In this document: in pieces, positions 1-64,000 of the stretch
How the letters are laid out: each line of letters starts with the position of its first letter
Numbering within the stretch: position 1 is the stretch's first letter
IMG/VR virus record: IMGVR_UViG_3300021093_000062
Location: 1 to 64,000 of that record
Direction: 5' to 3' (one strand)
Length of the DNA: 64,000 bases
Source: a virus
Notes under the pieces: model-generated
The model's input: only the letters and a program-made list of their open reading frames with translations
What the model was told of the DNA's origin: nothing
Database searches by the model: none
Made by a program: the position numbers and the translations under genes

Positions 1-2
1 AT

Positions 3-944
3 GACACTAGCGGTAATCCTGCTTCTAAACCAGAAACAGGTACACCTAGACCCATGCCTGAAATAGAAAAGCCCATAAAAGGTGGCACTTTCCGTGATTA
101 CGACCCAGATCTGGGCCCCGTAGTACCACGACGACGGCCAGAAACACGCCCATACGACCCCGAACCCACTCCTGGTACCGGGCTAGAGCGGTATCGTGGT
201 GGCACACCAGCCACAACTGGTGCCCCAACAGGAGCACCAACGACTGGTGCACCAGCGGGTGGTCCTGGCGCACCAGCACCAACCACTGGTCTTCCAGGAA
301 AGAGACCTGGCGTACTCGACCGTATGTGGAACAGAGCTGCTGACCGTGTAATGGGTGGTACTACTTATGGCCCAGGTCCGGAGTACACATCACAAGCTAC
401 TATGGACTATATGGCAGACACTAGAGGATTGCCATCAGGTGCCCCAACCACTGGTCTCCCAGCAGGTGGAGCACCTATGGGTGCGCTAAATGGGTATAAC
501 CGGGCAGCATGGGAGCAGATGCAGGCAATGGGTATTAGTCCATCTGCGCTGCGGGATATGACCTACGGTAACTCTGCAAACAACGGGTCACCGGCAAGCT
601 CCCCCATTAATAGGGTTACTCAGCGAGGAGGTGGCACACTTGGTCGCTTTGGTGGACGTGGGCCAGTTCCAGCTGGTGCCAAAGCAGGAAGATACGGTGA
701 ACAGCCCAATTCAAATACCGTTGAACCCTCTAGGCACGACATTAACCCAATCACAGGAGCTGTACGTCCTGACTTTGGTAACCCATCGTACACTGGTCCA
801 TCACGTCACCCTAAGCCCCCGGCTCGTGACATGACCCAAGGTCAGACTGGATATATTGGCGTTGCTATGCAAGCTATAGGCCAAGCAGACAGTGAATTAA
901 AGCGCCAAGCTTTCCGTCAACGCTCAAGACGGCCAGGAACCTGA
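3..944 (+). CDS. Pro/Gly/Thr-rich protein, 5'-truncated at window edge
   Basis: The reading frame is open from base 3 to the stop at 944, with an internal ATG at 54, so the true start may lie left of the window. Residues about 40-100 (from the ATG) are low-complexity repeats of the type TGAPTGAPTTGAP, and a second GAPTTGLPAGG-like copy follows near residue 130. The rest is rich in Gly, Pro, Arg and Asn, with no recognisable domain, signal peptide or membrane segment. It is followed after 10 bases by the next gene with a strong AGGAGG site, so the two are probably co-transcribed. It may be a flexible structural or decoration protein, but that is a guess; no family is recognised. Confidence 0.6.
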   Translation, partial: DTSGNPASKPETGTPRPMPEIEKPIKGGTFRDYDPDLGPVVPRRRPETRPYDPEPTPGTGLERYRGGTPATTGAPTGAPTTGAPAGGPGAPAPTTGLPGKRPGVLDRMWNRAADRVMGGTTYGPGPEYTSQATMDYMADTRGLPSGAPTTGLPAGGAPMGALNGYNRAAWEQMQAMGISPSALRDMTYGNSANNGSPASSPINRVTQRGGGTLGRFGGRGPVPAGAKAGRYGEQPNSNTVEPSRHDINPITGAVRPDFGNPSYTGPSRHPKPPARDMTQGQTGYIGVAMQAIGQADSELKRQAFRQRSRRPGT

Positions 945-954
945 GGAGGATCAA

Positions 955-1176
955 ATGGCAGTAAATACATCAAGATCGATGAACGACGACCTTCATAGTG
1001 GTATCAACGATGGTCGTCTAAAGAGCTTAACCCCTGGACGAGGTGGAGAGCGCACGGATGATTACGCTGTAACCAGAGCAAAAATGCTACAAACTCAATA
1101 CAATGTTGTTGACTTTATGCGTGGGATTACTGTATCATCTGATGATGAATACGAATATGGTTACGCAGAAGACTGA
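955..1176 (+). CDS. Small acidic hypothetical protein
   Basis: A 73-residue protein starting at an ATG placed 6 bases after an AGGAGG ribosome-binding site. It has a polar N-terminus, a central stretch ending in NVVDFMRGI, and a strongly acidic, Tyr-rich C-terminus (DDEYEYGYAED). It lies between the Pro/Gly-rich protein and a zinc-finger-like protein on the same strand with short gaps, so it belongs to the left operon. No family is recognised and no function can be assigned. Confidence 0.6.
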   Translation: MAVNTSRSMNDDLHSGINDGRLKSLTPGRGGERTDDYAVTRAKMLQTQYNVVDFMRGITVSSDDEYEYGYAED

Positions 1177-1207
1177 ATAATTAAATAAACCTAATTAGGA
1201 GTACAAT

Positions 1208-1666
1208 ATGCCCCGTCTTTTGACGTGTCAATCCTGTGGTACGATGTACCGTATGCTCGACTATGATGGTCCAGCTGAATACGATATGGAACTTATTGAG
1301 CTCTGTAATCGTCACCTTGGACAAGCCTCAAATCCAGATCCTGACGCACACAAGTCAATAATCTTGCGATGCGACCAAGAAACTTGGGAGAAGCTTGGTG
1401 ATGAGACCAAGATTAAACAGGAGCTAGCAAAGAACGAGTGGGAAGTACGGGAAGTGCGCAACGACCTAAAAGTTGAAGCTCTAAAGTGCTTTAACCGACA
1501 TAACCGCCCATCCGGGATGTGCCCTGACTACGAGAACGAGTCAAAAACGATTGGACGTAAGATTGGCGTTCCAAAAGAAAACCGCCAATATCTGTGCCAT
1601 TACTGCCCAGCGTCAGCTTTTGTGACTTTCAAGAACCGTCAAGTAAAAGGGATGTATGACGGGTGA
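1208..1666 (+). CDS. Cys-rich putative zinc-binding protein
   Basis: A 152-residue protein with an N-terminal CQSCG motif (Cys 8 and 11) and C-terminal CPDY and CHYC motifs (last pair about residues 134-137), an arrangement suggesting one or two zinc ribbons. The middle third is charged and probably helical. The start has AGGAG six bases upstream. The stop overlaps the GTG start of the next gene (GTGA), so translation is coupled. Zinc binding is inferred from the cysteine pairs only; a DNA-, RNA- or protein-binding role is all that can be suggested. Confidence 0.6.
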   Translation: MPRLLTCQSCGTMYRMLDYDGPAEYDMELIELCNRHLGQASNPDPDAHKSIILRCDQETWEKLGDETKIKQELAKNEWEVREVRNDLKVEALKCFNRHNRPSGMCPDYENESKTIGRKIGVPKENRQYLCHYCPASAFVTFKNRQVKGMYDG

Positions 1667-2133
1667 TCATATTTAACTTTTCTGTGCTGGCTCGCCCAGC
1701 GGAAATTCTGGCTTTAAGACAGCCAGATCCTCAGGGGTTTTCACTCTGGCGTATGATGCACGATTTTTCAATTGGTCGTGTTTGCTTGGTAGTCAACGAA
1801 ACATACGACAAGTTACCAATTGAAGACTGGCTAAAAAAAGAGGGGATAAAACCCTCGTTTTATGAAATGCTAGACGAGCCAAACTCCCATTTAAGAGCTG
1901 AGAAAGTTCATCGAGTAGCCGCAGTGTTTGGCAAGGCTGAATGGTACGTTGATAACGACCCAATAACCTGTGCCGAAACCTTAAAACTAGGTATCCCAAC
2001 ACTGCTGGCCGCTTCACCCTATGTCGTGCGCCCAGAATGGGCTGGATTGCGTGTTATAAAAGATTGGGATACTCTTGTCCATGAGATGAATGAGCAAGCC
2101 CTAAAGGCCGCAGAAAAGACTTGGAGAGAATAA
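1663..2133 (+). CDS. HAD-like phage protein lacking the catalytic Asp motif
   Basis: 156 residues from a GTG start overlapping the upstream stop by 4 bases. The C-terminal part has the look of the HAD-superfamily fold: a WYVDNDP acidic loop followed by a helix and a G-IPTLL strand, as in motif IV and its surroundings. The N-terminal strand that normally carries DxD reads IIFNFSVL instead, so the nucleophilic Asp is absent. If the assignment is right this is a non-catalytic HAD relative. The stop overlaps the ATG of the next gene (TAATG). The fold call is an impression from motif spacing, not a search. Confidence 0.45.
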   Translation: MIIFNFSVLARPAEILALRQPDPQGFSLWRMMHDFSIGRVCLVVNETYDKLPIEDWLKKEGIKPSFYEMLDEPNSHLRAEKVHRVAAVFGKAEWYVDNDPITCAETLKLGIPTLLAASPYVVRPEWAGLRVIKDWDTLVHEMNEQALKAAEKTWRE

Positions 2134-3563
2134 TGAAGATATTCTTTGGCGGTGCTGAAAAGGGAACCCATAGAAGCCTACTGGTTGCCAATGGTGTCGA
2201 CAAGATGGGTATAAACATCACACACTTTCCAGTACCAAAGCGTAAGGAGCTAGATCTGTCCACGCTTTACGGTGGAGCTGAGTTACTTGTGTACACATCA
2301 GAAAACGACGAGGATCTTAACAAGTATGAAAACTTTGTAAGAGACCACGCGGACAGTTTATCTGTAGTTATTGGCAGGCCAGATATGGATGGTGAATGGC
2401 TAGGGGAAAAGTACGTGCCCGTTTGGTCAGATGGGGACGACCTAGAACGCATGGCATGGCTTTGTCAGAAGAACGGAAGAGTGGCCATATCAGACAAGGC
2501 CATAAACAGCAAGACGTTGCCAAGAATACGATCTCTATCCCAGCGCTGGGGAGCAAAGCTGTATGGCCTTACAAGCAAGCCAGACATCATTCAGGAGCTT
2601 CCCTGGGAGGCAGTGGTTGTGGGGTCATGGACTTCCTCCATTAGATATGGGGAAACCCAGGTATGGGATGGTCACGGATTGCACAGATACCCAGCTCAAC
2701 AGAAAGAGTCTGCCAGACGTAAGCACCGGGCCGACATCATGCGTCTTGGTATAGATTACGATTTAATTATGGAAGACGATGTTTCAGAGGTAGGAGCGCT
2801 GTCAATAAGGTCTTGGAAGGCTTGGGAAGAGGGAACTTTTTGGGCCTATGACCCCATTGATGAAGACGACGAGTCAGAGATTACCCCCCAAGAAAGGGAG
2901 GATATAGTTGATATACCCCCCATTACCCATACTTTACCTAAACCGGTTTCACGTGGGGGAAGTATTGCTATACCACCTCTAGAAAAGCGGCACGACAGTG
3001 AGCGATTATTACTACCGGTTATGGGCATTGAAAACATAGTTTCAATAGGTACACAAACAGGCGCTGAGCAGGATGAATACATAGAAATAGCACCAAAAGA
3101 AACCCCTGTAATTCGGTATCAAAGCAGCCCCTTGCGTCAGTGTGATAGTTGCTATTTAGCCTCACGTTGTCCCGCATTCCGCGAACATTCTGATTGTGGC
3201 TTTAAGTTGCCCGTAGAGATACGATCCAAGGATCAGCTACAAGCTGTGCTACAGGCAATGATTGAGATGCAAGCCAGTAGAGTTTTGTTCGCAAGATTTG
3301 CTGAGGAACTTGAGGGTCAGGGACTCGACCCAGCCCTCTCATCAGAGATGGATAGACTGTTCTCACTCATAGATAAGTTTAAGAACATTTCAGACACCCG
3401 TGATTTGATGCGCATTGAGGTTGAGGCACGAGGCAATGCTGGTGTACTTTCTAGACTGTTTGGTACGAAGGCTGGAGAAATATCAAAGCAACTTCCTAGT
3501 GGTGGTTTTGGTCCAAATCAAACTGACCAATTTATTCAGGATGTTATTGACTTTACCGAATGA
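2133..3563 (+). CDS. Large protein with TGT/DpdA-like N-terminus and C-terminal Cys cluster
   Basis: 476 residues from the ATG in a TAATG overlap with the upstream gene; an in-frame TTG at 2121 is less likely. The N-terminal half alternates strands and helices (VVIGRPDMDG, VAISDKAI, KLYGLTSKPDII, PWEAVVVGSWTSSIRYG). The last two motifs resemble the HGLxxTxPxxL and PWxSVDSTSW...RYG stretches of tRNA-guanine transglycosylase/DpdA TIM barrels, but the catalytic Asp position is not obvious. A Cys cluster follows at about residues 336-355 (CDSCYLASRC...C), then a helical C-terminal region. There are no queuosine-precursor genes (queC/D/E) in the window. Alternatives: an unrelated structural protein or a degenerate barrel. 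Confidence 0.4.
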   Translation: MKIFFGGAEKGTHRSLLVANGVDKMGINITHFPVPKRKELDLSTLYGGAELLVYTSENDEDLNKYENFVRDHADSLSVVIGRPDMDGEWLGEKYVPVWSDGDDLERMAWLCQKNGRVAISDKAINSKTLPRIRSLSQRWGAKLYGLTSKPDIIQELPWEAVVVGSWTSSIRYGETQVWDGHGLHRYPAQQKESARRKHRADIMRLGIDYDLIMEDDVSEVGALSIRSWKAWEEGTFWAYDPIDEDDESEITPQEREDIVDIPPITHTLPKPVSRGGSIAIPPLEKRHDSERLLLPVMGIENIVSIGTQTGAEQDEYIEIAPKETPVIRYQSSPLRQCDSCYLASRCPAFREHSDCGFKLPVEIRSKDQLQAVLQAMIEMQASRVLFARFAEELEGQGLDPALSSEMDRLFSLIDKFKNISDTRDLMRIEVEARGNAGVLSRLFGTKAGEISKQLPSGGFGPNQTDQFIQDVIDFTE

Positions 3564-3608
3564 CCCACCTAAACTTGGTGGCGCAACCACTACAACAAGG
3601 AGCACAAC

Positions 3609-3920
3609 ATGGCAAGAACATGGCACAAGATCGGTACCCCCAGTAGTAACAAGTCAAACAATGTTTGTGTAGATGGTTCACAGATTGTCGCGGACAACGT
3701 TACCATAAACGGAGATGATTATCTATCTAAAACCCCATTGAGCGTAGATACCGTCAAAGAATACCTGTCAACAAAGGGATGCACTTTGTGGATGAATTGG
3801 GACATAACTAACGAGGATAGTCGTGAAGAAGCAGCAGAATGGCTTATTAGCGAAATTTACAATGTTTTGATGTTTTCAGTGTACAACGACAACGAAATGG
3901 ACAACACCAACAATGCATAA
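3609..3920 (+). CDS. Hypothetical protein
   Basis: A 103-residue protein with AAGGAG nine bases before its ATG. It has a Lys/Asn-rich N-terminus followed by a more regular part with NGDDYLSKTPLSVDTVKEYL and an acidic, helical C-terminus. There is no membrane segment and no family match. It follows a weak 5-bp hairpin (CCACC/GGTGG, 3565-3581) in the preceding gap, and its 3' end overlaps the next gene by 8 bases. Confidence 0.55.
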   Translation: MARTWHKIGTPSSNKSNNVCVDGSQIVADNVTINGDDYLSKTPLSVDTVKEYLSTKGCTLWMNWDITNEDSREEAAEWLISEIYNVLMFSVYNDNEMDNTNNA

Positions 3921-4209
3921 TCCAAATGAGTTTATGGATGCAATACAAGAGGTCATTGACATGCATGACAGGAAAGGGGCTGACTACGGATCACAACTTG
4001 ATCAGTTTGCAAACGTATCGTCCTCAAGTCAATGGGGAATCCCACCGTGGGTTGGAGCAATGATGCGTGCTAACGACAAGGTTGTTCGCCTTCAATCTGC
4101 GGCCAGAGGGTCAACACTACGAAATGAGGGCATAGAGGACAGTCTTTTGGACATCGCTACCTACGCCTTAATTGCTCTGTGTCTATTCAGACGAAATCTA
4201 GAACAGTAA
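3913..4209 (+). CDS. Nucleotide-modification-associated domain 1 (DUF1599) like protein
   Basis: 98 residues. The sequence carries the pattern I associate with the Nmad1/DUF1599 phage family: HDRKGADYG near residues 18-26, an F-N-V segment, then AMMRANDKVVRLQ and a conserved EDSLLDIATYALIAL helix at the C-terminus. In that family the acidic and Lys/Arg residues of the two helices are thought to bind a nucleotide, and members accompany nucleotide-metabolism or DNA-modification genes. Here the neighbours are WhiB and, further right, a deaminase. Domain call is from memory of the motif; exact substrate unknown. Confidence 0.65.
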   Translation: MHNPNEFMDAIQEVIDMHDRKGADYGSQLDQFANVSSSSQWGIPPWVGAMMRANDKVVRLQSAARGSTLRNEGIEDSLLDIATYALIALCLFRRNLEQ

Positions 4210-4210
4210 T

Positions 4211-4585
4211 ATGGAATGGTTGGAAGATGCTCCTTGCCGCGGGTTGAACCCGGATATCTTCTTTCCCCCGCTTGACCAAACAAACCACAATGCATACTAC
4301 AAAGCTGGAAAAGCCGTATGTCACACATGTGATGTGTGGGAAGAGTGCTTGAATTATGGTATGAACGAAACATGGGGATTGTGGGGTGGGTTGACTCCAC
4401 AAGAGCGCAGAGGCACCGCAAGGCTTCACCACGGAGTTATCGAAATGTACCGTTTCGGCTGTCGGTGCCCAAAGTGTAGAGAGTGCTCTGTAACGGTAAG
4501 AAAAAAGATTCCAAAAGAAGTATTCCCTGCTAGAGGACAAGAATTCAACATAGAATCGTTGGTTTTCAAACTTTCCAGCATGTGA
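4211..4585 (+). CDS. WhiB-family Fe-S transcription factor
   Basis: 124 residues. The four WhiB cysteines are present at 9, 37, 40 and 46 (APCRG, CHTC, EEC), followed by the glycine turn GLWGG (56-60) and a basic stretch (LTPQERR), which together define the Wbl fold that holds a 4Fe-4S cluster and docks on the principal sigma factor region 4. Unusually, the C-terminal tail has a further cluster CRCPKCRECS (Cys 74, 76, 79, 82) and a KK-rich end, which could form a second metal site. WhiB proteins are known from actinobacteria and their phages, so this is the main host clue. The start codon directly follows the preceding stop. Confidence 0.93.
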   Translation: MEWLEDAPCRGLNPDIFFPPLDQTNHNAYYKAGKAVCHTCDVWEECLNYGMNETWGLWGGLTPQERRGTARLHHGVIEMYRFGCRCPKCRECSVTVRKKIPKEVFPARGQEFNIESLVFKLSSM

Positions 4586-4602
4586 TTTAGCAAGTTTCCG
4601 TC

Positions 4603-4650
4603 ATAGTTTGGTAATATAGATACGTGCCCAACCACCCAATGGTTGGGCAC
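4603..4650 (+). terminator. Hairpin after whiB with possible promoter -10 just upstream
   Basis: A perfect 11-bp inverted repeat, GTGCCCAACCA (4624-4634) and TGGTTGGGCAC (4640-4650), closes a 5-nt loop in the gap between whiB and the secreted lysozyme-fold gene. There is no long T-run after it, so it may be an attenuator or RNA-stabilising hairpin rather than a full terminator. GGTAATATAG at 4610-4619 resembles a -10 element, but no convincing -35 box is visible. Confidence 0.5.
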
Positions 4651-4680
4651 TGTCATTATCCCCTATCAAGGAGAATACTT

Positions 4681-5220
4681 TTGAAATTGAAATACTCAAA
4701 ACCAGTGATTTTGGTGGCGTTTGCTATCAATATCGCGATCTTGACACCACTGGCAAACTGTATAGAAAACCCAAAAGAAGAAGTACTCACTCAATTAGCC
4801 ACCACAACCACACCACAAACCACTGTGGTACAACCAACAACTACCACCACCACCACCACCACAGAAGCACCAGTTACCACTACGACTACATTGGTGCCTC
4901 CCGGTAGCAAATGTGAAGAATTAGCACCAATTGCGCTTGCAGCCGGATGGCCTCAAGAACTACTAATAGACGTATTAGATGAGGCTTGGAACGAAAGTCG
5001 TTGTCTAAACATCATCGAGGGGCACCCCCGCTGGAATGGACACGATTCAGGCCCGCTACAGATCAACCAGGTGTGGCACGACGAGATTAATGACAAATAC
5101 GGCAGTTGGACATACGTAAATGATCCGTATTACAACTTTGCGTGGGCATGGGAAATGTACATTTGGCACGATATTCACCGTGGATGCGGATTTGAGCCTT
5201 GGACACGTACGTGCAAATAA
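4681..5220 (+). CDS. Secreted lysozyme/transglycosylase-fold protein with Thr-rich linker
   Basis: The best start is TTG 4681, seven bases after AAGGAG; the longer frame from 4624 would run through the hairpin. The 179-residue product has a basic N-terminus, a hydrophobic helix (about residues 8-24) ending LTPLANC (a poor lipobox), a Thr/Pro linker (about 40-70), then a domain with EAWNESRC and DSGPLQIN. The Glu and the GPLQIN strand are the hallmarks of the SLT/lysozyme-like fold, where this Glu cleaves peptidoglycan glycan strands. Export and a wall-facing role are inferred. It could act in lysis, in superinfection exclusion or as a lysis accessory; it stands apart from the holin/endolysin pair. 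Confidence 0.75.
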   Translation: MKLKYSKPVILVAFAINIAILTPLANCIENPKEEVLTQLATTTTPQTTVVQPTTTTTTTTTEAPVTTTTTLVPPGSKCEELAPIALAAGWPQELLIDVLDEAWNESRCLNIIEGHPRWNGHDSGPLQINQVWHDEINDKYGSWTYVNDPYYNFAWAWEMYIWHDIHRGCGFEPWTRTCK

Positions 5221-5312
5221 CTAAAAAAAATAAACAACAATAGTTGCAATTGAAAATAGCCACGTGTAGCATACAAACAACGGGCAAAGCCCAAGACACA
5301 AGGAGAAACACA

Positions 5313-5552
5313 ATGGATGAAAACACACTTACAGTTCAACTTCCCGAAGAAATGTTGTTGATTAAGATTGAAGACATTGCTGGAACAGCAGAGGTTGCCA
5401 GCATTCTTAACTGCCCCAAACAGCAGATACATGCTTTGAGAAAGCGCGCAGATTTCCCTGCTCCAATTACTCAACTGTCAGCAACCCCTCTTTGGAATGC
5501 TCAACACATCATTGAATTCGGCTCAAACTGGAAGCGTCGCACAAAGGTCTGA
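5313..5552 (+). CDS. Small helix-turn-helix (AlpA/excisionase-like) protein
   Basis: Start taken at ATG 5313, eight bases after AAGGAG, although the frame is open back to 5244. The 79-residue product has IAGTAEVASILNCPKQQIHA followed by LRKRADFPAPI and a W-N-A-Q-H-I-I-E motif, the typical winged HTH_17/MerR-like layout in which the first helices read DNA and the F-P-x-P loop leads into the wing. Such proteins act as excisionases or small regulators in phages. No integrase is visible, so a regulatory role is more likely. The stop overlaps the next start (TGATG). Confidence 0.65.
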   Translation: MDENTLTVQLPEEMLLIKIEDIAGTAEVASILNCPKQQIHALRKRADFPAPITQLSATPLWNAQHIIEFGSNWKRRTKV

Positions 5553-5755
5553 TGAGTAGTACAATGTTGCTCATGGAGACAAGCAGACAAAAATACCCAC
5601 CTGGTATCTATGAGTGCGCTAAGTGCAGTGCGTGGGTGGAGGTGTTCGTTCCTCTGAACGAGCTCCCCACCCACCCCTGCGGGGTTGGAAAGAGGTCAAA
5701 AACTATGGAGTACAAAGGAACTAGCAGTGCTAAGACTAGGAATAGTGTCGGGTGA
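5552..5755 (+). CDS. Small CxxC protein
   Basis: 67 residues, translationally coupled to the preceding HTH gene by a TGATG overlap. It contains YECAKCSAWV and a later HPC, giving three closely spaced Cys plus His that could bind zinc. The C-terminal third is polar. Its last 29 bases overlap the glycosyltransferase gene in another frame. No family recognised. Confidence 0.5.
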   Translation: MSSTMLLMETSRQKYPPGIYECAKCSAWVEVFVPLNELPTHPCGVGKRSKTMEYKGTSSAKTRNSVG

Positions 5756-6791
5756 TTGGCTCCACCCTATAAAAACAGGGGAGCCTGTAGCATTGTGGGG
5801 AGGAAGTGGATGGGCACGCCTGGGTCAGTATGTTGACCACCTCCCATTTGAAGTACACGTTGGTGTACTCACTTGGTATCACGACAGATTTGTTGTAGTA
5901 TCTGAGGATAAAGAGATGCACGAAGTAGACGTGATCTACATGCAACGTTTAATGCATGAGGGGCTTACCCAGCACGTGCCCATGGCTATCGCAAATGGGC
6001 AAAAAATAATAAACGACCTCGATGATTGGTATTGGGGTCTAGACACCTCAAATATGGCGTTCTTGCATAACCACCCAAAAGTTAACAAAATTGAGAACAT
6101 CAACAACTACAAAGCAATCTTGTCAAAGTCCATGATTTTAACTGTCAGTACCACCTATCTTGCTGATAGGGCTTCATCATTTGTAAGGTGCCCAATACAG
6201 GTTATTGAAAACACTGTAGACATCAATCGATTTACACAGACAACCTACACAGACACCAACACTCCAGTTGTTGGATGGGTGGGATCAACAGCACATCGAA
6301 GCAGGGACATTGAGACACTAAAAGGTGTGCTTAACCCAATGGCAAAGAGTGGTTCAATAACTCTTTACCACGGTGGTCACCACAGTGGTGCACCAACCTT
6401 TGCAAGCAGGCTTGGGGTTTCAGAAGACCTGGTAACTGTAGAAGACCTGCGCCCAGCTGAACGTTACCCAGAACTTATGAAAATGGATATTGGGATTGTT
6501 CCACTAAACAAGACTCCGTTCAACATGGCAAAATCAGACATAAAAGGTTTAGAGTATGCAGCGTCAGGAATTCCATTTATTGCCCAAGATCTTAATGCAT
6601 ACGTGAATTTACACAAAAAATTAAATGTAGGGTTTATAGCAAACAAGCCAAAGGACTGGGTGAAGCACATAAAATACTTGTCAAACCCAGACAATCGTAG
6701 AAATGTTGGAATTGAGCTACGTTCCCGCATACAACCACGAGACATATCCTGCGGTGTACAAAAACTCACAGACTTAATCAGTAACATATGA
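5727..6791 (+). CDS. GT-B (GT4-like) glycosyltransferase
   Basis: The start is taken at GTG 5727, eight bases after AAAGGA and just before LRLGIVSGDWLHP; an upstream TTG at 5685 lacks a site. The product is about 354 residues. The C-terminal Rossmann half begins with VVGWVGSTAHRSRDIETL and includes a DIGIVPL strand, TPFNMAKSDIKGLEYAASGIP and a later VGFIANKP, which match the nucleotide-sugar-binding region of family GT4 enzymes (the K-x-x-E-x-A-A-x-G-x-P element). It probably transfers a sugar from a nucleotide donor; the acceptor (virion protein, DNA base or host glycan) cannot be told. It overlaps the deaminase gene by ATGA. Confidence 0.8.
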   Translation: MLRLGIVSGDWLHPIKTGEPVALWGGSGWARLGQYVDHLPFEVHVGVLTWYHDRFVVVSEDKEMHEVDVIYMQRLMHEGLTQHVPMAIANGQKIINDLDDWYWGLDTSNMAFLHNHPKVNKIENINNYKAILSKSMILTVSTTYLADRASSFVRCPIQVIENTVDINRFTQTTYTDTNTPVVGWVGSTAHRSRDIETLKGVLNPMAKSGSITLYHGGHHSGAPTFASRLGVSEDLVTVEDLRPAERYPELMKMDIGIVPLNKTPFNMAKSDIKGLEYAASGIPFIAQDLNAYVNLHKKLNVGFIANKPKDWVKHIKYLSNPDNRRNVGIELRSRIQPRDISCGVQKLTDLISNI

Positions 6792-7180
6792 TTACCACAA
6801 GACAGCTTAAATGGCTTGACTACGCTGTCGATGTTTCATCGACAGCAACACACTCACAATGGAGAGTGGGAGCAGTGCTCGTAAAAGGTGGAAGAGTGCT
6901 GAGCATGGGTGTAAATCGATATAGAAATTTACCTTCTCAGGTTGACCTTGAAGGGGTTTCGTACCATGCGGAAGAGGTTGCTTTGAAGCGTGCTGGGGAT
7001 GCAACAGGAGCGACAATATTTGTCGCAAGAGTTACCAGAAATGGGCACCTTGGATTGGCAAAACCTTGCGAAAGATGCCAAGAACTGTTGCATGAGTATG
7101 GGGTTCACTCAGCGATTTGGACCGAGCCGTCGGGGTTTGGAAAATCGAAAATTGATGACATGATTTTCAGCCGGATTTGA
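6788..7180 (+). CDS. dCMP/cytidine deaminase-family protein
   Basis: 130 residues with the complete zinc site of the cytidine/deoxycytidylate deaminase superfamily: H60-A-E62 (HAEE; Glu is the proton shuttle) and P93-C94-E-R-C97. Phage enzymes of this type usually make dUMP from dCMP for thymidylate synthesis, but free-base or tRNA/DNA deamination are possible in the superfamily. It is the last gene of the left operon, coupled by ATGA to the glycosyltransferase, and is followed directly by a strong terminator. Confidence 0.85.
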   Translation: MITTRQLKWLDYAVDVSSTATHSQWRVGAVLVKGGRVLSMGVNRYRNLPSQVDLEGVSYHAEEVALKRAGDATGATIFVARVTRNGHLGLAKPCERCQELLHEYGVHSAIWTEPSGFGKSKIDDMIFSRI

Positions 7181-7195
7181 GACAAAAAAATAATA

Positions 7196-7240
7196 CCCCG
7201 AGCGGACAACTACGGTGTGTAGTCGCCCGCTCGGGGTTTT
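7196..7240. terminator. Bidirectional rho-independent terminator between convergent operons
   Basis: CCCCGAGCGG (7196-7205) pairs with CCGCTCGGGG (7227-7236); an inner ACTAC/GTAGT-like pairing extends the stem. TTTT follows on the plus strand, and the A-run at 7184-7190 gives a T-run on the minus strand. It stands between the plus-strand deaminase gene and the last minus-strand gene and so can end both operons. Confidence 0.9.
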
Positions 7241-7277
7241 GTTATTTGGACGGGGCCACGTTTAGCACGTGGCTATG

Positions 7278-7721
7278 TCAAACTGGCCAATGATACGGAA
7301 GGTCATTAGGAACAGCTGGGAAGTGTGGAGCGTAGTGGCCTGAGAGTTTACGCAACAGGTTTGATTGATGAGACACCATCACCTTTTGTTCAACTTCTTC
7401 ATCATCAAGCCACCAAGGTAAAACTGGTAGAGAATTTGCTATTACTGGGTCCTTAGTCATTACTACTGCACTCTTAACTAGACAAGTGTCTTTGTACCCT
7501 CTTTTCACCCATTCATCGCAAATAGCAACTTGATACTGTAACAGGGCTTTTTCATAACCTCTCCACATCTTTACCGCTGGATGGTTTCTCCAACCTGTGG
7601 ACACACCAACCAAGCAGTTGATTATCTGAAGGTTTTCAACACGTTGCTTGCCGAGACGCTTGTTGTCTAAAACTTGTGCGTTTTGTCTGTAGTTTTTGCC
7701 GTAAGGCAAGAAAGTTTGCAT
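7278..7721 (-). CDS. Pyrimidine-dimer DNA glycosylase (Pyr_excise family)
   Basis: 147 residues. The N-terminus MQTFLPY...A..LDNKRLGKQRVE...QI and the following NHPAVKMWRGYE, EWVKRGYKDT, LPWWLDDEE and SHQSNLLRK elements match the Pyr_excise family, related to T4 endonuclease V, which cuts the glycosyl bond at UV-induced cyclobutane dimers and nicks the strand. In the T4 enzyme the N-terminal Thr amine is the nucleophile; here residue 3 after Met-Gln is Thr, so N-terminal processing would differ. Start is in a TAATG overlap with the upstream gene. A repair function fits a sunlit aquatic host, which is inference. Confidence 0.85.
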   Translation of the reverse strand: MQTFLPYGKNYRQNAQVLDNKRLGKQRVENLQIINCLVGVSTGWRNHPAVKMWRGYEKALLQYQVAICDEWVKRGYKDTCLVKSAVVMTKDPVIANSLPVLPWWLDDEEVEQKVMVSHQSNLLRKLSGHYAPHFPAVPNDLPYHWPV

Positions 7722-7951
7722 TAGTTATTCTCCTCCATCTCGTTGTACCATTCTTCAGCCAACTCAATTGCTGGAGCGTACTCGTGCCACGTACCGTCGT
7801 CTCCGACTTCAGTTGAGTATGGGACCCTACCAACAGCGCACAAATACTCAAACGCGGCGAGAATGCGTTTCCACTGCTCCTCATTGGGTAACTCATCCCA
7901 TTCCGGTTGGTACTTGCAGTAGTAGTCCTCGTCATCGTTGTACCTAAACAT
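7721..7951 (-). CDS. Acidic hypothetical protein
   Basis: Start taken at the ATG at 7951, preceded by AAGGAGG. The 76-residue product is very acidic and aromatic (DDEDYYCKYQPEWDELP..., ending EEWYNEMEENN), probably helical. It has no Cys pairs or membrane segment. It sits between the ParA-like ATPase and the dimer glycosylase with a 1-base overlap downstream. DNA-mimic or inhibitor proteins are often this acidic, but there is no direct evidence for that role here. Confidence 0.55.
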   Translation of the reverse strand: MFRYNDDEDYYCKYQPEWDELPNEEQWKRILAAFEYLCAVGRVPYSTEVGDDGTWHEYAPAIELAEEWYNEMEENN

Positions 7952-7960
7952 CAATCCTCC

Positions 7961-8584
7961 TTAAGTCCACACCGTGTCGTTGGGCATACTTGCAGAAGTG
8001 CACCGGCGACGAATCTTGTGACGAATCTTGTCTTTGTCTTGTAAGAGGTTCGACGGATCGTCAAATACAAGCGGGAACTTTTCAGCAATACGCCACAAAA
8101 GACCGGCGTCAGACATTCGTGCGATGTTTTTGTCCCAGTTGATCACTAACAAATCTGACTTTGGCGGGCATACCCCCCGCACATCATGTTCGGTCAACAC
8201 ACGATCTTCGTGCATTACGAAGACAAACAGGTCAACACCCTTTCTATTGAGTATTGACCGTAACGAATAATACGAATTCGTTCCGACCATGACGACCTTA
8301 TCAAATTCGTTAAAATCGTAGCTGTCCCCATTGATGATTGCTATGAGGTCGGGCTCGGACCAGTCGTCCGAGTGTCGAACCAGGCCCGCTTGCCGACGCA
8401 ATCGCCATTCCGGCAAAGACCGGAACGTCTCAATCTTTTTTGGCAGGTCCCAGCAGCTAAGGAATTCGTGCGAATCAACGAAATGGACTAGCTTGTCGTT
8501 GTCTTTAACTAGCTGGCAGGCCAAAGCAAGGCCAAACGTCGAAGCTCCGACGCCACCTCCTGCTTGTGCAATTGCAATTTTCAT
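7961..8584 (-). CDS. CpaE/ParA-superfamily ATPase with altered Walker A
   Basis: Start taken at ATG 8584 (MKIAIAQ), six bases after AAGGAGA; a TTG at 8614 is less likely. The 207-residue product starts with a strand and GGGVGASTFGLALA, the P-loop of the ParA/MinD/CpaE group. The usual GK is GA and the signature Lys before GG is Ala, as in CpaE/TadZ and actinobacterial septum-site relatives. Later strands carry FVDSHE and KVVMVGTNSYYSLRS. It may bind nucleotide weakly. A role in genome or virion positioning, or interference with host septation, is speculation. No ParB partner is adjacent. Confidence 0.6.
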   Translation of the reverse strand: MKIAIAQAGGGVGASTFGLALACQLVKDNDKLVHFVDSHEFLSCWDLPKKIETFRSLPEWRLRRQAGLVRHSDDWSEPDLIAIINGDSYDFNEFDKVVMVGTNSYYSLRSILNRKGVDLFVFVMHEDRVLTEHDVRGVCPPKSDLLVINWDKNIARMSDAGLLWRIAEKFPLVFDDPSNLLQDKDKIRHKIRRRCTSASMPNDTVWT

Positions 8585-8606
8585 TTTAATTCTCCTTTTT
8601 CTCTTT

Positions 8607-9125
8607 TTAACCAAACATAATGTCGCCGTACATAGCGTACTGCCAGAACAGGTCCTGGCTTTCGCTGTCCACGTCGTCTTCTATTACGTCTTTAAGCAAA
8701 GTTTGAGCCCAAACTTGATCCACGGGCAAAGACTTTAAAACTTCGATAATGTCTGGAACACTGAAAGTTTTGGTTACTTCGAAACGGGAAACGTGCCCCA
8801 ACTTGCTTATAGCACGCGCCTCAATCTGACGGACGCGCTCGCGGGTGAGATTGAATTGCTTGCCCACTTCCTCGAGGGTGCGGGGTTCGCCCCGATCGAG
8901 GCCGAAGCGAAGTTTCATGATCTCGCGCTCGAACTCGTCGAGAGTGTTTTCTGGGTCAACCATAGTAATAGTTATGAGGCCATCTTGTCTTTCAACGCGA
9001 TTAACCCAACTATACCAAGCATTGCCGGTTAACATGTCAAAAACTTCGTTTTCATCCAAAGTTAATGTTGTTGGCAACAACAGTGTAAACATGTGTTTTT
9101 TTGTTTTCATTTTCATTTGAGTCAC
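8607..9125 (-). CDS. Sigma-70 region 4-like transcription regulator
   Basis: 172 residues from a GTG in a GTGA overlap; ATG at 9116 is an alternative start. Residues about 61-111 are a clear sigma region 4: [16 protein letters not shown], then [20 protein letters not shown], the helix-turn-helix that contacts the -35 element. There is no region 2 or 3; the first 60 residues and the last 60 are unrelated to sigma factors. It could redirect RNA polymerase to phage promoters, act as an anti-sigma-like competitor, or pair with the WhiB proteins, whose known partner in hosts is precisely sigma region 4. The pairing is inference. Confidence 0.8.
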
Positions 9126-9592
9126 ATCTCTTTCTGTAGTGTGTCTGGGTTGTAACCAATGTCGATTAGAAACTCTCTGAGTCTTTTTATCTCGGCATTG
9201 AGGGCATGGTACAGGTGCTGTCTTTCGATGTTTTCAATCAACGCCACCTTTTCTAAATGTTCTGGATTACAGCAAAGCGTGTTACGGCAAAGGTGATCCA
9301 GAGTTTCTGCTTTGGTCAAACTTACATGCTTATGCTGTTCATAAGACCATCTGTGTGCTTGATAGGCTTTGTTGCCTATGTACATTCGCCCGTATCCTTT
9401 GTCTACGGTGCCTGTCCATATCCAACACCCATCATCTGTTTTTTTGATGTTCTTCCAGAACTTATCTTCTGGAAGCTTGGATTCTTCAATTACGTGCAGA
9501 ACTCCATCACGCTTTAGTTGTTTGTAATGGGCTGCACATAATCCTTTTGCTACTACCGGTTTATTGCACACCGGCCCTCTACATAGCGCCAT
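9122..9592 (-). CDS. HNH endonuclease (homing type)
   Basis: 156 residues. The core reads AHRWSYE (about 79-85) ... [16 protein letters not shown] (98-113), the HNH_3 layout with the catalytic His in DH and Cys pairs binding a structural zinc. The N-terminal [20 protein letters not shown] is another Cys/His cluster common in free-standing phage HNH enzymes. AAGGAG precedes the ATG. It probably nicks or cuts DNA as a selfish mobile gene inserted between the regulator and whiB genes. No intron is apparent around it. Confidence 0.85.
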
Positions 9593-9639
9593 GCGTACTC
9601 CTTACATTTGACGTCATCACGATTGCGACGGGAGCTAGT

Positions 9640-9891
9640 CTACATGTTTGCTTTTTTTTTAGCTCGTCTTTGGCGTTCCTTTGTGCGTTCTCTTGGGCAT
9701 AGACCACCAAATATTCCAAATCTGTCTACCTCTTGGTTGATATTCAGTGATTCTTCCAAGCATTCTGTTTTCACTTTGCACGAGTTGCATATCTTTTTTG
9801 CTGGGCGACTTGATTGTCCTCTTTCAATAAAAAAGATTTCAATAGGTTTTCCTCTGCAAGCAGCGTGCTCTAGCCAATTTGAATTTCTCAT
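9640..9891 (-). CDS. Second WhiB-family protein
   Basis: 83 residues with the Wbl cysteines at 12, 35, 38 and 44 (AACRG, CNSC, TEC) and the glycine turn FGIFGG (58-63), then a basic C-terminal tail (RERTKERQRRAKKK) suited to DNA binding. It is shorter than the copy at 4211 and lacks its extra Cys cluster, so the two are divergent paralogues on opposite strands and probably in different expression classes. The TAG stop of the gene upstream overlaps its ATG region (TAGTATG). Confidence 0.9.
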   Translation of the reverse strand: MRNSNWLEHAACRGKPIEIFFIERGQSSRPAKKICNSCKVKTECLEESLNINQEVDRFGIFGGLCPRERTKERQRRAKKKANM

Positions 9892-9892
9892 A

Positions 9893-10102
9893 CTATACCT
9901 CTACTTTGTACAACTTTTTGAAGTCTCGCCTCATTGGGTGCAGAGATGATTCAGTTCCATGTGTAGAATATGTCGGTCCAGAAATGTTGGGTGGGGGTGT
10001 AATTTTGTACACCCCACCCTTGTTCCTAGTAATGGAAAACCCAAGATCCTTAAGTTTCCTAAACACTTTCTTCACAGCTTTTGATTGATGTTGTGTGACC
10101 AT
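9893..10102 (-). CDS. HicA-like small protein
   Basis: 69 residues: KAVKKVFRKLKDLGFSI...GGVYKI..P, then THGTESSLHPMRRDFKKLY. The first part resembles the alpha-beta core of HicA/YcfA (a helix, a G-F strand and a basic strand), but the catalytic G-x-x-H His is replaced by Tyr (GGVYKI), so RNase toxin activity would not be expected. No HicB partner is adjacent. Similar short proteins occur in actinophages as hypothetical genes. No good ribosome-binding site precedes the ATG. Confidence 0.5.
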   Translation of the reverse strand: MVTQHQSKAVKKVFRKLKDLGFSITRNKGGVYKITPPPNISGPTYSTHGTESSLHPMRRDFKKLYKVEV

Positions 10103-10133
10103 GAGAGCACTCTATCGTAGGCGGATTATTCCG

Positions 10134-10736
10134 TCAACTATCGTCTTTTCCTGTTAGAAGCGCAAACCCAGTTTGGATGTTTTTGTCCACCATGTCTACC
10201 AATTCCCGAGTCTTAATTGTTTGAGGAAGAAGATCGAAAGCCAACTTGTTAGACAACAACAGAACTGCGTCACCCAAAGTTCCGTTACTACGCGTCAACT
10301 TGTAAGGTTTCATGAGTAGCACTCGTTCATTATTGTCCCACACAACCACTTCAACAGAACCGGGGCCGTCGCTTAACAGGCAAACGTAAATCGTACGCAT
10401 CTCTCCCATACCCATATTCATGCCTTTGCCAGGAGCAATCACACCAAACCGTTGGTAACTAAGCATTCCAGGGTTTACACAAATGTGTGCGATAAGTTCT
10501 TGGATAGTTTCAAACTTATCACCAATTTCGTAGTGTCTTGCCAAAGCACCTTCGTCGTCTATCTCTAAAACACAGGGGTCAACACTGTCGAACAACATCG
10601 AACGGTTGGGCAACCTGTTTGACAGTTTGTCAAGAAGATTCACTAACGAAAGAACGCTTATACCACTTGGGGATTCAATGAATCCCTCTGTCTCTCCGTC
10701 TTCGTTTTCATAGACGAAAGATGTTAATTCATCCAT
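10134..10736 (-). CDS. Hypothetical protein
   Basis: A 200-residue soluble protein, acidic at the N-terminus (FVYENEDGETEGFIES), with a Gly/Met-rich turn (PGKGMNMGMGEM) in the middle and alternating strands afterwards (RTIYVCLLSD, SVEVVVWDNN). No catalytic motif is recognised. AGGAAATTTCA precedes the ATG, and the start overlaps the stop of the small gene at 10729-10905 by 8 bases, so they are co-translated. Confidence 0.55.
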   Translation of the reverse strand: MDELTSFVYENEDGETEGFIESPSGISVLSLVNLLDKLSNRLPNRSMLFDSVDPCVLEIDDEGALARHYEIGDKFETIQELIAHICVNPGMLSYQRFGVIAPGKGMNMGMGEMRTIYVCLLSDGPGSVEVVVWDNNERVLLMKPYKLTRSNGTLGDAVLLLSNKLAFDLLPQTIKTRELVDMVDKNIQTGFALLTGKDDS

Positions 10737-10905
10737 TTGAAATTTCCTCCGTATCTAGTAGTGCGTTTACAATGTTTCTTATGTCCCAAAGCCTGTCGGT
10801 CAGTCTAGCCGCTGACACAAAATGATGGCCGGCAGTGGTACTCAGTGTGTTATCGATTTCTGAGATGACCTTGCACAGCTCTTGGTGCAATTGTTTTTTG
10901 TTCAC
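10729..10905 (-). CDS. 58-residue helical protein
   Basis: A GTG-start frame fills the gap between two longer genes: it overlaps the upstream stop by 4 bases (GTGA), has GAGGA five bases before the GTG, and overlaps the next start by 8 bases. The product begins MNKKQLHQELCKVISEID and continues with SAARLTDRLWDIRNIVNALL, likely two helices. The perfect fit in the operon supports it being real. Function unknown. Confidence 0.65.
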   Translation of the reverse strand: MNKKQLHQELCKVISEIDNTLSTTAGHHFVSAARLTDRLWDIRNIVNALLDTEEISNG

Positions 10906-11486
10906 TTGTCCTCTTCTTCACTGTTTGTTCCAAAGATAGCATCGAACGTTTTAAACACATTGTCAAGCTCGCTTGTCTGCATCAAGTATTCCATGCGCCC
11001 GACTTCTGCATCCATCTGGCGCTTTTTAGCGTGACGCTCTTTAAGCATTCGTGCCATGTCTTCGGCTAGTTCCATGACCTCTTCATCGACAATTTCATTC
11101 TCAAAACTATTATCGACTTCTTGCTCTCTACGCAACAGTTCCTCGTAGCGTTCACGGGCAAACTGACGAGCGGCTTCTGGGTCGTCACGGAATTCCCGGT
11201 CCACCGCAATAACTTGCCCGAAACGGGCTGCAACACCCGTTTCTTCAGGGCATAACCCCGTCTGTCGTTGCAACTCCTCGATGAACAGATCCATTTCATT
11301 TGCCATGATTTCTGCATCTCTGTGGTCGTGCATGTATCTGCCCATCAGACGCTCGGTGAAATGGGACGTAATGAGGTACATCCACACCAAGTCGTGTCCG
11401 GTTCTCATGTGTTGCCACTCTTCGGGGGTTGCTGGTGAAGTCCCAAACTGTTCAAATACTTCGTAATAATCAAACATCTCTTTCAT
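10902..11486 (-). CDS. Helical, charged hypothetical protein
   Basis: 194 residues, almost entirely predicted helix, with long Glu/Arg-rich stretches (DPEAARQFARERYEELLRRE, EEVMELAEDMARMLKERHAKK) that could form a coiled coil. Met-rich N-terminal part contains HMRTGHDLVWMYLITSHF. AAGGAG precedes the ATG. It lies in the operon between a coiled-coil protein and the small 58-residue gene. No family recognised. Confidence 0.55.
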   Translation of the reverse strand: MKEMFDYYEVFEQFGTSPATPEEWQHMRTGHDLVWMYLITSHFTERLMGRYMHDHRDAEIMANEMDLFIEELQRQTGLCPEETGVAARFGQVIAVDREFRDDPEAARQFARERYEELLRREQEVDNSFENEIVDEEVMELAEDMARMLKERHAKKRQMDAEVGRMEYLMQTSELDNVFKTFDAIFGTNSEEEDK

Positions 11487-11494
11487 TCTCCTTC

Positions 11495-11860
11495 TTATTT
11501 GACTCTGATTTGCTTGTATTCGGTTTTCTTTGTCACTTTGTCAACCACTTCTGGTTTGATAGCGCCCATTTTGATCGCGGCATCCATCAACTGCGTATCA
11601 ACGGTTGGTTTAGTAACCTTGTTGAACACTGAAGCACTAACCAAGTCTTTGAGCATTTGCGCGTCGAAAGACCGTCTAGCAGGTGTGGACAGCTCAATCG
11701 TTACTTCGTCCAGAGTTACAGTTGTAATTCCAGATTCATGCATCATGTCTTTCAAAATCTCGTCCAAGACTTTGAAATGTCTTTCAGCACTCTCTAACTC
11801 ATCTTTGAGTTTGAGCCAATTTTGTGCTGCTTCTTTGATTACTTCGTGTATTGCTGACAT
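11495..11860 (-). CDS. Coiled-coil protein upstream of helicase-operon partners
   Basis: 121 residues: an N-terminal helix with heptad character (KLKDELESAERHFKVLDEILKDM), a short beta segment (TTVTLDEVTIELSTPARRSF) and a Lys-rich end. The layout resembles Gp157-like and other short phage recombination/replication accessory proteins, but no signature is definite. It directly follows the SNF2 helicase gene, two bases after its stop. Confidence 0.5.
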   Translation of the reverse strand: MSAIHEVIKEAAQNWLKLKDELESAERHFKVLDEILKDMMHESGITTVTLDEVTIELSTPARRSFDAQMLKDLVSASVFNKVTKPTVDTQLMDAAIKMGAIKPEVVDKVTKKTEYKQIRVK

Positions 11861-11862
11861 GC

Positions 11863-13323
11863 TTATTTTCGCTTTCTGTACGAGTCCAGGACTCCGTTTT
11901 GTATTTGTTCTAGCAATACCTCTCCTTGCCCGTCAATTAGAATGCCGGTAGAAAAGGCTTTTTCTTCAAGGACACTCCACAATCTTTCATCGATCGTCTC
12001 GCATCCTTCGATGTGGCACAGAGGTATGGTTATGTGTACATCAACTGTTTGTGATATACGGTGTAACCTATCTTCTGCTTGTTTCAGTGAGGCAGGATTC
12101 CAAGGTAACTGGGCAATGACACCACGATAGTTTTGGTTTACACCATTACCAGTAAGTGTTAGCCCAGTACCAGCTGAGATAATCTGCCCAACCATTACTC
12201 GTGAAGCACCACTGTTGAAGTCGTTGACCGCTGCTTTCTTAGCGCCATCTGACATACCACCCCGTACTTCACAGGGATTGTACTTAAATAACCCAGCAGT
12301 AAGGGCATTCATTGTGTCTACGTGCTCGGCAACAATGAACATTCCCCCCGGCTCGTTGTCAAGTATCTCCGATACATGTTTAATAATGGCATTTGTTTTT
12401 GCTCTACCAACATGTTTTCGCAGATAACCCAGTTGAACCAAAGCGTACGCCCTTTCTGCTCCCGTAGTGTTTCTGTTTATTGACTCAAGCCACGCAATAA
12501 GATCGTTATGTACATCCATGTAATCTTGCACTGCGTGGCCAGAGCCTTCCAAAGCAATGGTCGCCCGAAACTTAGTAGGAAGGTCAATTACCTCGTCTCT
12601 TTTACGTCTGAACATAAAAGAGCCATGCATACGGTTTTTAAGGTCTAGGTCATTGGTTGATACTCTACCAACTTTTCGACCGTTTACTGTTTTACCAGAC
12701 CACGGTGCGTAGTGTTGATAGAAATGACCAATACCACCTATTCCTGTCCATGCTTTAGAACCCAGGAAATCTATCTGAGATACTAGTTCTATGTTTCTAC
12801 CGTTTGGAGCGGGCGTACCACTCATTAGCACTTTAACCGCATCACTTGGCAGATAGTTACTTATGCTTATCAAAGCCTTGGTGCGCTTTGATGGATTTTT
12901 GAAGAAATGTGCCTCATCAACTATGATTGCATCTATTTCTCCCATAAGAGCTACTGACCAGTGAGTTAGAACTGCGTTACCGATGATGTAAACATCTGCA
13001 TCAGGGAGTATGTGCACAGACTGACCTCTGAGCACAGCAGTCTTTAGGTTAGGGTTGAATTTGCTTATCTCGCTAACCCAGTTCCACACCAAACTTGGTG
13101 GAACTACAATTAGTACTTTCTTGCGCTCTTGTTCAACTATGGCAGACGCCACAGCAATGGCTATTGCTGTTTTACCTAAACCCATATCTAACGCAAGATA
13201 AGACTGCTTTTTAGAAACAGCCCATTCAAACGCTTCGATTTGGTAGTCGTACAGGCTCATGTTGAGCGATGGTAAAACTAGTTGGTTGGACGGCGGCACG
13301 ATTGCCGACCTAGGCTGTCTCAT
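11863..13323 (-). CDS. SNF2-type DEAH-box helicase/translocase
   Basis: 486 residues with the superfamily 2 motifs in order: Q-like YDYQIEAFEWA (25-35), Walker A DMGLGKT (45-51), Ia LIVVPPSLVWNW, DEAH (136-139), motif III LMSGTPAP, then the C-terminal lobe with SAGTGLTLTG and motif VI QAEDRLHRISQ. The last motif is the SWI/SNF signature; these proteins translocate on dsDNA and remodel protein-DNA or recombination intermediates rather than unwind strands. Length is near the minimal phage form. Start is in a TAATG overlap with the upstream gene. Confidence 0.93.
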   Translation of the reverse strand: MRQPRSAIVPPSNQLVLPSLNMSLYDYQIEAFEWAVSKKQSYLALDMGLGKTAIAIAVASAIVEQERKKVLIVVPPSLVWNWVSEISKFNPNLKTAVLRGQSVHILPDADVYIIGNAVLTHWSVALMGEIDAIIVDEAHFFKNPSKRTKALISISNYLPSDAVKVLMSGTPAPNGRNIELVSQIDFLGSKAWTGIGGIGHFYQHYAPWSGKTVNGRKVGRVSTNDLDLKNRMHGSFMFRRKRDEVIDLPTKFRATIALEGSGHAVQDYMDVHNDLIAWLESINRNTTGAERAYALVQLGYLRKHVGRAKTNAIIKHVSEILDNEPGGMFIVAEHVDTMNALTAGLFKYNPCEVRGGMSDGAKKAAVNDFNSGASRVMVGQIISAGTGLTLTGNGVNQNYRGVIAQLPWNPASLKQAEDRLHRISQTVDVHITIPLCHIEGCETIDERLWSVLEEKAFSTGILIDGQGEVLLEQIQNGVLDSYRKRK

Positions 13324-13592
13324 TATTCACCTGGCGCATAAAGTATGTTGTCGTTTTCGTCTGCGAATATAAGGTTCTCTGGATTCATTGGATGGTTCCA
13401 GTCACACCCAAAGTCCTCGCTTGCCCATGTTGCCACAACGTTTATAACGTCATCTATCGTTGGTTCTGGGTAATCCCCAAACTCCTGAAGAATGTTTAGC
13501 GCGTCCTCTACGGAGTAACTAATAATTCGCATGACGTTGATTACTTTGGGAAGTTCAAGTTCTTCTACATCAGATACTTCTGACCATTCCAT
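13323..13592 (-). CDS. Acidic hypothetical protein
   Basis: 89 residues, acidic, with MEWSEVSDVEELELPKVI at the N-terminus and a helix SVEDALNILQEFGDYPEP. AGGAGGAAAC precedes the ATG. It is flanked by the VWA protein and the SNF2 helicase with 8- and 1-base junctions. No family recognised. Confidence 0.55.
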   Translation of the reverse strand: MEWSEVSDVEELELPKVINVMRIISYSVEDALNILQEFGDYPEPTIDDVINVVATWASEDFGCDWNHPMNPENLIFADENDNILYAPGE

Positions 13593-13600
13593 GTTTCCTC

Positions 13601-15946
13601 CTATGCTAGGAAAGTTGCTAGGGCTTTCTCAACTTTATTCGGTAACTTTGCCACATCATTGATGGTTAAAGCTACGTTAGCACCCTTACCTTCTACGTAG
13701 GTGCCGGCATATATGCCGTCTCCTAGAGCAATCAGTATCCAGTACTGTCCTGGGCTGGTAAAAGGCTTTATTGACTTCACATCAGACCACGCACCGTCTG
13801 TCAACACGACAACCAGTTGTTGATCTTTACCTGCTCTTTGGTTTTCAACTTGCTTCAAAGCAGCTCGAGGGTTTGTACCCCCACCGTCGTGAATGTGCAA
13901 TGGGTGCACATCTTCGTCGCTAGGGTAAAGCATATAGGCGTCCGTGTCGAATGTTGAAACAGTGCAAGGAATTCCCAGGCTATCACACGCACTACGAATA
14001 CCGTACGCTGCAACCGAAAGTTCATCCATCCACGCGTCCATCGATCCAGACGTGTCTAGCAACACAGACACAGAAAGGTTGTGTCCCGTTGAGCCTTCAC
14101 CTTCGTAGTCAATCCAGTAGTCACTGTCACCCGGTTCGTGAGTTTTGTAAGCTATCGGGTCCAAGACACCGGTTTCCTGTCGGAATCGCCACGCAGGGTC
14201 AGCGGCTACAGCCAGAGGAGCAAGCGCGCTCAACATATCGTTGGCAACCTTTTTTGCTTTGTTAATCAACTTGGTGTCCATTACCGATGTTGCTTGAGTT
14301 CTAATGAGAGGTTTTGACAGTTGAATGTTCACATCGCTCATGAACTGTTCGGCTTCTTGTAAGGTGGACAAACCTCTTGTTGACTCAAAGATTCTGTTTT
14401 TGAGTTTATTGCGCAGACCCTCGTAGTCTACATTGTGTTTGATGTCGTTGACTGTACCGCCAGTACCACGAGCCCCAGCATTACGGTCAACCGATGTGCT
14501 ATTCACACCTTCGTCGTTTCCTGTTGTTTGGCTGAGACGAGGTGTGGTTGAGTGGTGGTTACCGTCACCACCACTACCGTCAACCTTTTCGCCGCCCTGC
14601 GGGTCGCCAGAACTTGGCATCGGTCTTTTGTTGACAGGCTTAGCGTTTATTTCCTCGTCTTCAAAACGGGGTTTCTCTTGTACAACAACCTCCTTGCCTG
14701 TGCCGCCGTCCCAATATGGGTGAGTACCAGGTGTGGATGCGCCTCTGGGATTTTGAGAAGTATCACTTTTTTGTCCCGTTCGGTTGGGGTGTCCTCCGCG
14801 ACCGGGTGGTACACGCGGTGCAACTTCTTCACCGGAAGACCACTTGTGTAGGAAATTTGCAAACTGCCACGAAGCCACAACCACCTCAGTAGGTGTTGTA
14901 GCTTTTCTAAAGTTTTGCACCAACTTCTCACACTCGTCGATCTCCGTAAGTGATCTACCACATACCGTAAGGTAATCAACAGCAAGTTCTCTGATCAGGT
15001 AATACACGTCATCCGAAAGGTGCGAACGAGCGGCTACCATTGGCCACGTTGCACCCGGGTGTCTGGATGGTTCGACGATCAATTTGAGAGTCACTGCTTC
15101 CAAATAACCAGCCATTGTTGGCGTATTACGAACCAATGTATCTTCCATACGCCCGTCCTCTAGAGCGTTCCATGCTGGTCTGATCCAGTCTTTAACTTTA
15201 GTGAATTGGTGTTGATGCAAACTCAAACCAGCTTTAAGTAAGTTCACTTCTTCTAACGTGTCGGTTGAAGAAATTGCCTTATCTGTTGGCAACTCCATAC
15301 TCACGTATGGGGATTTGAAGTTTACTTCGTCATCCAAATAAGCTGGGTAATTGTTTTTCATGCTTTCAACCCCACGCCCATCTGAATAGCGGTTGAAGAC
15401 AATCGGTTCAACGTTGTTGTCCATCAATGCACAATCAAACAACGTGTCAAATGCAAGCGTGTGGAGTATGTGACCACCTTCGTGATACACCACACCCTTG
15501 ACAGCCAGCAAAATATCTGCAACCGATTCCATGTTTTGGAAGTCAACTTTATGTAGGTTGATCATTATCTCGATGTCTTTGTAGTTAGTACACGCCAAGA
15601 CAGGAGTATCAATAGAAGTGTCTTCTTTAATCGTCACATTTGGATTGACGCCAAATGATGTAAGAACTGCCTGCGCGCGTTGTCCAAGGACATACGCAAG
15701 AGCAGCGCTCTGTCTGCGCCACAGTGCGTGTGCCTCATGCCCCAGTCCTCCCAGTGGGCCATGCAATCCTTGGCGAAACACAGACGGCTGGTACAGGGCC
15801 GAGGTGTAATCGTCGTGAGCAATCATTGACAACACCGACTCACGATGAGTTTCTTCAATGCGCTTACGTTCTCTGTTGGCTGATGCTCTCTCGGCATTTC
15901 TGCGCTTGAGAATCTCAGGATCTAGTTTTGGTTTTTTGGTAACCAT
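13601..15946 (-). CDS. CobT-like protein with VWA domain and HExxH motif
   Basis: 781 residues. The N-terminal half has VVYHEGGHILHTL (HExxH at 155-159), the zinc-binding motif of metallopeptidases. A disordered, Pro/Gly/Ser-rich linker follows (about 380-510). The C-terminal von Willebrand A domain has the metal-adhesion site: LLDTSGSM at about 630, the conserved Thr in GGGTNP, and a VVVLTDG strand. It is adjacent to a MoxR/CobS-type AAA+ ATPase; in that family ATPase and VWA partner work as a metal-insertion or protein-remodelling machine. Whether the HExxH part is a live protease is unknown. Confidence 0.85.
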   Translation of the reverse strand: MVTKKPKLDPEILKRRNAERASANRERKRIEETHRESVLSMIAHDDYTSALYQPSVFRQGLHGPLGGLGHEAHALWRRQSAALAYVLGQRAQAVLTSFGVNPNVTIKEDTSIDTPVLACTNYKDIEIMINLHKVDFQNMESVADILLAVKGVVYHEGGHILHTLAFDTLFDCALMDNNVEPIVFNRYSDGRGVESMKNNYPAYLDDEVNFKSPYVSMELPTDKAISSTDTLEEVNLLKAGLSLHQHQFTKVKDWIRPAWNALEDGRMEDTLVRNTPTMAGYLEAVTLKLIVEPSRHPGATWPMVAARSHLSDDVYYLIRELAVDYLTVCGRSLTEIDECEKLVQNFRKATTPTEVVVASWQFANFLHKWSSGEEVAPRVPPGRGGHPNRTGQKSDTSQNPRGASTPGTHPYWDGGTGKEVVVQEKPRFEDEEINAKPVNKRPMPSSGDPQGGEKVDGSGGDGNHHSTTPRLSQTTGNDEGVNSTSVDRNAGARGTGGTVNDIKHNVDYEGLRNKLKNRIFESTRGLSTLQEAEQFMSDVNIQLSKPLIRTQATSVMDTKLINKAKKVANDMLSALAPLAVAADPAWRFRQETGVLDPIAYKTHEPGDSDYWIDYEGEGSTGHNLSVSVLLDTSGSMDAWMDELSVAAYGIRSACDSLGIPCTVSTFDTDAYMLYPSDEDVHPLHIHDGGGTNPRAALKQVENQRAGKDQQLVVVLTDGAWSDVKSIKPFTSPGQYWILIALGDGIYAGTYVEGKGANVALTINDVAKLPNKVEKALATFLA

Positions 15947-16021
15947 GCTTATACCTCTTTTGTTGTTTTAGGGGATTCGGGTTTACTACTTCAAATGACG
16001 CAAGTACTTGGTGGGGTAAAA

Positions 16022-17293
16022 TCATTCTGGTGCCAGAGGGTGCTCCACGTCGGGCACGGCGGGTTCTTCAGGCTGAGGCTCAAACTCAGCACGAAGCATG
16101 TCTTCGATGCCACGGTCCTTGATGATTTCGGATACCACGATCTTCTCGTTTTGAGAGACGAACTGTCCCATGAACGCCCACAAGCTGAAGTCAACTCCAA
16201 GATGAACCAAGTCGCCTTCAAGCAACTGCAACGATTTGGTACCGATTGGAGTGGTTATACTACGTTGTGCGCGAGCGTTACGCAATGCCTGACCAAGCAA
16301 ACGTATAGCAGGAGACTTGATCAGTTTCTTTTCCACTTCTTCATCGTAATTCCATTCCAACAACTTGAAGCGGTTGGCAAAGGCTTCGTTCGTCTTGGAC
16401 ATGCCAGCATAACCGGGATTCCATGAGGAAAGAATCCACAAGTTTTTGTTGGCATGTACGATTTCGGGACGGAACGAACCCTCATGGGTTTCCACTCCAG
16501 TAACCGGATCGGTGAACACTCGTCCGTCCCACACCGGCTTGCGGATGTTGACGAACTGGTGACGGTTGTCTAGCAACGGGTGGATCGCAGCGGTAACAGC
16601 ACCGCTCATTGCGTTCACCTCGTCAAGGTACAAGATACCGCCGATACGTACCGCTAAGGCAACAATGCCCTCCATCCACACCAACTGCTCCTGACCATTG
16701 GCAACCACTGGTCGGTACTGGCCAAAGAGGTCATGGTCGGTGATTGCTGACGAACCGGCAAGAGTAAAAACCGGTAACGGTTTGCTAAGTCCCAACTGCT
16801 GTGCCACCTTGAATGCCATAACTTGAGTTAAGTATGTCTTACCTGACTGAGTGTCGCCCACTAGGGCGATAGACACCGGATACCCGTCGTTCTCGTCACG
16901 ACGATTGAAGTATTTCATCATCACGTCGATATCGGTGAGGTTTCCTGCAAGAGTACGGGATACGTAGTTCTTGGGGTCGATGTTCGGTCGGAACGGATCG
17001 AGCGCCGGATCATCCAACGACTCGATTCGCAGGTTGCTGACTATCACCGCGTGCTGGTGCTGAGGGACATTGGACGCGGCGGCGTTTGGGACGTTGGAAC
17101 GTCCCAAGATAACAATGCCTTTGGGCAGTATCTCAACGACGCCCAGCATAGGCTCATCGAACGTCACTTCGATTTTGCTGCCGGGGCCACCAGGCACCAA
17201 CGTTGCTCGGGTGATTGTTCCTTCGGCATTCTTGAACGGCGGGTACTTACCCATCACTCTCATGCCTTCTTTTAATTCTTTGGTACTTGCCAT
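16022..17293 (-). CDS. MoxR/CobS-like AAA+ ATPase
   Basis: Start chosen at ATG 17293, nine bases after AAGGA; an ATG at 17302 touches that site. The 423-residue product has Walker A GDTQSGKT (about 146-153), Walker B GILYLDEVNA (about 218-227) and sensor-1-like WILSSWNPGYAG, then an arginine-containing helix (ANRFKLLEW). These place it with MoxR/CobS ATPases, hexameric remodellers that operate with VWA partners such as the gene just downstream. The N-terminal 70 residues look like a small beta-barrel. The segment upstream (17294-17386) carries a GTGAC-N4-GTCAC dyad. Confidence 0.9.
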   Translation of the reverse strand: MASTKELKEGMRVMGKYPPFKNAEGTITRATLVPGGPGSKIEVTFDEPMLGVVEILPKGIVILGRSNVPNAAASNVPQHQHAVIVSNLRIESLDDPALDPFRPNIDPKNYVSRTLAGNLTDIDVMMKYFNRRDENDGYPVSIALVGDTQSGKTYLTQVMAFKVAQQLGLSKPLPVFTLAGSSAITDHDLFGQYRPVVANGQEQLVWMEGIVALAVRIGGILYLDEVNAMSGAVTAAIHPLLDNRHQFVNIRKPVWDGRVFTDPVTGVETHEGSFRPEIVHANKNLWILSSWNPGYAGMSKTNEAFANRFKLLEWNYDEEVEKKLIKSPAIRLLGQALRNARAQRSITTPIGTKSLQLLEGDLVHLGVDFSLWAFMGQFVSQNEKIVVSEIIKDRGIEDMLRAEFEPQPEEPAVPDVEHPLAPE

Positions 17294-17370
17294 TCTTACC
17301 ATTCCTTGTCTCGTGTTGTTTTACCTTGTATAACAACCCACAAACTCATGGGAGATGCGGGGATCTTGAT

Positions 17371-17384
17371 GTGACAGAAGTCAC
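17371..17384. promoter_or_regulatory. GTGAC-N4-GTCAC dyad upstream of the AAA+ gene
   Basis: GTGACAGAAGTCAC is a perfect 5+5 dyad with a 4-base spacer, in the 93-base gap before the AAA+ ATPase start. The same dyad with a different spacer (GTGACATTTGTCAC) opens the repeat array at 21132-21210. A shared binding protein is inferred. TATACA on the minus strand at 17332-17327 could be a -10 element downstream of it. Confidence 0.45.
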
Positions 17385-17386
17385 AG

Positions 17387-17587
17387 TCACTTGGGATTCA
17401 TGTACGATTTGTTAGCAGTGACAAGGTTGTCATCTGCTGAACAAATTATGGGGGTGCTCTTATGCACACCGAGTATAAAATACTCGGCTTGTTTGTACCC
17501 TAACTTATAGCACTCAGGGGCCAAACAATAATCATAAGGGCGTTCACTTGGCATTTCTGCGTTACAGAACGCACAAAGTTTTGTCAT
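17387..17587 (-). CDS. Small Cys-rich putative zinc finger protein
   Basis: 66 residues with LCAFCNAEM (CxxC) and YDYCLAPECYK, a likely four-Cys zinc site in the first 30 residues, followed by GYKQAEYFILGVHKS. GAGGAG precedes the ATG at a 9-base spacing. This pattern (CxxC...C..xxC then a helix) recurs in short phage proteins of unknown role. Confidence 0.6.
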   Translation of the reverse strand: MTKLCAFCNAEMPSERPYDYCLAPECYKLGYKQAEYFILGVHKSTPIICSADDNLVTANKSYMNPK

Positions 17588-17593
17588 TGGTAA

Positions 17594-17845
17594 TCACTCC
17601 TCTTCTAAAAGCCAGTAATCGTTTATGAACTCCATAGAGTCTTCCAATTGAGACAACACAACTAGCAGTTGAACCAAGTGTCTAACGATTACGTATTGAT
17701 CAGTGTATTCAATGGTGTCTGAACTAAACCAACACTTGGTTGGTGTTGCCTCTCCATTGAATTCGATTGTCACGGTTGTGCCGTGTTCAATCTTTCTTAA
17801 GACTAACAACAGCCTGATGTCGCTGTTTAACGCTATGGCTATCAT
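17594..17845 (-). CDS. Hypothetical protein
   Basis: 83 residues with GGAGAACAA before the ATG. It has a hydrophobic N-terminal helix region (ALNSDIRLLLVL), a beta segment (TTVTIEFNGEATPTKCWF) and an acidic end. It is probably soluble. No family recognised; position in the small-gene run of the minus operon is the only context. Confidence 0.5.
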   Translation of the reverse strand: MIAIALNSDIRLLLVLRKIEHGTTVTIEFNGEATPTKCWFSSDTIEYTDQYVIVRHLVQLLVVLSQLEDSMEFINDYWLLEEE

Positions 17846-17862
17846 TTGTTCTCCAATTCATT

Positions 17863-18270
17863 TCATTGATCTCTCCGAACCGCGTTCTCGAACTCTTCTT
17901 TGAGTTTGAGCCAATCAAACACCCAATCGGGGCAGTCGGTCGTGTCGCCGTTCTCGTCAACCGGTCCCTGAACGACCACGGTTCCAACAAGACGGTCGCC
18001 AGCCTCAACGCAACCGTACTCATCAACAGCAGCCCAAAGCTCAGTCGCCGTTTTGTTGAACGGCAGCCCGAGCAACTTGCCTTCCTCATTACACCAAATC
18101 GTCAGCGAGGTGTCGCTGTCGGCAGAGGCGGCCCAGTAGTCCGGTTTGACGGGCACAAGTTCAATCAATCCGCCAATTGCGTTGCTCAACGGCTCGTAGC
18201 CATCCAGTGTTTCTGGCTCAATTGACTCAAAGCCTTCGTCACTCACTCGTATCACGATTGATCTCGTCAT
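17863..18270 (-). CDS. DUF3846-like phage protein
   Basis: Start taken at ATG 18270 after GGAAGGGAAGGA; an upstream alternative at 18324 is unsupported. The 135-residue product reads SNAIGGLIELVPV, then WCNEEGKLLGLPFNKTAT and DRLVGTVVVQGP, the conserved core I associate with DUF3846, a short domain of unknown function common in actinophages and their hosts' mobile DNA. The tail WVFDWLKLKEEFENAV is helical. No enzymatic residue is known. Confidence 0.65.
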   Translation of the reverse strand: MTRSIVIRVSDEGFESIEPETLDGYEPLSNAIGGLIELVPVKPDYWAASADSDTSLTIWCNEEGKLLGLPFNKTATELWAAVDEYGCVEAGDRLVGTVVVQGPVDENGDTTDCPDWVFDWLKLKEEFENAVRRDQ

Positions 18271-18271
18271 T

Positions 18272-18523
18272 TCATTCCTTCCCTTCCTGTGGTTCAGGAG
18301 GATTGATTGGGTGGCGCATATCAAAACGATCTATTTTGCGCAATTCTGATGCTTTTCGCATCAGCCAGTTCCGGGTTCCACGACGGGTAAGTCCGTCGTA
18401 GGACCAACATTGGTGCCACTGAGACTTTATACCAGTAACATCCACTGTTCTCATATACAGGCGTCCTCGGTGTCGAAACGCGCGTATTTTTACTACGCTG
18501 TGCTTGTATTGATTAGCTTTCAT
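18272..18523 (-). CDS. Small basic hypothetical protein
   Basis: Start chosen at ATG 18523 (MKANQYKHSVVKIRAFRHRG) with GGAGACAAGC upstream; the frame runs open to 18619 without a better site. The 83-residue product is Arg/Lys-rich, with RHRGRLYMRTVDV and QCWSYDGLTRRGTRNWLMRKA; a nucleic-acid-binding role would fit the charge but no motif proves it. It overlaps the upstream gene by 11 bases. Confidence 0.5.
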   Translation of the reverse strand: MKANQYKHSVVKIRAFRHRGRLYMRTVDVTGIKSQWHQCWSYDGLTRRGTRNWLMRKASELRKIDRFDMRHPINPPEPQEGKE

Positions 18524-18758
18524 TGCTTGTCTCCCATTCTGTCCAAGTAACGGACTCTGTTGCTTTTGCTCCAAATTTCTCCATGGAATCACGGACGATG
18601 TTTTCAACATGCATCTCAAAGAGATAGTCTTCTACATCTTCTAAACTAAGTGATGCTGACACCTCGTCGATAACTTTCTGAGTCGGTGCATACCCCTCTG
18701 GAAGATAGATTCCTTCGTCAACCTCCCAGGTTACTGTCACTGTCACTAGTTTCTTCAC
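18513..18758 (-). CDS. Small acidic hypothetical protein
   Basis: Start chosen at GTG 18758 after AAGGAGA, rather than the frame opening at 18797. The 81-residue product has a beta start (KKLVTVTVTWEVDEGIYLPEG) and an acidic helix (SLSLEDVEDYLFEMHVENIV). It overlaps neighbours on both sides (41 and 11 bases), typical of this compressed operon. No family recognised. Confidence 0.5.
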   Translation of the reverse strand: MKKLVTVTVTWEVDEGIYLPEGYAPTQKVIDEVSASLSLEDVEDYLFEMHVENIVRDSMEKFGAKATESVTWTEWETSNES

Positions 18759-19041
18759 TTTCTTCTCCTTCCTCAAAGAGGTCGAAATCCTTCGCAAAGA
18801 CGATAAGGTCGACCAACATACTCCAAAGTTCGGTGGTCGAACTGAAGTATGCGAATTGCCCAGTCACATCTTGTCTGATGTTGACAAAGTTGATAGCCCA
18901 ACTAGACACGGGGATGATATCCCCGTCTTCTGTAACAGACAACATAAGGGTGGGCCCGTCGGATCTCATTACGAGGGCGTACTCTTTGTTGTCTTTGGTT
19001 GTTATTGGGACTGTGACAACACCCCAACTGCTTTCTTTCAT
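18718..19041 (-). CDS. Small acidic hypothetical protein
   Basis: Start chosen at ATG 19041, which shares ATGA with the upstream stop; ATG 19053 is an alternative but abuts its only AGGA. The product (107 residues) is a compact beta-rich part (WGVVTVPITTKDNKEYALVM, TLMLSVTEDG) with an acidic Ser-rich tail (FEEGEESEETSDSDSN). No family recognised. Confidence 0.5.
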   Translation of the reverse strand: MKESSWGVVTVPITTKDNKEYALVMRSDGPTLMLSVTEDGDIIPVSSWAINFVNIRQDVTGQFAYFSSTTELWSMLVDLIVFAKDFDLFEEGEESEETSDSDSNLGG

Positions 19042-19238
19042 GTTTCTATCCATTCCTGCCCGCTGAGAACCAGCTTGACATATTTAAGGACGGTACCGAC
19101 ATCTGGTCCGTCGTTGTTTATACCAAGGTTGCGTTGAAGCCACCTTAGATTTTGGTCTTCTGACATGTTTCGTCTATCCAACGGTATATCCATTGGAATG
19201 AGCATCATCCTGATTGCTGATCGAATTGAAACTTGCAT
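19038..19238 (-). CDS. Small hypothetical protein
   Basis: Start taken at ATG 19238, which overlaps the upstream stop (TGATG) and follows GAGGAGGACA. The 66-residue product begins MQVSIRSAIRMMLIPMDIPL and ends with a helix; NLRWLQRNLGI suggests an amphipathic helix in the middle. No family recognised. Confidence 0.5.
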   Translation of the reverse strand: MQVSIRSAIRMMLIPMDIPLDRRNMSEDQNLRWLQRNLGINNDGPDVGTVLKYVKLVLSGQEWIET

Positions 19239-19591
19239 CACTTGTCCTCCTCTTCCCACATCGTGTTGATCCATTCAAACTCACATTCCAGTGAACACAC
19301 CCCTGTCACTAGGTGAAGTTTCTCAGCTTTGCTCAGGTAACTGAGAGTTTGGACGTACTCAACGAGCCTATTCATGGCCTCTGGCATGTCTTCTTCAGCG
19401 ACCCCACCAAGTATGAGCGAGTACATCGCCCCCACCTCATCGGGTAGCACGTAGAAGTACTTGCTCTGACACACTGGGCATCTAAACGTGCCCAGCACAT
19501 ATAGGCTGTCACACTCTGGGAAATAATCATCGGGTGCTTTTACTGAATACCCGATTTTTTGCATTTCTTTCTCTGTGAACTTGATAACCAT
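19238..19591 (-). CDS. Cys-motif hypothetical protein
   Basis: Start taken at ATG 19591 after AAAAAAGGAG. The 117-residue product has FRCPVCQSKYF (CxxC) and a later VCSLEC, giving four Cys that could bind zinc across an intervening helical insert (about residues 55-95). It is the first gene after a minus-strand terminator at 19630-19665, so a promoter must lie in the 40-base gap or the terminator is leaky. Confidence 0.55.
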   Translation of the reverse strand: MVIKFTEKEMQKIGYSVKAPDDYFPECDSLYVLGTFRCPVCQSKYFYVLPDEVGAMYSLILGGVAEEDMPEAMNRLVEYVQTLSYLSKAEKLHLVTGVCSLECEFEWINTMWEEEDK

Positions 19592-19622
19592 TGTTGCTCC
19601 TTTTTTCAGCTTGAATTTTGTT

Positions 19623-19665
19623 AAAAAAAACACGAGGCTCACATATAGGTGTGTGAGTCTCGTGT
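19623..19665 (-). terminator. Rho-independent terminator inside the minus operon
   Basis: On the minus strand AACACGAG-A-CTCACA pairs with TGTGAG-C-CTCGTG(TT) around a short loop (19630-19665) and is followed by eight T (the A-run 19623-19630). It comes directly after the small membrane-protein gene 19671-19844 and separates it from the downstream block. Confidence 0.85.
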
Positions 19666-19670
19666 TGGAC

Positions 19671-19844
19671 CTAGTCGTCGTAACGGTTGCGCCATTCCTC
19701 GTAGTACCATTCCGTTATTTCCTTCACCCCAAACGGGATAATGGAAGCAACGAAAAAGCCCAGAGAGAACAAACTCCAGTCCTCGTTGTATGACAGTAGA
19801 GCCAGTATAAAACTGGCTATGATCATCAACTCTGTTACTATCAT
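19671..19844 (-). CDS. 57-residue membrane protein
   Basis: ATG at 19844 with AAAAGGAGAAGC upstream and an ATGA overlap with the zinc-ribbon gene. The product starts MIVTELMIIASFILALL, has a second hydrophobic stretch (LFSLGFFVASIIPFGV) and ends with an acidic/aromatic tail (EITEWYYEEWRNRYDD). Two membrane spans with a short turn are likely. It ends six bases before the terminator hairpin. Small two-span proteins in phages include holins and superinfection-exclusion proteins; nothing here decides which. Confidence 0.7.
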   Translation of the reverse strand: MIVTELMIIASFILALLSYNEDWSLFSLGFFVASIIPFGVKEITEWYYEEWRNRYDD

Positions 19845-20008
19845 TGCTTCTCCTTTTTCCTGCGGCTAGCGGCTGCTGTCCGCTTTTCTTTTGCTTTTCC
19901 AACACACGCTGCACATGGTGCTGGGTTGTTCCAAACCCTGTCACCGTACGGGTGGTCGACCTCGACGTGGTTTTCGTGACCACATCTGTAAATGCATACA
20001 AACTTCAT
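19841..20008 (-). CDS. 55-residue zinc-ribbon protein
   Basis: ATG at 20008 with AAGGAGAATCC upstream. The product begins MKFVCIYRCGHENHVEVDHP, contains CAAC, and has a Lys/Arg-rich tail (KAKEKRTAAASRRKKEKQ). The C-x3-C...C-x2-C arrangement with His residues fits a small zinc ribbon. It is coupled (ATGA) to the membrane protein downstream. The longer opposite-phase frame over the same bases (19639-20001) is a shadow. Confidence 0.7.
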   Translation of the reverse strand: MKFVCIYRCGHENHVEVDHPYGDRVWNNPAPCAACVGKAKEKRTAAASRRKKEKQ

Positions 20009-20035
20009 GGATTCTCCTTTTTTGTGGAAACTAGA

Positions 20036-20173
20036 GGTTGTAACAGCGGGTTACCTTTCCCAGCGAGCAAGAGAAGACGGATAATGAACCAAACCGTCTT
20101 GTGCTGGTGATTTAACGCCATGATGTCGCAGGTTACCCTTAACCCGGAAAGGACGGGGCTAGCTGTTACAACC
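20036..20173. ncRNA. Pseudoknot-like structured element closed by a 12-bp stem
   Basis: GGTTGTAACAGC (20036-20047) is perfectly complementary to GCTGTTACAACC (20162-20173). Inside, GGGTTA (20048-20053) matches TAACCC (20140-20145), and the adjoining CCTTTCC (20054-20060) matches GGAAAGG (20146-20152); these two pairings cross, giving a pseudoknot or a two-state switch. CCAGC/GCTGG (20060-20064, 20103-20107) and AAGACGG/CCGTCTT (20074-20080, 20094-20100) form an inner arm. On the minus strand it follows tRNA-Arg by two bases and ends 28 bases before the zinc-ribbon gene, so it may be a processed RNA or a 5' leader. No known RNA family is recognised. Confidence 0.6.
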
Positions 20174-20175
20174 AG

Positions 20176-20248
20176 TGCATCAGGAAGGGGTCGAACCTAC
20201 AACCTACAGATTAGAAATCTGTTGCTCTATCCATTGAGCTACTGATGC
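20176..20248 (-). tRNA. tRNA-Arg (UCU)
   Basis: Minus-strand cloverleaf: acceptor GCATCAG/CTGATGC with discriminator A, D-arm GCTC/GAGC, anticodon stem ACAGA/TCTGT around loop TTTCTAA (anticodon TCT), variable loop, and T-arm with TTCGACC. One T-T mismatch lies in the T stem. CCA is not encoded. It decodes AGA (and AGG by wobble), codons common in the phage genes. Confidence 0.93.
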
Positions 20249-20249
20249 A

Positions 20250-20930
20250 TGTCATCGGTGGGCACAACAAGCATGTGCGGGAAGTTCCTCGAACTACAGC
20301 CTACACTACCTAGGATGTGTACTGTATTCTTCTCAACTCTATGCAGCTTACAGTTGTTGATAATCCCATTGTTATCATGCCTATTGTAGGAAGCCATTTT
20401 CGCTTCATACATAATAGGGTTCGATGGTTACCTGCCCGACAACACACAGGTAATGGCTAGGTACTAGCAGCCACGACTAGGATGTGTAAACCCCACTTAC
20501 GCCTGGGGGTACGGCGTTTTCGCGTTGGCTGTCTTTATATAGTACATCAGTCTACATTACTCATGGCCAACACTACACGAAGTAGCATGTTAGGATTCTC
20601 ACCAAAGAGACTATACAGTCTGTTTGTATAGTGATTTTGCTACTACATTTACCGTGATACTGCCCACGGCTGCAACCTGTGCAACATAGAAATAGGAAGC
20701 ATTTGCACATGCTTTGGTTTATGAACCACTACCTGCCGGGATACACCCAATGCGTTTCTATTGCGCATCTGTACACTTGTAGTTCTGCAGAACTACGCAC
20801 TGCGTCTAGTGCCTAGGTCGGCTGTACATCACCGCTTAGATCTTAGTCCTCTGCGAAATTTCTGCGATGCTCACTTCACTTGCTCCTTTTCTAATAATGC
20901 CCCACTCAAATATGGTGGAGTCAATGGTTG
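20250..20930. ncRNA. Candidate large structured non-coding RNA beside tRNA-Arg
   Basis: No supported protein gene lies here. The stretch is packed with inverted repeats: ACTATACA/TGTATAGT (20610-20632), GTAGTTC-TGCA-GAACTAC (20779-20796), TTACCTG/CAGGTAA (20428-20453), ATGCG/CGCAT (20750s-20767), GCACT/AGTGC (about 20797-20812), and a long-range 10-bp match AAGCATGTGC (20269-20278) with GCACATGCTT (20705-20714). A 12-base direct repeat CTAGGATGTGTA occurs at 20310 and 20477. Large ornate RNAs of phages (GOLLD, ROOL) are known to sit next to tRNA genes and have this size, so they are the first candidates. Family membership, ends and strand are not established. Confidence 0.5.
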
Positions 20931-21131
20931 ATACAGCCAACAACGATCTTGCCAGTGCATGGATCAGCCAGTCTTGCAGGGGGTGAGACGGCGATCAACA
21001 TACACTGGCTTATGCCGTATACAAGGCTATGTGCTGATAGCAACTACAAATGGGGGGTGAGTAGTGCTAAAGCAGACGTTGCACTCAGACAACCTGGCAC
21101 AACGAAAGCATAGACCCATACATAGGCACAA
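20931..21131. other. Gene-free stretch, nothing definite
   Basis: A 61-codon frame (20928-21113) starts at TTG without a ribosome-binding site and is not credible. The segment contains GTATAC-type AT steps but no clear promoter, hairpin terminator or tRNA. It may be the 5' flank of the structured RNA region or part of an origin or control region together with the repeat array that follows. Confidence 0.4.
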
Positions 21132-21210
21132 GTTGTGACATTTGTCACATGATAGTGACAAGTGCCACATGGTGAGACATTTGTCACATGGTGAGACATT
21201 TGTCACACTA
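21132..21210. repeat. Four-copy 19-20 bp repeat array with GTGAC-type dyads
   Basis: Units built on GACATTTGTCACATG begin at 21137, 21157, 21176 and 21195 (spacings 20, 19, 19). The first is a full dyad TGTGACA-TT-TGTCACA; the second is diverged (GACAAGTGCCACATG); the last two share GTGAGACATTTGTCAC. Spacing near two helical turns would place bound proteins on one DNA face. Such arrays serve as operators, replication iterons or partition sites. A related dyad lies at 17371-17384. Confidence 0.75.
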
Positions 21211-21344
21211 GGCACCTCGTACTGGACGTCGCACCGTTTGCGACGCAAACCGGTCCAACCAGACGCAGGGAGCAGAGATGCCCCTCACACTAGGCTGGGT
21301 ATGGCAGGGCAGATTTCTCAGCCGGATTTCGGGCAAAGAAGAAA

Positions 21345-21370
21345 GCCCCCCACCCTTGCGGGCGGGGGGC
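21345..21370 (-). terminator. GC-rich terminator of the 21389-21940 gene
   Basis: On the minus strand GCCCCCC-GCCC-GCAA-GGGT-GGGGGGC forms a strong stem-loop (21345-21370), followed by TTTCTTCTTT. It is 18 bases after the stop of the membrane-protein gene. The gap 21211-21344 otherwise holds a small hairpin (GTCGCA/TGCGAC, about 21229-21245) and no gene. Confidence 0.8.
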
Positions 21371-21388
21371 AATCTCCCTGGGGGGGGG

Positions 21389-21940
21389 TCAGAGGCTCTT
21401 GGAGAGAGCCACGACCAACGCTACCAGTTGCTGCTGAGCAACTGTCCGCTGATCGGCGGGTGTGGTCACCAATGCCAACTGGCAGGCTGCGAGTTGGCTG
21501 GTGGCACGCTCTGTGGCTATCCGCACTTCACGCTGTGCGGGGGTCTCTCCGTTGTTGGATTGACCCTCGGTCAGCCGTGCCCACGCTGCGTTCTGGTCTT
21601 GTGCCCCTGCGAGCAACGCCCTCAGAACGTCCGCGGACTTCTTGGAAGCCAAGAGCCGGTTCCAAACCGTCTGCCCCGCTTTCGCGGAGCCGACCGCCGG
21701 AAGGCTGAAGAAGAGTCCCCAAACGATGAGGATTCCCTCCCAGCCCGCGGGTAGCGTGTTGGCGGTGTACGCCTTAGCGATGACGTCCCCGATTTCCCTG
21801 CGGATTTCGGTCTCCTTGAGAGCCGCAATAGCGGGGGCGGAGGGACGCAAGTCGTCCCACGCTGCTTTCGCGGTTGCCTTGGAGTTGGACGCTGTGGCAT
21901 CTGCCAAGAGCGTTTGCCTGACTGTGTCTAACACCGACAT
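21389..21940 (-). CDS. Ala-rich protein with one hydrophobic segment, GC-rich gene
   Basis: 183 residues from ATG 21940 with AAGGAGACAAC upstream. It is Ala/Leu-rich and helical, with one hydrophobic segment (GWEGILIVWGLFFSLPAVG, about 67-85) that could be a membrane anchor, and a Gln/Ala-rich C-terminal helix. The gene is clearly richer in G+C than the rest of the window and prefers G/C third positions, which suggests recent acquisition, perhaps from a high-GC host. Long plus-strand frames over the same DNA (21142-21708, 21278-21754) are explained by the GC bias. Function unknown. Confidence 0.65.
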   Translation of the reverse strand: MSVLDTVRQTLLADATASNSKATAKAAWDDLRPSAPAIAALKETEIRREIGDVIAKAYTANTLPAGWEGILIVWGLFFSLPAVGSAKAGQTVWNRLLASKKSADVLRALLAGAQDQNAAWARLTEGQSNNGETPAQREVRIATERATSQLAACQLALVTTPADQRTVAQQQLVALVVALSKSL

Positions 21941-22141
21941 GTTGTCTCCTTGTCGTAATGCCGGCGCTTGTCGCCGGTCATGCCATCGTTATGGGGGCGA
22001 CCGGAAAGCGTCCTCGGTAGGGCCCAGCCCCCAATGATCACCCCACTACGCAATAGCCCTATTCTAAATGGGGGGTTACCCGTGGGTAACTGGGCACCTG
22101 GGTATAGGGTAATATAGACCTATACACAAGAAGGTTAACAC
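21941..22141. promoter_or_regulatory. Divergent control region
   Basis: This gap separates the minus-strand gene from the start of the plus-strand late arm. It contains a GC hairpin CCGGCG/CGCCGG in the leader of the minus gene (about 21961-21977), a near-palindrome GTTACCC-GT-GGGTAAC (22075-22090) and, for the plus strand, GGGTAATATAGACCTAT (22107-22123), whose TAATAT could be a -10 element. The TAGACCTAT tail recurs at 22981-22989 beside another -10-like TATAAT. No -35 box is obvious. Confidence 0.5.
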
Positions 22142-22945
22142 ATGCCCTACTTCTCTAACCATTACAGATATTACGGGTACTCTAGCGGTGAAAGACGACC
22201 TGACGCAAGTCTTACTGTCAAGCACAACCCAGATAAAACAACAACTCTTATTCGTGAATCCGGTGCTCGCCCTCTTGGGCATAATGGCGATATTCCCCAG
22301 CTTTTTACGATGGAAGAAAACGCTAAAGCTCTTGCGCAAGTTAGAAAACTTCGTAAAAAACGGAAGTACCGCAGTGGCGTGCCATTCTCAGAATCAGGAC
22401 TGACGTACGACCATAAGAGCGGCACATTCCGCGTCGCCAAAGAAGACGACCAATTGCAGTTGTTTGCCCATGATCCCCCGAAACCTTCACAGGTTGAAAT
22501 GCTAGTTTCCCGAGACAATATGGGAGCCAGAATAACCGCAATGACATTGCTGGGGCTAGCCGACATGGATGCACGGGCACGAACGGGGCACCCATTGCAA
22601 ACTTCATCGGACTTGTCCCCCCACAGTTTGCGTCTTGTACGACATCTGCGAGACCGTGGAGCCGTGAGCAACACGGATGTTCCGAGTACCAGCACTAACA
22701 CGATAGGTTTTGAGTTTGCTGAAGCAACCCTTGACGAGGCAGGAAATAATCTTAAGGACATACAACGCCCCGGTTCTGGATACACAGATAGATCCCCCGA
22801 CGCCCGTAGTGCCCGTGAGCACATTATATCAATGCGTCGCCCCGCTAAGGAAACGCCTAAGCCGCAACCTACGCAGACCGAGCAACCTACATTGTGGGAG
22901 GGTTTAGGTATTCAACACCTTAATCGTACCCAATTCCAAATTTAA
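22142..22945 (+). CDS. Hypothetical protein, first gene of the right arm
   Basis: 267 residues with AGAAGG upstream of the ATG. The N-terminus is Tyr/Arg-rich (MPYFSNHYRYYGYSSGERRP); a basic helix (KALAQVRKLRKKRKYRSG) lies near residue 65-82; the rest is polar, with a Pro/Gln/Thr tail (KPQPTQTEQPTLW). No membrane segment or catalytic motif is seen. It stands alone between two -10-like elements, so it may be its own transcription unit. No family recognised. Confidence 0.55.
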   Translation: MPYFSNHYRYYGYSSGERRPDASLTVKHNPDKTTTLIRESGARPLGHNGDIPQLFTMEENAKALAQVRKLRKKRKYRSGVPFSESGLTYDHKSGTFRVAKEDDQLQLFAHDPPKPSQVEMLVSRDNMGARITAMTLLGLADMDARARTGHPLQTSSDLSPHSLRLVRHLRDRGAVSNTDVPSTSTNTIGFEFAEATLDEAGNNLKDIQRPGSGYTDRSPDARSAREHIISMRRPAKETPKPQPTQTEQPTLWEGLGIQHLNRTQFQI

Positions 22946-22956
22946 TAAGTAAAGCC

Positions 22957-22981
22957 GCCCAACCGACAAGTGGGCTATAAT
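22957..22981 (+). promoter_or_regulatory. Hairpin followed by TATAAT promoter element
   Basis: GCCCA (22957-22961) pairs with TGGGC (22971-22975), and GGGCTATAAT (22972-22981) supplies a consensus -10, 73 bases before the GTG of the next gene. The GGCTAWAAT core recurs at 25591-25599 and 30972-30980. No -35 consensus is seen at the usual distance, so an extended -10 or a phage-modified polymerase is possible. Confidence 0.55.
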
Positions 22982-23054
22982 AGACCTATTCCATATAGAT
23001 AAGACTGAAATATAGTTGGGGTAAAAATTTGCCGGTTGACTGAGGAGGTAAACC

Positions 23055-24059
23055 GTGGTTGACTTGCTGAGGAATAGTAAAGAAACCTTTGTTGATGCTG
23101 ATGACTTTGGGAGGTCATTTGATCCTAAAAGGACTTTCCGTCTTGCTGACCCTGAAGCTCATATACGTAGACTATCCGCATTTACCGCTGGTGTGGGGGA
23201 TGTTGCTTCTACCCACCCAGTATTTAGTGACAAACAAATGTTTATTTCTCCAACTGATCCTAGGGAGCTATGGAATAGGTCTATTTACGCACCTAGCAAT
23301 AGAGTAGACTTTGACGAACATGATGAAGGGCTAATCCACACAAGAGGTCACCTACATGAGGCTGCGAGGGCCTCTATTTACTCTCCCTTGCGCGACCCCA
23401 GATCAACTATTGGGGGGTCGGGGATTGTTGATGCCGCTGGCGATGCTGCCTTTTGGCACTTAAGGACTACTAGAAAGCCATACAGCCATACTATAGACAT
23501 CATACCTGGAGAGCCTGGGTTGAGAAACGAGCATGCTGGGAATACCGCAAAACTTATTGGTGTTGTTCAGGAGGAGGACCTTGCGCGGAGCAAAGCCCAA
23601 AATAAGGAGTATCTCACGGGGAGAGGTCCAAATTATCAAAATACGGGGTTATCGACCTTTGATATTTATCAAAAAGAAGACGTAGACTGGCAAGCATTTG
23701 GGGATGACACACAGAGTAATAACTTTAGAGAGGCCATGGGCGATTTAAGACATAGAGTACGGGGGGTTCTGCGCGACCCCAGTTCTCCAAGAGTTCGTCA
23801 AATAATGGAACATGCATTAGCAAACCCTATGCCTATGCCAAAGATGAGAGGTAACTACCCAGAGATGTTTAGTCCACAATTCCTTAAAATAATACAGAAA
23901 CCTCGTCCAGGAGGAGAATCTTGGCTAGCTGATGGTGATGCTGGTTCACCAGCGGAAATAACGCGTCTATACGGTCATACACAACATACACAAGACGTAA
24001 TTGACTTGAAAACCGGTACTTGGGCCAAAATCCACCCAGACGAATACTTCCCAACGTGA
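23055..24059 (+). CDS. Paralogue 1 of a tandem pair, unknown function
   Basis: 334 residues from a GTG with GAGGAGGTAAACC upstream. It shares an ordered set of motifs with the next gene: DPEAHIRRLSAFTAGVG near residue 34-50, DFDEHDEGL...RG near 92-100, and the C-terminal DLKTGTWAKIHPDEYFP. Middle parts differ. No known domain is recognised; the protein is soluble and rich in Arg, Asp and His. Conserved His in HDEGL and HIRRL might bind metal, but this is a guess. A duplication that diverged is the simplest history. Confidence 0.65.
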   Translation: MVDLLRNSKETFVDADDFGRSFDPKRTFRLADPEAHIRRLSAFTAGVGDVASTHPVFSDKQMFISPTDPRELWNRSIYAPSNRVDFDEHDEGLIHTRGHLHEAARASIYSPLRDPRSTIGGSGIVDAAGDAAFWHLRTTRKPYSHTIDIIPGEPGLRNEHAGNTAKLIGVVQEEDLARSKAQNKEYLTGRGPNYQNTGLSTFDIYQKEDVDWQAFGDDTQSNNFREAMGDLRHRVRGVLRDPSSPRVRQIMEHALANPMPMPKMRGNYPEMFSPQFLKIIQKPRPGGESWLADGDAGSPAEITRLYGHTQHTQDVIDLKTGTWAKIHPDEYFPT

Positions 24060-24092
24060 TGCTATCCTGGGATTTAAAGAGAATGGCATAAC

Positions 24093-25052
24093 ATGGTCAA
24101 CATAAATAATTCTTCTCAAAGAGACCTATTAAGAAACCAAGACTTTCTTCAACCTGACATAAATACTGGGAGAATGGTCCGTTCGGGTAATCCTGAGGTG
24201 CACATCAATAGGTTGCATCACTTTGCTGCTGGTCTGGGGGCTCATACGCACGAGAGTGGGCCCAACCTCCACATAGCGGAAAATCGCCCAGGGTATAGTA
24301 GTAAAGTTTTAGTAAATAATTACTTAGACCCCCGCAAACGTTACGATCCCCTCATACAGAACTTTGCGTTTGATAGGCATGATGAGGGGCTAACAACCCC
24401 ACGCGGGGTTATGATGGCGTCTCAAGCAACCTATCGTGACTCGTTGAGAGACCAAGGGAGAGACCAAGGCGTTGATTATTCTGGCTCCCATATTGCTAAG
24501 TTTGATTCAGACAAAGGATATAATGAACTGACGCATCGGATGCCCTATCAAGAATTAGTGACTAGCGCGCCACAGCATCGTACACGAGGCCAAAACCCCA
24601 GCGTACCAATGCGTGGGGAATTGTATAAAGCTGTGAATAGGGGAAGTATCCTACCATTCAACTTACTAAAGGAGACATGGGGAGATAATATACCCAGGTG
24701 GCGTGGGGTTGAAACCGAGGAAACCACGGAGGATGTTGGGAGTCACCCTAGTCGTCGTGACGCGCTAAACTCTATTGAGAGCAGATTTAGGAGCATCAAT
24801 TTTCAAAATCGTGAGGATGTCCGACCTCAAACTCCTGAAAATCGTGAAAGACTACAGTATGCGCTTGATAATCCAAATGAAGAAAGCCTAAGATTTTTTC
24901 GTAGAACGTCTCCCAACATGCTTGGTCCACAGTTTGTGAATGTCTGGCATATGGATGAGAGTGGTCGCAGGTATGAAGATATGCTCGATTTACAAACCGG
25001 TAACTGGGCTAAACTTGATCCAGAAGAGTACTTCCCATTTTCCAGAGAATAG
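24093..25052 (+). CDS. Paralogue 2 of a tandem pair, unknown function
   Basis: 319 residues, 33 bases after paralogue 1. Matching motifs: NPEVHINRLHHFAAGLG (about 34-50), AFDRHDEGLTTPRG (about 93-106) and DLQTGNWAKLDPEEYFP at the C-terminus. The middle section (about 130-240) is unrelated in detail, with Arg/Gln-rich polar sequence. Both are followed by a short acidic/polar protein. Host-range, virion-internal or injected proteins are often duplicated like this in phages, but no evidence decides. Confidence 0.65.
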   Translation: MVNINNSSQRDLLRNQDFLQPDINTGRMVRSGNPEVHINRLHHFAAGLGAHTHESGPNLHIAENRPGYSSKVLVNNYLDPRKRYDPLIQNFAFDRHDEGLTTPRGVMMASQATYRDSLRDQGRDQGVDYSGSHIAKFDSDKGYNELTHRMPYQELVTSAPQHRTRGQNPSVPMRGELYKAVNRGSILPFNLLKETWGDNIPRWRGVETEETTEDVGSHPSRRDALNSIESRFRSINFQNREDVRPQTPENRERLQYALDNPNEESLRFFRRTSPNMLGPQFVNVWHMDESGRRYEDMLDLQTGNWAKLDPEEYFPFSRE

Positions 25053-25080
25053 CCGTTTCTAAATAAAAGGAAAATTAAAT

Positions 25081-25572
25081 ATGAACACAACGTTTAACGA
25101 CGACGAAAGTGACGACGAGCCAGACGAATCTACTCCTCAGGAGGTGCGAAGGCGTAACCACCCGAGCATGAGCGGGCGTAAGAAGCTTTCTCCGCTAAAT
25201 CCTAGACAGTTTTACGCTCAGAGTATGCATTTTACGATGGTTAAAGACCTAACATCAGATGATGGGGAACGTACCGAGAGAGAATACGCTATAGGTGAGG
25301 ACGATTTAGATAAACCGTCGGTTTCAACACACATTTATACCACCTATCCAGGGTCATCAGACTGGCAAATTAACGTAATTGGCCCTAACGGTACAGAGTA
25401 CCACCGCCATAACAGTGTTTCATCACGCAAAAGAGCCGAAATGGTCGAGCGCGGCATGGTAAGTCGGCTAGCTGGACCCACTGGAGACCCCAAAAAGACA
25501 GCAGTTAGACAGTATGATGACGTTCAAGAGGGTATAAAGGCCCTTGAACAGGCAGCAAACGAAGAAAAATAG
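25081..25572 (+). CDS. Polar hypothetical protein
   Basis: 163 residues with AAAAGGAAAA before the ATG. The N-terminus is highly acidic (NDDESDDEPDESTPQ) and then basic (RRRNHPSMSGRKK); a structured middle has STHIYTTYPGSSDWQINVIG and NGTEYHRHNS, and the C-terminus is helical. No family recognised. It closes the group begun by the paralogue pair, before a new -10-like element. Confidence 0.55.
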   Translation: MNTTFNDDESDDEPDESTPQEVRRRNHPSMSGRKKLSPLNPRQFYAQSMHFTMVKDLTSDDGERTEREYAIGEDDLDKPSVSTHIYTTYPGSSDWQINVIGPNGTEYHRHNSVSSRKRAEMVERGMVSRLAGPTGDPKKTAVRQYDDVQEGIKALEQAANEEK

Positions 25573-25587
25573 TGTAAATTAGGTATT

Positions 25588-25599
25588 TTAGGCTAAAAT
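25588..25599 (+). promoter_or_regulatory. Promoter-like TTAGGCTAAAAT before glycan cassette
   Basis: The 12 bases TTAGGCTAAAAT are repeated exactly at 30969-30980. Here they stand 25 bases before the ATG of the glycosyltransferase cassette in a 51-base gap. TAAAAT fits a -10 box; no -35 is visible. Repetition in two unrelated gene gaps makes a regulatory role likely. Confidence 0.55.
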
Positions 25600-25623
25600 T
25601 AACAAAAAAGACAACAATTAGGC

Positions 25624-26430
25624 ATGTCTATAGGGATCGGCATAACAACAAGGAACAGACCAGAATGTCTGGAAGCATGTCTACGTCACTTTACCGAATT
25701 TGGTCATGGTGACAAAGTTGTTGTTATAGATGATAACAGTGAATTATGGCAAGTTAATAAAATTGTTGCTGAATCCTTTAATATTAACGTTATATACAAA
25801 TATAGCACTTCACGATTAGGTGTATCAAAGGCAAAAAATGCATGCCTATGGGAACTCCGCGACTACGACCATGTATTCCTGTTTGATGATGACACCTGGC
25901 CACAGTGTTATAACTGGGCTGAAACGTGGATCAACATAAATGAGGTAAATGGTGTTGGGCACTCTATGTTTAATGTCACTGCTGCAGAACTACTGGACTT
26001 AAACCCAGCATTTAGGGCAGTTGTTCAGCCAATTGCTTCAATTGGGGATAACGAAACGAAGATGGTTTCATTTTCTAACTGTTTTGGCGTAATGCTCTAC
26101 TTCAATAGAAAATGTATAGATGCCCTGGGTGGTTACCCCAATGATGCCCCCCACCTGTATGGTTATGAGCATGCTCAGATTAGTAAAAGGGCAAATATGG
26201 CTGGATTTACACGGGGACACCAGTATCTCACTCCAGCAATAGCAAGTAATTTGATTTACAGCATTGACATCACATATTGCATGCTAAAAATCCTACCATT
26301 TTTTGATACTAGATGGATAGGGAACTTCCGCTCATCGGTAACATTGGAAGAATCATCTCAAGCAGGCAAAAACTCTGCCATAATGGACATTAGAGAAATA
26401 TACTCCCCACTAGTACCACCATTAGGGTAA
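25624..26430 (+). CDS. GT-A (family 2-like) glycosyltransferase
   Basis: 268 residues. It begins IGIGITTRNRPECLEACL, the entry strand and helix of GT-A folds, with VVVIDDNS (Asp 36-37) for the nucleotide and FLFDDDTWP (Asp 88-90) as the metal-binding DxD. Later FSNCFGVMLYF and ALGGYP...YGYEHAQIS are typical of the acceptor half, in which the E in GYEH can be the general base. It opens a four-gene cassette with coupled starts and probably builds or transfers a sugar; acceptor unknown. Confidence 0.85.
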   Translation: MSIGIGITTRNRPECLEACLRHFTEFGHGDKVVVIDDNSELWQVNKIVAESFNINVIYKYSTSRLGVSKAKNACLWELRDYDHVFLFDDDTWPQCYNWAETWININEVNGVGHSMFNVTAAELLDLNPAFRAVVQPIASIGDNETKMVSFSNCFGVMLYFNRKCIDALGGYPNDAPHLYGYEHAQISKRANMAGFTRGHQYLTPAIASNLIYSIDITYCMLKILPFFDTRWIGNFRSSVTLEESSQAGKNSAIMDIREIYSPLVPPLG

Positions 26431-27110
26431 TGATAAACATGTTTGAAATGACCATGCTCGTACCATCACGTGGACGGCCACAAAATATAATTCGTCTAAT
26501 GGACGCTTGGAATACAACAACCACACGCAATACACGCCTTCTAGTATTGGTTGATAACGACGATCCCAAGCTGGACGAGTACCTCGCTATTCCAAATATT
26601 GACATACAGGTTGGCCCACGTCTAAGAATTGGGGGTACCCTTAATGCTGTCGCCCCAATTGAAGCAGAAAACTGCTTTGCTATTGGATTCCTGGGAGACG
26701 ACCACTTGCCACGCACTAAGGGATGGGATGATCGGTTCCTTACAACGTTGGAAAAGGCTGGAGTAGGCATCACCTGGGGCAATGACCTTTACCACGGCGC
26801 AAACTTACCAACTGCGGTAGCCATGACTTCAAATATTGTCAGTACTCTTGGTTACTTTGTTATGCCGGGAGGGATACACCTATTTCTAGATAACTTCTGG
26901 CTAGCAATAGGTCGTGGGCTAGACAGCGCGCACTACCTAGATGATGTTGTTATTGAGCACATCCACCCATTTTTTGGAAAAGCAGCACACGATACAACTT
27001 ACACTGAAGCAAATGACTTAAAAGTGTCCAATGCCGATGAACTGACTTTTAACAACTATGTTGCTACCCAATTACAAGCTGATCTGCAGAAATTGAGAAC
27101 CTTAAAATGA
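26430..27110 (+). CDS. GT-A-like glycosyltransferase
   Basis: 226 residues, TAATG-coupled to the preceding transferase. MTMLVPSRGRPQNIIRLMDAW is a GT-A entry motif, followed by LLVLVDNDDPKLDEY and a second acidic motif GFLGDDHLP near residue 88-96, the expected DxD position. The region GYFVMPGGIHLFLDNFWLAIG lacks charged residues and may hold the acceptor. A family 2-like inverting or a related enzyme is likely. Together with the gene upstream it could add two successive sugars. Confidence 0.7.
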   Translation: MINMFEMTMLVPSRGRPQNIIRLMDAWNTTTTRNTRLLVLVDNDDPKLDEYLAIPNIDIQVGPRLRIGGTLNAVAPIEAENCFAIGFLGDDHLPRTKGWDDRFLTTLEKAGVGITWGNDLYHGANLPTAVAMTSNIVSTLGYFVMPGGIHLFLDNFWLAIGRGLDSAHYLDDVVIEHIHPFFGKAAHDTTYTEANDLKVSNADELTFNNYVATQLQADLQKLRTLK

Positions 27111-27694
27111 GAGAAGATAGGTTTTTCCCGTTAGGCACTATCCCAGAGTATTGTACTGCCGAGTGGTATTTAGACCGCGAGATCGCACCACATGTTGACC
27201 AAGAAATGCACCGACCTCGCTTAAACACCGCGGCACAATTTGTAATGACCGTATGGTCACCAGAGCTGACTGTTGTTGACCTAGGTTCTGGTGATGGTGG
27301 GCTCTTATCACTTCTAACAGAAGTCCCCAAAGCTCAAAAATGGGGGTATGACCTACAACCATCAAATGTGGCTGGAGCAGTAAATCGAGATCAGGATGTT
27401 CGCTACGGTAGTGTATTCGATCCTATTGATTGGGCGGATATCGCTATTGCCACAGAGATGATTGAACATCTAGCAGGACCACACCAGTTTGTAAATATGG
27501 TTAGTCAGAAGAGCAAATACCTAATTGCTAGTTCTCCTTGGACAGAAAGTGTCAACAACCACTACGAATATCATGCTTGGGCATGGGATGTAGAAGGATA
27601 CGCTCGTATGCTTGAATCCAACGGGTGGAGAGTTGTACGGCACGAAACGCCTGGTAATTTCCAAGTAGCACTATGCGAATCGGTAAACGTATGA
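27107..27694 (+). CDS. SAM-dependent methyltransferase (class I)
   Basis: 195 residues in an ATGA overlap with the preceding gene. VVDLGSGDGGLLSLL (about 56-70) is motif I of Rossmann methyltransferases; WGYDLQPSNV gives motif II, and DIAIATEMIEHL motif IV/post-IV, as in small-molecule and sugar O- or N-methyltransferases. A DNA methylase is unlikely since no NPPY/DPPY is seen. Position between the glycosyltransferases and the epimerase suggests a methylated sugar product. Confidence 0.8.
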   Translation: MREDRFFPLGTIPEYCTAEWYLDREIAPHVDQEMHRPRLNTAAQFVMTVWSPELTVVDLGSGDGGLLSLLTEVPKAQKWGYDLQPSNVAGAVNRDQDVRYGSVFDPIDWADIAIATEMIEHLAGPHQFVNMVSQKSKYLIASSPWTESVNNHYEYHAWAWDVEGYARMLESNGWRVVRHETPGNFQVALCESVNV

Positions 27695-28557
27695 AAAAAG
27701 CTCTAATTACTGGATACGCCGGGTTTGTTGGACGGCATTTTGTTGAAAAACTTGAAGGTTCATATGATCTAACTTTAATTGACATTAAAGATGGAAACGA
27801 TTGTAGAGATTTCTTTAAAGTAGACGACACCAAATTTAATTTAGTAATTCATTTGGCCGCAATTGTAGGTGGAAGAGCCACAATAGAAGGCAACCCGCTG
27901 AAGGTAGCAACTGACCTTGCTATTGACTCCGACATGTTTCAGTGGGCTCTACGCACACGCCCAGACAGAACGGTGTACTACTCTTCTTCAGCTGCCTACC
28001 CAACGGCATACCAAACCCATACTATGAAGTATGCTCTCCACGAAAATCACATTGATCTGGACTCTGTTATGTCACCGGATCTAACCTACGGATGGGCAAA
28101 GCTCACAGGAGAGACCTTGGCTAAATACGCCAGTAACGAAGGTCTTCGTGTTCATGTTTTCCGCCCGTTCTCTGGATACGGGGAAGACCAAGATCTGGAT
28201 TACCCGTTCCCTTCATTTATTGCGCGAGGAAAGCGTAAAGATAACCCATTTGAAATTTGGGGTACTGGAGAACAGGTGCGGGATTTTATACATATTGATG
28301 ATGTAGTTAACGCTACTTTAGAAGCAGTTAAGCAAGACATACAAGGCCCCGTCAATCTAGGGTGTGGGAGAGCAACAAGTTTTAATGAACTTGCTAGCTT
28401 GGTAGCAAAAGAAGCTGGGTACATACCAGCTATTACTCATATATTGGGCGCACCTGAAGGGGTGTCATACCGAGTATGCGATCCTTCAAAGCTTTTTACG
28501 TTCTATATCCCCAAGATATCCCTAGAAGAAGGCATACGACGAGCTATTCGTTCCTGA
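27691..28557 (+). CDS. NAD-dependent epimerase/dehydratase (extended SDR)
   Basis: Start set at ATG 27691 in an ATGA overlap. The 288-residue product has TGYAGFVG (G8, G11, G14) binding NAD, an HLAA strand, SSSAAYP with the catalytic Ser, and Y133-GWAK137 as the Tyr/Lys pair, then RPFSGYGEDQ and a C-terminal substrate domain (IHIDDVV). This is the layout of UDP-glucose/GDP-mannose 4-epimerases and related NDP-sugar enzymes. It would supply an activated sugar to the transferases of the same cassette. Confidence 0.88.
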   Translation: MKKALITGYAGFVGRHFVEKLEGSYDLTLIDIKDGNDCRDFFKVDDTKFNLVIHLAAIVGGRATIEGNPLKVATDLAIDSDMFQWALRTRPDRTVYYSSSAAYPTAYQTHTMKYALHENHIDLDSVMSPDLTYGWAKLTGETLAKYASNEGLRVHVFRPFSGYGEDQDLDYPFPSFIARGKRKDNPFEIWGTGEQVRDFIHIDDVVNATLEAVKQDIQGPVNLGCGRATSFNELASLVAKEAGYIPAITHILGAPEGVSYRVCDPSKLFTFYIPKISLEEGIRRAIRS

Positions 28558-28571
28558 AAGCTGAAGTTTCA

Positions 28572-28645
28572 GCCGGATGGTGCGTCCGGTTGACGCAAGG
28601 TGTCTTATAAACACCCGTAGACGGGTTCAACTCCCGTATCCGGCA
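28572..28645 (+). tRNA. tRNA-Ile (UAU)
   Basis: Acceptor GCCGGAT/ATCCGGC with discriminator A, D-arm with GGTTGA loop, anticodon stem GGTGT/ACACC around CTTATAA (anticodon TAT, 28606-28608), T-arm ACGGG-TTCAACT-CCCGT. The UAU anticodon reads AUA directly. Hosts normally read AUA with a lysidine-modified CAU tRNA, so this tRNA spares that step. CCA is not encoded. A 14-base palindrome (28560-28573) touches its 5' end. Confidence 0.92.
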
Positions 28646-28649
28646 CTGT

Positions 28650-28660
28650 TATAATTGATA
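28650..28660 (+). promoter_or_regulatory. TATAAT inside a small dyad, possible leaderless start
   Basis: TATAAT at 28650-28655 lies within the dyad GTTAT-AATTG-ATAAC (28648-28662), and the ATG of the next gene is at 28663. Transcription would begin at or next to the ATG, giving a leaderless mRNA, a form common in actinobacteria. There is no Shine-Dalgarno sequence for that gene, consistent with this. Confidence 0.45.
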
Positions 28661-28662
28661 AC

Positions 28663-28827
28663 ATGGTTGTTACTTACACTATCAGCACTCCAATGATGCA
28701 CGATGCACGTAGCATTGCTATGCGCCGTGCTACGGCAGAGGGCTGGGGTAGAGTGTCAGTAACTAACGTAAAGCAAGTTGGCGCACAAGCTTACGAAGTT
28801 ACTTTGATAGTTTCTAAGTACTCATGA
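28663..28827 (+). CDS. 54-residue hypothetical protein
   Basis: Open frame directly after tRNA-Ile: MVVTYTISTPMMHDARSIAM, then RRATAEGWGRVSV and a final beta strand (YEVTLIVSKYS). The beta-alpha-beta-like spacing suggests a small compact domain. The stop shares ATGA with the next gene. No ribosome-binding site; see the possible leaderless promoter. No family recognised. Confidence 0.6.
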   Translation: MVVTYTISTPMMHDARSIAMRRATAEGWGRVSVTNVKQVGAQAYEVTLIVSKYS

Positions 28828-28955
28828 GCGACGAAAAGCAGTGTGATACCTCGACACAGTGTGTTTACTGTGGTGGTCAGCTGGTTCCAGAACATGCACA
28901 CTATAAGTGTAAAGATTGTGGTAGACGTGACGCATGCTGTGAAGGAGTATATTGA
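28824..28955 (+). CDS. 43-residue zinc-ribbon protein
   Basis: In an ATGA overlap with the preceding gene. The product has CVYCGGQLVPEHAHYKCKDCG, i.e. two CxxCG knuckles 16 residues apart, a complete four-Cys zinc ribbon, then RRDACCEGVY with two more Cys. Its stop overlaps the TTG of the next gene (TTGA), whose AAGGAG site lies in its last codons, so the run is tightly co-translated. Such ribbons in phages often bind nucleic acid or RNA polymerase; not shown here. Confidence 0.75.
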   Translation: MSDEKQCDTSTQCVYCGGQLVPEHAHYKCKDCGRRDACCEGVY

Positions 28956-30124
28956 TTAAAAAGCTATTTGGAAGAGTCATAAGTGTCTCAAAATGGTCTT
29001 TAATAGTTTTATCAATATTCCCAGTTAGCTCTGCTAAAGCAGAACCAGTGACTTACACCGTAACAGGGGCTAACGATCTGTGGTTCACGTACACAGAACC
29101 TTCTGATTTCAAGGTACGTACTTATGCATGGCAGTACGGTATTGACTCGATGCTATGGCTATACGACGCGCAAGATAACCTAATTGCTCAAAACGACGAC
29201 TTCTTTGGTTTGGATTCATGGATTGAAGTACCCGTACAACCAGGTACGTACAGGTTGCGTACTGGGGTATGCTGTGGAGATCCAAACAGGTGGTATGGTA
29301 CTAGCTATACTGTAGAGCTAAACACCACCCCAACGAACACTCCTGAGACGACAACGACATGGCCGGAAACTACAACATCCACAACTTCAACGACGACGAG
29401 TACTACCACTGCCCCAACAACGACTGTGCCTGTCACGGAACCCCCGGTTACTACGAGCACCTCAACGTCTACGGAGGCCCCGACCACTACGGAAATGCCG
29501 ACCACTACGGAAATACCGACGACCACGGAAATACCGACCACTACGGAAATACCGACAGCGCCCAGTATTCCCATTGTGATTCCCCCGACTCTCCCTTCTA
29601 CTACCACTACTACCACTACAACAACGGTCGTCTCAACGTCTACGAGCACCTCCATACCGGAGTCAACCAGTTCGTCTACCAGCACGCCCACAACAACGAC
29701 TGTGCCTGTGGAGAATGGCCCTCAGGTATCTGAGGAAGAGCTACTAAATCTCTCAGACGAGGAACTCACCGATCTAGTAGAATCTATAGAGATAAGTGAA
29801 CTAACTGAGGAAGCAATTGCCGCTGTATTCAGCGAAGAAGTACTTAGCGAACTATCTGTAGACCAGGTAGAAGCACTAATTGACGCAATTGAGCCCGAAA
29901 CATTGTCTGATGAACAAGCTTTAATACTGTCTGAGGCTTTAACTAACGCCCCAGATAGCGTAAAAGAAGAGTTTGAATCTGAAATAGATGTTTTTGGTGG
30001 CCAGTTTGACACATACGTACCCATTGGTTCTACGGTGTCCGTAGGCGCACGACGAGTAGTAGTTGCTGCTGCGGCAGCAAGTTTTGCAATGCCAACCCCC
30101 ACTAGCTCAAGGAAAGTTAGATGA
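28952..30124 (+). CDS. Secreted PPC-like protein with Thr-rich stalk and acidic C-terminus
   Basis: 390 residues from a TTG with AAGGAG upstream. A signal peptide (about 1-31, ending SSAKAEP) leads to a beta-rich domain (about 32-125) with WFTYTEPSDF, LWLYDAQDN and VPVQPGTYRLRTG, resembling bacterial pre-peptidase C-terminal (PPC) folds. A 120-residue Thr/Ser/Pro stalk holds three or four copies of PTTTEIPTTTE. Then an acidic helical repeat region (LSDEELTDLVESIEISELTE...) and a last IGSTVSVGARRVVVAAAAA segment. This C-terminal layout recalls cell-surface proteins of aquatic actinobacteria, from memory. It is likely displayed outside the infected cell. Antisense frames over the Thr repeats are artefacts. 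Confidence 0.7.
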   Translation: MIKKLFGRVISVSKWSLIVLSIFPVSSAKAEPVTYTVTGANDLWFTYTEPSDFKVRTYAWQYGIDSMLWLYDAQDNLIAQNDDFFGLDSWIEVPVQPGTYRLRTGVCCGDPNRWYGTSYTVELNTTPTNTPETTTTWPETTTSTTSTTTSTTTAPTTTVPVTEPPVTTSTSTSTEAPTTTEMPTTTEIPTTTEIPTTTEIPTAPSIPIVIPPTLPSTTTTTTTTTVVSTSTSTSIPESTSSSTSTPTTTTVPVENGPQVSEEELLNLSDEELTDLVESIEISELTEEAIAAVFSEEVLSELSVDQVEALIDAIEPETLSDEQALILSEALTNAPDSVKEEFESEIDVFGGQFDTYVPIGSTVSVGARRVVVAAAAASFAMPTPTSSRKVR

Positions 30125-30300
30125 TTAAGAAATTCTTTAAAGAAACGTCTTCGCTGTCATGGACATTGGGTGGAACAGCCCTAGTATTAATTACATTAAG
30201 TGGGCCCACAAAAGCAATAGGTTTATGGATATCCGGTGTATCATTAATTATCCACTTTCTCGGTGTCTTTTTTACAAAAGAAATGGAGTCTGAGGAATGA
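30121..30300 (+). CDS. 59-residue two-span membrane protein
   Basis: ATGA-coupled to the surface protein. A basic N-terminus (MIKKFFKETSS) is followed by two hydrophobic stretches (LGGTALVLITLSG and IGLWISGVSLIIHFLGVFF) and an acidic tail (KEMESEE). Size and topology fit a holin or a small inner-membrane accessory. It is the second of five consecutive envelope-type genes. Confidence 0.7.
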   Translation: MIKKFFKETSSLSWTLGGTALVLITLSGPTKAIGLWISGVSLIIHFLGVFFTKEMESEE

Positions 30301-30416
30301 AAAAAGCTGTATTATTATTAGCAACATTACTGGCTCTATCGGCCTGTTCGGACAGATATAGGAACCCTGCAGATGACCCAAGAAACCAATCAACGACAGT
30401 TGTACCAGCCCCGTAA
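30297..30416 (+). CDS. 39-residue lipoprotein
   Basis: ATGA-coupled. MKKAVLLLATLLALSAC is a complete lipoprotein signal with lipobox LSAC, leaving a mature peptide of 24 residues: CSDRYRNPADDPRNQ then a Thr/Val/Pro tail. The CSDRYR-P--DP start recalls tiny lipoproteins I know from T4-like cyanophages, and the size and Pro-rich tail resemble Rz1-type outer spanins. An outer spanin would be odd in a monoderm actinobacterium, so a membrane-surface or exclusion role is equally possible. Confidence 0.75.
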   Translation: MKKAVLLLATLLALSACSDRYRNPADDPRNQSTTVVPAP

Positions 30417-30669
30417 GCGCTTATCTCCAGAAGATCTAGAGGCACGAACCAGAGCGGTGGTTATTATGACACTTGCCGGAGTACTTCTATTCAGTGTATG
30501 CGCTTTACTATATTCATTAATCTTTGTGTATCAACCTGCGGAGCAGAGTCCAAATGATGCGGCATTTCTTAAAATACTTGAGCCTCTCATGTTTAGCATT
30601 GGCGGCGCCCTTACTGGCTTGGCTGCTGGGCGTGCTATGTCTTCTGGTAAAAAAGAGGATAGCGAGTAA
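30373..30669 (+). CDS. Two-span membrane protein
   Basis: 98 residues. The ATG at 30373 lies inside the lipoprotein gene in another frame. A cytoplasmic, basic N-terminus (about 1-28) precedes a strong span (AVVIMTLAGVLLFSVCALLY), a loop with YQPAEQSPNDAAF, and a second, weaker, Gly-rich segment (MFSIGGALTGLAAGRAM). Holin-like topology. TAATG overlaps the next start. Confidence 0.65.
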   Translation: MTQETNQRQLYQPRKRLSPEDLEARTRAVVIMTLAGVLLFSVCALLYSLIFVYQPAEQSPNDAAFLKILEPLMFSIGGALTGLAAGRAMSSGKKEDSE

Positions 30670-30911
30670 TGGAGCCGGTGTACATACCAATTGTGGTCGC
30701 TTTAATAGGTGGGCCCGTAATGTGGTTCCTCCATCGGTTTGATAAGCGAAACACCGAGCAGCACGGACAGAACATGAAGGTCTTAGAGAGAATAGAGCAT
30801 AAGCAAGACCGCATGGACGGTAAGGTAGACCGCCTTGATGAGAAGGTAGATCGGTTAGACGGGCGGGTAACTAATCTAGAGGCAGTAAAAACACGAAAGA
30901 AAAGTGTATAA
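30669..30911 (+). CDS. Membrane-anchored coiled-coil protein
   Basis: 80 residues: one N-terminal membrane span (IPIVVALIGGPVMWFLH), then a coiled coil with four heptads of the form R-M-D-G-K-V-D-R-L-D-E. The layout matches phage holin-accessory/DUF2746-like and inner-spanin-like proteins. It ends the envelope-protein run and is followed by a strong hairpin. A spanin-like pair with the lipoprotein is conceivable but unproven. Confidence 0.7.
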   Translation: MEPVYIPIVVALIGGPVMWFLHRFDKRNTEQHGQNMKVLERIEHKQDRMDGKVDRLDEKVDRLDGRVTNLEAVKTRKKSV

Positions 30912-30931
30912 TTATTAACACGGAGTCCGAT

Positions 30932-30963
30932 TGGGGTGGGCTATCTGAGGATGGCCCACCCCA
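30932..30963 (+). terminator. Terminator-like hairpin before tail-fibre genes
   Basis: TGGGGTGGGC (30932-30941) pairs perfectly with GCCCACCCCA (30954-30963) across a 12-nt loop; CATTCTT follows. It separates the envelope-gene run from the fibre genes and immediately precedes the TTAGGCTAAAAT element. Confidence 0.75.
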
Positions 30964-30968
30964 CATTC

Positions 30969-30980
30969 TTAGGCTAAAAT
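30969..30980 (+). promoter_or_regulatory. Promoter-like TTAGGCTAAAAT before tail-fibre genes
   Basis: Exact 12-base copy of the element at 25588-25599, here 6 bases before the ATG at 30987 and right after a terminator hairpin, the usual place for a new promoter. With TAAAAT as -10 the transcript would start at or near the ATG (leaderless). Confidence 0.6.
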
Positions 30981-30986
30981 GGAACC

Positions 30987-31724
30987 ATGACTAATACAGT
31001 TAACTATTCCGTATCTAAGGGCCTGCCGTGGGAGCGCTTAATCATAGTGCGTGATCAACGTACTCATAGAATTATTTTTCCTACATCAGCACGCGGCAGC
31101 ATCAAGACAAGTACTACTGGCCGCAAAGAATTCAATGTAACCCTTACAGCAGAAGGTGGCATACTACTTGGATTAACCGAGGAAGACACCACAGGTCTAC
31201 CGAACGGTAACTTAGAGTACGATGTTTTGGCAACTTATCCAAGAAAAGCTCCATATTCAGGAGCTAGCAAAGAGGTAACCAGACCTGTTGCTCGGGGTAC
31301 AATTACTGTTACAGGGTTGGAGAATATTACTCCATTGGAGGATACGCAGGCTATGGAAATTAGGTTTAAACAGCGTGTGGACTTCCGTAGAACCTTTACC
31401 TGGAGGGACGGCGCAGGTGCAATTATTTCAGTGCAAGATGCCTTTATGCAGGCAAAAGACTCCTCTGGGACTACTGTACTTGACCTTCGATGGTATTCGT
31501 CTACACCGTCCGAAGCAACAGTTATTGGGTTAACTGGTAACAGACGTGGTTACCTGGCTCCCTCAACTGGGGCAACTCTAGAGATGCACGTATCTGATAA
31601 AAACACCATCTCAGCAGGTATCTACCCATTTGACATGTTCGTTCAAGACTCCGCAGGAGACTGGGACTGTTTGGCTTCCGGAACAGTCGTCGTTGAGGCT
31701 GCCGTATCAACGTACCCAACATGA
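30987..31724 (+). CDS. Two-repeat beta protein, tail-fibre/baseplate associated
   Basis: 245 residues built from two similar halves: each begins with a basic strand (PWERLIIVRDQRTHRIIFP; VDFRRTFTWRDGAGAIISV), continues with K-T/K-D-S-S-G-T, and ends in GLT and a final strand with VARGTITVTG or ASGTVVVEA. A duplicated beta-sandwich is likely. No signal peptide. It is followed by tail-fibre genes with coupled starts, so a virion role is inferred. Confidence 0.65.
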   Translation: MTNTVNYSVSKGLPWERLIIVRDQRTHRIIFPTSARGSIKTSTTGRKEFNVTLTAEGGILLGLTEEDTTGLPNGNLEYDVLATYPRKAPYSGASKEVTRPVARGTITVTGLENITPLEDTQAMEIRFKQRVDFRRTFTWRDGAGAIISVQDAFMQAKDSSGTTVLDLRWYSSTPSEATVIGLTGNRRGYLAPSTGATLEMHVSDKNTISAGIYPFDMFVQDSAGDWDCLASGTVVVEAAVSTYPT

Positions 31725-32047
31725 GCACCGTAGAGGTAACAAAGTCACCAAACAAGTTTGTTACCGTTACAAAAACCCAAAACATATCGACAATCTCCCA
31801 ACCGGTTGATCGAGTAGTTGAAATCCGTGATACAAACCAGATTGCTATTCCAATTTTTAATTACACCCATACACAAACTGCTGCGTCAGCAACGTGGGTT
31901 ATACAACACCTACTTAATTATCTCCCAGCGGTAACCACGGTTACAACTGAAAAACAAGTCGTATTTGGGGATGTGCGCTATACTGGGGATAAGCAAATCA
32001 CGGTATACTTTTCAGTTCCTTTTAGTGGATACGCCTATCTGTCCTAG
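31721..32047 (+). CDS. Tail-associated hypothetical protein
   Basis: 108 residues, ATGA-coupled. N-terminal strand VTKSPNKFVTVTKTQNIST then IFNYTHTQTAASATWVIQHLL, and a final beta segment YTGDKQITVYFSVPFSGYAYLS. The second half resembles short C-terminal domains found at the ends of phage tail proteins (A-S-x-x-W-x-I-x-H followed by strands). Compare VTHSLNTRDVAVTVRE at the end of the next gene. Confidence 0.6.
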   Translation: MSTVEVTKSPNKFVTVTKTQNISTISQPVDRVVEIRDTNQIAIPIFNYTHTQTAASATWVIQHLLNYLPAVTTVTTEKQVVFGDVRYTGDKQITVYFSVPFSGYAYLS

Positions 32048-32055
32048 GAGATCTC

Positions 32056-33531
32056 ATGGCGACTAAGTTTTTAAATAACGTAGACCTCAGCCAGAACCAG
32101 CTGATTAACGCCAGGTTTGAAGTCATTGCCGGTCCTGGTGACCCATCAAGTGACAACTTCGAAGGTCGTCTGATTTACAACAGTACTGAAGATGTAATCA
32201 AGGTATACACCGGCAGTGCCTGGCGTAAGATGATTCACAACGTTTCTTCGGGTGGATCGTACTCGGGTTCGCTAAGTATCACCGAAGCTAACGGTACTGT
32301 AACCATCACCCCCAACCTAGCTACGCAAAGCGTTGCTGGTGTTATGTCTGCAAGTGACAAAACCAAGCTAGATGGTATTGAGGCTGGGGCAACCGCGGAC
32401 CTCACCGCTTCAGAGATCCTAACCCTGCTACTTACAGTTGACGGAGCCAGCAGCGCTCTTGACGCCGATCTTCTTGATGGTAGCCACGGATCACATTATC
32501 TAGATCGTACCAATCACACTGGAACTCAAGCGGCTTCCACTATTTCTGACCTGGCTACCACGGTCAAGGCGTACCGTCTTGATGAGTTTGCAGCACCAAC
32601 AAGCCCTGTTGCCTTTAACAACCAAAAGATTACTGGACTTGGTACACCAGCTGCCGACACTGATGCTGCTACTAAGGGGTATGTAGACGCAGCCCGATCT
32701 GGTTTAGACGTTAAGCAATCGGTTCGCGCGGCGACTACAGCATCTGTAACTCTGGCCAGTGATCTTGAGGCTGGGGATACCCTTGATGGTATAACTCTTG
32801 TTGCTGGTGACCGTATTTTGGTAAAAGACCAGAGTACGGCTTCAGAAAACGGCATCTACACGGTTAACGCTTCGGGTGCTCCAACTAGAGCGACCGATGC
32901 GGATAGCGATGCGGAAGTTACGGCTGGCATGTTCACCTTCGTTGAAGAAGGTACCGTAAACGCAGACTCCGGCTGGGTACTCACTACTAACAACCCAATT
33001 ACTGTCGGTTCAACCAACTTGGCGTTTGCCCAGTTCTCTGGTGCTGGCCAGGTAGTTGCTGGTGACGGACTTACTAAGTCCGGTAACACACTAAACGTAG
33101 GTGCTGGAACTGGTATCACGGTAAACGCCGACACCGTTCAAATTTCAGCAGCTTATTCTGGTCAAGCAACCATTACAACCCTAGGAACCATCACCTCTGG
33201 TACATGGAATGGTACTGACATTGCCGTAGCTGACGGTGGTACTGGGGCTTCGACTGCAGCTGATGCACGTTTTAACCTTGGAGCAACAGTTTCAAGTGCT
33301 AGCGTTTCTCTAGCTCAAAAGTACACCACTACAATTGGTAATACCAACGCTACTGATTTTACGGTTACCCATAGCCTAAACACCCGAGATGTAGCCGTAA
33401 CTGTCAGGGAAGTTGCGTCGCCTTACGCGGTAGTTTACGCTGACGTAGAATGCGCGACTGTAAACGCCATTACGGTTAAGTTTGCAAGCGCCCTAACTAG
33501 CACTCAATACCAGGTAACAGTCGTAGGCTAA
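32056..33531 (+). CDS. Tail fibre protein
   Basis: 491 residues with AGGAGATCTC upstream. The N-terminus (KFLNNVDLSQNQLINARFEVI) and RLIYNSTEDVIKVYTGSAWRKM are typical of phage fibre attachment parts. The middle is Ala/Thr/Gly-rich, with LGTPAADTDAATKGYVDA, the fibre repeat seen in many tail fibres, and ADGGTGASTAADARFNLGA. The C-terminal domain reads TDFTVTHSLNTRDVAVTVRE. Trimeric beta-helical fibre is expected. It is the first of five consecutive fibre or fibre-like genes. Confidence 0.85.
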   Translation: MATKFLNNVDLSQNQLINARFEVIAGPGDPSSDNFEGRLIYNSTEDVIKVYTGSAWRKMIHNVSSGGSYSGSLSITEANGTVTITPNLATQSVAGVMSASDKTKLDGIEAGATADLTASEILTLLLTVDGASSALDADLLDGSHGSHYLDRTNHTGTQAASTISDLATTVKAYRLDEFAAPTSPVAFNNQKITGLGTPAADTDAATKGYVDAARSGLDVKQSVRAATTASVTLASDLEAGDTLDGITLVAGDRILVKDQSTASENGIYTVNASGAPTRATDADSDAEVTAGMFTFVEEGTVNADSGWVLTTNNPITVGSTNLAFAQFSGAGQVVAGDGLTKSGNTLNVGAGTGITVNADTVQISAAYSGQATITTLGTITSGTWNGTDIAVADGGTGASTAADARFNLGATVSSASVSLAQKYTTTIGNTNATDFTVTHSLNTRDVAVTVREVASPYAVVYADVECATVNAITVKFASALTSTQYQVTVVG

Positions 33532-33551
33532 TACACAAAAGGCAACAACAG

Positions 33552-34619
33552 ATGGCTAACTTTCTAAAGTCCCTCTTTGTTAAGGGGGTTGAAATTGATA
33601 CAGCTGGTGCAGCCAATGGTAACGTTCTTTCGTATAACGGTACTAAGTTTGTTCCTGCTACACCAGGTTCAGGATCGTTAGCCCTCGATGACCTTTCTGA
33701 CGTAACGGTATCTTCTCCCAACTCTGGTGAGTTTCTTAAGTACAATGGTTCTGCATGGGTAAATGACCCCATTGACCTTGGAACCGACACAACAGGTAAC
33801 TACATGTCTGGGGTGTCAGCAGGTACAGGCATTAGTGTGACCCATACCCCCGGTGAAGGCTCAACTGCTACTATTGCTGTTGATTCTACTTACACGGGGT
33901 TTGTTCCTACTGGAACTGTGGTGCAGTACGCAGGCCTTTCTGCACCTTCTGGATGGTTGATTTGTGATGGCACGGCCGTATCTAGAACAACATATTCAAA
34001 CCTGTGGATCGCATTGGGGGAAACCTCTTCCGTGTGGGGGCAAGGAAACGGGAGCACGACCTTCAATCTGCCCGACATGACCTCCAGACTCCCATATGGT
34101 GGGAACTCAGGAGCAGTATCACCAACTGTCACGACAATAACAGCCAACACTGATCATAGTCACAATGCTAATTCTGGGTGGGAGAATTCTAACCACTCTC
34201 ATACGATTAGCGCGAGTTCAGGCAACAACTCCACTAACCACAACCACTCAATCACATCTAACGCGGGCAACGTAAACGCTGATCATTCCCACAACTGGGG
34301 TAACAACACGGGTAATGTGAGTAACGGCCATACTCACAACTACACTGGTAATGCTGGCGCTACTAAAACTACAGCTGACATCAACCAAAACCACTACCAC
34401 TACGTCGGTGGAACCACGTCAGGGATTAGTACTAACCACCAACATCCAATTACCTCAAACGCTGGTAACCAGTCGCAGAACCACAATCACATTATTGGTG
34501 CCACGGCTGGTATCCAGACGGGGAACCACGACCATACGATTACTATAGCATCGACAAGTTCAATGACACATTCACACACCTTGACGGCAACTCAATTCAT
34601 CTACATCATTAAGGCATGA
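33552..34619 (+). CDS. Tail collar-domain fibre with HxH-rich tip
   Basis: 355 residues. A fibre-like N-terminus leads to a tail-collar domain (about 115-195: GTVVQYAGLSAPSGWLICDG, YSNLWIALG, FNLPDM, R). The last 150 residues contain about a dozen HxH motifs (DHSH, NHSH, GHTH, NHNH, THSH) at regular spacing, ending TLTATQFIYIIKA. In T4 gp12 and gp37, HxH motifs coordinate Zn or Fe along the needle axis, so a metal-stapled receptor-binding tip is inferred. Confidence 0.85.
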   Translation: MANFLKSLFVKGVEIDTAGAANGNVLSYNGTKFVPATPGSGSLALDDLSDVTVSSPNSGEFLKYNGSAWVNDPIDLGTDTTGNYMSGVSAGTGISVTHTPGEGSTATIAVDSTYTGFVPTGTVVQYAGLSAPSGWLICDGTAVSRTTYSNLWIALGETSSVWGQGNGSTTFNLPDMTSRLPYGGNSGAVSPTVTTITANTDHSHNANSGWENSNHSHTISASSGNNSTNHNHSITSNAGNVNADHSHNWGNNTGNVSNGHTHNYTGNAGATKTTADINQNHYHYVGGTTSGISTNHQHPITSNAGNQSQNHNHIIGATAGIQTGNHDHTITIASTSSMTHSHTLTATQFIYIIKA

Positions 34620-35329
34620 TTATGGACAGAAAAGTAGAACGGCTTAGAGATCATCCAGTACATCGAGGAGGAGTAGGCTTCTATCACAAAGACTTATCTA
34701 CAACGTCGACTGGATTCTTTGCTTTATCTGGAGCAAGACTAAACCCAGAGGTAGCTGTTGACCCAAGTGGTGTATGGGTTCGTTGCGATAGTGCATCGTA
34801 TGGTCCGTACGGCTATCATCGTTGGGATGCGGAGTTAGAAATCTGCAACTGTGGACGTACAGATGAACCAGATCCATCGTTTGGACATCACGAGATCGTA
34901 CTAGCGAATATCAACTTCGTATTTTCTGTGATAAGTGCAGTCCCCCACGGTTATGTACTCTACTTCGAACTAAAGAACGAGGTAGATGAAGAAACGTGTA
35001 TTAGGCAGAGACATTCAGATTGTGCTAGATCTTTGCAAGAAATCTTTAGACTAATGCTTGAGTGGGACTACGCTTATACGGAGCTAAACAACAGAGAAGA
35101 AGTAGCAACATCTTGTCACGGGATCGTCGGGTACCTAGACATCCCAGAAGATATTAAGTCATGGCTATTGTCTGCTCTACCAGACGAGAAAGTGTCTAAG
35201 TTCATCAAGGGAGATCCTAACGCAACAACTCCAGCGGATAGAACGGAGGTACCTGATCTAGCTTCGGAGTTTAACGAGTGGGTGTGTGAGAAGATTCTAC
35301 AGTCTAAGCCAATTGGAGGGTACAAGTGA
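34616..35329 (+). CDS. Hypothetical protein upstream of the oxygenase
   Basis: 237 residues, ATGA-coupled; MDRKVERL at 34622 is an alternative start. It has a GFFALSGARLNP...GVWVRCDS segment, CNCGRTDEPDPSFGHHE in the middle, and a helical second half (CARSLQEIFRLMLEWDY). No family recognised. It is GTGA-coupled to the 2OG oxygenase, and both genes use AGA and CTA often, unlike the fibre genes before them, so the pair may have arrived together. Confidence 0.6.
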   Translation: MIMDRKVERLRDHPVHRGGVGFYHKDLSTTSTGFFALSGARLNPEVAVDPSGVWVRCDSASYGPYGYHRWDAELEICNCGRTDEPDPSFGHHEIVLANINFVFSVISAVPHGYVLYFELKNEVDEETCIRQRHSDCARSLQEIFRLMLEWDYAYTELNNREEVATSCHGIVGYLDIPEDIKSWLLSALPDEKVSKFIKGDPNATTPADRTEVPDLASEFNEWVCEKILQSKPIGGYK

Positions 35330-36030
35330 TCAAGTTTGAGTGGCCAGCAGGTCGTAGTGGTGGGATTCTAGTAGCAGACAATGCTCTAGACGAACAAGTA
35401 TGTCGTGAGTTTCTTAATTACGCTTCTTCCGTGATTGACGTTATCGGACACCAAGGTAAGACAATAAGCGGTGTTAGACTAGATCACAAGAACTCAACAG
35501 ACATGGTGATTTCACACATTTCGATCCAAGAAGAGCATCAAATGACTGTACAGCCTATGCTACGGATGTTTGAAGGTGAAGTGATAAGAGCTATTGCAAC
35601 ATGTGTATCTCATTACAGACATCAGATCAGAGCTCTATGGGAGTGGACAGATATCGTCGATTCAGGTTTTCAAGTGCAACGATATAAGACGTGTGATGGG
35701 TACTATCGAGAACACTATGATTCAGCGCCATGGGTCTCACAGACAGCTAATAGAGTTCTATCTGCAGTCGTCTATCTGAACACTGTCGAGTCTGGGGGAG
35801 AGACAGAGTTTCCTCTACACAAGGTTGCAGTGAATCCGGTAGTCGGAAGAATATGTCTATTCCCTTCAAACTATACTCATCCGCATATGGGTAACCCGAC
35901 ATATTCGCAGGACAAGTGGATCATTAGTACATTCTTAAGTAGTCATCCATACGGTACACCTACGAACTTTCAGACGATAGAAGATCTACATTCGACTCAT
36001 CACCACGATCACAGTCATATTGGAATCTAA
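35326..36030 (+). CDS. 2OG-Fe(II) oxygenase, prolyl-4-hydroxylase type
   Basis: 234 residues from a GTG overlapping the upstream stop. The double-stranded beta-helix motifs are present: H130-Y-D132 (Fe ligands), SAVVYLN, SGGETEFP, then H185 in THPHMG as third ligand and K197 (QDKW) for 2-oxoglutarate. This matches P4H-type phage oxygenases, which hydroxylate a protein side chain or other substrate. The His-rich tail (HHHDHSH) is unusual. Substrate unknown; fibre collagen-like G-x-y repeats are not obvious next door. Confidence 0.9.
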   Translation: MIKFEWPAGRSGGILVADNALDEQVCREFLNYASSVIDVIGHQGKTISGVRLDHKNSTDMVISHISIQEEHQMTVQPMLRMFEGEVIRAIATCVSHYRHQIRALWEWTDIVDSGFQVQRYKTCDGYYREHYDSAPWVSQTANRVLSAVVYLNTVESGGETEFPLHKVAVNPVVGRICLFPSNYTHPHMGNPTYSQDKWIISTFLSSHPYGTPTNFQTIEDLHSTHHHDHSHIGI

Positions 36031-36048
36031 CTAAACAAGGAGAATAAA

Positions 36049-36204
36049 ATGTCCGATGTACAGATTGACGTTAACACCGTAATCGAGTCACTAACAACGC
36101 AGATTGCACAGCAGGCTCAGCGTATAGCCATCTTAGAGGCTACAATTAATGCTATCCAAAAGGCCAAGCAGGAGGTCCCCGATGTTTCTGACAAAGCAAA
36201 ATAA
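36049..36204 (+). CDS. 51-residue coiled-coil protein
   Basis: ATG at 36049 after AAGGAGAATAA. Product MSDVQIDVNTVIESLTTQIA continues QQAQRIAILEATINAIQKA, a short amphipathic helix with heptad hydrophobics. It overlaps the holin gene by 23 bases in another frame. Small coiled-coil proteins commonly precede holins in phage lysis cassettes. Confidence 0.65.
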   Translation: MSDVQIDVNTVIESLTTQIAQQAQRIAILEATINAIQKAKQEVPDVSDKAK

Positions 36205-36373
36205 AGCCCTAATTGCATCCTACGCTCGTAGCGTTCTTGGCGCAGGTGTAGCTACTTACACCGCTACCCAGGACTGGAAGCTAACCCTAAACGCTCTTTG
36301 GGCCGCTGCCATTCCAGTTGTAATGCGCTTCATCAACCCCAAGGACGCTGCCTTTGGCAAGGGGGCCGAGTGA
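36182..36373 (+). CDS. Putative holin
   Basis: Start set at ATG 36182, with CAGGAGGTCCCC upstream. The 63-residue product is ALIASYARSVLGAGVATYTA, then a second hydrophobic helix NALWAAAIPVVMRFINPKDA and FGKG. The A-x-x-R-S-x-L-A-A-G...P-V-x-x-R-x-x-N-P-x-D-x-A-F-G pattern matches phage holin-like proteins I know to precede endolysins. It directly precedes the endolysin (GTGA overlap), which makes a membrane pore for lysis timing the likely role. Confidence 0.8.
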   Translation: MFLTKQNKALIASYARSVLGAGVATYTATQDWKLTLNALWAAAIPVVMRFINPKDAAFGKGAE

Positions 36374-37185
36374 TTTACCCCTACATTAAACTGGTACTTC
36401 CCTCAGCCCTAGCAAACCACAAGAACGGCCAGCTCCCCCAAGAGCTGCTTGCCAAGGTGAAAACTGGTGGGTTGATGTACAAACCTGCCGCTGAGCAGTT
36501 CAATAAGATGTACGATGCAGCTCTTGCTGCCGGTCACAAGCTCAAGAACGTCGGTGACTACCGCTCGTTCCAGGGTCAGCTGAACATGTTCATGGACCGG
36601 TACACCACTACTGACCAGGGACGTAAGCCCCAGGTTACCCGCCAGTACGAAGGCAAGACCTGGTACCTCAAGCCCGGTAAGGCTCCCAGCGCTGCACCAG
36701 ATCCCACTGGTAAGAAGGGTTCCAACCACGGTTGGGGCCTTGCCATTGACCTTGGTTACGAGGCTGGTGGCAAGCTTCAGTCCATGGGCGGAGCTTGCTT
36801 TGAGTGGATGTGCGCCAACGCCCCTAAGTGGGGTTTCTACCTTCAGACTGGTGACAAGAACTCCAAGGAGTTTGAGTCCTGGCACTGGCAGTACTGTCTT
36901 GGTGATAAGACCCCAGACGGCTCTGTAGCAGCTCCAGTAGAGGCTCTAGTACCTTCTGGTGGTTCTCCAGAGGCGGGCCCCATGAAGTTTGACTATCCTG
37001 GCACCCCAATCAAACGTGGCTCTAAGGGCCCAGCTGCCGCTCTTGTACAGGCCATTATTGGTGCTACCCCTGACGGGGACTTTGGCCCCCGCTCAGAACA
37101 GTCTCTAAAGGCATGGCAGACCGCTAACGGCCTAAAAGTAGACGGTGTAGTCGGGCCTGTAACATGGAAGAAGATGTTTGGCTGA
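36370..37185 (+). CDS. Endolysin: M15 (VanY-like) peptidase plus peptidoglycan-binding domain
   Basis: Start is GTG 36370, overlapping the holin stop; the frame is open further left but that part overlaps the holin. 271 residues. The peptidase half has YRSFQGQ, SNHGWGLAID (S-x-H-x-x-G-x-A-x-D, about 118-127) and SWHWQY (about 169-174), i.e. the zinc His/Asp/His of LAS peptidases that cut peptide cross-links. The C-terminal domain (about 205-271) is PGB_1 (IKRGSKGPAAALVQAIIG, PDGDFGPRSEQSLKAWQ, LKVDGVVGPVTW). Confidence 0.92.
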   Translation: MIYPYIKLVLPSALANHKNGQLPQELLAKVKTGGLMYKPAAEQFNKMYDAALAAGHKLKNVGDYRSFQGQLNMFMDRYTTTDQGRKPQVTRQYEGKTWYLKPGKAPSAAPDPTGKKGSNHGWGLAIDLGYEAGGKLQSMGGACFEWMCANAPKWGFYLQTGDKNSKEFESWHWQYCLGDKTPDGSVAAPVEALVPSGGSPEAGPMKFDYPGTPIKRGSKGPAAALVQAIIGATPDGDFGPRSEQSLKAWQTANGLKVDGVVGPVTWKKMFG

Positions 37186-37197
37186 TAGGAGCCTCAA

Positions 37198-38142
37198 ATG
37201 GCAGTTAGAATACAAATGCGGCGTGGTACCACTCAACAGTGGGCTGCAGCATCCCCCGAATACGCTACATTGGCAGCTGGTGAGATTGGTGTAGACACTA
37301 CATCAAAACAGCTAAAAGTTGGAGATGGCTCCACTCCATGGGCGTCTTTGCCTTTTTTTAACTCAGGAACAATAACTGGGGTAACAGCTGGCACTGGGTT
37401 AACGGGTGGTGGGACTTCAGGAGTCGTCACACTCACTGTAGCTACGTCTGGGTCTACTGGTTTAATTACCAGAGGTACGTTAACAACCAAGGGTGATGTA
37501 CTGGTTGCCTCAGCTGCAAACACACCAACAAGACAACCAGTTGGTACAAATGGTCAAATGCTAGCAGCTGATTCGACTCAAACTACTGGTTTAACATGGG
37601 TTAACGGGGCAACACTTGCTGGATTGGAAACACTAACAAACAAAACTTTATCAAGCCCCACTATTTCCGGTGGCACAGTAGCCGCTGCTACGGTTACAAA
37701 CCCAACTGTTACTACTGGTACATTTACATCGCCAGCCTTAGTAACACCAGTATTTACTTCTCCAATAGAATCATGGAATGTTGTTGGCTCAGCACCATCG
37801 TCTACCCAAAACATAGACATTAAAACTTCATCTGCGTGGGTGTATACCAGCAATGCAACAGTAAACACTGTTCTTAATATACGTGGAGATGGTTCGACAA
37901 CTCTCAACTCTATGCTTTCAAATAACCAAAGCATCACAGTTGCGGTAGGTGTAACAAACGGTTCTACACCGTACTACCCAACATCGGTAACTATTGATGG
38001 TTCATCAGTTACACCTAAATGGCAAGGCGGTACAGCACCTACAGCTGGTAGCGCAAACAGCGTAGATATTTACGCTTACACTATCATTAAAACCGCTACT
38101 AATACATACACGGTGTTTGCCTCACAGACTAAGTTTGCGTAA
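37198..38142 (+). CDS. Tail fibre-like protein
   Basis: 314 residues with AGGAGCC upstream. The N-terminus MAVRIQMRRGTTQQWAAA...LAAGEIGVDTTSKQLKVGDGS is the well-known phage fibre/major tropism-type N-terminal motif. The middle is Thr/Gly/Ser-rich repeats (TGLTGGGTSGVVTLT, LETLTNKTLSSPTISGGT) and the C-terminal 100 residues form a separate beta domain. TAATG couples it to the next gene. Confidence 0.8.
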   Translation: MAVRIQMRRGTTQQWAAASPEYATLAAGEIGVDTTSKQLKVGDGSTPWASLPFFNSGTITGVTAGTGLTGGGTSGVVTLTVATSGSTGLITRGTLTTKGDVLVASAANTPTRQPVGTNGQMLAADSTQTTGLTWVNGATLAGLETLTNKTLSSPTISGGTVAAATVTNPTVTTGTFTSPALVTPVFTSPIESWNVVGSAPSSTQNIDIKTSSAWVYTSNATVNTVLNIRGDGSTTLNSMLSNNQSITVAVGVTNGSTPYYPTSVTIDGSSVTPKWQGGTAPTAGSANSVDIYAYTIIKTATNTYTVFASQTKFA

Positions 38143-39638
38143 TGCCCCTAGTATCCACCTTTTCTTCTGGGTCTTCACGATCCCTAGGTCTTGGCAGTGG
38201 TATAAGACCGGGAGCCCCAACAATAACTGGTATTGCATATTTGAATGGTACTACCGGTGGACGATTAGAGGTGTCGTTTACTGCTGGTACGGTTGGTACA
38301 ACAGCCACAACTGACTATCAATACTCAATAGACAACGGTTCAACGTGGGTAACTAGATCTGGCACTGCATCTCCAGTAGTTATTACTGGATTAACAAACG
38401 GTACAAGCTATACAATAAGGCTACGTGCTGTTAACTCAATTGGAGCCTCCGAACAATCCAACTCTACGATTGGTCGTCCAGTTGCCCTACCCGGTGCACC
38501 GACAGTTACTGTTACAGAACATGCTACTGATAATGGTAAACTAAGCGTTGCTGTCACGGCAGGAACTGCTGGTACTGACAACCTAAACGGTAGCACCCCG
38601 TATGAGTACAGTTTGAACTCTGGAGGTACTTGGACTGGTGTGTCATCTGCTAACTTTACGATAAGTGGGTTAGCTGATGAAGCTTCTTATACTGTAACTG
38701 TGCGAGCGATTACAACAAATAATGACAGATCTACAAATGGTAGTGGTACCGGATCAACAAAGGCAATTGCCCCAGTTGTCCCACAACCGTCAGTTTCTAT
38801 TAATGGTACAACTGTCACAGTTTCATGGGGTGCAATAACAGACGCTCATAGTGGTGTTGCATCAGCAACTCTTCATGAACTATTTTTTGGAAGTTCCAGC
38901 GGATTTGTTTCCGGATCAAGCTATGTAATACCGTCTAATAAGTGGTCTGGTTCTTCAACTACATTCACAACACCCTCCAATAGACGCGCTACACCAGGAG
39001 GAGAATCTTGGCTAGTTGTGTATTATATAGTTGCTACTGACAATGTAGGTAAGTCAGGTCAAGGACCAGGTTCTGTTACTAGATGGACTAAACCTCTCGG
39101 TACTTTCTACGTAAAAGCAAAAGGGTGGGGAACCTGGGGGAGCAGCAGTGGTTGGAGAAACGATCCTCAAAGTCTCGTTTCTGTATTATCTGGGTGGCTC
39201 AACACTACCTATGGATATCAGTACGGCTATTGGTTCTATGGTTCAAGCGTTAGTGATGTAACAAAGGGATTTATCCCTGATAGTGCAACTTTTCGCACAC
39301 TTAGAGGAACAGCGGATGGTTGTTCAGGAGCTGTTGTTGCTTTTGCAACACACAACTATGCGTCACCACCTGCTGGCGCACCTGTCAACGACACAGCCTA
39401 TTGGACAACTGGAACATCACAAACGCAAGGCAACGCGAGAGAGTTTACACTAACCTCGGGAACACGTGGTCGCATGGCAGTTGATAGTGACTTTGGAATG
39501 TTTATGTATCCTGGAAATGCTGATGGTAGTATAAACGGAACAGCTGCTACTACCTGTTCCAATGGAACTACTTATCGTGTTTTTAATTCACCTTGGGGTG
39601 ATGCAGACTCTGGCAGACTAACAATAGTATTCAACTAA
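38142..39638 (+). CDS. Fibronectin type III fibre/adhesin protein
   Basis: 498 residues. Two FNIII domains (about 25-110 and 112-205) show the YQYSIDNGSTWVTRSG, ITGLTNGTSYTIRLRAVN and YEYSLNSGGTW, ISGLADEASYTVTVRAI patterns. A third Ig-like domain follows, then a C-terminal region (about 325-498) rich in Gly, Tyr, Trp and Ser with no recognised fold. FNIII modules in phage fibres commonly mediate surface attachment. A run of bases in the PGGESWL segment is identical to one in the 23055 gene (see findings). Confidence 0.75.
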   Translation: MPLVSTFSSGSSRSLGLGSGIRPGAPTITGIAYLNGTTGGRLEVSFTAGTVGTTATTDYQYSIDNGSTWVTRSGTASPVVITGLTNGTSYTIRLRAVNSIGASEQSNSTIGRPVALPGAPTVTVTEHATDNGKLSVAVTAGTAGTDNLNGSTPYEYSLNSGGTWTGVSSANFTISGLADEASYTVTVRAITTNNDRSTNGSGTGSTKAIAPVVPQPSVSINGTTVTVSWGAITDAHSGVASATLHELFFGSSSGFVSGSSYVIPSNKWSGSSTTFTTPSNRRATPGGESWLVVYYIVATDNVGKSGQGPGSVTRWTKPLGTFYVKAKGWGTWGSSSGWRNDPQSLVSVLSGWLNTTYGYQYGYWFYGSSVSDVTKGFIPDSATFRTLRGTADGCSGAVVAFATHNYASPPAGAPVNDTAYWTTGTSQTQGNAREFTLTSGTRGRMAVDSDFGMFMYPGNADGSINGTAATTCSNGTTYRVFNSPWGDADSGRLTIVFN

Positions 39639-39648
39639 GGAGTATCTC

Positions 39649-40374
39649 ATGGCTAATGAGCCCATGGACCCGGAGACAAAACAGAGACTTAATGCTTTAA
39701 AGAAAAGAAAAAGACTAGGTACTAGTCTAGAAGAGATTCTTGAGAAAAGTGAGGAGTCTGAAGTCCTTGCTAAAACGTTGTTTACAGACACAAGCTTAGA
39801 CGACTTAGACGAATCAAACACAGACGAATCAAACACAAGCTTCGACGACTTAGACGAATTATGCAAAGAATTAGCTAGTAGAATGACTAGAGAACTTGAT
39901 GAAATAGTTGAGTTTGGCCAAGCTGAGGAGTACGCTGAAGGTACGTCTTTAATGAGCACAAGAGTTAAAAGTATGAAGTTTATGGCTATGTTTGAAAAAG
40001 TCACATGTGACCAAATTAAAACTATTAACGATTGGGAAACACTTGTAAAAGATGAAGACATACCCAGGATTGCTCAAGAACTAGGGTTAGAGGGAACATT
40101 AGAAGTTGTATTTTGGAAGTGGGGGTCAGTTTATCATTACGGACCAGGTGAAAACTTTCCTTATACAGAATTTTATCTATGTAAATCAGGGCGAGTAGCT
40201 TCAATAGGTCGTAAGATACTGGATTGGGAAAGAGACTACGGCTTTTCCCGAATAGATGCAGGTTCACCACCGGGTGATGTAGCAGAGCGTAAAAAGACAA
40301 AACAAGCTAGAGAAGAGTTTATTGATATGGCATCACAATATGGTGTAAACGTTCGTTCAAGAAAGAGAAGTTAG
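39649..40374 (+). CDS. Acidic hypothetical protein
   Basis: 241 residues with AAGGAGTATCTC upstream. A basic N-terminus (KRLNALKKRKRLG) is followed by an acidic Ser/Asp/Glu-rich stretch with direct repeats DLDESNTDESNT, then an ordered second half with VVFWKWGSVYHYGPGENFPYTEFYL. No family recognised. It lies between fibre genes and the terminase region. Confidence 0.55.
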   Translation: MANEPMDPETKQRLNALKKRKRLGTSLEEILEKSEESEVLAKTLFTDTSLDDLDESNTDESNTSFDDLDELCKELASRMTRELDEIVEFGQAEEYAEGTSLMSTRVKSMKFMAMFEKVTCDQIKTINDWETLVKDEDIPRIAQELGLEGTLEVVFWKWGSVYHYGPGENFPYTEFYLCKSGRVASIGRKILDWERDYGFSRIDAGSPPGDVAERKKTKQAREEFIDMASQYGVNVRSRKRS

Positions 40375-40378
40375 CAAG

Positions 40379-40705
40379 TTGATAATATTTACTATTCTAA
40401 TAATAATCTTGTCTTTATACATGCTGCTTAGAGACACCTTAAATAGACTGCAGTCTATAGGCCCTGTTTATTGGATAACACGAGATAACACACCTAAAAA
40501 AACACCATTGTTGTCTATTGGATTTATGCGGCAGACTAACTTTCCTTGGAAAGTAGGTAAGGGTTTACAGGTAAGTATTGGTAGGTATTCGTTTCAATTT
40601 GGTATTTGTAAAAAATCAAACCATTATGATGAAACTGAGGGTATCCTAGGTGCCCTAGGTGGTAGGTACTTAGATACTTCAACAAGTGACATACGGGAGT
40701 GGTGA
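40379..40705 (+). CDS. Membrane-anchored hypothetical protein
   Basis: 108 residues from TTG 40379. The N-terminus is one membrane span (IIFTILIIILSLYMLL), followed by a soluble domain with PVYWITRD, KGLQVSIGRYSFQFGICKKS. No Shine-Dalgarno site is strong. The stop overlaps the next ATG (TGATG). No family recognised. Confidence 0.55.
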   Translation: MIIFTILIIILSLYMLLRDTLNRLQSIGPVYWITRDNTPKKTPLLSIGFMRQTNFPWKVGKGLQVSIGRYSFQFGICKKSNHYDETEGILGALGGRYLDTSTSDIREW

Positions 40706-40941
40706 TGTTTTTTAAACGAGAACAAAAACCCCAGACACACAAAAAGCTAGCACGAATTGAAAAAATGGACACCCCATCCATCATTAATTGGATGGATCTC
40801 ACGATCATGAATCTTGGTCAAACATTTGACAGCTGGCGGTATAGCGACCTTCCAGAAGAAGAGGTTGCGCAACATTTAGATATTATTAATGCTCTCTGGG
40901 ATGAACTTTTGATTAGAAAAACTAGTTTAAACAATAAATAG
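40705..40941 (+). CDS. Small helical hypothetical protein
   Basis: Start at ATG 40705, coupled to the upstream stop; GTG codons at 40699 and 40702 are alternatives. The 78-residue product is basic at the N-terminus (KREQKPQTHKKLARIEKM) and helical (INWMDLTIMNLGQTFDSW, EEEVAQHLDIINALWDELL). No family recognised. GTGTATTATTG in the following gap is a weak -10 candidate. Confidence 0.5.
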   Translation: MFFKREQKPQTHKKLARIEKMDTPSIINWMDLTIMNLGQTFDSWRYSDLPEEEVAQHLDIINALWDELLIRKTSLNNK

Positions 40942-40970
40942 TGTATTATTGAGCGTACAGGAGACAACTA

Positions 40971-41270
40971 ATGGTAAATTTAAACAGAAAAACAGACAAG
41001 GTAAACCCTCTCCCGAATCGTAAGGCTTTGCTTCGTGGTAACGGGCAAGATCGTAAATACCTGCACGATCTGGTTAACAGTATTAACCACCTTGGTTATG
41101 ACTTCGGGGCTGTGTCACCCATAATTTCTGGTGAAATAGAAGATTATGGTTACTTAGTAAGTTTGCCAGATCTATTTTACTTGATCGATCGAATTTCTGA
41201 GTCTATTGGAATGCCTAAGAAACCGCTGGACATTCCTAGTCAGGGAAGCCTCTTCACAGAGGAAGTATAA
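40971..41270 (+). CDS. Small hypothetical protein before terminase
   Basis: 99 residues with AGGAGACAACTA upstream of the ATG. Basic N-terminus (LNRKTDKVNPLPNRKALLRG), then a helix pair (YLHDLVNSINHLGYDFG, LPDLFYLIDRISESIG). It is 6 bases upstream of the terminase large subunit. A terminase small-subunit role is possible by position only; there is no clear HTH. Confidence 0.5.
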   Translation: MVNLNRKTDKVNPLPNRKALLRGNGQDRKYLHDLVNSINHLGYDFGAVSPIISGEIEDYGYLVSLPDLFYLIDRISESIGMPKKPLDIPSQGSLFTEEV

Positions 41271-41276
41271 TTAAGC

Positions 41277-42836
41277 ATGCAGCAAGTGGCAGAAGAGGGG
41301 TCAATACCAGAAGACATTGAAGCTCTTGAGCTTGATGAAACATCTCAAGAGTTTATTGACCAACTTGTTATGAAATTAATCTTATTTACAGAAGAATTTT
41401 GTAACGTAACTTTCTTCCCGTACCAAATACCGATTGCTTATAGGATGATCGAGTCAATAGTTATTGGAGATGGTGAAGAAATAACACTAATTGCTACTCG
41501 TCAATCAGGTAAATCTGAAGTTCTATCAAATGTCCTTGCGTCTATGATGGTGATTCTTCCAAAATTGTCCAAGGTCTACCCAACATGGTTGGGTAAGTTT
41601 GAAAGGGGGTTTTGGTGTGGAGTGTTCGCGCCCGTTGAGGACCAGGCTGACACGGTGTTCAGTCGTATTGTTAGTAAACTCACTAGTGACCACGCACTGG
41701 ATTTTCTCCTTGATCCTGAGATTGACGACAAAGCCACATCCGGAGGATCTAGAGGAAAAGGACGAATAATAAGTCTTAAGCATTCTGGGTCTTTTTGTCG
41801 TATGCAGACCTGTAACCCTAAAGCAAAGATTGAATCTAAAACGTATCACTTTGTTCTAGTAGATGAGGCCCAAGAGGCTGACGAGTTCATGATAACCAAG
41901 TCAATAAAGCCAATGTTGGCGTTCAACAACGGAAGTATTGCGCTTACTGGCACCGCAACCCGTAATAAATCTTATTTTTACAAAATGATACAATTCAATA
42001 GACGACGGGATGTTAACTCCCGTCGTAACCACCGTCAGTGTCACTTTGAGTACGATTGGAAAACAGCCGCAAAGTATAATGACAACTATGCAAAATTCAT
42101 ATCTAAAGAAAAAATAAGAATTGGAGAAGATTCGGACGAGTTTCAGATGTCCTACTGCAATAAATGGATTCTTGAAAAAGGAATGTTTGTTTCAGATGAG
42201 CGTCTATCACGCATGTACGACCAGTCAATGGGCCTCGTAAAGCAGTGGTGGAGAACTCCGGTTGTTGTTGGTATTGACGTAGCTAGATCAAACGACTCTA
42301 CTGTAGTGACAGTCTGTTGGGTTGATTGGGATCACCCTGACGGATTTGGGTTCTACGAACACCGAGTCCTAAACTGGTTGGAGATTAATAATGAAGAATG
42401 GGAATCCCAGTATTTTGAGATTATTGACTTTCTTCGCAATTATAATGTGTACAGAATTGGTGTTGATGCCCAAGGTGTTGGCGGTGCTGTAGCAGAGAGG
42501 TTGCAAATTTTGCTTCCAAAAATTGAGGTCCTTTCTGTCACCTCAGACGCCAAAAACCAAAACGAACGTTGGGTTCATCTGACTGAACTTATACAACGTG
42601 ACCAACTCATTATCCCTGGCCACTCAAAAGCACGACGTACACGATCATGGAAACGCTTTAATCAACAAATGTCAGACCTAGAGAAAGTATACCGAGGGCC
42701 CTATTTATTAGCCTCAGCACCAGACGAAAAGGGAGCTTTTGACGACTATCCAGATTCCTTGGCTATCGCATGCGCCATGTCTGTGGCTGACACCATGCCA
42801 ATGGTGACCGTATCCGAGAGTCCGTTTTTCAGATAA
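41277..42836 (+). CDS. terL: Terminase large subunit
   Basis: 519 residues. The ATPase half has Walker A ATRQSGKSE (about 73-81), Walker B FVLVDEAQE (about 196-204) and the coupling motif TGTAT; the nuclease half has GIDVARSNDS (Asp about 334), GVDAQGVGG (about 395) and DDYPDSLAIA (about 489), the three acidic positions of the RNase H-like metal site. It packages DNA into proheads through the portal and cuts concatemers. Portal, scaffold and capsid genes follow within 6 kb. Confidence 0.96.
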   Translation: MQQVAEEGSIPEDIEALELDETSQEFIDQLVMKLILFTEEFCNVTFFPYQIPIAYRMIESIVIGDGEEITLIATRQSGKSEVLSNVLASMMVILPKLSKVYPTWLGKFERGFWCGVFAPVEDQADTVFSRIVSKLTSDHALDFLLDPEIDDKATSGGSRGKGRIISLKHSGSFCRMQTCNPKAKIESKTYHFVLVDEAQEADEFMITKSIKPMLAFNNGSIALTGTATRNKSYFYKMIQFNRRRDVNSRRNHRQCHFEYDWKTAAKYNDNYAKFISKEKIRIGEDSDEFQMSYCNKWILEKGMFVSDERLSRMYDQSMGLVKQWWRTPVVVGIDVARSNDSTVVTVCWVDWDHPDGFGFYEHRVLNWLEINNEEWESQYFEIIDFLRNYNVYRIGVDAQGVGGAVAERLQILLPKIEVLSVTSDAKNQNERWVHLTELIQRDQLIIPGHSKARRTRSWKRFNQQMSDLEKVYRGPYLLASAPDEKGAFDDYPDSLAIACAMSVADTMPMVTVSESPFFR

Positions 42837-42895
42837 GAGCATAAAAACGTGGTAATCTAAATATATACACATCCATTCCAACAGGAGGATAACCT

Positions 42896-43297
42896 ATGGC
42901 TGTAGCCCCCGCCCCAATGTTCCCAGAAAAAGGTGAACCACAATTTGAGAGAGCGCTTGCTCCCAGCATTCCCATGAACCGTGGTCCACTCCGCTTTGAG
43001 GAAGGCGTAGCAACTGACACCGACGTTCCCATGGACTTTAGCATTGGCGCCTACCAGGACACCGCCCCTTCGCCAATGCGGGTGAACCATAACAACCCCG
43101 AGATGTTTTACAAGTACCCTGAGGAGACCATGCGTGAGCGTGCCCACGTTGGCTCAGCTACCTGGATTGAAGCCCCTGACCACCTCCAAGAGTTCGTTAT
43201 GGGTTCAATGGCAGGCGACGGCATGCCTCAGTTTGAGTACTCCTATAACACAGGTGGGCACATGAATCTGCCCAACAAGACGGTTGTTTCTGGCTGA
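42896..43297 (+). CDS. Pro/Met-rich small virion-type protein
   Basis: 133 residues with CAGGAGGATAACC upstream and clear G/C-ending codons, as in the major capsid gene, which suggests strong expression. Composition is Pro, Met, Glu and Asn rich with turns (PAPMFPEKGEPQFERALAPS, NNPEMFYKYPEETMRE). No domain recognised. A decoration or internal head protein is possible. Confidence 0.6.
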   Translation: MAVAPAPMFPEKGEPQFERALAPSIPMNRGPLRFEEGVATDTDVPMDFSIGAYQDTAPSPMRVNHNNPEMFYKYPEETMRERAHVGSATWIEAPDHLQEFVMGSMAGDGMPQFEYSYNTGGHMNLPNKTVVSG

Positions 43298-43310
43298 GAT
43301 CTGATACAGT

Positions 43311-43334
43311 AGTGCTCCACCAAAAAGGAGCACT
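43311..43334 (+). promoter_or_regulatory. Hairpin covering the ribosome-binding site
   Basis: AGTGCTCC (43311-43318) pairs perfectly with GGAGCACT (43327-43334) across the 8-nt loop ACCAAAAA. The 3' arm contains the GGAG Shine-Dalgarno sequence of the gene starting at 43336. An RNA that masks its own ribosome-binding site is expected to lower or condition translation. Confidence 0.65.
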
Positions 43335-43335
43335 T

Positions 43336-43497
43336 ATGAATATCCTGCAGATTGCAGCAGCACTCAAATACCTTCAGCGCGTAACAGCTCGTGGAGTTGA
43401 GGAAGAGCAGGAACTCTACGCACTAATACAATCACTTTCAAATGCGTTGCCTAACGCAAAACCTGTGTATACTACGAGTGGCACAACTGCCGCATAA
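43336..43497 (+). CDS. 53-residue helical protein
   Basis: Start at ATG 43336 after AAAAAGGAGCACTT; the frame is open to 43312 without a start. The product begins MNILQIAAALKYLQRVTARG and continues with EEEQELYALIQSLSNAL, two amphipathic helices. The ribosome-binding site lies in a perfect hairpin. A small hairpin (CACTCT/AGAGTG, about 43501-43517) follows the stop. No family recognised. Confidence 0.6.
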   Translation: MNILQIAAALKYLQRVTARGVEEEQELYALIQSLSNALPNAKPVYTTSGTTAA

Positions 43498-43536
43498 CCA
43501 CACTCTCAAGCAGAGTGGTATCACAAGGAGTATTAG

Positions 43537-43812
43537 ATGTCAGATTCCAACGGTCTTATCAAAGACTTAATGGAGCGTCATACGGGCTCTATGAAACAAA
43601 AGTGCTCGTACACGCGCATCAAAGAAAACCTTCCAGCTGATGAAGCTGAGGCTGTAGAAAACGCAGAAAAGGCAATAAAAACGGACTCCGGTAATGGTAG
43701 AGCAAAGATTTACTCTTGCACTTGGTTGTCTGAAATTCTAACCAAGAATGGTTACCCAGTTAGCTCAAGCACAATTTCTCGTCATATGAACGGGCGGTGT
43801 GGCTGTGAGTAA
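43537..43812 (+). CDS. Putative small terminase/DNA-binding protein
   Basis: 91 residues with AAGGAGTATTAG upstream. A Cys (KCSYTRIKENL) starts the ordered part; the C-terminal part reads TWLSEILTKNGYPVSSSTISRHMNGRCGC, a clear helix-turn-helix with the recognition helix STISRHM. The HTH could bind the packaging site as a small terminase subunit, or be a regulator. It overlaps the phosphoesterase gene by 14 bases. Confidence 0.55.
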   Translation: MSDSNGLIKDLMERHTGSMKQKCSYTRIKENLPADEAEAVENAEKAIKTDSGNGRAKIYSCTWLSEILTKNGYPVSSSTISRHMNGRCGCE

Positions 43813-44785
43813 CCTTATTAAAGCGTTGACCGTTGCACCTGAATGGCCTGTGGTACAGCCAGGGCCCTCTGTACGAATGCCAAAACTAACGGCAAAAGCA
43901 TCATCTAACAAAGATGGGTATGAAACCTGTGTGGTTCTACCGGACATGCAAATTGGTTATTTTAGAGCTCGTTCTGGTGAGCTAGAGCCAACACATGACG
44001 AAAAAGCAATTGATATTGCGTTTTCGATAGTTAAGAATCTAAACCCAAATCTTGTGGTTTTGGTAGGAGATAATTTGGATTTTCCTGAATTTGGAAAGTA
44101 CAGATTAAGCAGCGCGTATGCATTGACTACACAGGCGTCCATAGACCGGGCTACAGTACTTTGTGCTCAATTACGCACGGCTGCTCCAAACGCTAAAATA
44201 GTTTGGTTAGCTGGAAACCACGAAGAAAGATTGGTGAACTTTGTCCTCGACAACGCAAAAGCAGCGTTCGGCATCAAGCGTGGGAACACCCCTGACTCTT
44301 GGCCTGTTCTGTCTATCCCTTATCTCTGCCGTTTCGATGATTATGGGGTGGATTATGTACCGGGCTATCCGGCGGGACAATTTTGGATCAACCAAAAACT
44401 TCGAGTCATCCACGGCACAAAAGTACGAAGTAACGGGTCTACAGCGCATGCCTACCTCAACACCGAAAAATCCTCTGTACTTTATGGGCACATCCACCGC
44501 CGCGAGTGGGCGGAGCGTTCACGTGACGACTTTGATGGACCCAAAACGATCATGGCCGCATCACCAGGTACGTTGGCCAGATGCGACGGTACGGTACCTT
44601 CCACCAAAGGGTCAATAGACTTGGACGGACGGCCAATGACGATTGTTGAGGACTGGCAGCAGGGCATTGGTGTTGTGACTTACCAACCCGGTGAGGGAAA
44701 CTTTTTCTACGAGCAAATACCGTTTCATAACGGAACAGCATTTTTTAGAGGAAAGTTTTACAATGCACAAAACCAAAAAGTCTAA
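43799..44785 (+). CDS. Calcineurin-like metallophosphoesterase
   Basis: 328 residues from GTG 43799 (GTG 43805 is an alternative). The five metal motifs are present in order: LPDMQIGY (D-x-H-like, with Gln in place of His), VVLVGDNLDF (GDxxD), WLAGNHEERL (GNHE), RVIHG and YGHIHRRE (GHxH). First-motif His is replaced by Gln, which may change metal affinity. Such genes sit in phage packaging regions as DNA/RNA phosphodiesterases or phosphatases. Substrate unknown. Confidence 0.85.
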   Translation: MAVSNLIKALTVAPEWPVVQPGPSVRMPKLTAKASSNKDGYETCVVLPDMQIGYFRARSGELEPTHDEKAIDIAFSIVKNLNPNLVVLVGDNLDFPEFGKYRLSSAYALTTQASIDRATVLCAQLRTAAPNAKIVWLAGNHEERLVNFVLDNAKAAFGIKRGNTPDSWPVLSIPYLCRFDDYGVDYVPGYPAGQFWINQKLRVIHGTKVRSNGSTAHAYLNTEKSSVLYGHIHRREWAERSRDDFDGPKTIMAASPGTLARCDGTVPSTKGSIDLDGRPMTIVEDWQQGIGVVTYQPGEGNFFYEQIPFHNGTAFFRGKFYNAQNQKV

Positions 44786-45122
44786 AAAATCTAAAAAACC
44801 AGCTATTCCAAAGCTTGTTTTAATTACATGGCTTGACGCCTTTGATGGCCCTACTGGGTGGGTGGACCCCGCAGAGTACAAGCCCCACCCAGTTCGCCCA
44901 ATCTCAGTTGGTTGGGTAGTAGAAGATTTTTTAAAAGACCACATTACGTTAATTGGCACATGGTTAGCAGACCGTAACGAGTTAGGTAACAAGACTTATT
45001 ACAGCAATCCTGCTCATATCCCGTTAGGGATGATACAATCAATAACATACATTGACGTTCCGAGTTCTATAGAACAACTAATCATTAATGATTTAAACAC
45101 CAGGGGATTTAATGCCGATTGA
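44763..45122 (+). CDS. Phage hypothetical protein (basic N-terminus)
   Basis: Start set at ATG 44763 after GAGGAAAGTTTTACA; the longer frame from 44691 overlaps the phosphoesterase. 119 residues with a Lys-rich N-terminus (MHKTKKSKKSKK), then LVLITWLDA..GPTGWVD, ISVGWVVEDF and IPLGMIQSI, a pattern of short conserved phage proteins lying upstream of portal genes. Role unknown. Overlaps the portal gene by 11 bases. Confidence 0.6.
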   Translation: MHKTKKSKKSKKPAIPKLVLITWLDAFDGPTGWVDPAEYKPHPVRPISVGWVVEDFLKDHITLIGTWLADRNELGNKTYYSNPAHIPLGMIQSITYIDVPSSIEQLIINDLNTRGFNAD

Positions 45123-46806
45123 TTTCTGGTCACCAAGTTACAGAGCTTCTTCTAGTGATTTAACTGTTGCAATATCCCCGCTGGGTCTAGTTGAACTTGC
45201 TGATGAAGAGTTTGAAGTGCATGGACCTAGGCTAAACCGCTATAGCGCATGTTGGGCATGGTACCTTGGTCACCACTGGTCGTATCGTCGTGAGCAGGGC
45301 GAACAGAACATCACACTAAATTACGCTAGAACTTTTGCCGATTACATTACAAACTTTTGTTTTGGTAAGGGCGTACAATGGAAAGTTCCAGAACAGAACG
45401 CTGCAATTATCCCTCACCTACTACACAAAGTTTGGGAAGTAGACAACTCTAAGCACAACGTTTTATGGGAAATGGGGCAGCTTGCCGGAGTAACAGGGGA
45501 CTGCTTTGTCAAAGTTGCTTACGAAGACCCATTTATTGACCCTCTAGGTATCACGGTTGAGGGGCGAATCAGAGTAATACCATTAAACCCCGCTCACTGC
45601 TTCCCTGAATACCACCCACATGATCGTGATCGTCTTCTGAGATTTAAGCTCAAATACCGATTCTGGGGGACTTCACCAGAAGGTACACGGCAGGTATACA
45701 CATTTACTGAAATCCTTACTGATGACAGTATCGAACAATATATCAATGATGAACTAGTGGATCAGTACCCTAACCCGATTGGCCGTGTGCCAGTAGTGCA
45801 TATTCCAAATATAACTATCACGTCGTCACCTTGGGGTCAATCTGACATTTGGGACATAATCCCACTTAACCGCGAACTAAACGAAAAGATGACCGAAATA
45901 TCGGACATAATTAACTATCATGCTGCTCCCGTGACAATCATCATTGGTGCTAAGGCAAGCCAGCTAGAGCGTGGACCAAAGAAGGTTTGGGCTGGGTTGC
46001 CAAAGGATGCGTCAGTTACAAACCTAGAGTCACGTGGTGACATGGCTGGAGCTCTTCAATACATTCAGTTCCTAAAGCGTGTTATGCACGAAATAACTGG
46101 AGTACCGGAGACCGCACTTGGCCAGTTCCAACCAGTGTCTAACACTTCTGGTGTAGCTTTGTCAATTCAATATCAGCCGTTGATGAATCGCTACAACATG
46201 AAGAGAATACATTTTACAAAAGGTCTGGAAAAGATTAACGAAATAATCATCCGAACTGCTGCAATTTTCCAACCTGAGCTTCTTATTTACGACCCCTCTA
46301 AGGCCGAAGCGCCGGAGGGTGATCAATTGCCACAACTTGACCCAGCCGACCCTTTGACCTACAAAACTCAAGTACACTGGCCAGAACCACTCCCAGTTGA
46401 TGTTCTTATTAAACTTAACGAAGCTCAGGCAAAGATGGCGATGGGGCTTGAGTCCAAAGAAGGCGCTATGCGTATGTTGGGTGAAGAGTTCCCACGTGAA
46501 AAACTTGCTGAGATATTTGAAGAATTGCGAGATGATGCTGTTGATCAAGGAGCGCTTGACATGCTTCGCGCACAGATCAACCAAGCGGTCATGCTCGCCA
46601 CAGGCTTGCTACCCGGCCCCGAAGGTACCAGCACGGTACCCGCTGGAGGTGCTAATGTAACAAGTGCAGGTTCTCCTGCCCAACCTGGAGGCCCCTTACC
46701 GGGAACCCAGGCGACAGGCGGTCCTGTAGAAGGAATGGTAAACAATATAGTTGCAAAGGCATACGGAGCTAGGTTTGCCCAGCGCCGTGTTCCTGACGAA
46801 GAATAA
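45112..46806 (+). CDS. Portal protein
   Basis: 564 residues. The fold is recognised from its layout: long beta/alpha N-terminal part with NLNPAHCFPEYHPH-type segment, the acidic wing region, QPVSNTSGVALSIQYQPLMNRYN and a long helix after it, typical of SPP1/gp20-type portal stems. The C-terminal tail is Gly/Pro-rich and disordered. It forms the dodecameric ring for packaging and tail joining. Position between terminase and scaffold/capsid genes supports the call. Confidence 0.88.
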   Translation: MPIDFWSPSYRASSSDLTVAISPLGLVELADEEFEVHGPRLNRYSACWAWYLGHHWSYRREQGEQNITLNYARTFADYITNFCFGKGVQWKVPEQNAAIIPHLLHKVWEVDNSKHNVLWEMGQLAGVTGDCFVKVAYEDPFIDPLGITVEGRIRVIPLNPAHCFPEYHPHDRDRLLRFKLKYRFWGTSPEGTRQVYTFTEILTDDSIEQYINDELVDQYPNPIGRVPVVHIPNITITSSPWGQSDIWDIIPLNRELNEKMTEISDIINYHAAPVTIIIGAKASQLERGPKKVWAGLPKDASVTNLESRGDMAGALQYIQFLKRVMHEITGVPETALGQFQPVSNTSGVALSIQYQPLMNRYNMKRIHFTKGLEKINEIIIRTAAIFQPELLIYDPSKAEAPEGDQLPQLDPADPLTYKTQVHWPEPLPVDVLIKLNEAQAKMAMGLESKEGAMRMLGEEFPREKLAEIFEELRDDAVDQGALDMLRAQINQAVMLATGLLPGPEGTSTVPAGGANVTSAGSPAQPGGPLPGTQATGGPVEGMVNNIVAKAYGARFAQRRVPDEE

Positions 46807-46856
46807 ATAGTTGTTTTAAATCAGTCATTATCAGCTCAACTAAAAGAGGTTAACTT

Positions 46857-47630
46857 ATGTCAAAATTTGAAGATGGTATTCAGGTTCCCGTAGATCAGGA
46901 AGAAACTCCGGCTCCAAAGGTTCAGGAAGAAAAGTACTTCTCTGAAGAGGACATCCAAAAGGTGCGCCAACAGGAGAAGGAGAAGATGTACAAACGTCTA
47001 GAAGACGCTGATCATCGCGTCAAGGCACTGGAAGAAAAGCTAAACATTATTAGTAGCGAACGTGAAACGGCAATTAAAGAAGCCTCAGATCGCGCTAAAA
47101 AAGAAGCTGAACTCCTTCGTCAACGTGAGATTGAAGAGCTAAGCGCCAAGGAACTCCTCTTAAAGAAGGAGGATGAATGGAGCCAGCGAATCAACCAGGT
47201 TGAGCACGAATGGGGCCAGAAGTTTGCCGAACTTGAGAAACAGCGGCAGGCCCAGGATGCCATCCTTGAAAAGGAGCGCTATCTCCAGCAACTAGAGGCT
47301 TATCGCCAGAGACGTATCCAGGCGGAGTCAGAAACCATAATTCCAGAGCTGCGCGATCTTATTTCAGGTAATACTGAAGAAGAGATTGAACACAGTATTA
47401 CCGTACTTCGTGATAGAAGTACTGCTATAATTGAATCAATCCAGCAGGCGAGTCCCCCTCGCTTGAAGGGGGCTCCGGTAACGGCTCCTCCGTCTGGGCC
47501 ACTGGACAACCAAATGGAATATCAAACGGTTAGCGCGGAGGATATCCGCAACATGCCGATGGATCAATATGTAAAAATGCGTGAAAAGTTACTGTCAGCA
47601 ACACGGTCTCAGCAACGGGGCCGCTACTAA
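46857..47630 (+). CDS. Scaffolding protein
   Basis: 257 residues, highly charged, with a coiled-coil region from about 30 to 165 (KVRQQEKEKMYKRLEDADHR, KKEAELLRQREIEELSAKE, QRINQVEHEWGQKFAELEKQ). Lies between portal and capsid genes, as scaffold genes do. The C-terminal part (EDIRNMPMDQYVKMREKLL) may bind the capsid protein. No protease domain is seen. Confidence 0.8.
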   Translation: MSKFEDGIQVPVDQEETPAPKVQEEKYFSEEDIQKVRQQEKEKMYKRLEDADHRVKALEEKLNIISSERETAIKEASDRAKKEAELLRQREIEELSAKELLLKKEDEWSQRINQVEHEWGQKFAELEKQRQAQDAILEKERYLQQLEAYRQRRIQAESETIIPELRDLISGNTEEEIEHSITVLRDRSTAIIESIQQASPPRLKGAPVTAPPSGPLDNQMEYQTVSAEDIRNMPMDQYVKMREKLLSATRSQQRGRY

Positions 47631-47665
47631 ACCCAAACTAACCACATCCATCGGAGGATATTAAT

Positions 47666-48772
47666 ATGGCATTACCCGCACCCGCAGGTGGAGCAATTAC
47701 AGGTACAGCTACCGGTTCAGTGACCGGTTATACTGACGGTAGTTCCGCTCTATCTCCCGCAATCCAGCAAATTTGGTCAAAGGAAATCCTTTTCCAGGCC
47801 ATGCCCGTACTTCGGTTTGAACAGTTCGCTGTTAAGAAGACCGAACTCGGTGTCATGCCCGGTTTGACCATCAACTTTATGCGTTACAACAACCTGTCAG
47901 TTGATGAGTCAGCAGGAGCAACCCTTAGCGAAGGTACCCGTATGGAGCCCGTCGCTTTGTCCGCAAGCCAGATTCAGATCACCGTTACCGAACATGGTAA
48001 GGCTGTCGCCGTCACCGAGCTGCTTCTCAATGCAGCTTTTGATGACGTTATGGCATCAGCTTCGCGCCTACTTGGTCGCCACATGGCTCAGAGCATGGAC
48101 ATCCAGGCTCGCAACACCCTCTACAAGAACGGTGTACCGTTCGGTGGTGGAGCAGCTGTACCTCCAAGCGTTGTGTTTGGTCGTACCGCTGTTGCAGCCC
48201 GTGGCTCAATCAGCCCCTACGACGGCGGTGACGTTGGTACCGCTTCTGCCCCCGGTTTCCTCAGCCCCGCGTCCATCAAGGACGCAGTTGAGGTTCTCGC
48301 CGGCCAGAACATCCCCCGTTTGGGCGACACTTATGTCTGCTTCGTACACCCAAGTCAGAGCCGCTCACTCCGTGACTGGCCTGAGTTCATCGAAGTCACC
48401 AAGTACGCTGCCCCCGGCAACTTCATGCTTGGTGAAATCGGTCGTCTGTACGACGTAGTTTTCATTGAAACCACTCAGGTTAAGAAGGGTCTGGATGCCA
48501 CTGCTGCTACCTCCCCTCTGTTCGGATTGGGATCAACTTTAGACACCAGCGCTAGCGCTGGCTTCCAGGAAAACCCCAACTCTTTTAACGCCATTATGAT
48601 CGGTGACAACGCTTTCGGTCACGCAATCAGCCTCCCGGTTGAGCTTCGTGACGGTGGTGTCATTGACTTCGGTCGTGAGCATGGTCTTGCCTGGTACGCC
48701 ATTTGGGGATTCGGTGTAATCACCCACGAAAGCCGAGTAATTCTAAACACATTCGGTGGCGCAATTTCCTGA
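47666..48772 (+). CDS. Major capsid protein (N4-gp56 / HK97 fold)
   Basis: 368 residues with GGAGGATATTAAT upstream and codon use strongly biased to G/C endings, as for a very highly expressed gene. IQQIWSKEILFQAMPVLRFEQFA and the following PGLTINFMRYNNL, LSEGTRMEPVALSASQIQITVTEHG are the N4-gp56-family core. It assembles the icosahedral head. A perfect hairpin at 48796-48821 follows. Confidence 0.9.
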   Translation: MALPAPAGGAITGTATGSVTGYTDGSSALSPAIQQIWSKEILFQAMPVLRFEQFAVKKTELGVMPGLTINFMRYNNLSVDESAGATLSEGTRMEPVALSASQIQITVTEHGKAVAVTELLLNAAFDDVMASASRLLGRHMAQSMDIQARNTLYKNGVPFGGGAAVPPSVVFGRTAVAARGSISPYDGGDVGTASAPGFLSPASIKDAVEVLAGQNIPRLGDTYVCFVHPSQSRSLRDWPEFIEVTKYAAPGNFMLGEIGRLYDVVFIETTQVKKGLDATAATSPLFGLGSTLDTSASAGFQENPNSFNAIMIGDNAFGHAISLPVELRDGGVIDFGREHGLAWYAIWGFGVITHESRVILNTFGGAIS

Positions 48773-48795
48773 ACCTAGCGTTCAGATGCTGTAGT

Positions 48796-48821
48796 ATGGT
48801 GGGGGATAATTCCCCCACCAT
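48796..48821 (+). terminator. Strong hairpin after the major capsid gene
   Basis: ATGGTGGGGG (48796-48805) and CCCCCACCAT (48812-48821) pair perfectly around a 6-nt loop ATAATT. No long T-run follows, so it may work as an attenuator or 3'-end protector that raises capsid mRNA over the downstream genes. Confidence 0.75.
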
Positions 48822-48856
48822 ATTGCTGTATATGGTAAAACCAAAAGGAGAACACA

Positions 48857-49108
48857 ATGCCTCGTAAAATTACAACCACAACAAATTGGGCAGAACCTGC
48901 TGAAGAGCAGGACGAAGTAGTAATTGAAGAGCCCGTTACCGTTTCTAGCACGGACGGAGATTTCGTTAAGGCCCGAGTAAAGGGAACATGGCTCATGATT
49001 TGGGGACTAACAAAATTTGACTTTAAGGACGGCAAAACCTACAAGCTTCCAAAAGATCTGTTTAACTACCTTCGTGCAAACGGAAACATTTACGACACTA
49101 TGGCTTGA
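48857..49108 (+). CDS. Small virion-type hypothetical protein
   Basis: 83 residues with AAGGAGAACACA upstream. Thr-rich N-terminus (PRKITTTTNWAEP), an acidic stretch, then VKARVKGTWLMIWGLTKFDFKDGKTYKLPKDLF. The second half resembles short head/neck proteins that lie after capsid genes. No family assigned with confidence. Confidence 0.55.
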   Translation: MPRKITTTTNWAEPAEEQDEVVIEEPVTVSSTDGDFVKARVKGTWLMIWGLTKFDFKDGKTYKLPKDLFNYLRANGNIYDTMA

Positions 49109-49115
49109 GGTGTAA

Positions 49116-50567
49116 ATGCCTTACATAATCCCTAACGCAACTGATGTTGACGGTAATAAATTTATTGCCCTTGATCAAGCGGAACCAGACTCACTTGATT
49201 TTGAAATTTTGGGTGATAGGTCGACTGGTGTATTGTCTGGGTGTGCAGTAACTGCCTCAACGTCATCTGGGTTCCTTGCCATCGCTAGTGGTTTTGTAGC
49301 CCTTAGAGGAGTAGTATACGAAGTTTTTGGTGATGCTAGTAAACCACTAAACACTGGCCCATCATCTGGGTATAGATTTGATGCTGTTGTTGTTAGATGC
49401 ACACCCTCAGCAAACACAGCATCTATCACTATTATTGACGGTGTACAAAATGTTACAAACCCAACGTACCCCAAGTCAGCAGCCCGTTTGGTAACTACTG
49501 ATGGAATTAACACAGCTACGTACATAACAGAAAATGACGTTGTTTTGGCTATGGTGTTCCGTCAAGGAACAACATCCCCGTCAAATGCCAACATTGTTGA
49601 CAAACGTGTAAACGTCCCATCTACCACAAGCCTCCGTGGAAACGTGGTGCCATCAAACGGCATTGGTTTGGATGGTGATTTTTACTATAAAAACTCTGTT
49701 GGCACTAGCTCATCAGGTGTGTACGTTAAGCGTGATGGGGCATGGATTGAGCTTCTTTTAAGTGATGACTCGGGTTCAGTAACACCTATTGGGTCAATCA
49801 TTATGTGGCCAAGTAACGTCGCTAGCCCTAACCCTGCTAATAAAACGTTTTGGCTAGAGTGTAACGGTCAGTCGGTCTCAAAAGAGTCGTATGCTGAGTT
49901 GCACAATCTTTTAGGCGACACTTACGGACCTCAAACAGCTACCCAATTTAGCCTTCCAAACCTGTACTCTGAGACATCAAAATTTGTTACTGGTAACTCT
50001 ACGGCGGGAGCCATTAGTGGAAGTTCAACAATAACCATCGGTTCGGGCAACTTGCCCAGCCACACTCACAGTCTTGGGTCGCACACCCACACAATTGGTG
50101 ATCACACGCACAATATTGCCCATGGTCATGGTTCTGGCACCACTGTCAATGGTGGGCAACACAGCCACCAACCCTTGGGTGGTCAAGACGAAACGCCGTC
50201 AGAAGGTATTGGGTTTGTTACTAGGCTTGGACAAGCAATTGCTGGAGTTCTATACCCTGGAACTACCGGGTGGTTAAAGGGTTATGTAGTACCTGGGTCA
50301 GCTACCGCTGATTTAGTTGCAGATGGGCTAACAGGAATTGTTGGTCAAGGAATGCAGGTACACTACACTCTCAACACCACTGAGCACTCCGGGCACACCC
50401 ATGTGTTTGCCACTCCTACCCACTCAGGAACAAGTGGTTCCGTTGTAAACCAATTATCTTCAACTGGTGGGCCGTCAGACGCAAACACAGGAACAACTGG
50501 TGCTTCAACCCCAATAACCCATTTGCCACCAAATATCAGTATGCGCTGGTTTATAAGAGCAAAATGA
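49116..50567 (+). CDS. Collar-domain fibre protein in the head/neck region
   Basis: 483 residues, GAGG before the ATG. The N-terminal beta part (about 1-225) is followed by a tail-collar domain (IGSIIMWPSN, FWLECNGQSV, YAELHNLLGDTYG, FSLPNL) and a His-rich region with SHTHSLGSHTHTIGDHTH and GQHSHQ, comparable to the HxH tip of the 33552 gene. The C-terminal ITHLPPNISMRWFIRAK matches collar-protein ends. Its place among head and connector genes suggests a head- or neck-attached fibre rather than a tail fibre. Confidence 0.75.
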   Translation: MPYIIPNATDVDGNKFIALDQAEPDSLDFEILGDRSTGVLSGCAVTASTSSGFLAIASGFVALRGVVYEVFGDASKPLNTGPSSGYRFDAVVVRCTPSANTASITIIDGVQNVTNPTYPKSAARLVTTDGINTATYITENDVVLAMVFRQGTTSPSNANIVDKRVNVPSTTSLRGNVVPSNGIGLDGDFYYKNSVGTSSSGVYVKRDGAWIELLLSDDSGSVTPIGSIIMWPSNVASPNPANKTFWLECNGQSVSKESYAELHNLLGDTYGPQTATQFSLPNLYSETSKFVTGNSTAGAISGSSTITIGSGNLPSHTHSLGSHTHTIGDHTHNIAHGHGSGTTVNGGQHSHQPLGGQDETPSEGIGFVTRLGQAIAGVLYPGTTGWLKGYVVPGSATADLVADGLTGIVGQGMQVHYTLNTTEHSGHTHVFATPTHSGTSGSVVNQLSSTGGPSDANTGTTGASTPITHLPPNISMRWFIRAK

Positions 50568-50719
50568 CAGAAAAACTGCCTAAGCCATCTGGCACTGCCG
50601 ACCAGATTAAGTTAAGGAAGGTAACCGCTGTTCCGTCTATGCGTGTAGAGCAGCCTGCGTTAAACCAACCTATACAAAAAACCGTCCCAGGCAAGGACTC
50701 GGCAGACACTCCGTCATAA
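50564..50719 (+). CDS. 51-residue hypothetical protein
   Basis: ATGA-coupled to the collar-fibre gene. The product is basic and Pro-rich without hydrophobic segments (MTEKLPKPSGTADQIKLRKV, PSMRVEQPALNQPIQKT). It ends 14 bases before the next start. Coding potential rests on the coupled start and the uninterrupted frame; function unknown. Confidence 0.55.
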   Translation: MTEKLPKPSGTADQIKLRKVTAVPSMRVEQPALNQPIQKTVPGKDSADTPS

Positions 50720-50733
50720 GGTAAACTTATACC

Positions 50734-51534
50734 ATGGCAACATTAGCAGACATTGAAAATATTGCAAGAACTTATCTCAGGGATTTCCCTAAGTTCTTTC
50801 AAACATCCTTTGATGTTGTCGGAAGAACTTATGATTTAAGCCATATCAACGTCGATTCAGAATCCTTATGGGTTGCCGTCTACACCACTGGATCTGGGTC
50901 TGCGTCTGCCTTAAGTGCCTCTCAGTACTCTCTTGATGAGCGCAACGGAATACTGCGTTTAGCTAACACGTATGCGTCAGGGACAAAAGTGCTGGTAGAA
51001 GGCTATTACTACGAGTGGGTTACGCCCACTGATCTTTCTTTCTATACCAAAAGAGCTTTAGAAAAGCATCTACATACTATCCACCTCTCTGTTGACCAGT
51101 TAGCTGATGTTGTGATTAACACTATCGGTATATCTGCAATTTGTGAGTGTCTGTGGGCGCTGATGACAGAGTATAGCCGAGACATTGACGTCATTACTTC
51201 TGAGTCAGTTCATATACCAGCAAGCCAGAGATTTAGAATGGTACAAGGACTACTATCTCAGTGGGAAAGGGAATACGCACGACACGCAGCAAATCTAAAC
51301 ATTGGTTTTGACCGTCTTGAAGTTATGAATTTGCGAAGAGTGTCTAGAACAACCAACAGGCTTGTCCCCCTGTACAAGCAGAAAGAGCTTGGCGACTTCT
51401 CCCCTATGGAGCGGCTATGGCCAGAAATTGACGATGGAACTGTTACCCCTGAAACTAAGGGTGATCGACTTCGTGAAGATGTTTATATTGACACAACCCC
51501 GCCGTCAGGCGCTACTACTAACGCTTTCCACTAA
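50734..51534 (+). CDS. Head-tail connector / neck protein
   Basis: 266 residues, ATG with AAGG nine bases upstream. Helical with AELADIENIARTYLRDFP-like N-terminus (ADIENIARTYLRDFPKFF) and alternating strands; the centre (FYTKRALEKHLHTIHLSVDQLAD) and long C-terminal helix with NRLVPLYKQKELGDF. Placement after capsid and before tail-terminus genes suggests a neck component. No definite family. Confidence 0.55.
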   Translation: MATLADIENIARTYLRDFPKFFQTSFDVVGRTYDLSHINVDSESLWVAVYTTGSGSASALSASQYSLDERNGILRLANTYASGTKVLVEGYYYEWVTPTDLSFYTKRALEKHLHTIHLSVDQLADVVINTIGISAICECLWALMTEYSRDIDVITSESVHIPASQRFRMVQGLLSQWEREYARHAANLNIGFDRLEVMNLRRVSRTTNRLVPLYKQKELGDFSPMERLWPEIDDGTVTPETKGDRLREDVYIDTTPPSGATTNAFH

Positions 51535-52076
51535 TGAATCTTCATACCGAACTTTCGTTAATAAACAAACACTTTAACAAACGCCACAAAGAGGCTGGGG
51601 AAGAATTTGTTGTCTGGTACGAATTTGTTCCTCTCGGAACCTCTGCAGCACTAAACAGTGTTTATGATGACGTGTACGATGAAGCACCATCAGGTATAGG
51701 TGGGCGTAAATACAAGCCTGGTGTTATCTTGCCGGTGCTTCTAGTTTCAGAGGCTGAGGATCAACGTAGGTCTATCCCTGAAGGCCGTTTAACTCTAGAG
51801 ACTATTGACGCTTTTATACCAATAAAAGCTATGCGAGATGCTGGTGTATCACACGTATGGGAATATAGAGAACATCTAAACGATGTGTTTTCCTACGATG
51901 GTAGATTCTATTCAGTCTTTGATTACCGGGTTAGAGGGCGTCTAAAAGAGGAAGTATTTGTCCTCTTACAAGGTCAAGAACTGTACGTTGACCAAGAGTT
52001 TGTCAACGACGATACATTCCCAACACTCAGCAGTAACAACCTTCCATGGCCTACATCCTTACCTCAAATAGGGTAA
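51534..52076 (+). CDS. Head closure / neck-type protein
   Basis: 180 residues, TAATG-coupled. It has a compact beta core (EEFVVWYEFVPLGTSAALNS, GVILPVLLVSEAEDQRR, YDGRFYSVFDYRVRG) as in head-completion proteins that plug the portal and receive the tail. Family not certain. It ends in a possible -10-like TAGGGTAAAAT (52069-52079). Confidence 0.55.
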   Translation: MNLHTELSLINKHFNKRHKEAGEEFVVWYEFVPLGTSAALNSVYDDVYDEAPSGIGGRKYKPGVILPVLLVSEAEDQRRSIPEGRLTLETIDAFIPIKAMRDAGVSHVWEYREHLNDVFSYDGRFYSVFDYRVRGRLKEEVFVLLQGQELYVDQEFVNDDTFPTLSSNNLPWPTSLPQIG

Positions 52077-52104
52077 AATTAAGATAGTTATGGCGAGCGC
52101 CATA
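52069..52104 (+). promoter_or_regulatory. -10-like element and palindromic hairpin before tail genes
   Basis: TAGGGTAAAAT (52069-52079) differs in one base from TAGGCTAAAAT found at 25589 and 30970. It is followed by TATGGC-GAGC-GCCATA (52089-52104), a perfect 6-bp stem with a 4-base loop, which could be an operator or hairpin in the leader of the gene starting at 52137. Confidence 0.45.
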
Positions 52105-52136
52105 GCATCCAACGCCTAGAACTGTAAGGAGACCCA

Positions 52137-52550
52137 ATGATTGGGAATTCTAAATCTGTGTCTTCTGATTTCAGTTCTGACGTTCAAGTATCTAAACCAA
52201 AGCCCAGAATGCCATGGGCTGTTCATAGTCTTATTTCTAAACTAGGTGAGTTCCACAATGCTGTGGATAGGGCCGTTGCCGAGTACCAGAAGGAAGTACG
52301 CCAAGATGCTGCTGCCGACTGGGGCGACGTAGCCAACACAATAATTGTTGAATTTGATAAAGAAAAAATGGTAGTTAATATTCACTCGCCACACCCCGAT
52401 GCGACACTGTTGGAGTACGGTACCCCAGAACTACCACCAGCACCTGTTATACGTATGGCTTCCATCCGGGCTCAGGAAAAGTTAGTTCCATTAATTAAAG
52501 AAGAACTCTATAAATTAGGACTATCGAGAGGTAGTGGTCATGCCAAATAA
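52137..52550 (+). CDS. HK97 gp10-like neck/tail completion protein
   Basis: 137 residues, AAGGAGACCC upstream. A helical part (KLGEFHNAVDRAVAEYQKEV) is followed by VNIHSPHPDATLLEYGTPELPPAP and a C-terminal helix. The EYGTP...PPAPVIR segment is the signature I know from HK97 gp10-type tail-completion proteins. Its 3' end overlaps the next gene by 11 bases. Confidence 0.7.
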   Translation: MIGNSKSVSSDFSSDVQVSKPKPRMPWAVHSLISKLGEFHNAVDRAVAEYQKEVRQDAAADWGDVANTIIVEFDKEKMVVNIHSPHPDATLLEYGTPELPPAPVIRMASIRAQEKLVPLIKEELYKLGLSRGSGHAK

Positions 52551-53238
52551 GGGGTTCTTGCTTGCAGAAGATGCTGCGGTTAAAAACCGATTTAGCAACT
52601 TAACTGTTTCTGATGACAGAGACGCCAACCGAGCAGTTCAGGTGTTCTTTAGGTACCCAGAGGGAGAAACCGAAAAGGCATATCCGTTTATAACTGTTGA
52701 AATGGTGGGCATGTCCCACGACACCCGTAGACAGCTGTCTGAAACTACGCTGTATTACAGCAATAGCGTTTCGGCATCAAGTAAGTCTAATTACATTAAT
52801 TATTACCCATCAGAACTGACCGCATCTGAAATGTCTTCTATGGTTAATAACTCTACTATTTTATCTGTACACTCGTTTATACCAGTTAACCTGGTATATC
52901 AAATAACTACTCACACCAGAAGTGCTCTACACGACAGACAACTTTCAAGTAAAATACTCCGCAGAGTAGTGCCCTTTAGGCAGGGCTTTATAGAAATACC
53001 TGAAGATGGTACTATTAGAAGGTTTGATTTACTGTCGTGGTCTACGTCTGACTTATTGGACAGAGAATCTGGTTATAGAAAACGCATATTTAGAAAGATG
53101 TTTACAATACAAATGAACGCTGAGATAGCTGCAACAGACCTAACACCTGTCAAGAAGGTAGCATCTGTAGTTGGTAATATATATGATAACGATACGGCAA
53201 TTCACACCCTAACACCCCAAATTTCAGAGGAGTTTTAA
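52540..53238 (+). CDS. Tail terminator / neck protein
   Basis: Start set at ATG 52540 (GTG 52534 also in frame). The 232-residue product is beta-rich, with NRAVQVFFRYPEGETEKAYPFITVEMVG, a typical tail-terminator-like start, then HSFIPVNLVYQITTHTRSA and a long hydrophilic end. It stands immediately before the sheath gene. Role is inferred from order. Confidence 0.6.
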   Translation: MPNKGFLLAEDAAVKNRFSNLTVSDDRDANRAVQVFFRYPEGETEKAYPFITVEMVGMSHDTRRQLSETTLYYSNSVSASSKSNYINYYPSELTASEMSSMVNNSTILSVHSFIPVNLVYQITTHTRSALHDRQLSSKILRRVVPFRQGFIEIPEDGTIRRFDLLSWSTSDLLDRESGYRKRIFRKMFTIQMNAEIAATDLTPVKKVASVVGNIYDNDTAIHTLTPQISEEF

Positions 53239-54759
53239 ATGCCTGAATATAAGAATCCAGGAGTATACGTATCCGAATCGGCATTCTTGCCGAAGGTGCG
53301 TAGAGGAGTAACCTCAAGATCAGCGGCTGCCTTCTTTGGTGAAGCACCTCGAGGACCCTCAGCCGCAACCCTAGTGCAGTCATGGTCTGAGTACAAGACA
53401 CTATATGGTGATCTTTCACAGACCTCTGATCTTGGATTTGCTGTTTACCATTACTTTGCAAACGGTGGTAGAGACGCATGGATCACCAGAGTTATTGGTA
53501 GCACTGCTGTAACCGCAACAGCCACAGTTGCCTACTATCCCAATGGTTCTGGTCAAGCATCAGCCTCGTTGTTTACTGCTTCTGCAAAGAGCAAGGGTTC
53601 TTGGGGTAACAACCTTACCCTTGAATTCTCAAACGGAAATACCGCAGCCTCGTCAACGGTTATGCCTACATTTAACTTGGTAGTTAAGTTGAGTGGTATA
53701 GAAGTAGAGAGATGGAATGATCTGTCTCCAGACATCGCTAGTAGTCGGTACTTTGTTACTATCCTTAATAACTACTCAAGCTACATCACAAACGTTGCCG
53801 CTGGTTCAGGAATTGTAGCCAACGCTTACTGGATATATAACTCAGTAGCAACCACGTTTGCAAGTGGTTCAAACGGAAGCGCAGTGCAGGATACCGACTA
53901 CGTGACGGCCCTTGGCCAGCTTGATTCAGTAGAGGGTGTGTTACTACTTAACGCCGTTAATAAAACTTCAGCAACTGTTATTAACCAGTTCCTTGCAAAG
54001 GCAGAATCCCGAGGAAACTCCTTTGTGATTATCGACCCAGACATGACCGCTGTTGATGTGTCTACCATTGGTGGTTCAGTAGTAGGAAGCTACACTAGTT
54101 CAAACTACGGAGCTGTGTACTACCCACATCTAACCATGGTTGACCCCTCTAAGACTGGACCGGGAGCAGTTAGGGCAACTGCACCAGGTGGTGCAATCGC
54201 TGGAGTGTATGTTCGCACCGAGATTGAGCGCAACGTAGCTAAGAGCCCAGCTGGGTACAACGTTACTGTTCGTAACTCACTGGGCCTTGGTACTTCATTT
54301 ACCGAAGCTCAAACAGGTACGCTTTACTCAACCTACAACGTTAACGTATTGAAGACTGTTCCTGGTGGTGGAATCATTATCAATGGAGCTCGCACTCTAG
54401 ACAAGGCAGCTCCTGGTAAGTTCATCTCTGCACGTAGAACTTTAAACTACTTGAAACAAGTTCTTAAAGAAGGTACTGAGTCTGCTGTGTTTGAGCCAAA
54501 CGACTCTCGACTTTGGGACCAGATTACTGGGTCTGTCTCTGCACTACTTGGGGAGTTCTGGCGCCAAGGTGGTCTTAAGGGCAAGAATGCTTCAGAGGCT
54601 TACTACGTAATTTGTGATGCGTCAAACAACACGTCTGTAACCGTTGATAATGGTGAAGTACATATCGAGGTTGGTGTTGCCCTGCAATATCCAGCCGAAT
54701 TTGTGGTAATAAACCTGTCCCAATGGACCGGTGGTTCAAACGCAACAGAGACACTCTGA
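53239..54759 (+). CDS. Tail sheath protein
   Basis: 506 residues. The N-terminus PEYKNPGVYVSE is the sheath start motif; SRSAAAFFGEAPRGPS and YGDLSQTSDLGFAVYHYFANGG are the typical first domain, and the C-terminal INGARTLDKAAPGKFISARRTLNYLKQVL and YPAEFVVINLSQW segment is the conserved sheath domain. It forms the contractile outer tail tube. Establishes myovirus morphology. Confidence 0.95.
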   Translation: MPEYKNPGVYVSESAFLPKVRRGVTSRSAAAFFGEAPRGPSAATLVQSWSEYKTLYGDLSQTSDLGFAVYHYFANGGRDAWITRVIGSTAVTATATVAYYPNGSGQASASLFTASAKSKGSWGNNLTLEFSNGNTAASSTVMPTFNLVVKLSGIEVERWNDLSPDIASSRYFVTILNNYSSYITNVAAGSGIVANAYWIYNSVATTFASGSNGSAVQDTDYVTALGQLDSVEGVLLLNAVNKTSATVINQFLAKAESRGNSFVIIDPDMTAVDVSTIGGSVVGSYTSSNYGAVYYPHLTMVDPSKTGPGAVRATAPGGAIAGVYVRTEIERNVAKSPAGYNVTVRNSLGLGTSFTEAQTGTLYSTYNVNVLKTVPGGGIIINGARTLDKAAPGKFISARRTLNYLKQVLKEGTESAVFEPNDSRLWDQITGSVSALLGEFWRQGGLKGKNASEAYYVICDASNNTSVTVDNGEVHIEVGVALQYPAEFVVINLSQWTGGSNATETL

Positions 54760-54776
54760 TAAGGAGAGATGATTAA

Positions 54777-55394
54777 ATGGCACGTTCAGCGAGCACAGAT
54801 CCGGTAAGGAACTTTAAGTTCCAAGTACAAATTCAACCAACTAGTAACACACGACTCGCTACTGTCCTTAACGGCATTGGAGATCTTGGGTTTGCTGCTA
54901 TGACTGGTGTTTCAGTCCAGCACCAAATGGTTGGTTACCGTGAGGGTGGCATGAACACCCACACACATAAGCTAGTCGGCCAATCCGACTTTGGACCAGT
55001 AACATTCAGTCGTGGTGTAATTGCTGAGCAAAGCCACCTCTGGAAGTGGTCTGAGTTTATTCACTCTTGGAACCAGGCCGCTGGTAACTCGGGTTCAAAC
55101 TCAACAGTTGCCAACGGAAATGACTATCGGTGCCACATTTTGGTGCGGGTTTTTGACCACCCACACTCAGTAGGAACCTACCAGGAATCTGGGGTTGTTA
55201 GTTCAGCAGCAACCAACCTTGGTAAGCCTCGTCTTGGAATTAAACTGTTCAACTGCTGGCCAGGAGCCTACACACTGAGTGACCTCTCAGCTGGTGACTC
55301 TGGGATTGTTGTACAACAATTGACTGTTCACCACGAGGGGTTTAAACTTGCATGGACAGAGACTGATATTACTGCTCTAGCAAGCGTTAACTGA
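54777..55394 (+). CDS. Tail tube protein (T4 gp19-like)
   Basis: 205 residues with AAGGAGAGATG upstream. NFKFQVQIQPT at the N-terminus, ATVLNGIGDLGFAAMTGVSVQ and YREGGMNTHTHKLVGQSDFGPVTFSRGVI follow the Phage_T4_gp19 pattern. It forms the inner tube through which DNA passes, polymerising on the baseplate inside the sheath. Confidence 0.93.
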   Translation: MARSASTDPVRNFKFQVQIQPTSNTRLATVLNGIGDLGFAAMTGVSVQHQMVGYREGGMNTHTHKLVGQSDFGPVTFSRGVIAEQSHLWKWSEFIHSWNQAAGNSGSNSTVANGNDYRCHILVRVFDHPHSVGTYQESGVVSSAATNLGKPRLGIKLFNCWPGAYTLSDLSAGDSGIVVQQLTVHHEGFKLAWTETDITALASVN

Positions 55395-55417
55395 TTTAAC
55401 TAAATAAGGAGAACAAA

Positions 55418-56212
55418 TTGGAAAAATCAATAGAAGTTGAGTCGTTAGACCACGCATTTAAAGACCCCGCTCCATCAATAGCTACACCAGAGACAGTTAT
55501 TGTTGAACTTCATAGGGGCTTGATAAATCCAAATACCGGTCAATGGCAAACAACGGCAGAGGTGCGAGAGCTAACTGGCAAGGATGAGGAGTTTTTAGCT
55601 TCTCTTGAAAGCAACAAAACTATAACGTACGCAATGTACGTCAACCAGTTGGTCAGCAGAGCTACTGTGAGAATTGGAGACACCCTGATCCAAGGCCACA
55701 AGGCGTTGATTGAAGAATTAATTACCGGTGACAGAGACACCCTTTTGTTGGGTATTATCAAAGCTACTTATGGTCCTGAGCGCACGTTTAACTACCCGTG
55801 TAACGCTTGTAAAACACCAAACTTGATAACTATTGAACTTGACAAAGACTTCCCAATTCAAGAATATGAGGGAAATTTGAGAGAGCCATTTGAGGTAACA
55901 TTCAAAAATGGCAACAAGGTAAAGTTTAAGTACCCAGTTGGTTCCGACAACATTGCTATGGGCAAAGCTGAAACAACAGCTCAACAGAGTACAATTTTAA
56001 TTTCTCGTTGTGTTGTTTGGCCGGATCACAGAGATTCTCTGTACAACGAAGAGTGGGCTAAGAACCTATCTATGAACGATAGAAACCTAGTACTAAGAGC
56101 CCTACTTTCACCAAAAGTAGGGCCCAAGCTTGGGGAGGTGAATACCCAGTGCGTACATTGTGGCGCTGATATAAACATCAATATCGACTGGGTATCCCTT
56201 TTACTCGCCTAA
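55418..56212 (+). CDS. Tail assembly chaperone / T4 gp26-like protein
   Basis: 264 residues from a TTG with AAGGAGAACAAA upstream. The middle part (EELITGDRDTLLLGIIKATYG) and two Cys pairs (CNAC near 128, CVHC near 250) with beta segments between suggest a zinc-bound fold like the T4 baseplate-hub/tail chaperone group. In this position, between tube and tape measure, tail assembly chaperones are expected. Downstream, an out-of-frame extension without a start codon overlaps its end. Confidence 0.7.
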   Translation: MEKSIEVESLDHAFKDPAPSIATPETVIVELHRGLINPNTGQWQTTAEVRELTGKDEEFLASLESNKTITYAMYVNQLVSRATVRIGDTLIQGHKALIEELITGDRDTLLLGIIKATYGPERTFNYPCNACKTPNLITIELDKDFPIQEYEGNLREPFEVTFKNGNKVKFKYPVGSDNIAMGKAETTAQQSTILISRCVVWPDHRDSLYNEEWAKNLSMNDRNLVLRALLSPKVGPKLGEVNTQCVHCGADININIDWVSLLLA

Positions 56213-56360
56213 TCTAAAAAGTATATACTGGGAATACGAAGGCGTAGCCTCTGTCTACAAAGGGTTTAGTTTAAACGACATACGGGACATGAGTGTCCGG
56301 CAAAGAGATTTTTGGTTTCGTATGGCTAAGTGGCGACTAACGGATGGAGGTGGTGGTTAA
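56175..56360 (+). CDS. Frameshifted extension of the tail assembly chaperone
   Basis: A frame open from 56175 to a stop at 56358-56360 encodes a protein-like segment including YWEYEGVASVYKGFSLND, DMSVRQRDFWFRMAKWR. No ATG, GTG or TTG occurs before this segment, so it cannot be started independently; it is offset by +1 (equivalent to -2) from the chaperone frame, with TCC-CTT-TTA at 56195-56203 as a candidate slip site before the stop at 56210. The TAA overlaps the tape-measure ATG. The arrangement strongly suggests programmed frameshifting giving a long chaperone form. Confidence 0.7.
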   Translation, partial: TSISTGYPFYSPNLKSIYWEYEGVASVYKGFSLNDIRDMSVRQRDFWFRMAKWRLTDGGGG

Positions 56361-59300
56361 TGGCAAATGATGATGAAATCCAGAAAATGGTTTCAAAAGA
56401 AACTCAGTCTATGGCTAAGGCTGAAGTTGGTATTAACGCTGACACCACCGACTTACGTAACATTACGGAAGCCCTTAAAAAAGCGTCTGAGGAAGGTAAA
56501 CGCCTAGCGACAAGCCTGGGTCAGGCTGTGAAGGCCATGCGCCAACTAAAGGAGATGGGTCTCGTACAAGTGTACGACCAATCCGCGCATTGGAGTGGGG
56601 GTCAAGGTGGAGGTGGGGGCGGTGCTGGTGGTGGACAGCTAAGCGTCGGCAGCACTCCAGTAGCAGGTTCCAAACCAAGTCACCCAGCACCTGTAACACC
56701 AGCACCAAACGCCGTTGCAGCTGCGGGAGGTGCCCCAGCTGGTATTGCTGGACTACAGGGGGTAGCAGGTTCATTTTTTAGAGGAGCTAACCCTGGAACA
56801 TTCCCAGGCGTTCCGGGGGTACTCGGTTCCGGTGGAACTGGGGTAATTGGTGGAGCTGCTCAGGTGGGAGCGGGTGGTCTTGGTGCAGGAAACATAGCAA
56901 CAATAATTGGAAGTCTTGGTTCACAAATTGTTAGTGCAATTGACAAGCGTGTTGACGCTGGTAGAGGGTACTCACTAGCCGCAGATAAAAGCACACTAGT
57001 GATGCAGCAGCTCACAGGCATGAGCCAAAGCGGAGTAATGAACAACCTAAGAATGCCACTAACCCAGTATAAACTTGGAGTTAACGGTATTAACGAAATG
57101 CTGGACCTACAGGCCAGGACTGGTATAAATGCTGCAGGTCAGGCCCGAAGCGTTGAAATGATGAGAACTCTTAGCGGGTTTACCATGGATGCTGCTGGAG
57201 CTACTGGGATTATTGAGAGTATGGCTGACCCAGAAACAGTCAACAAAATGTTCATGATGACTGGTATGAGTTTAATTGGGCCTGGTGGTAAACAACGGTC
57301 CGCTCAATCTTTGATTGAAAGCATGGCTAAGCGAGCTGGACTAATGGACCCCAAGCTCGCCGCATCGGCTATGGCTCCAGGTTCTGTATCGCGTGCAACA
57401 CTATCTCAAATGGGTGTTACTGGCGACATGCAGGAACAGGTTCTTAGATTTGCACAATCAAACGCAGCATTTCGTAAGCGCGGTGGAAAAGGCACATACG
57501 ATCCAACAAAAGAAGAAGATCGTAAGCTTATGGGTATCGATGATACCTTTGCTATGGAAGCTGAGGAAACTCAACGTCGTCGTGGGAAGCGCGAAGAGCA
57601 GTTTTATAGAGACCAGGCGGATGCTTACGCAAAATTAGAACGTCAGACACAACGCCTTACCGACGTGATGGCTAAGTTTGAGCATGCAATGGAAGGAATA
57701 ATTGGCGCAAGAACCAGTGGAAGAGTTGGTCAAAAGCTTCTTGGTGGTATGGCAGGAGCTGCTGGAATCGGAATGTTGGGGTTAGGTGTCGCTACCGGTG
57801 GAATTGGGTGGTTGGCTGGTGGAGCTATTCTCGGTGGTTTAGGCAAAGTACTAGGCGACCCAAATACCAGCGATGATTTTTCGTCCTCAATATGGACCCC
57901 ACGTAGTTCTAGTACACCGGTTACTGGGAGTAGTATGTCTACTGTACCAGCTGGTACACCTGCTGGTCCACCTCCTGCTGCTCCCCCAGCCATACCAGAA
58001 TCACCTCCAGTAGCGGTTTGGACTCCTGGCCAATTTGACGAATTTAGAACTGGACTTGCAGCTACCTACACTGACACTTTTCTTGAAACTCAATACAGTC
58101 GTAAACAAGAGCACACGATTCAAGACACTGGTGAATTTAAAGAACTGAACAGGGCGCTAAGGAAAGCCGTAAACAGCATGGCAGACAGAGCAATGGCAGA
58201 AGCCGGACTAGATATTAACCTAGTCAGTGGTAGGCGGTCTACTGATGAGCAAGCAAAACTTTTCTTAGAGAGGTATCAAGTAGCACCTGCAGGTGTAACA
58301 CAGTACAAAGACTCTTACGACGGCAAATATTATAAAGTTAAACAATTCTACGGCGCTAACTGGATGAAGAAGCCATTCAACAGTGCCCCCCCAGTTGCGG
58401 TACCAGGTACTTCGCTGCACGAAATTGGTATGGCGGCAGACATTGACATGTCTGATCCGCGTGTCGCAGCATGGGTACGTAATAACAAATGGAGGTTCAA
58501 TCTGGTTTCAGGTGAAGGGGAAGAGCACCACCTACAGCTTGCTTGGACAAAAGACATGTCACTAAGCCAGTTCTTGGGCACCACCGGTTTAAGTATGGAG
58601 CAAGCAAACACTAATGCCCATGTAGCCATTGGTGGACGCGCTCGTTATACAAATTCGTTTAGACCTGGTTTTGGTGTTGACATTAATAAGTTTTCAGAGG
58701 CACTTCTTAGAAGGTGGGGTTACACCATAACTCCTGAAAAAATCATGTTACTTAGATCATGGTCCGACAAAGAAGGTACTGGTGGATCATACAACCCAAT
58801 GAACGTAGTCTCCGGCAATAACCGTTATGATCCTACTACTGGGTACGAACGAGTCGAAACAAACTATAACATCAATGGTCGCCACCCTGTTCAAAACTTT
58901 GATAATTTTGAACAGGGTGTTGAATACACAGCGCTTCATCTAGGGACAAATAACTCCGCATTAATGAGCGTTTTGTCAAAAACCAACCCAACGGTTGACG
59001 AAATAAGAGCAGTCCTATCCTCAGTTGGTAGGCAAACAATGCTAGGAATATTCAATAATTACGTTAAAAGATCACAAGATTCTGGATACACTATACACAA
59101 TGCGGCTAAAATGACCGGAACATCCGGAGTTCAAAAGTTTCTATCTGGCATGGACCTTGGTACAAGAAATATATTTACTTTTGCCGGTGATCCTCAGATG
59201 CCAGGTAGTGGCTCAACTTCTCCAGTATCACTTCCAAGTCTTATGCCAGTGTCTCAATCGTCTGGTACTTCTTCGGTTGTCCATCAAGGCAGCACAGTTA

Positions 59301-59437
59301 CTATATCACCAGTAATAAACTTGCAAACAACTGGTAATGCAGGGAACATAAGTGAGTATGATTTAAGATTAATGGCAAAGAGGATTGCAAAGTTAATAGA
59401 ACAAGAAACAAATCTTGACAAGATCAGGAGAGCGTAA
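56360..59437 (+). CDS. Tape measure protein with two murein-hydrolase-like domains
   Basis: 1025 residues from ATG 56360 (TAATG with the frameshift product; the longer frame to 56330 overlaps that product). The first half has helical and Gly/Ala-rich segments and a membrane-like hydrophobic Gly patch near residue 460-500. Residues about 585-735 hold an M15 peptidase-like domain: SGRRSTDEQ, SLHEIGMAADIDM (H and D ligands about 684-694) and EEHHLQL (about 721-727). Residues about 770-910 hold a lysozyme-like domain with SDKEGTGGSYNPMN and PVQNFDNFEQGVEYTALHL. It sets tail length and likely opens the wall at injection. Confidence 0.85.
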   Translation: MANDDEIQKMVSKETQSMAKAEVGINADTTDLRNITEALKKASEEGKRLATSLGQAVKAMRQLKEMGLVQVYDQSAHWSGGQGGGGGGAGGGQLSVGSTPVAGSKPSHPAPVTPAPNAVAAAGGAPAGIAGLQGVAGSFFRGANPGTFPGVPGVLGSGGTGVIGGAAQVGAGGLGAGNIATIIGSLGSQIVSAIDKRVDAGRGYSLAADKSTLVMQQLTGMSQSGVMNNLRMPLTQYKLGVNGINEMLDLQARTGINAAGQARSVEMMRTLSGFTMDAAGATGIIESMADPETVNKMFMMTGMSLIGPGGKQRSAQSLIESMAKRAGLMDPKLAASAMAPGSVSRATLSQMGVTGDMQEQVLRFAQSNAAFRKRGGKGTYDPTKEEDRKLMGIDDTFAMEAEETQRRRGKREEQFYRDQADAYAKLERQTQRLTDVMAKFEHAMEGIIGARTSGRVGQKLLGGMAGAAGIGMLGLGVATGGIGWLAGGAILGGLGKVLGDPNTSDDFSSSIWTPRSSSTPVTGSSMSTVPAGTPAGPPPAAPPAIPESPPVAVWTPGQFDEFRTGLAATYTDTFLETQYSRKQEHTIQDTGEFKELNRALRKAVNSMADRAMAEAGLDINLVSGRRSTDEQAKLFLERYQVAPAGVTQYKDSYDGKYYKVKQFYGANWMKKPFNSAPPVAVPGTSLHEIGMAADIDMSDPRVAAWVRNNKWRFNLVSGEGEEHHLQLAWTKDMSLSQFLGTTGLSMEQANTNAHVAIGGRARYTNSFRPGFGVDINKFSEALLRRWGYTITPEKIMLLRSWSDKEGTGGSYNPMNVVSGNNRYDPTTGYERVETNYNINGRHPVQNFDNFEQGVEYTALHLGTNNSALMSVLSKTNPTVDEIRAVLSSVGRQTMLGIFNNYVKRSQDSGYTIHNAAKMTGTSGVQKFLSGMDLGTRNIFTFAGDPQMPGSGSTSPVSLPSLMPVSQSSGTSSVVHQGSTVTISPVINLQTTGNAGNISEYDLRLMAKRIAKLIEQETNLDKIRRA

Positions 59438-59439
59438 GT

Positions 59440-61722
59440 ATGACTTACAAGATAAGCAGGGACTCACTATTTAACCAACTACCCCCCGGTGTCAGACAGG
59501 GTGAAGTAACTAATAATCAACTGGTTGAAAACACACCATTTTCGTATCCAACGAACGTTGCTAGAATTTCTGATTTTAGTGGACTTGGGCAAGGCTCTCT
59601 GTCTAATGCCAATAACCAAAGTGTTACGCTAACACGTGGGTTTATGCGAAACCTAATGACAAACCTGGGACAAGACCAACCAAAATTCCCAGATGTTAGG
59701 TGCTTCTTTCAGTTTAACCCCCAAGACATCGAACACGTAATTGAAGCTAGAAAAGACATGTACTTGCCTATTCTTCAAGATCCAAACCAGCTGCGACAGC
59801 CAATGGCTGGCAATGCAATGTTCAACTTTGAGCTAATTTTTGACAGAACAATGGAAGTTAACTCATCCACGTACAGCACTGTTTCTCAAGGTGGAGAACC
59901 ACTTCCTAACTCTAAACTTCCAGGAACCGTGGGGGTGTTTCATGATTTACGTGTTCTGTATTCAATTATAGGTCAAGGTTTAAGTGAAGAGTTGCTTGAA
60001 GCACAGCAGGCAAAACTAAAGAATGACGTTAGACAATTTGCTATAAAAAACTACAACTCTTTAAACCTGCAATACAACTCAGAGACTACCGAGTTTAAGG
60101 CAAACCAAACTCTATTAGACCCATCAGAAGACACCTATGGTGACGACCCTAATGCGGCAGCAACCGCCAACTTCTTAAATAGCATTGTGTCTAACCCCGA
60201 ATCGTCATCTATAAATACATTCATGGCAGACTTCAACGTAGGGAACTCAGCTTTCTTAATTCCCCAACCATGTCGTGTTGTATTTTCACCAGTGTTTATG
60301 GTCGATGGATTTGTTATGGGTACAAAAGTTTTGTTTACTAAATTTAGTACAAAAATGATCCCTACTCAGTGTAAAGTTTACATAACTATGCAAGCTACTT
60401 ATCTTGGATTTGCTAGAGCAAAAACATTTATAACTGAGCAGCTTGATGAAACTGCAAGACAAAATACAGAAAACGTTAGAATTGCTGAGAGGGAGTTAGG
60501 GTCTGTTGGGTCCGAGCTGTCCTCAGCTGTTCCCAACATTACGGTTGGGTTTTCCAGTGATCCTAGAGTAATAACCAAACCTAGTGATTCTGCATCAGGT
60601 CTGTATTCCACTGAACTTTATGATTCTATATTAAATAACATACCCACTACAGTTGGCTACGCTTATCAACCTCTTTGGTTATACGCTACCAAAGGGTTTT
60701 GGTACACTCGTCCATCGATTACAAACTACGCGGGAGCACCAGCTGGAACTGGCTCTAAAACAAACATAGCTGTTAACGGTGGTAGTGAGAGTTACGACCC
60801 GCTATACATGCTTCAAAGCCCATTAACAGACAGAACCCCGCATTTCCAACCACAGTTATCTGTGAGAATTTGCCCTAGCGAAGAAAGCAAAAAACAGATA
60901 AAAGAAGATATATTTGAAAAACTGCAGTCATCTAACCCAAAGCTTTCTTTTGAAGTAGTAGCACATATTTTTGGTCCATTTGCAACCCAATCAGCTGCAC
61001 AAACATTTGTTGATACTAAGATGGGGAAAACCCCATTCTCTGCGTTATCTAAAGATGTTAGAGACTCTGGTTTGTATGTCGGTAAATATTATGTTCGTAA
61101 AGACATTGACACAGCGGATAAATGGGATGACTACGCTAAAGATCCGCAGAACTGGACTATGGACATGAAGACCGCCAACGATGACTCAAACAGCTTAAAT
61201 ACCGCCTCTAGTCCAATAACACCTAGTACTAAAAACTCCCAAAACAAGTCTGTAGTAGATGAAGTAGACGCCCGAATTGCAGCGGCTTATGATAGCGCCC
61301 TAACCGGTTACCCTGACCAAGCATCTTCAGTAAACACAGCTATTAGTAACACAAAAAAGCTGTATTACGACGGGATATCATCGAAAGTTGAAAATATTAA
61401 TCCAAGATGGGTCGGCCCAGCTATAAACTTTAGAGGAGCGGTTGGAATGCCGCAAGAGGTATACCTAATAACGACAGAGAGTGGTGGAGATAGGCTAGAC
61501 TCTCTACTACAGTTAGTAGACAACGTACATGGATTAAGTACTAAGTACTTTGCAATCGTAGTTGACGCAGTAATTACGTATGAAATCGAAACAGCAGCTG
61601 GTGTCTATAAAAAGGCTTCTCCAGGTGGAGTTAGAAACACCGCAGTTAAATCAGGTGGTGACTTTGGTTTTACAACTTCATTGAACTTGGGCTGGGGAGG
61701 GTTGGCTCTTTTGCCAATATAA
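59440..61722 (+). CDS. Large baseplate/tail hub-associated protein
   Basis: 760 residues, starting 3 bases after the tape-measure stop. The N-terminus includes FFQFNPQDIEHVIEARKDM and FELIFDRTMEVN, the pattern of LysM-partnered hub proteins downstream of tape measures. VAHIFGPFATQSAAQTFVD near residue 505-525 resembles a SPOR-like segment. The long polar central part is without motif. It precedes a LysM-like protein and a gpD hub, giving the usual hub gene order. Confidence 0.7.
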   Translation: MTYKISRDSLFNQLPPGVRQGEVTNNQLVENTPFSYPTNVARISDFSGLGQGSLSNANNQSVTLTRGFMRNLMTNLGQDQPKFPDVRCFFQFNPQDIEHVIEARKDMYLPILQDPNQLRQPMAGNAMFNFELIFDRTMEVNSSTYSTVSQGGEPLPNSKLPGTVGVFHDLRVLYSIIGQGLSEELLEAQQAKLKNDVRQFAIKNYNSLNLQYNSETTEFKANQTLLDPSEDTYGDDPNAAATANFLNSIVSNPESSSINTFMADFNVGNSAFLIPQPCRVVFSPVFMVDGFVMGTKVLFTKFSTKMIPTQCKVYITMQATYLGFARAKTFITEQLDETARQNTENVRIAERELGSVGSELSSAVPNITVGFSSDPRVITKPSDSASGLYSTELYDSILNNIPTTVGYAYQPLWLYATKGFWYTRPSITNYAGAPAGTGSKTNIAVNGGSESYDPLYMLQSPLTDRTPHFQPQLSVRICPSEESKKQIKEDIFEKLQSSNPKLSFEVVAHIFGPFATQSAAQTFVDTKMGKTPFSALSKDVRDSGLYVGKYYVRKDIDTADKWDDYAKDPQNWTMDMKTANDDSNSLNTASSPITPSTKNSQNKSVVDEVDARIAAAYDSALTGYPDQASSVNTAISNTKKLYYDGISSKVENINPRWVGPAINFRGAVGMPQEVYLITTESGGDRLDSLLQLVDNVHGLSTKYFAIVVDAVITYEIETAAGVYKKASPGGVRNTAVKSGGDFGFTTSLNLGWGGLALLPI

Positions 61723-61725
61723 ACT

Positions 61726-61971
61726 ATGAAGACAAAATACTTTTCCACTGATAGATACTCATTAGATAGCTCCGGGCAAACTGCTTCAAGAACCCGGTTT
61801 GTTGCAAGTGGGTACTCTGTGTACACATCCGTTGCTGGAGATACCTTTATGTCCTTAAGTATCAGATTTTTAGGGGATCAATCTCGTTATTGGGAAATTG
61901 CAGATATTAACCCTCAAGTTGAATGGCCCGATAGAATACCAATTGGTACCACACTGAGGATTCCAATATGA
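61726..61971 (+). CDS. LysM-like tail protein (gpX type)
   Basis: 81 residues. GYSVYTSVAGDTFMSLSIRFLGDQSRYWEIADINPQ ends in WPDRIPIGTTLRIP; the D-T-x-x-S-x-x-x-G...Y-W-x-I-A-x-x-N..P..I-x-x-G-x-x-L-x-I-P pattern is a LysM-type tail protein as in phage P2 gpX and its relatives. It probably caps the tube/hub contact. ATGA-coupled to the gpD-like gene. Confidence 0.75.
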   Translation: MKTKYFSTDRYSLDSSGQTASRTRFVASGYSVYTSVAGDTFMSLSIRFLGDQSRYWEIADINPQVEWPDRIPIGTTLRIPI

Positions 61972-63131
61972 TTGGCCCTTCTATAAACAAGTTTTCTGCA
62001 AGCTGCAGATTCCAAATACACGGAGTACCCCTAGACCACACGTCTATTATTGAATACGAACTTTCATTGTCCGAGAACAAACACGATTTACTAATCGTAA
62101 CTATGGCTGGCGTTCCAGCAGCCGCAGTAACTGACTACATAGGAGTACCAGTAACTTTTTCCCTTGGGGAGGGTGTGGGGACATCACAACAGTTTGTTGG
62201 GTATGTTTCGTATGTTGAGCCAATGCACAACGCAAGAGACGGTCTAATAAACAAAAGCCCAATACAGCTAGCGAAAGTGTACTGCATTGGGGCATCAATG
62301 ATTATGAAAGAAGTAAGATCAAAAGTATGGGAAACCCCATCACTTACAGAGATCGTTACTTTTATATCAGACACTCATGGATTTAGTGTTGATTACCCTA
62401 AGGATTCTTATAAGCCTATTCGGCTGGTTCAATCAAGTGAAAGCGATTGGTCGTTTTTAAACAGAGTCTGTAAGAAGTTTGGTTTGGCTTTTTCACTACA
62501 CGGAACACACCTTCATCTATGGGACAGAAGCAAGTTTACTGGTCGAGCCTCGTCATACCATAGAGCTATGACTAGCAATAGGACTCAAGAAAATAGACCG
62601 TTCTACGTGCTTAATTTTGAAGCAACCCTAGGAAAAATCTCGTCTTCGGGAGACCGAAGTCGAAATGTAGTTACTGTTTTGGATTCACAAAATAACATAC
62701 ATGTAGTATTGGACGAAACCTCTGAGTATTTTCCCGGATCTACTGACTCACCCAAACTATTTAAAAAACCTCTTACTCTATCTCTTAACTCTTTAGAAGA
62801 GGGTGTTAGAACTATAGATTCATACGACAAGTACAACTCAATTTACAATGCAAAACTTAACGTAATGTATGGCGGAGGGGCTGTTCCTGGTGGCATACTT
62901 TACCTTGATGGATTTGACTCAAAGTTCGACGGGTTCTGGTATATATCTGATGTAACTCATTTTGTTAAATCAGAGAACTATGTAACAGAGTTAATCCTGG
63001 CAAAATCAGAGGAATTTAATCAGGTTGTTGACACTTCTAATGTCACTACATTTCAAACACCACAGGAGTACAAGATGAGTTTTAATGAAGAGTGGATTGC
63101 TAGCACAGCTAGGGTGTATGAGTATGCCTAG
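61968..63131 (+). CDS. gpD/T4 gp27-like baseplate hub protein
   Basis: 387 residues. FQIHGVPLDHTSIIEYELSL leads a first beta-barrel; GEGVGTSQQFVGYVSYVEP and LVQSSESDWSFLNRVCKKFGLAFSLHGTHLHLW are the core of gpD/VgrG-type hub proteins, where SDW-x-F-L-x-x-x is strongly conserved. It forms the trimeric hub below the tube. The next gene overlaps its stop, and the OB-fold protein follows. Confidence 0.85.
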   Translation: MIGPSINKFSASCRFQIHGVPLDHTSIIEYELSLSENKHDLLIVTMAGVPAAAVTDYIGVPVTFSLGEGVGTSQQFVGYVSYVEPMHNARDGLINKSPIQLAKVYCIGASMIMKEVRSKVWETPSLTEIVTFISDTHGFSVDYPKDSYKPIRLVQSSESDWSFLNRVCKKFGLAFSLHGTHLHLWDRSKFTGRASSYHRAMTSNRTQENRPFYVLNFEATLGKISSSGDRSRNVVTVLDSQNNIHVVLDETSEYFPGSTDSPKLFKKPLTLSLNSLEEGVRTIDSYDKYNSIYNAKLNVMYGGGAVPGGILYLDGFDSKFDGFWYISDVTHFVKSENYVTELILAKSEEFNQVVDTSNVTTFQTPQEYKMSFNEEWIASTARVYEYA

Positions 63132-63357
63132 CTCAGATATAACCCTGCATAGGGCCCTGGTGGTTCGGGTATCTGGTAACAGCGTGTATGTAAAGATACC
63201 CAGCGTTCTTGGGTCAAATGAGTCAATAGCATTACACACCCCTAAGAACCCAGCAGCTAATTGGCCACCTGTTGATGGTAACCAGTTAATTGTTGCAGTT
63301 GAAGGTGAGAACTTTAATAAAGTTTACGCTATAGCAAATATCGATATTGGTATATAG
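63124..63357 (+). CDS. OB-fold baseplate spike/hub protein
   Basis: Start set at ATG 63124 with AGGGTG upstream (ATG 63118 also possible). The 77-residue product reads ALVVRVSGNSVYVKIPSV, WPPVDGNQLIVAVEGENFNKVYAIANI, the strand-loop-strand pattern of gpV/gp5 N-terminal OB folds that sit at the base of the spike. No lysozyme domain follows. It lies between hub and gp25-like genes as in other phages. Confidence 0.7.
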   Translation: MPSSDITLHRALVVRVSGNSVYVKIPSVLGSNESIALHTPKNPAANWPPVDGNQLIVAVEGENFNKVYAIANIDIGI

Positions 63358-63369
63358 TTTGGAGTAGCC

Positions 63370-63768
63370 ATGAAATCTATAAAGATTCCGTTCTCGTTCG
63401 TAGGTGGAAAAGTAAACTCCACAACGGACGAGGGTACTATCGCCAACCAAAAAATAGAGGCTGTGTTAACCACAATTCGTGGCGAACGAATCTTAAACCA
63501 AACGTTTGGCAGCGACATCAAGCTACTTGTAAATGATACACCTAATGAAATTATTTTAGCTGATGCTAAAATAGAGGCTATACATGACTTAAAAGGCCAG
63601 GTGTCGGGTGCTCAAATAATTGATATGAACTTTGACCTTGATTCACTGACTAGTGATGACCCAACTTTAAATGTATATGTTACATATAGACTACCATTAG
63701 GAAACTATAGGACTGGGAGAGTTAAACTGGCTGTTCCTGGGTTAATTACAGAAGATACGATCGTGTAG
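63370..63768 (+). CDS. gp25-like baseplate wedge protein
   Basis: 132 residues with GGAGTAGCC upstream. TIRGERILNQTFGSDIKLLV is the W25/gpW-family core (x-x-G-E-R-x-x-x-x-x-F-G-S-x-I), preceded by IANQKIEAVL and followed by a beta end (DPTLNVYVTYRLPLGNYRTG). It bridges sheath and wedge in contractile tails. No active lysozyme residues are needed in this family. Confidence 0.9.
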   Translation: MKSIKIPFSFVGGKVNSTTDEGTIANQKIEAVLTTIRGERILNQTFGSDIKLLVNDTPNEIILADAKIEAIHDLKGQVSGAQIIDMNFDLDSLTSDDPTLNVYVTYRLPLGNYRTGRVKLAVPGLITEDTIV

Positions 63769-63775
63769 GTAACTT

Positions 63776-64000
63776 ATGCCATCTGACCAAACATTTAATT
63801 ACGCAAGTAGAACCTACGGTACTATTCGCCAAGACTTGCTTGCTAGAGCTTCTACGGTAGCACCAGACTGGACTGACAGAGACACGTCTGACTTTGGTAT
63901 GTTATTTGTAGATCTATGGTCGTATATCGGGGACATAGTTCACTACTACATTGACCGCACCGGTAGGGAGTCTTTCATATCCACAGCAACACAAAGAGAG
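63776..64000 (+). CDS. Baseplate J-like (T4 gp6-like) wedge protein, 3'-truncated
   Basis: Starts at ATG 63776 with AGGTAACTT upstream and runs off the window after 75 codons. MPSDQTFNYASRTYGTIRQDLLARA...DWTDRDTSDFGMLFVDLWSYIGDIVHYYIDR is the start of the baseplate-J family, where D-F-G-x-x-x-x-x-L-x-A/S-Y-I-G-D is characteristic. It would form the wedge that triggers sheath contraction. It follows the gp25-like gene, the usual order. Confidence 0.85.
   Translation, partial: MPSDQTFNYASRTYGTIRQDLLARASTVAPDWTDRDTSDFGMLFVDLWSYIGDIVHYYIDRTGRESFISTATQRE

Follow-up and report, generated by a model that had tools for sequence, protein, structure and literature searches.

To our knowledge, few classes of phage RNA of the size and complexity considered here are known. 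The best-known large phage RNAs that we are aware of are GOLLD and ROOL; neither has an assigned function, though both form RNA cages. GOLLD builds an RNA-only oligomeric nanocage, and ROOL is an abundant transcript that assembles into an octameric nanocage. Both are phage and prophage RNAs found near tRNA islands, and their cages are formed through kissing loops and A-minor contacts (PMC12286853). The kissing loops reported in the GOLLD oligomer are palindromic, and a Met-tRNA precedes GOLLD env-38 (PMC12286853). In ICP1, the most abundant phage transcript, about 800 nt long, comes from an ORF-less space and has been likened in length to GOLLD and ROOL (PMC7567579).

The DNA analysed here is a window of 64 kb (64,000 nt), part of a 68,574-bp virus record, in which the initial annotation had described a hairpin-rich block as a candidate GOLLD or ROOL RNA or a new class. 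As claimed there, the block abuts a tRNA, tRNA-Arg(UCT) (Table 1). With this tRNA at its side and tRNA-Met upstream of it in relatives, it agrees in location with GOLLD (RF02032), which likewise lies near tRNA genes in phages and prophages and is large, ornate and pseudoknotted. Many members of the GOLLD family are longer than 800 nt, whereas the block RNA measures about 590 nt and its counterpart in a second group of phages (the L008 type) about 400–480 nt. ROOL (RF03087), too, is a phage RNA of large size that sits close to tRNA islands and contains pseudoknots and kissing loops, but the block RNA has no match to its covariance model. The ICP1 transcript is likewise a large non-coding phage RNA; however, that phage has no tRNAs, and the likeness drawn here is one of description. 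tmRNA (RF00023) is pseudoknot-rich and carried among tRNA genes by some phages, but in the window and relatives ARAGORN gives tRNAs only, with no tmRNA call, and Rfam gives no tmRNA match. A compressed 81-nt Rfam tmRNA match, unannotated in the record, lies inside the tRNA array of phage LuckySocke (L082:17977-18057).

Genomic setting and non-coding status

The window virus likely has an actinobacterial host: terminases of Streptomyces phages (LuckySocke, Alone3, BRock and others) share about 45% identity with its own, and a short part of the protein encoded at 13601-15946 matches Gordonia phage proteins. Leftward genes below 20 kb and rightward genes above 22 kb leave a gap between them, in which the block sits. 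Positions 20111-21026 (916 nt) form the largest stretch of the 64-kb window without an ORF of at least 70 aa on either strand; ORFs within the block reach at most 57 aa. Their frames break among the three distinct copies described below, as judged by inspection of the translations, and a conserved protein in the block was rejected on this ground. The earlier statement that the block has no credible coding frame is borne out, no frame being kept in relatives L004 and L054. Its gene-free extent of about 680 bases holds as to the lack of a coding frame, but non-coding DNA runs on to about 21340.

Relatives were gathered with the MoxR-like ATPase (16022-17302) as query, which gave 30 viral loci. 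The same block is found at the corresponding position in the genomes of L004 and L054; L002, L053, L055 and L071 are copies of L004, from the same or near-identical contigs. The three distinct copies (window, L004, L054) have a mean pairwise identity of 66%. In L008, L009, L010, L011, L013 and L015 the syntenic position holds a different-looking block, that of the L008 type. Searching by DNA pattern found 26 stretches, among which the homologous ones are copies of the L004 block alone; L080 was rejected as a homologue, being a chance match. By blastn, the block region gave tRNA matches only among INPHARED phages and no match among plasmids, and the genome contigs searched held neither a match to the tRNA pattern nor a relative of the MoxR-like protein.

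In the relatives, tRNA-Met(CAT) comes first, followed by one or two small ORFs and then by the block, tRNA-Arg(UCT) and the operon. tRNA-Met is absent from the window, where 20850-20885 spans about 35 nt, compared with about 777 nt (tRNA-Met plus two small ORFs) in L004; this interval is an apparent deletion relative to L004. At the junction, a short frame with a GTG start (SIAEISQRTKI), behind AAGGAG, is similar to the opening of the lost L004 ORF (MNIKEIEEL) and could be its remnant. Downstream, a DUF3846 protein gene (PF12957; 17863-18273, minus strand) follows tRNA-Arg at about 2 kb; in L008-type phages, DUF3846 relatives come directly after tRNA-Arg.

Two further structured elements flank the block and tRNA-Arg (Table 1). 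The 12-bp outer stem of the smaller element is kept in the window, L004 and L054 with compensatory changes; L015 has a similar inner motif after tRNA-Arg, and the other L008-type phages are apparently without it. The leader hairpin is also present in L004, and L008, L009, L011, L013 and L015 carry it as GCCAGUG/CACUGGC or GUCAGUG/CACUGAC. In a single copy, a gene-poor, hairpin-rich stretch without a tRNA (L028:2860-3200) lies just before the operon of that distant relative and may be another structured RNA.

The divergent intergenic region of the window holds three GACATTTGTC palindromes (21137-21204), and similar palindromes occur in relatives. Together with the DnaA-box words found in the corresponding gene-poor region of L028 and L030, they suggest a replication origin.

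Covariation, strand and predicted fold

In the window family, which comprises three distinct sequences only and whose helices were partly picked by eye from them, nine hairpins are formed by all three and hold 17 double-compensated pairs. The hairpin test admitted stems of at least 5 pairs with loops of up to 14 nt and used 1000 class-preserving column shuffles as its null; in these, double-compensated pairs averaged 0.27, with a maximum of 4. Five hairpins have at least two such pairs, against at most one hairpin in the null. Among six coding controls of similar length, double-compensated pairs numbered 0–4, and no control had more than one hairpin with two or more.

In the named nine-helix structure, 97.3% of cells are paired and both sides have changed in 16 pairs; shuffling the 3′ letters gave 6.3 such pairs (0/500) and sliding the structure 0–4. 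The structure was hand-drawn from helices in the tested sequences, so the sliding control is biased in its favour. For the L008-type family the corresponding count is 10, with 3.8 when shuffled (0/500) and 1–2 when slid. Two other measures were set aside. The plain column-shuffle null proved too lenient on coding DNA, where one MoxR control reached 29 double-compensated pairs against 12, and RNAalifold energy was rejected as evidence, coding DNA also beating its shuffles. Because both pass coding DNA, weight is put on the stricter hairpin test and the nine-helix test. Covariation in homologues, which the initial annotation had named among its checks, is present beyond the null in the three window-type copies and, separately, in the six syntenic phages. 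The block is almost certainly a conserved structured RNA of the minus strand. Single-sequence folding gave z = −3.07 for the minus and −2.76 for the plus strand, with 0/20 dinucleotide shuffles as stable; covariation is much stronger evidence of structure than this folding energy.

The strand and ends had initially been left open. Read on the minus strand, the copies have 41 conserved local helices (G-U pairs allowed) with 23 double-compensated pairs; the plus-strand reading gives 26 and 18. These counts favour the minus strand moderately, and base composition may contribute to them; tRNA-Arg and the operon are also on the minus strand. Conservation in the three copies begins near 20835, a few bases past a stop codon in each, and extends to the base preceding tRNA-Arg. 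The strand can thus be given as minus, with these conserved limits; the transcript ends are placed by inference. The minus strand at 20.9–21.3 kb showed no sigma-70-like promoter. The promoter scan gave a sole minus-strand candidate at 22111-22138, and the number of sites found equals chance expectation. The protein encoded at 8607-9125 (minus strand) has a sigma-70 region 4 domain (Pfam PF04545, E 1.7e-16) and may be a phage sigma factor, in which case the absence of recognisable sigma-70 promoters could have an explanation.

Table 1. Positions of structured RNA features and the adjoining tRNA in the window
Feature	Position	Strand	Sequence or pairing	Evidence and remarks
Smaller structured RNA	20036..20173	-	12-bp closing stem	Directly after tRNA-Arg; 3 double compensations
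tRNA-Arg	20175-20248	-	Anticodon UCT	ARAGORN; Rfam RF00005, 70.8 bits
Large structured RNA	20250..20835 (about 590 nt)	-		Homologous site in L004 and L054; compensatory hairpins; transcript ends predicted
Hairpin P13	20428..20453	-	UUACCUG/CAGGUAA, loop GUGUYRUCGG	3 double-compensated pairs (2 by narrower count)
Hairpin P12	20453..20474	-	GUGGCUG/UAGCCAU	4 double-compensated pairs
Helix P9	20582..20643	-	GUAGCA/UGCUAC around a variable insert	2 double-compensated pairs
Hairpin P8	20652..20669	-	CCGUG[GGCAGUAU]CACGG	L054 short by one base per side, i.e. one whole pair
Pseudoknot PKb (predicted)	20703-20709 with 20678-20684	-	P7 loop UGUGCAA with UUGCACA	Helix covariation
Hairpin P7	20697..20714	-	AAGCA/UGCUU	Stem covariation
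Pseudoknot PKa (predicted)	20755-20761 with 20686-20692	-	P4 loop AUAGAAA can pair with UUUCUAU	Hand-placed
Hairpin P4	20750..20768	-	AUGCG/CGCAU	Hand-placed pairs, checked
Hairpin P3	20779..20796	-	Palindromic loop CUGCAG	4 double-compensated pairs; loop identical in all three copies
Hairpin P2	20797..20812	-	GCACU/AGUGC; ACACA/UGUGU in L054	2 double-compensated pairs
Conserved 5′ segment of the large RNA	20813-20835	-	GCGGTGATGTACAGCCGACCTAG	
Upstream leader hairpin	20951..21010	-	GCCAGUG...CACUGGC	Adjoins divergent intergenic region

At least two helices of the window-type RNA are predicted to be pseudoknots. The 3′ strand of PKb starts 12 nt past the P7 stem, and the pairing changes from GUGCAA/UUGCAC to GUGUAA/UUACAC. 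The partner strand of PKa forms the link between P7 and the 3′ half of PKb. Each of these pairings requires a single bulged base in L054. In P3, the stem is altered at four of five pairs while the CUGCAG loop is invariant; this loop is a candidate self-kissing loop and a lead to follow, since a lone palindromic loop may be due to chance. Two features singled out initially are present exactly in the window and fare less well in the relatives. The 10-bp pairing of 20269-20278 with 20705-20714 is interrupted by a C-A mismatch in L004 and absent from L054, and covariation assigns its bases to P7 and PKb; the 12-base direct repeat (20310 and 20477) is not conserved. Judged by these comparisons, both are lineage-specific or incidental, not defining.

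The L008-type structure contains an H-type pseudoknot, GGGC[..GUGUAA]GCCC then UUACAC, of the same kind as in the window type. Core models of the two families (R1 and R2) gave no match to each other's family and none in more distant relatives or in the Streptomyces phage LuckySocke. Because the core models do not cross-match, homology is not claimed; the two types are linked by position and motif order only.

Proposed role and competing explanations

We consider it probable that the block specifies a large structured phage RNA (about 590 nt) of a new class, linked to tRNA-Arg, with a folded body. It would be read from the minus strand within a leftward transcript and co-transcribed with tRNA-Arg. 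Since the conserved sequence runs up to the tRNA, the RNase P cut at the 5′ end of tRNA-Arg would also free, and so set, the 3′ end of the RNA. The RNA would fold into numerous short hairpins held together by two or more pseudoknots and would serve as a folded body, not as a message or a base-pairing regulator. It might also self-associate by way of the invariant CUGCAG loop, much like GOLLD and ROOL, to which it has no detectable relation; the palindromic kissing loops of those RNAs (PMC12286853) support this idea. A role as a scaffold or self-associating body is a tentative proposal to which we would give less than even weight. That the window and L008 types are two branches of one undescribed phage RNA class in the GOLLD/ROOL niche, forming homo-oligomers, in the window type via the CUGCAG loop, is an unlikely if conceivable extension.

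Because the block would lie inside a longer transcription unit, it may instead act in cis, controlling the expression or maturation of tRNA-Arg and the leftward genes (e.g. by antitermination or nuclease protection) with no separate existence. It shares the strand of the leftward genes, lies between them and the divergent intergenic region and abuts tRNA-Arg, which is consistent with such a role, as are the second structured element after the tRNA and the leader hairpin before the block. However, the length, pseudoknots and strong covariation exceed what attenuators and antitermination elements are generally known to need, and in relatives tRNA-Met and small ORFs precede the block, so that it is not itself a 5′ leader. 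We regard a purely cis-acting element as somewhat unlikely.

The proposed identity as GOLLD or ROOL found no backing in Rfam models, by cmscan or by single-model searches of eight records. At the curated thresholds of Rfam 15, only tRNA was matched in the window and in relatives; at relaxed thresholds there were chance-level matches and antisense tRNA look-alikes only. The GOLLD model RF02032 alone gave no match at E <= 10 in the eight records, nor did the ROOL model RF03087 alone, in a search where no positive control rang. The ROOL-only search is weak evidence without such a control, but the cmscan runs agree with it. Neither HEARO, OLE nor any other Rfam 15 family reached its gathering score, tRNA alone doing so, and cmscan for GOLLD, ROOL, HEARO and OLE, the check put forward with the initial proposal, gave no match. 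A literature search of open-licence papers found no description of the block RNA. The RNA is very probably distinct from every Rfam family, and the new-class alternative survives: a large structured RNA beside a tRNA, matching no Rfam 15 family but tRNA.

The block could still be a GOLLD or ROOL so divergent that the Rfam models fail to recognise it. Its phage tRNA setting, similar size range and pseudoknots would fit, and GOLLD env-38 lies downstream of Met-tRNA (PMC12286853), as the block does in relatives. Against this stand the single-model searches, silent at E 10 or better in the eight records (for ROOL without a positive control), and the full Rfam scans, silent even at relaxed thresholds; we judge such an identity quite improbable.

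RNA II of plasmid ColE1 is a folded transcript that acts at an origin. A corresponding primer or origin RNA beside an origin in the divergent intergenic region is highly improbable here: clusters of the DnaA-box word TTATCCACA in the gene-poor region upstream of the leftward operon in the distant relatives L028 and L030, the palindromes at 21137, 21176 and 21195 and a cumulative GC skew minimum near 22–23 kb speak for it, but in relatives coding ORFs and a tRNA come upstream of the RNA, hundreds of bases separate it from the palindromes, and divergent transcription alone can yield the skew.

Large folded RNAs beside phage tRNAs

If the block RNA is a new class, as we favour, then one more class, apparently unrelated to GOLLD and ROOL but in the same genomic position as they are, would argue for a recurrent need of phages for large folded RNAs beside their tRNAs. 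The block RNA would provide an independent set of sequences for finding what that need is. The two syntenic families described here have no detectable similarity, and such RNAs may change fast while their position is kept.
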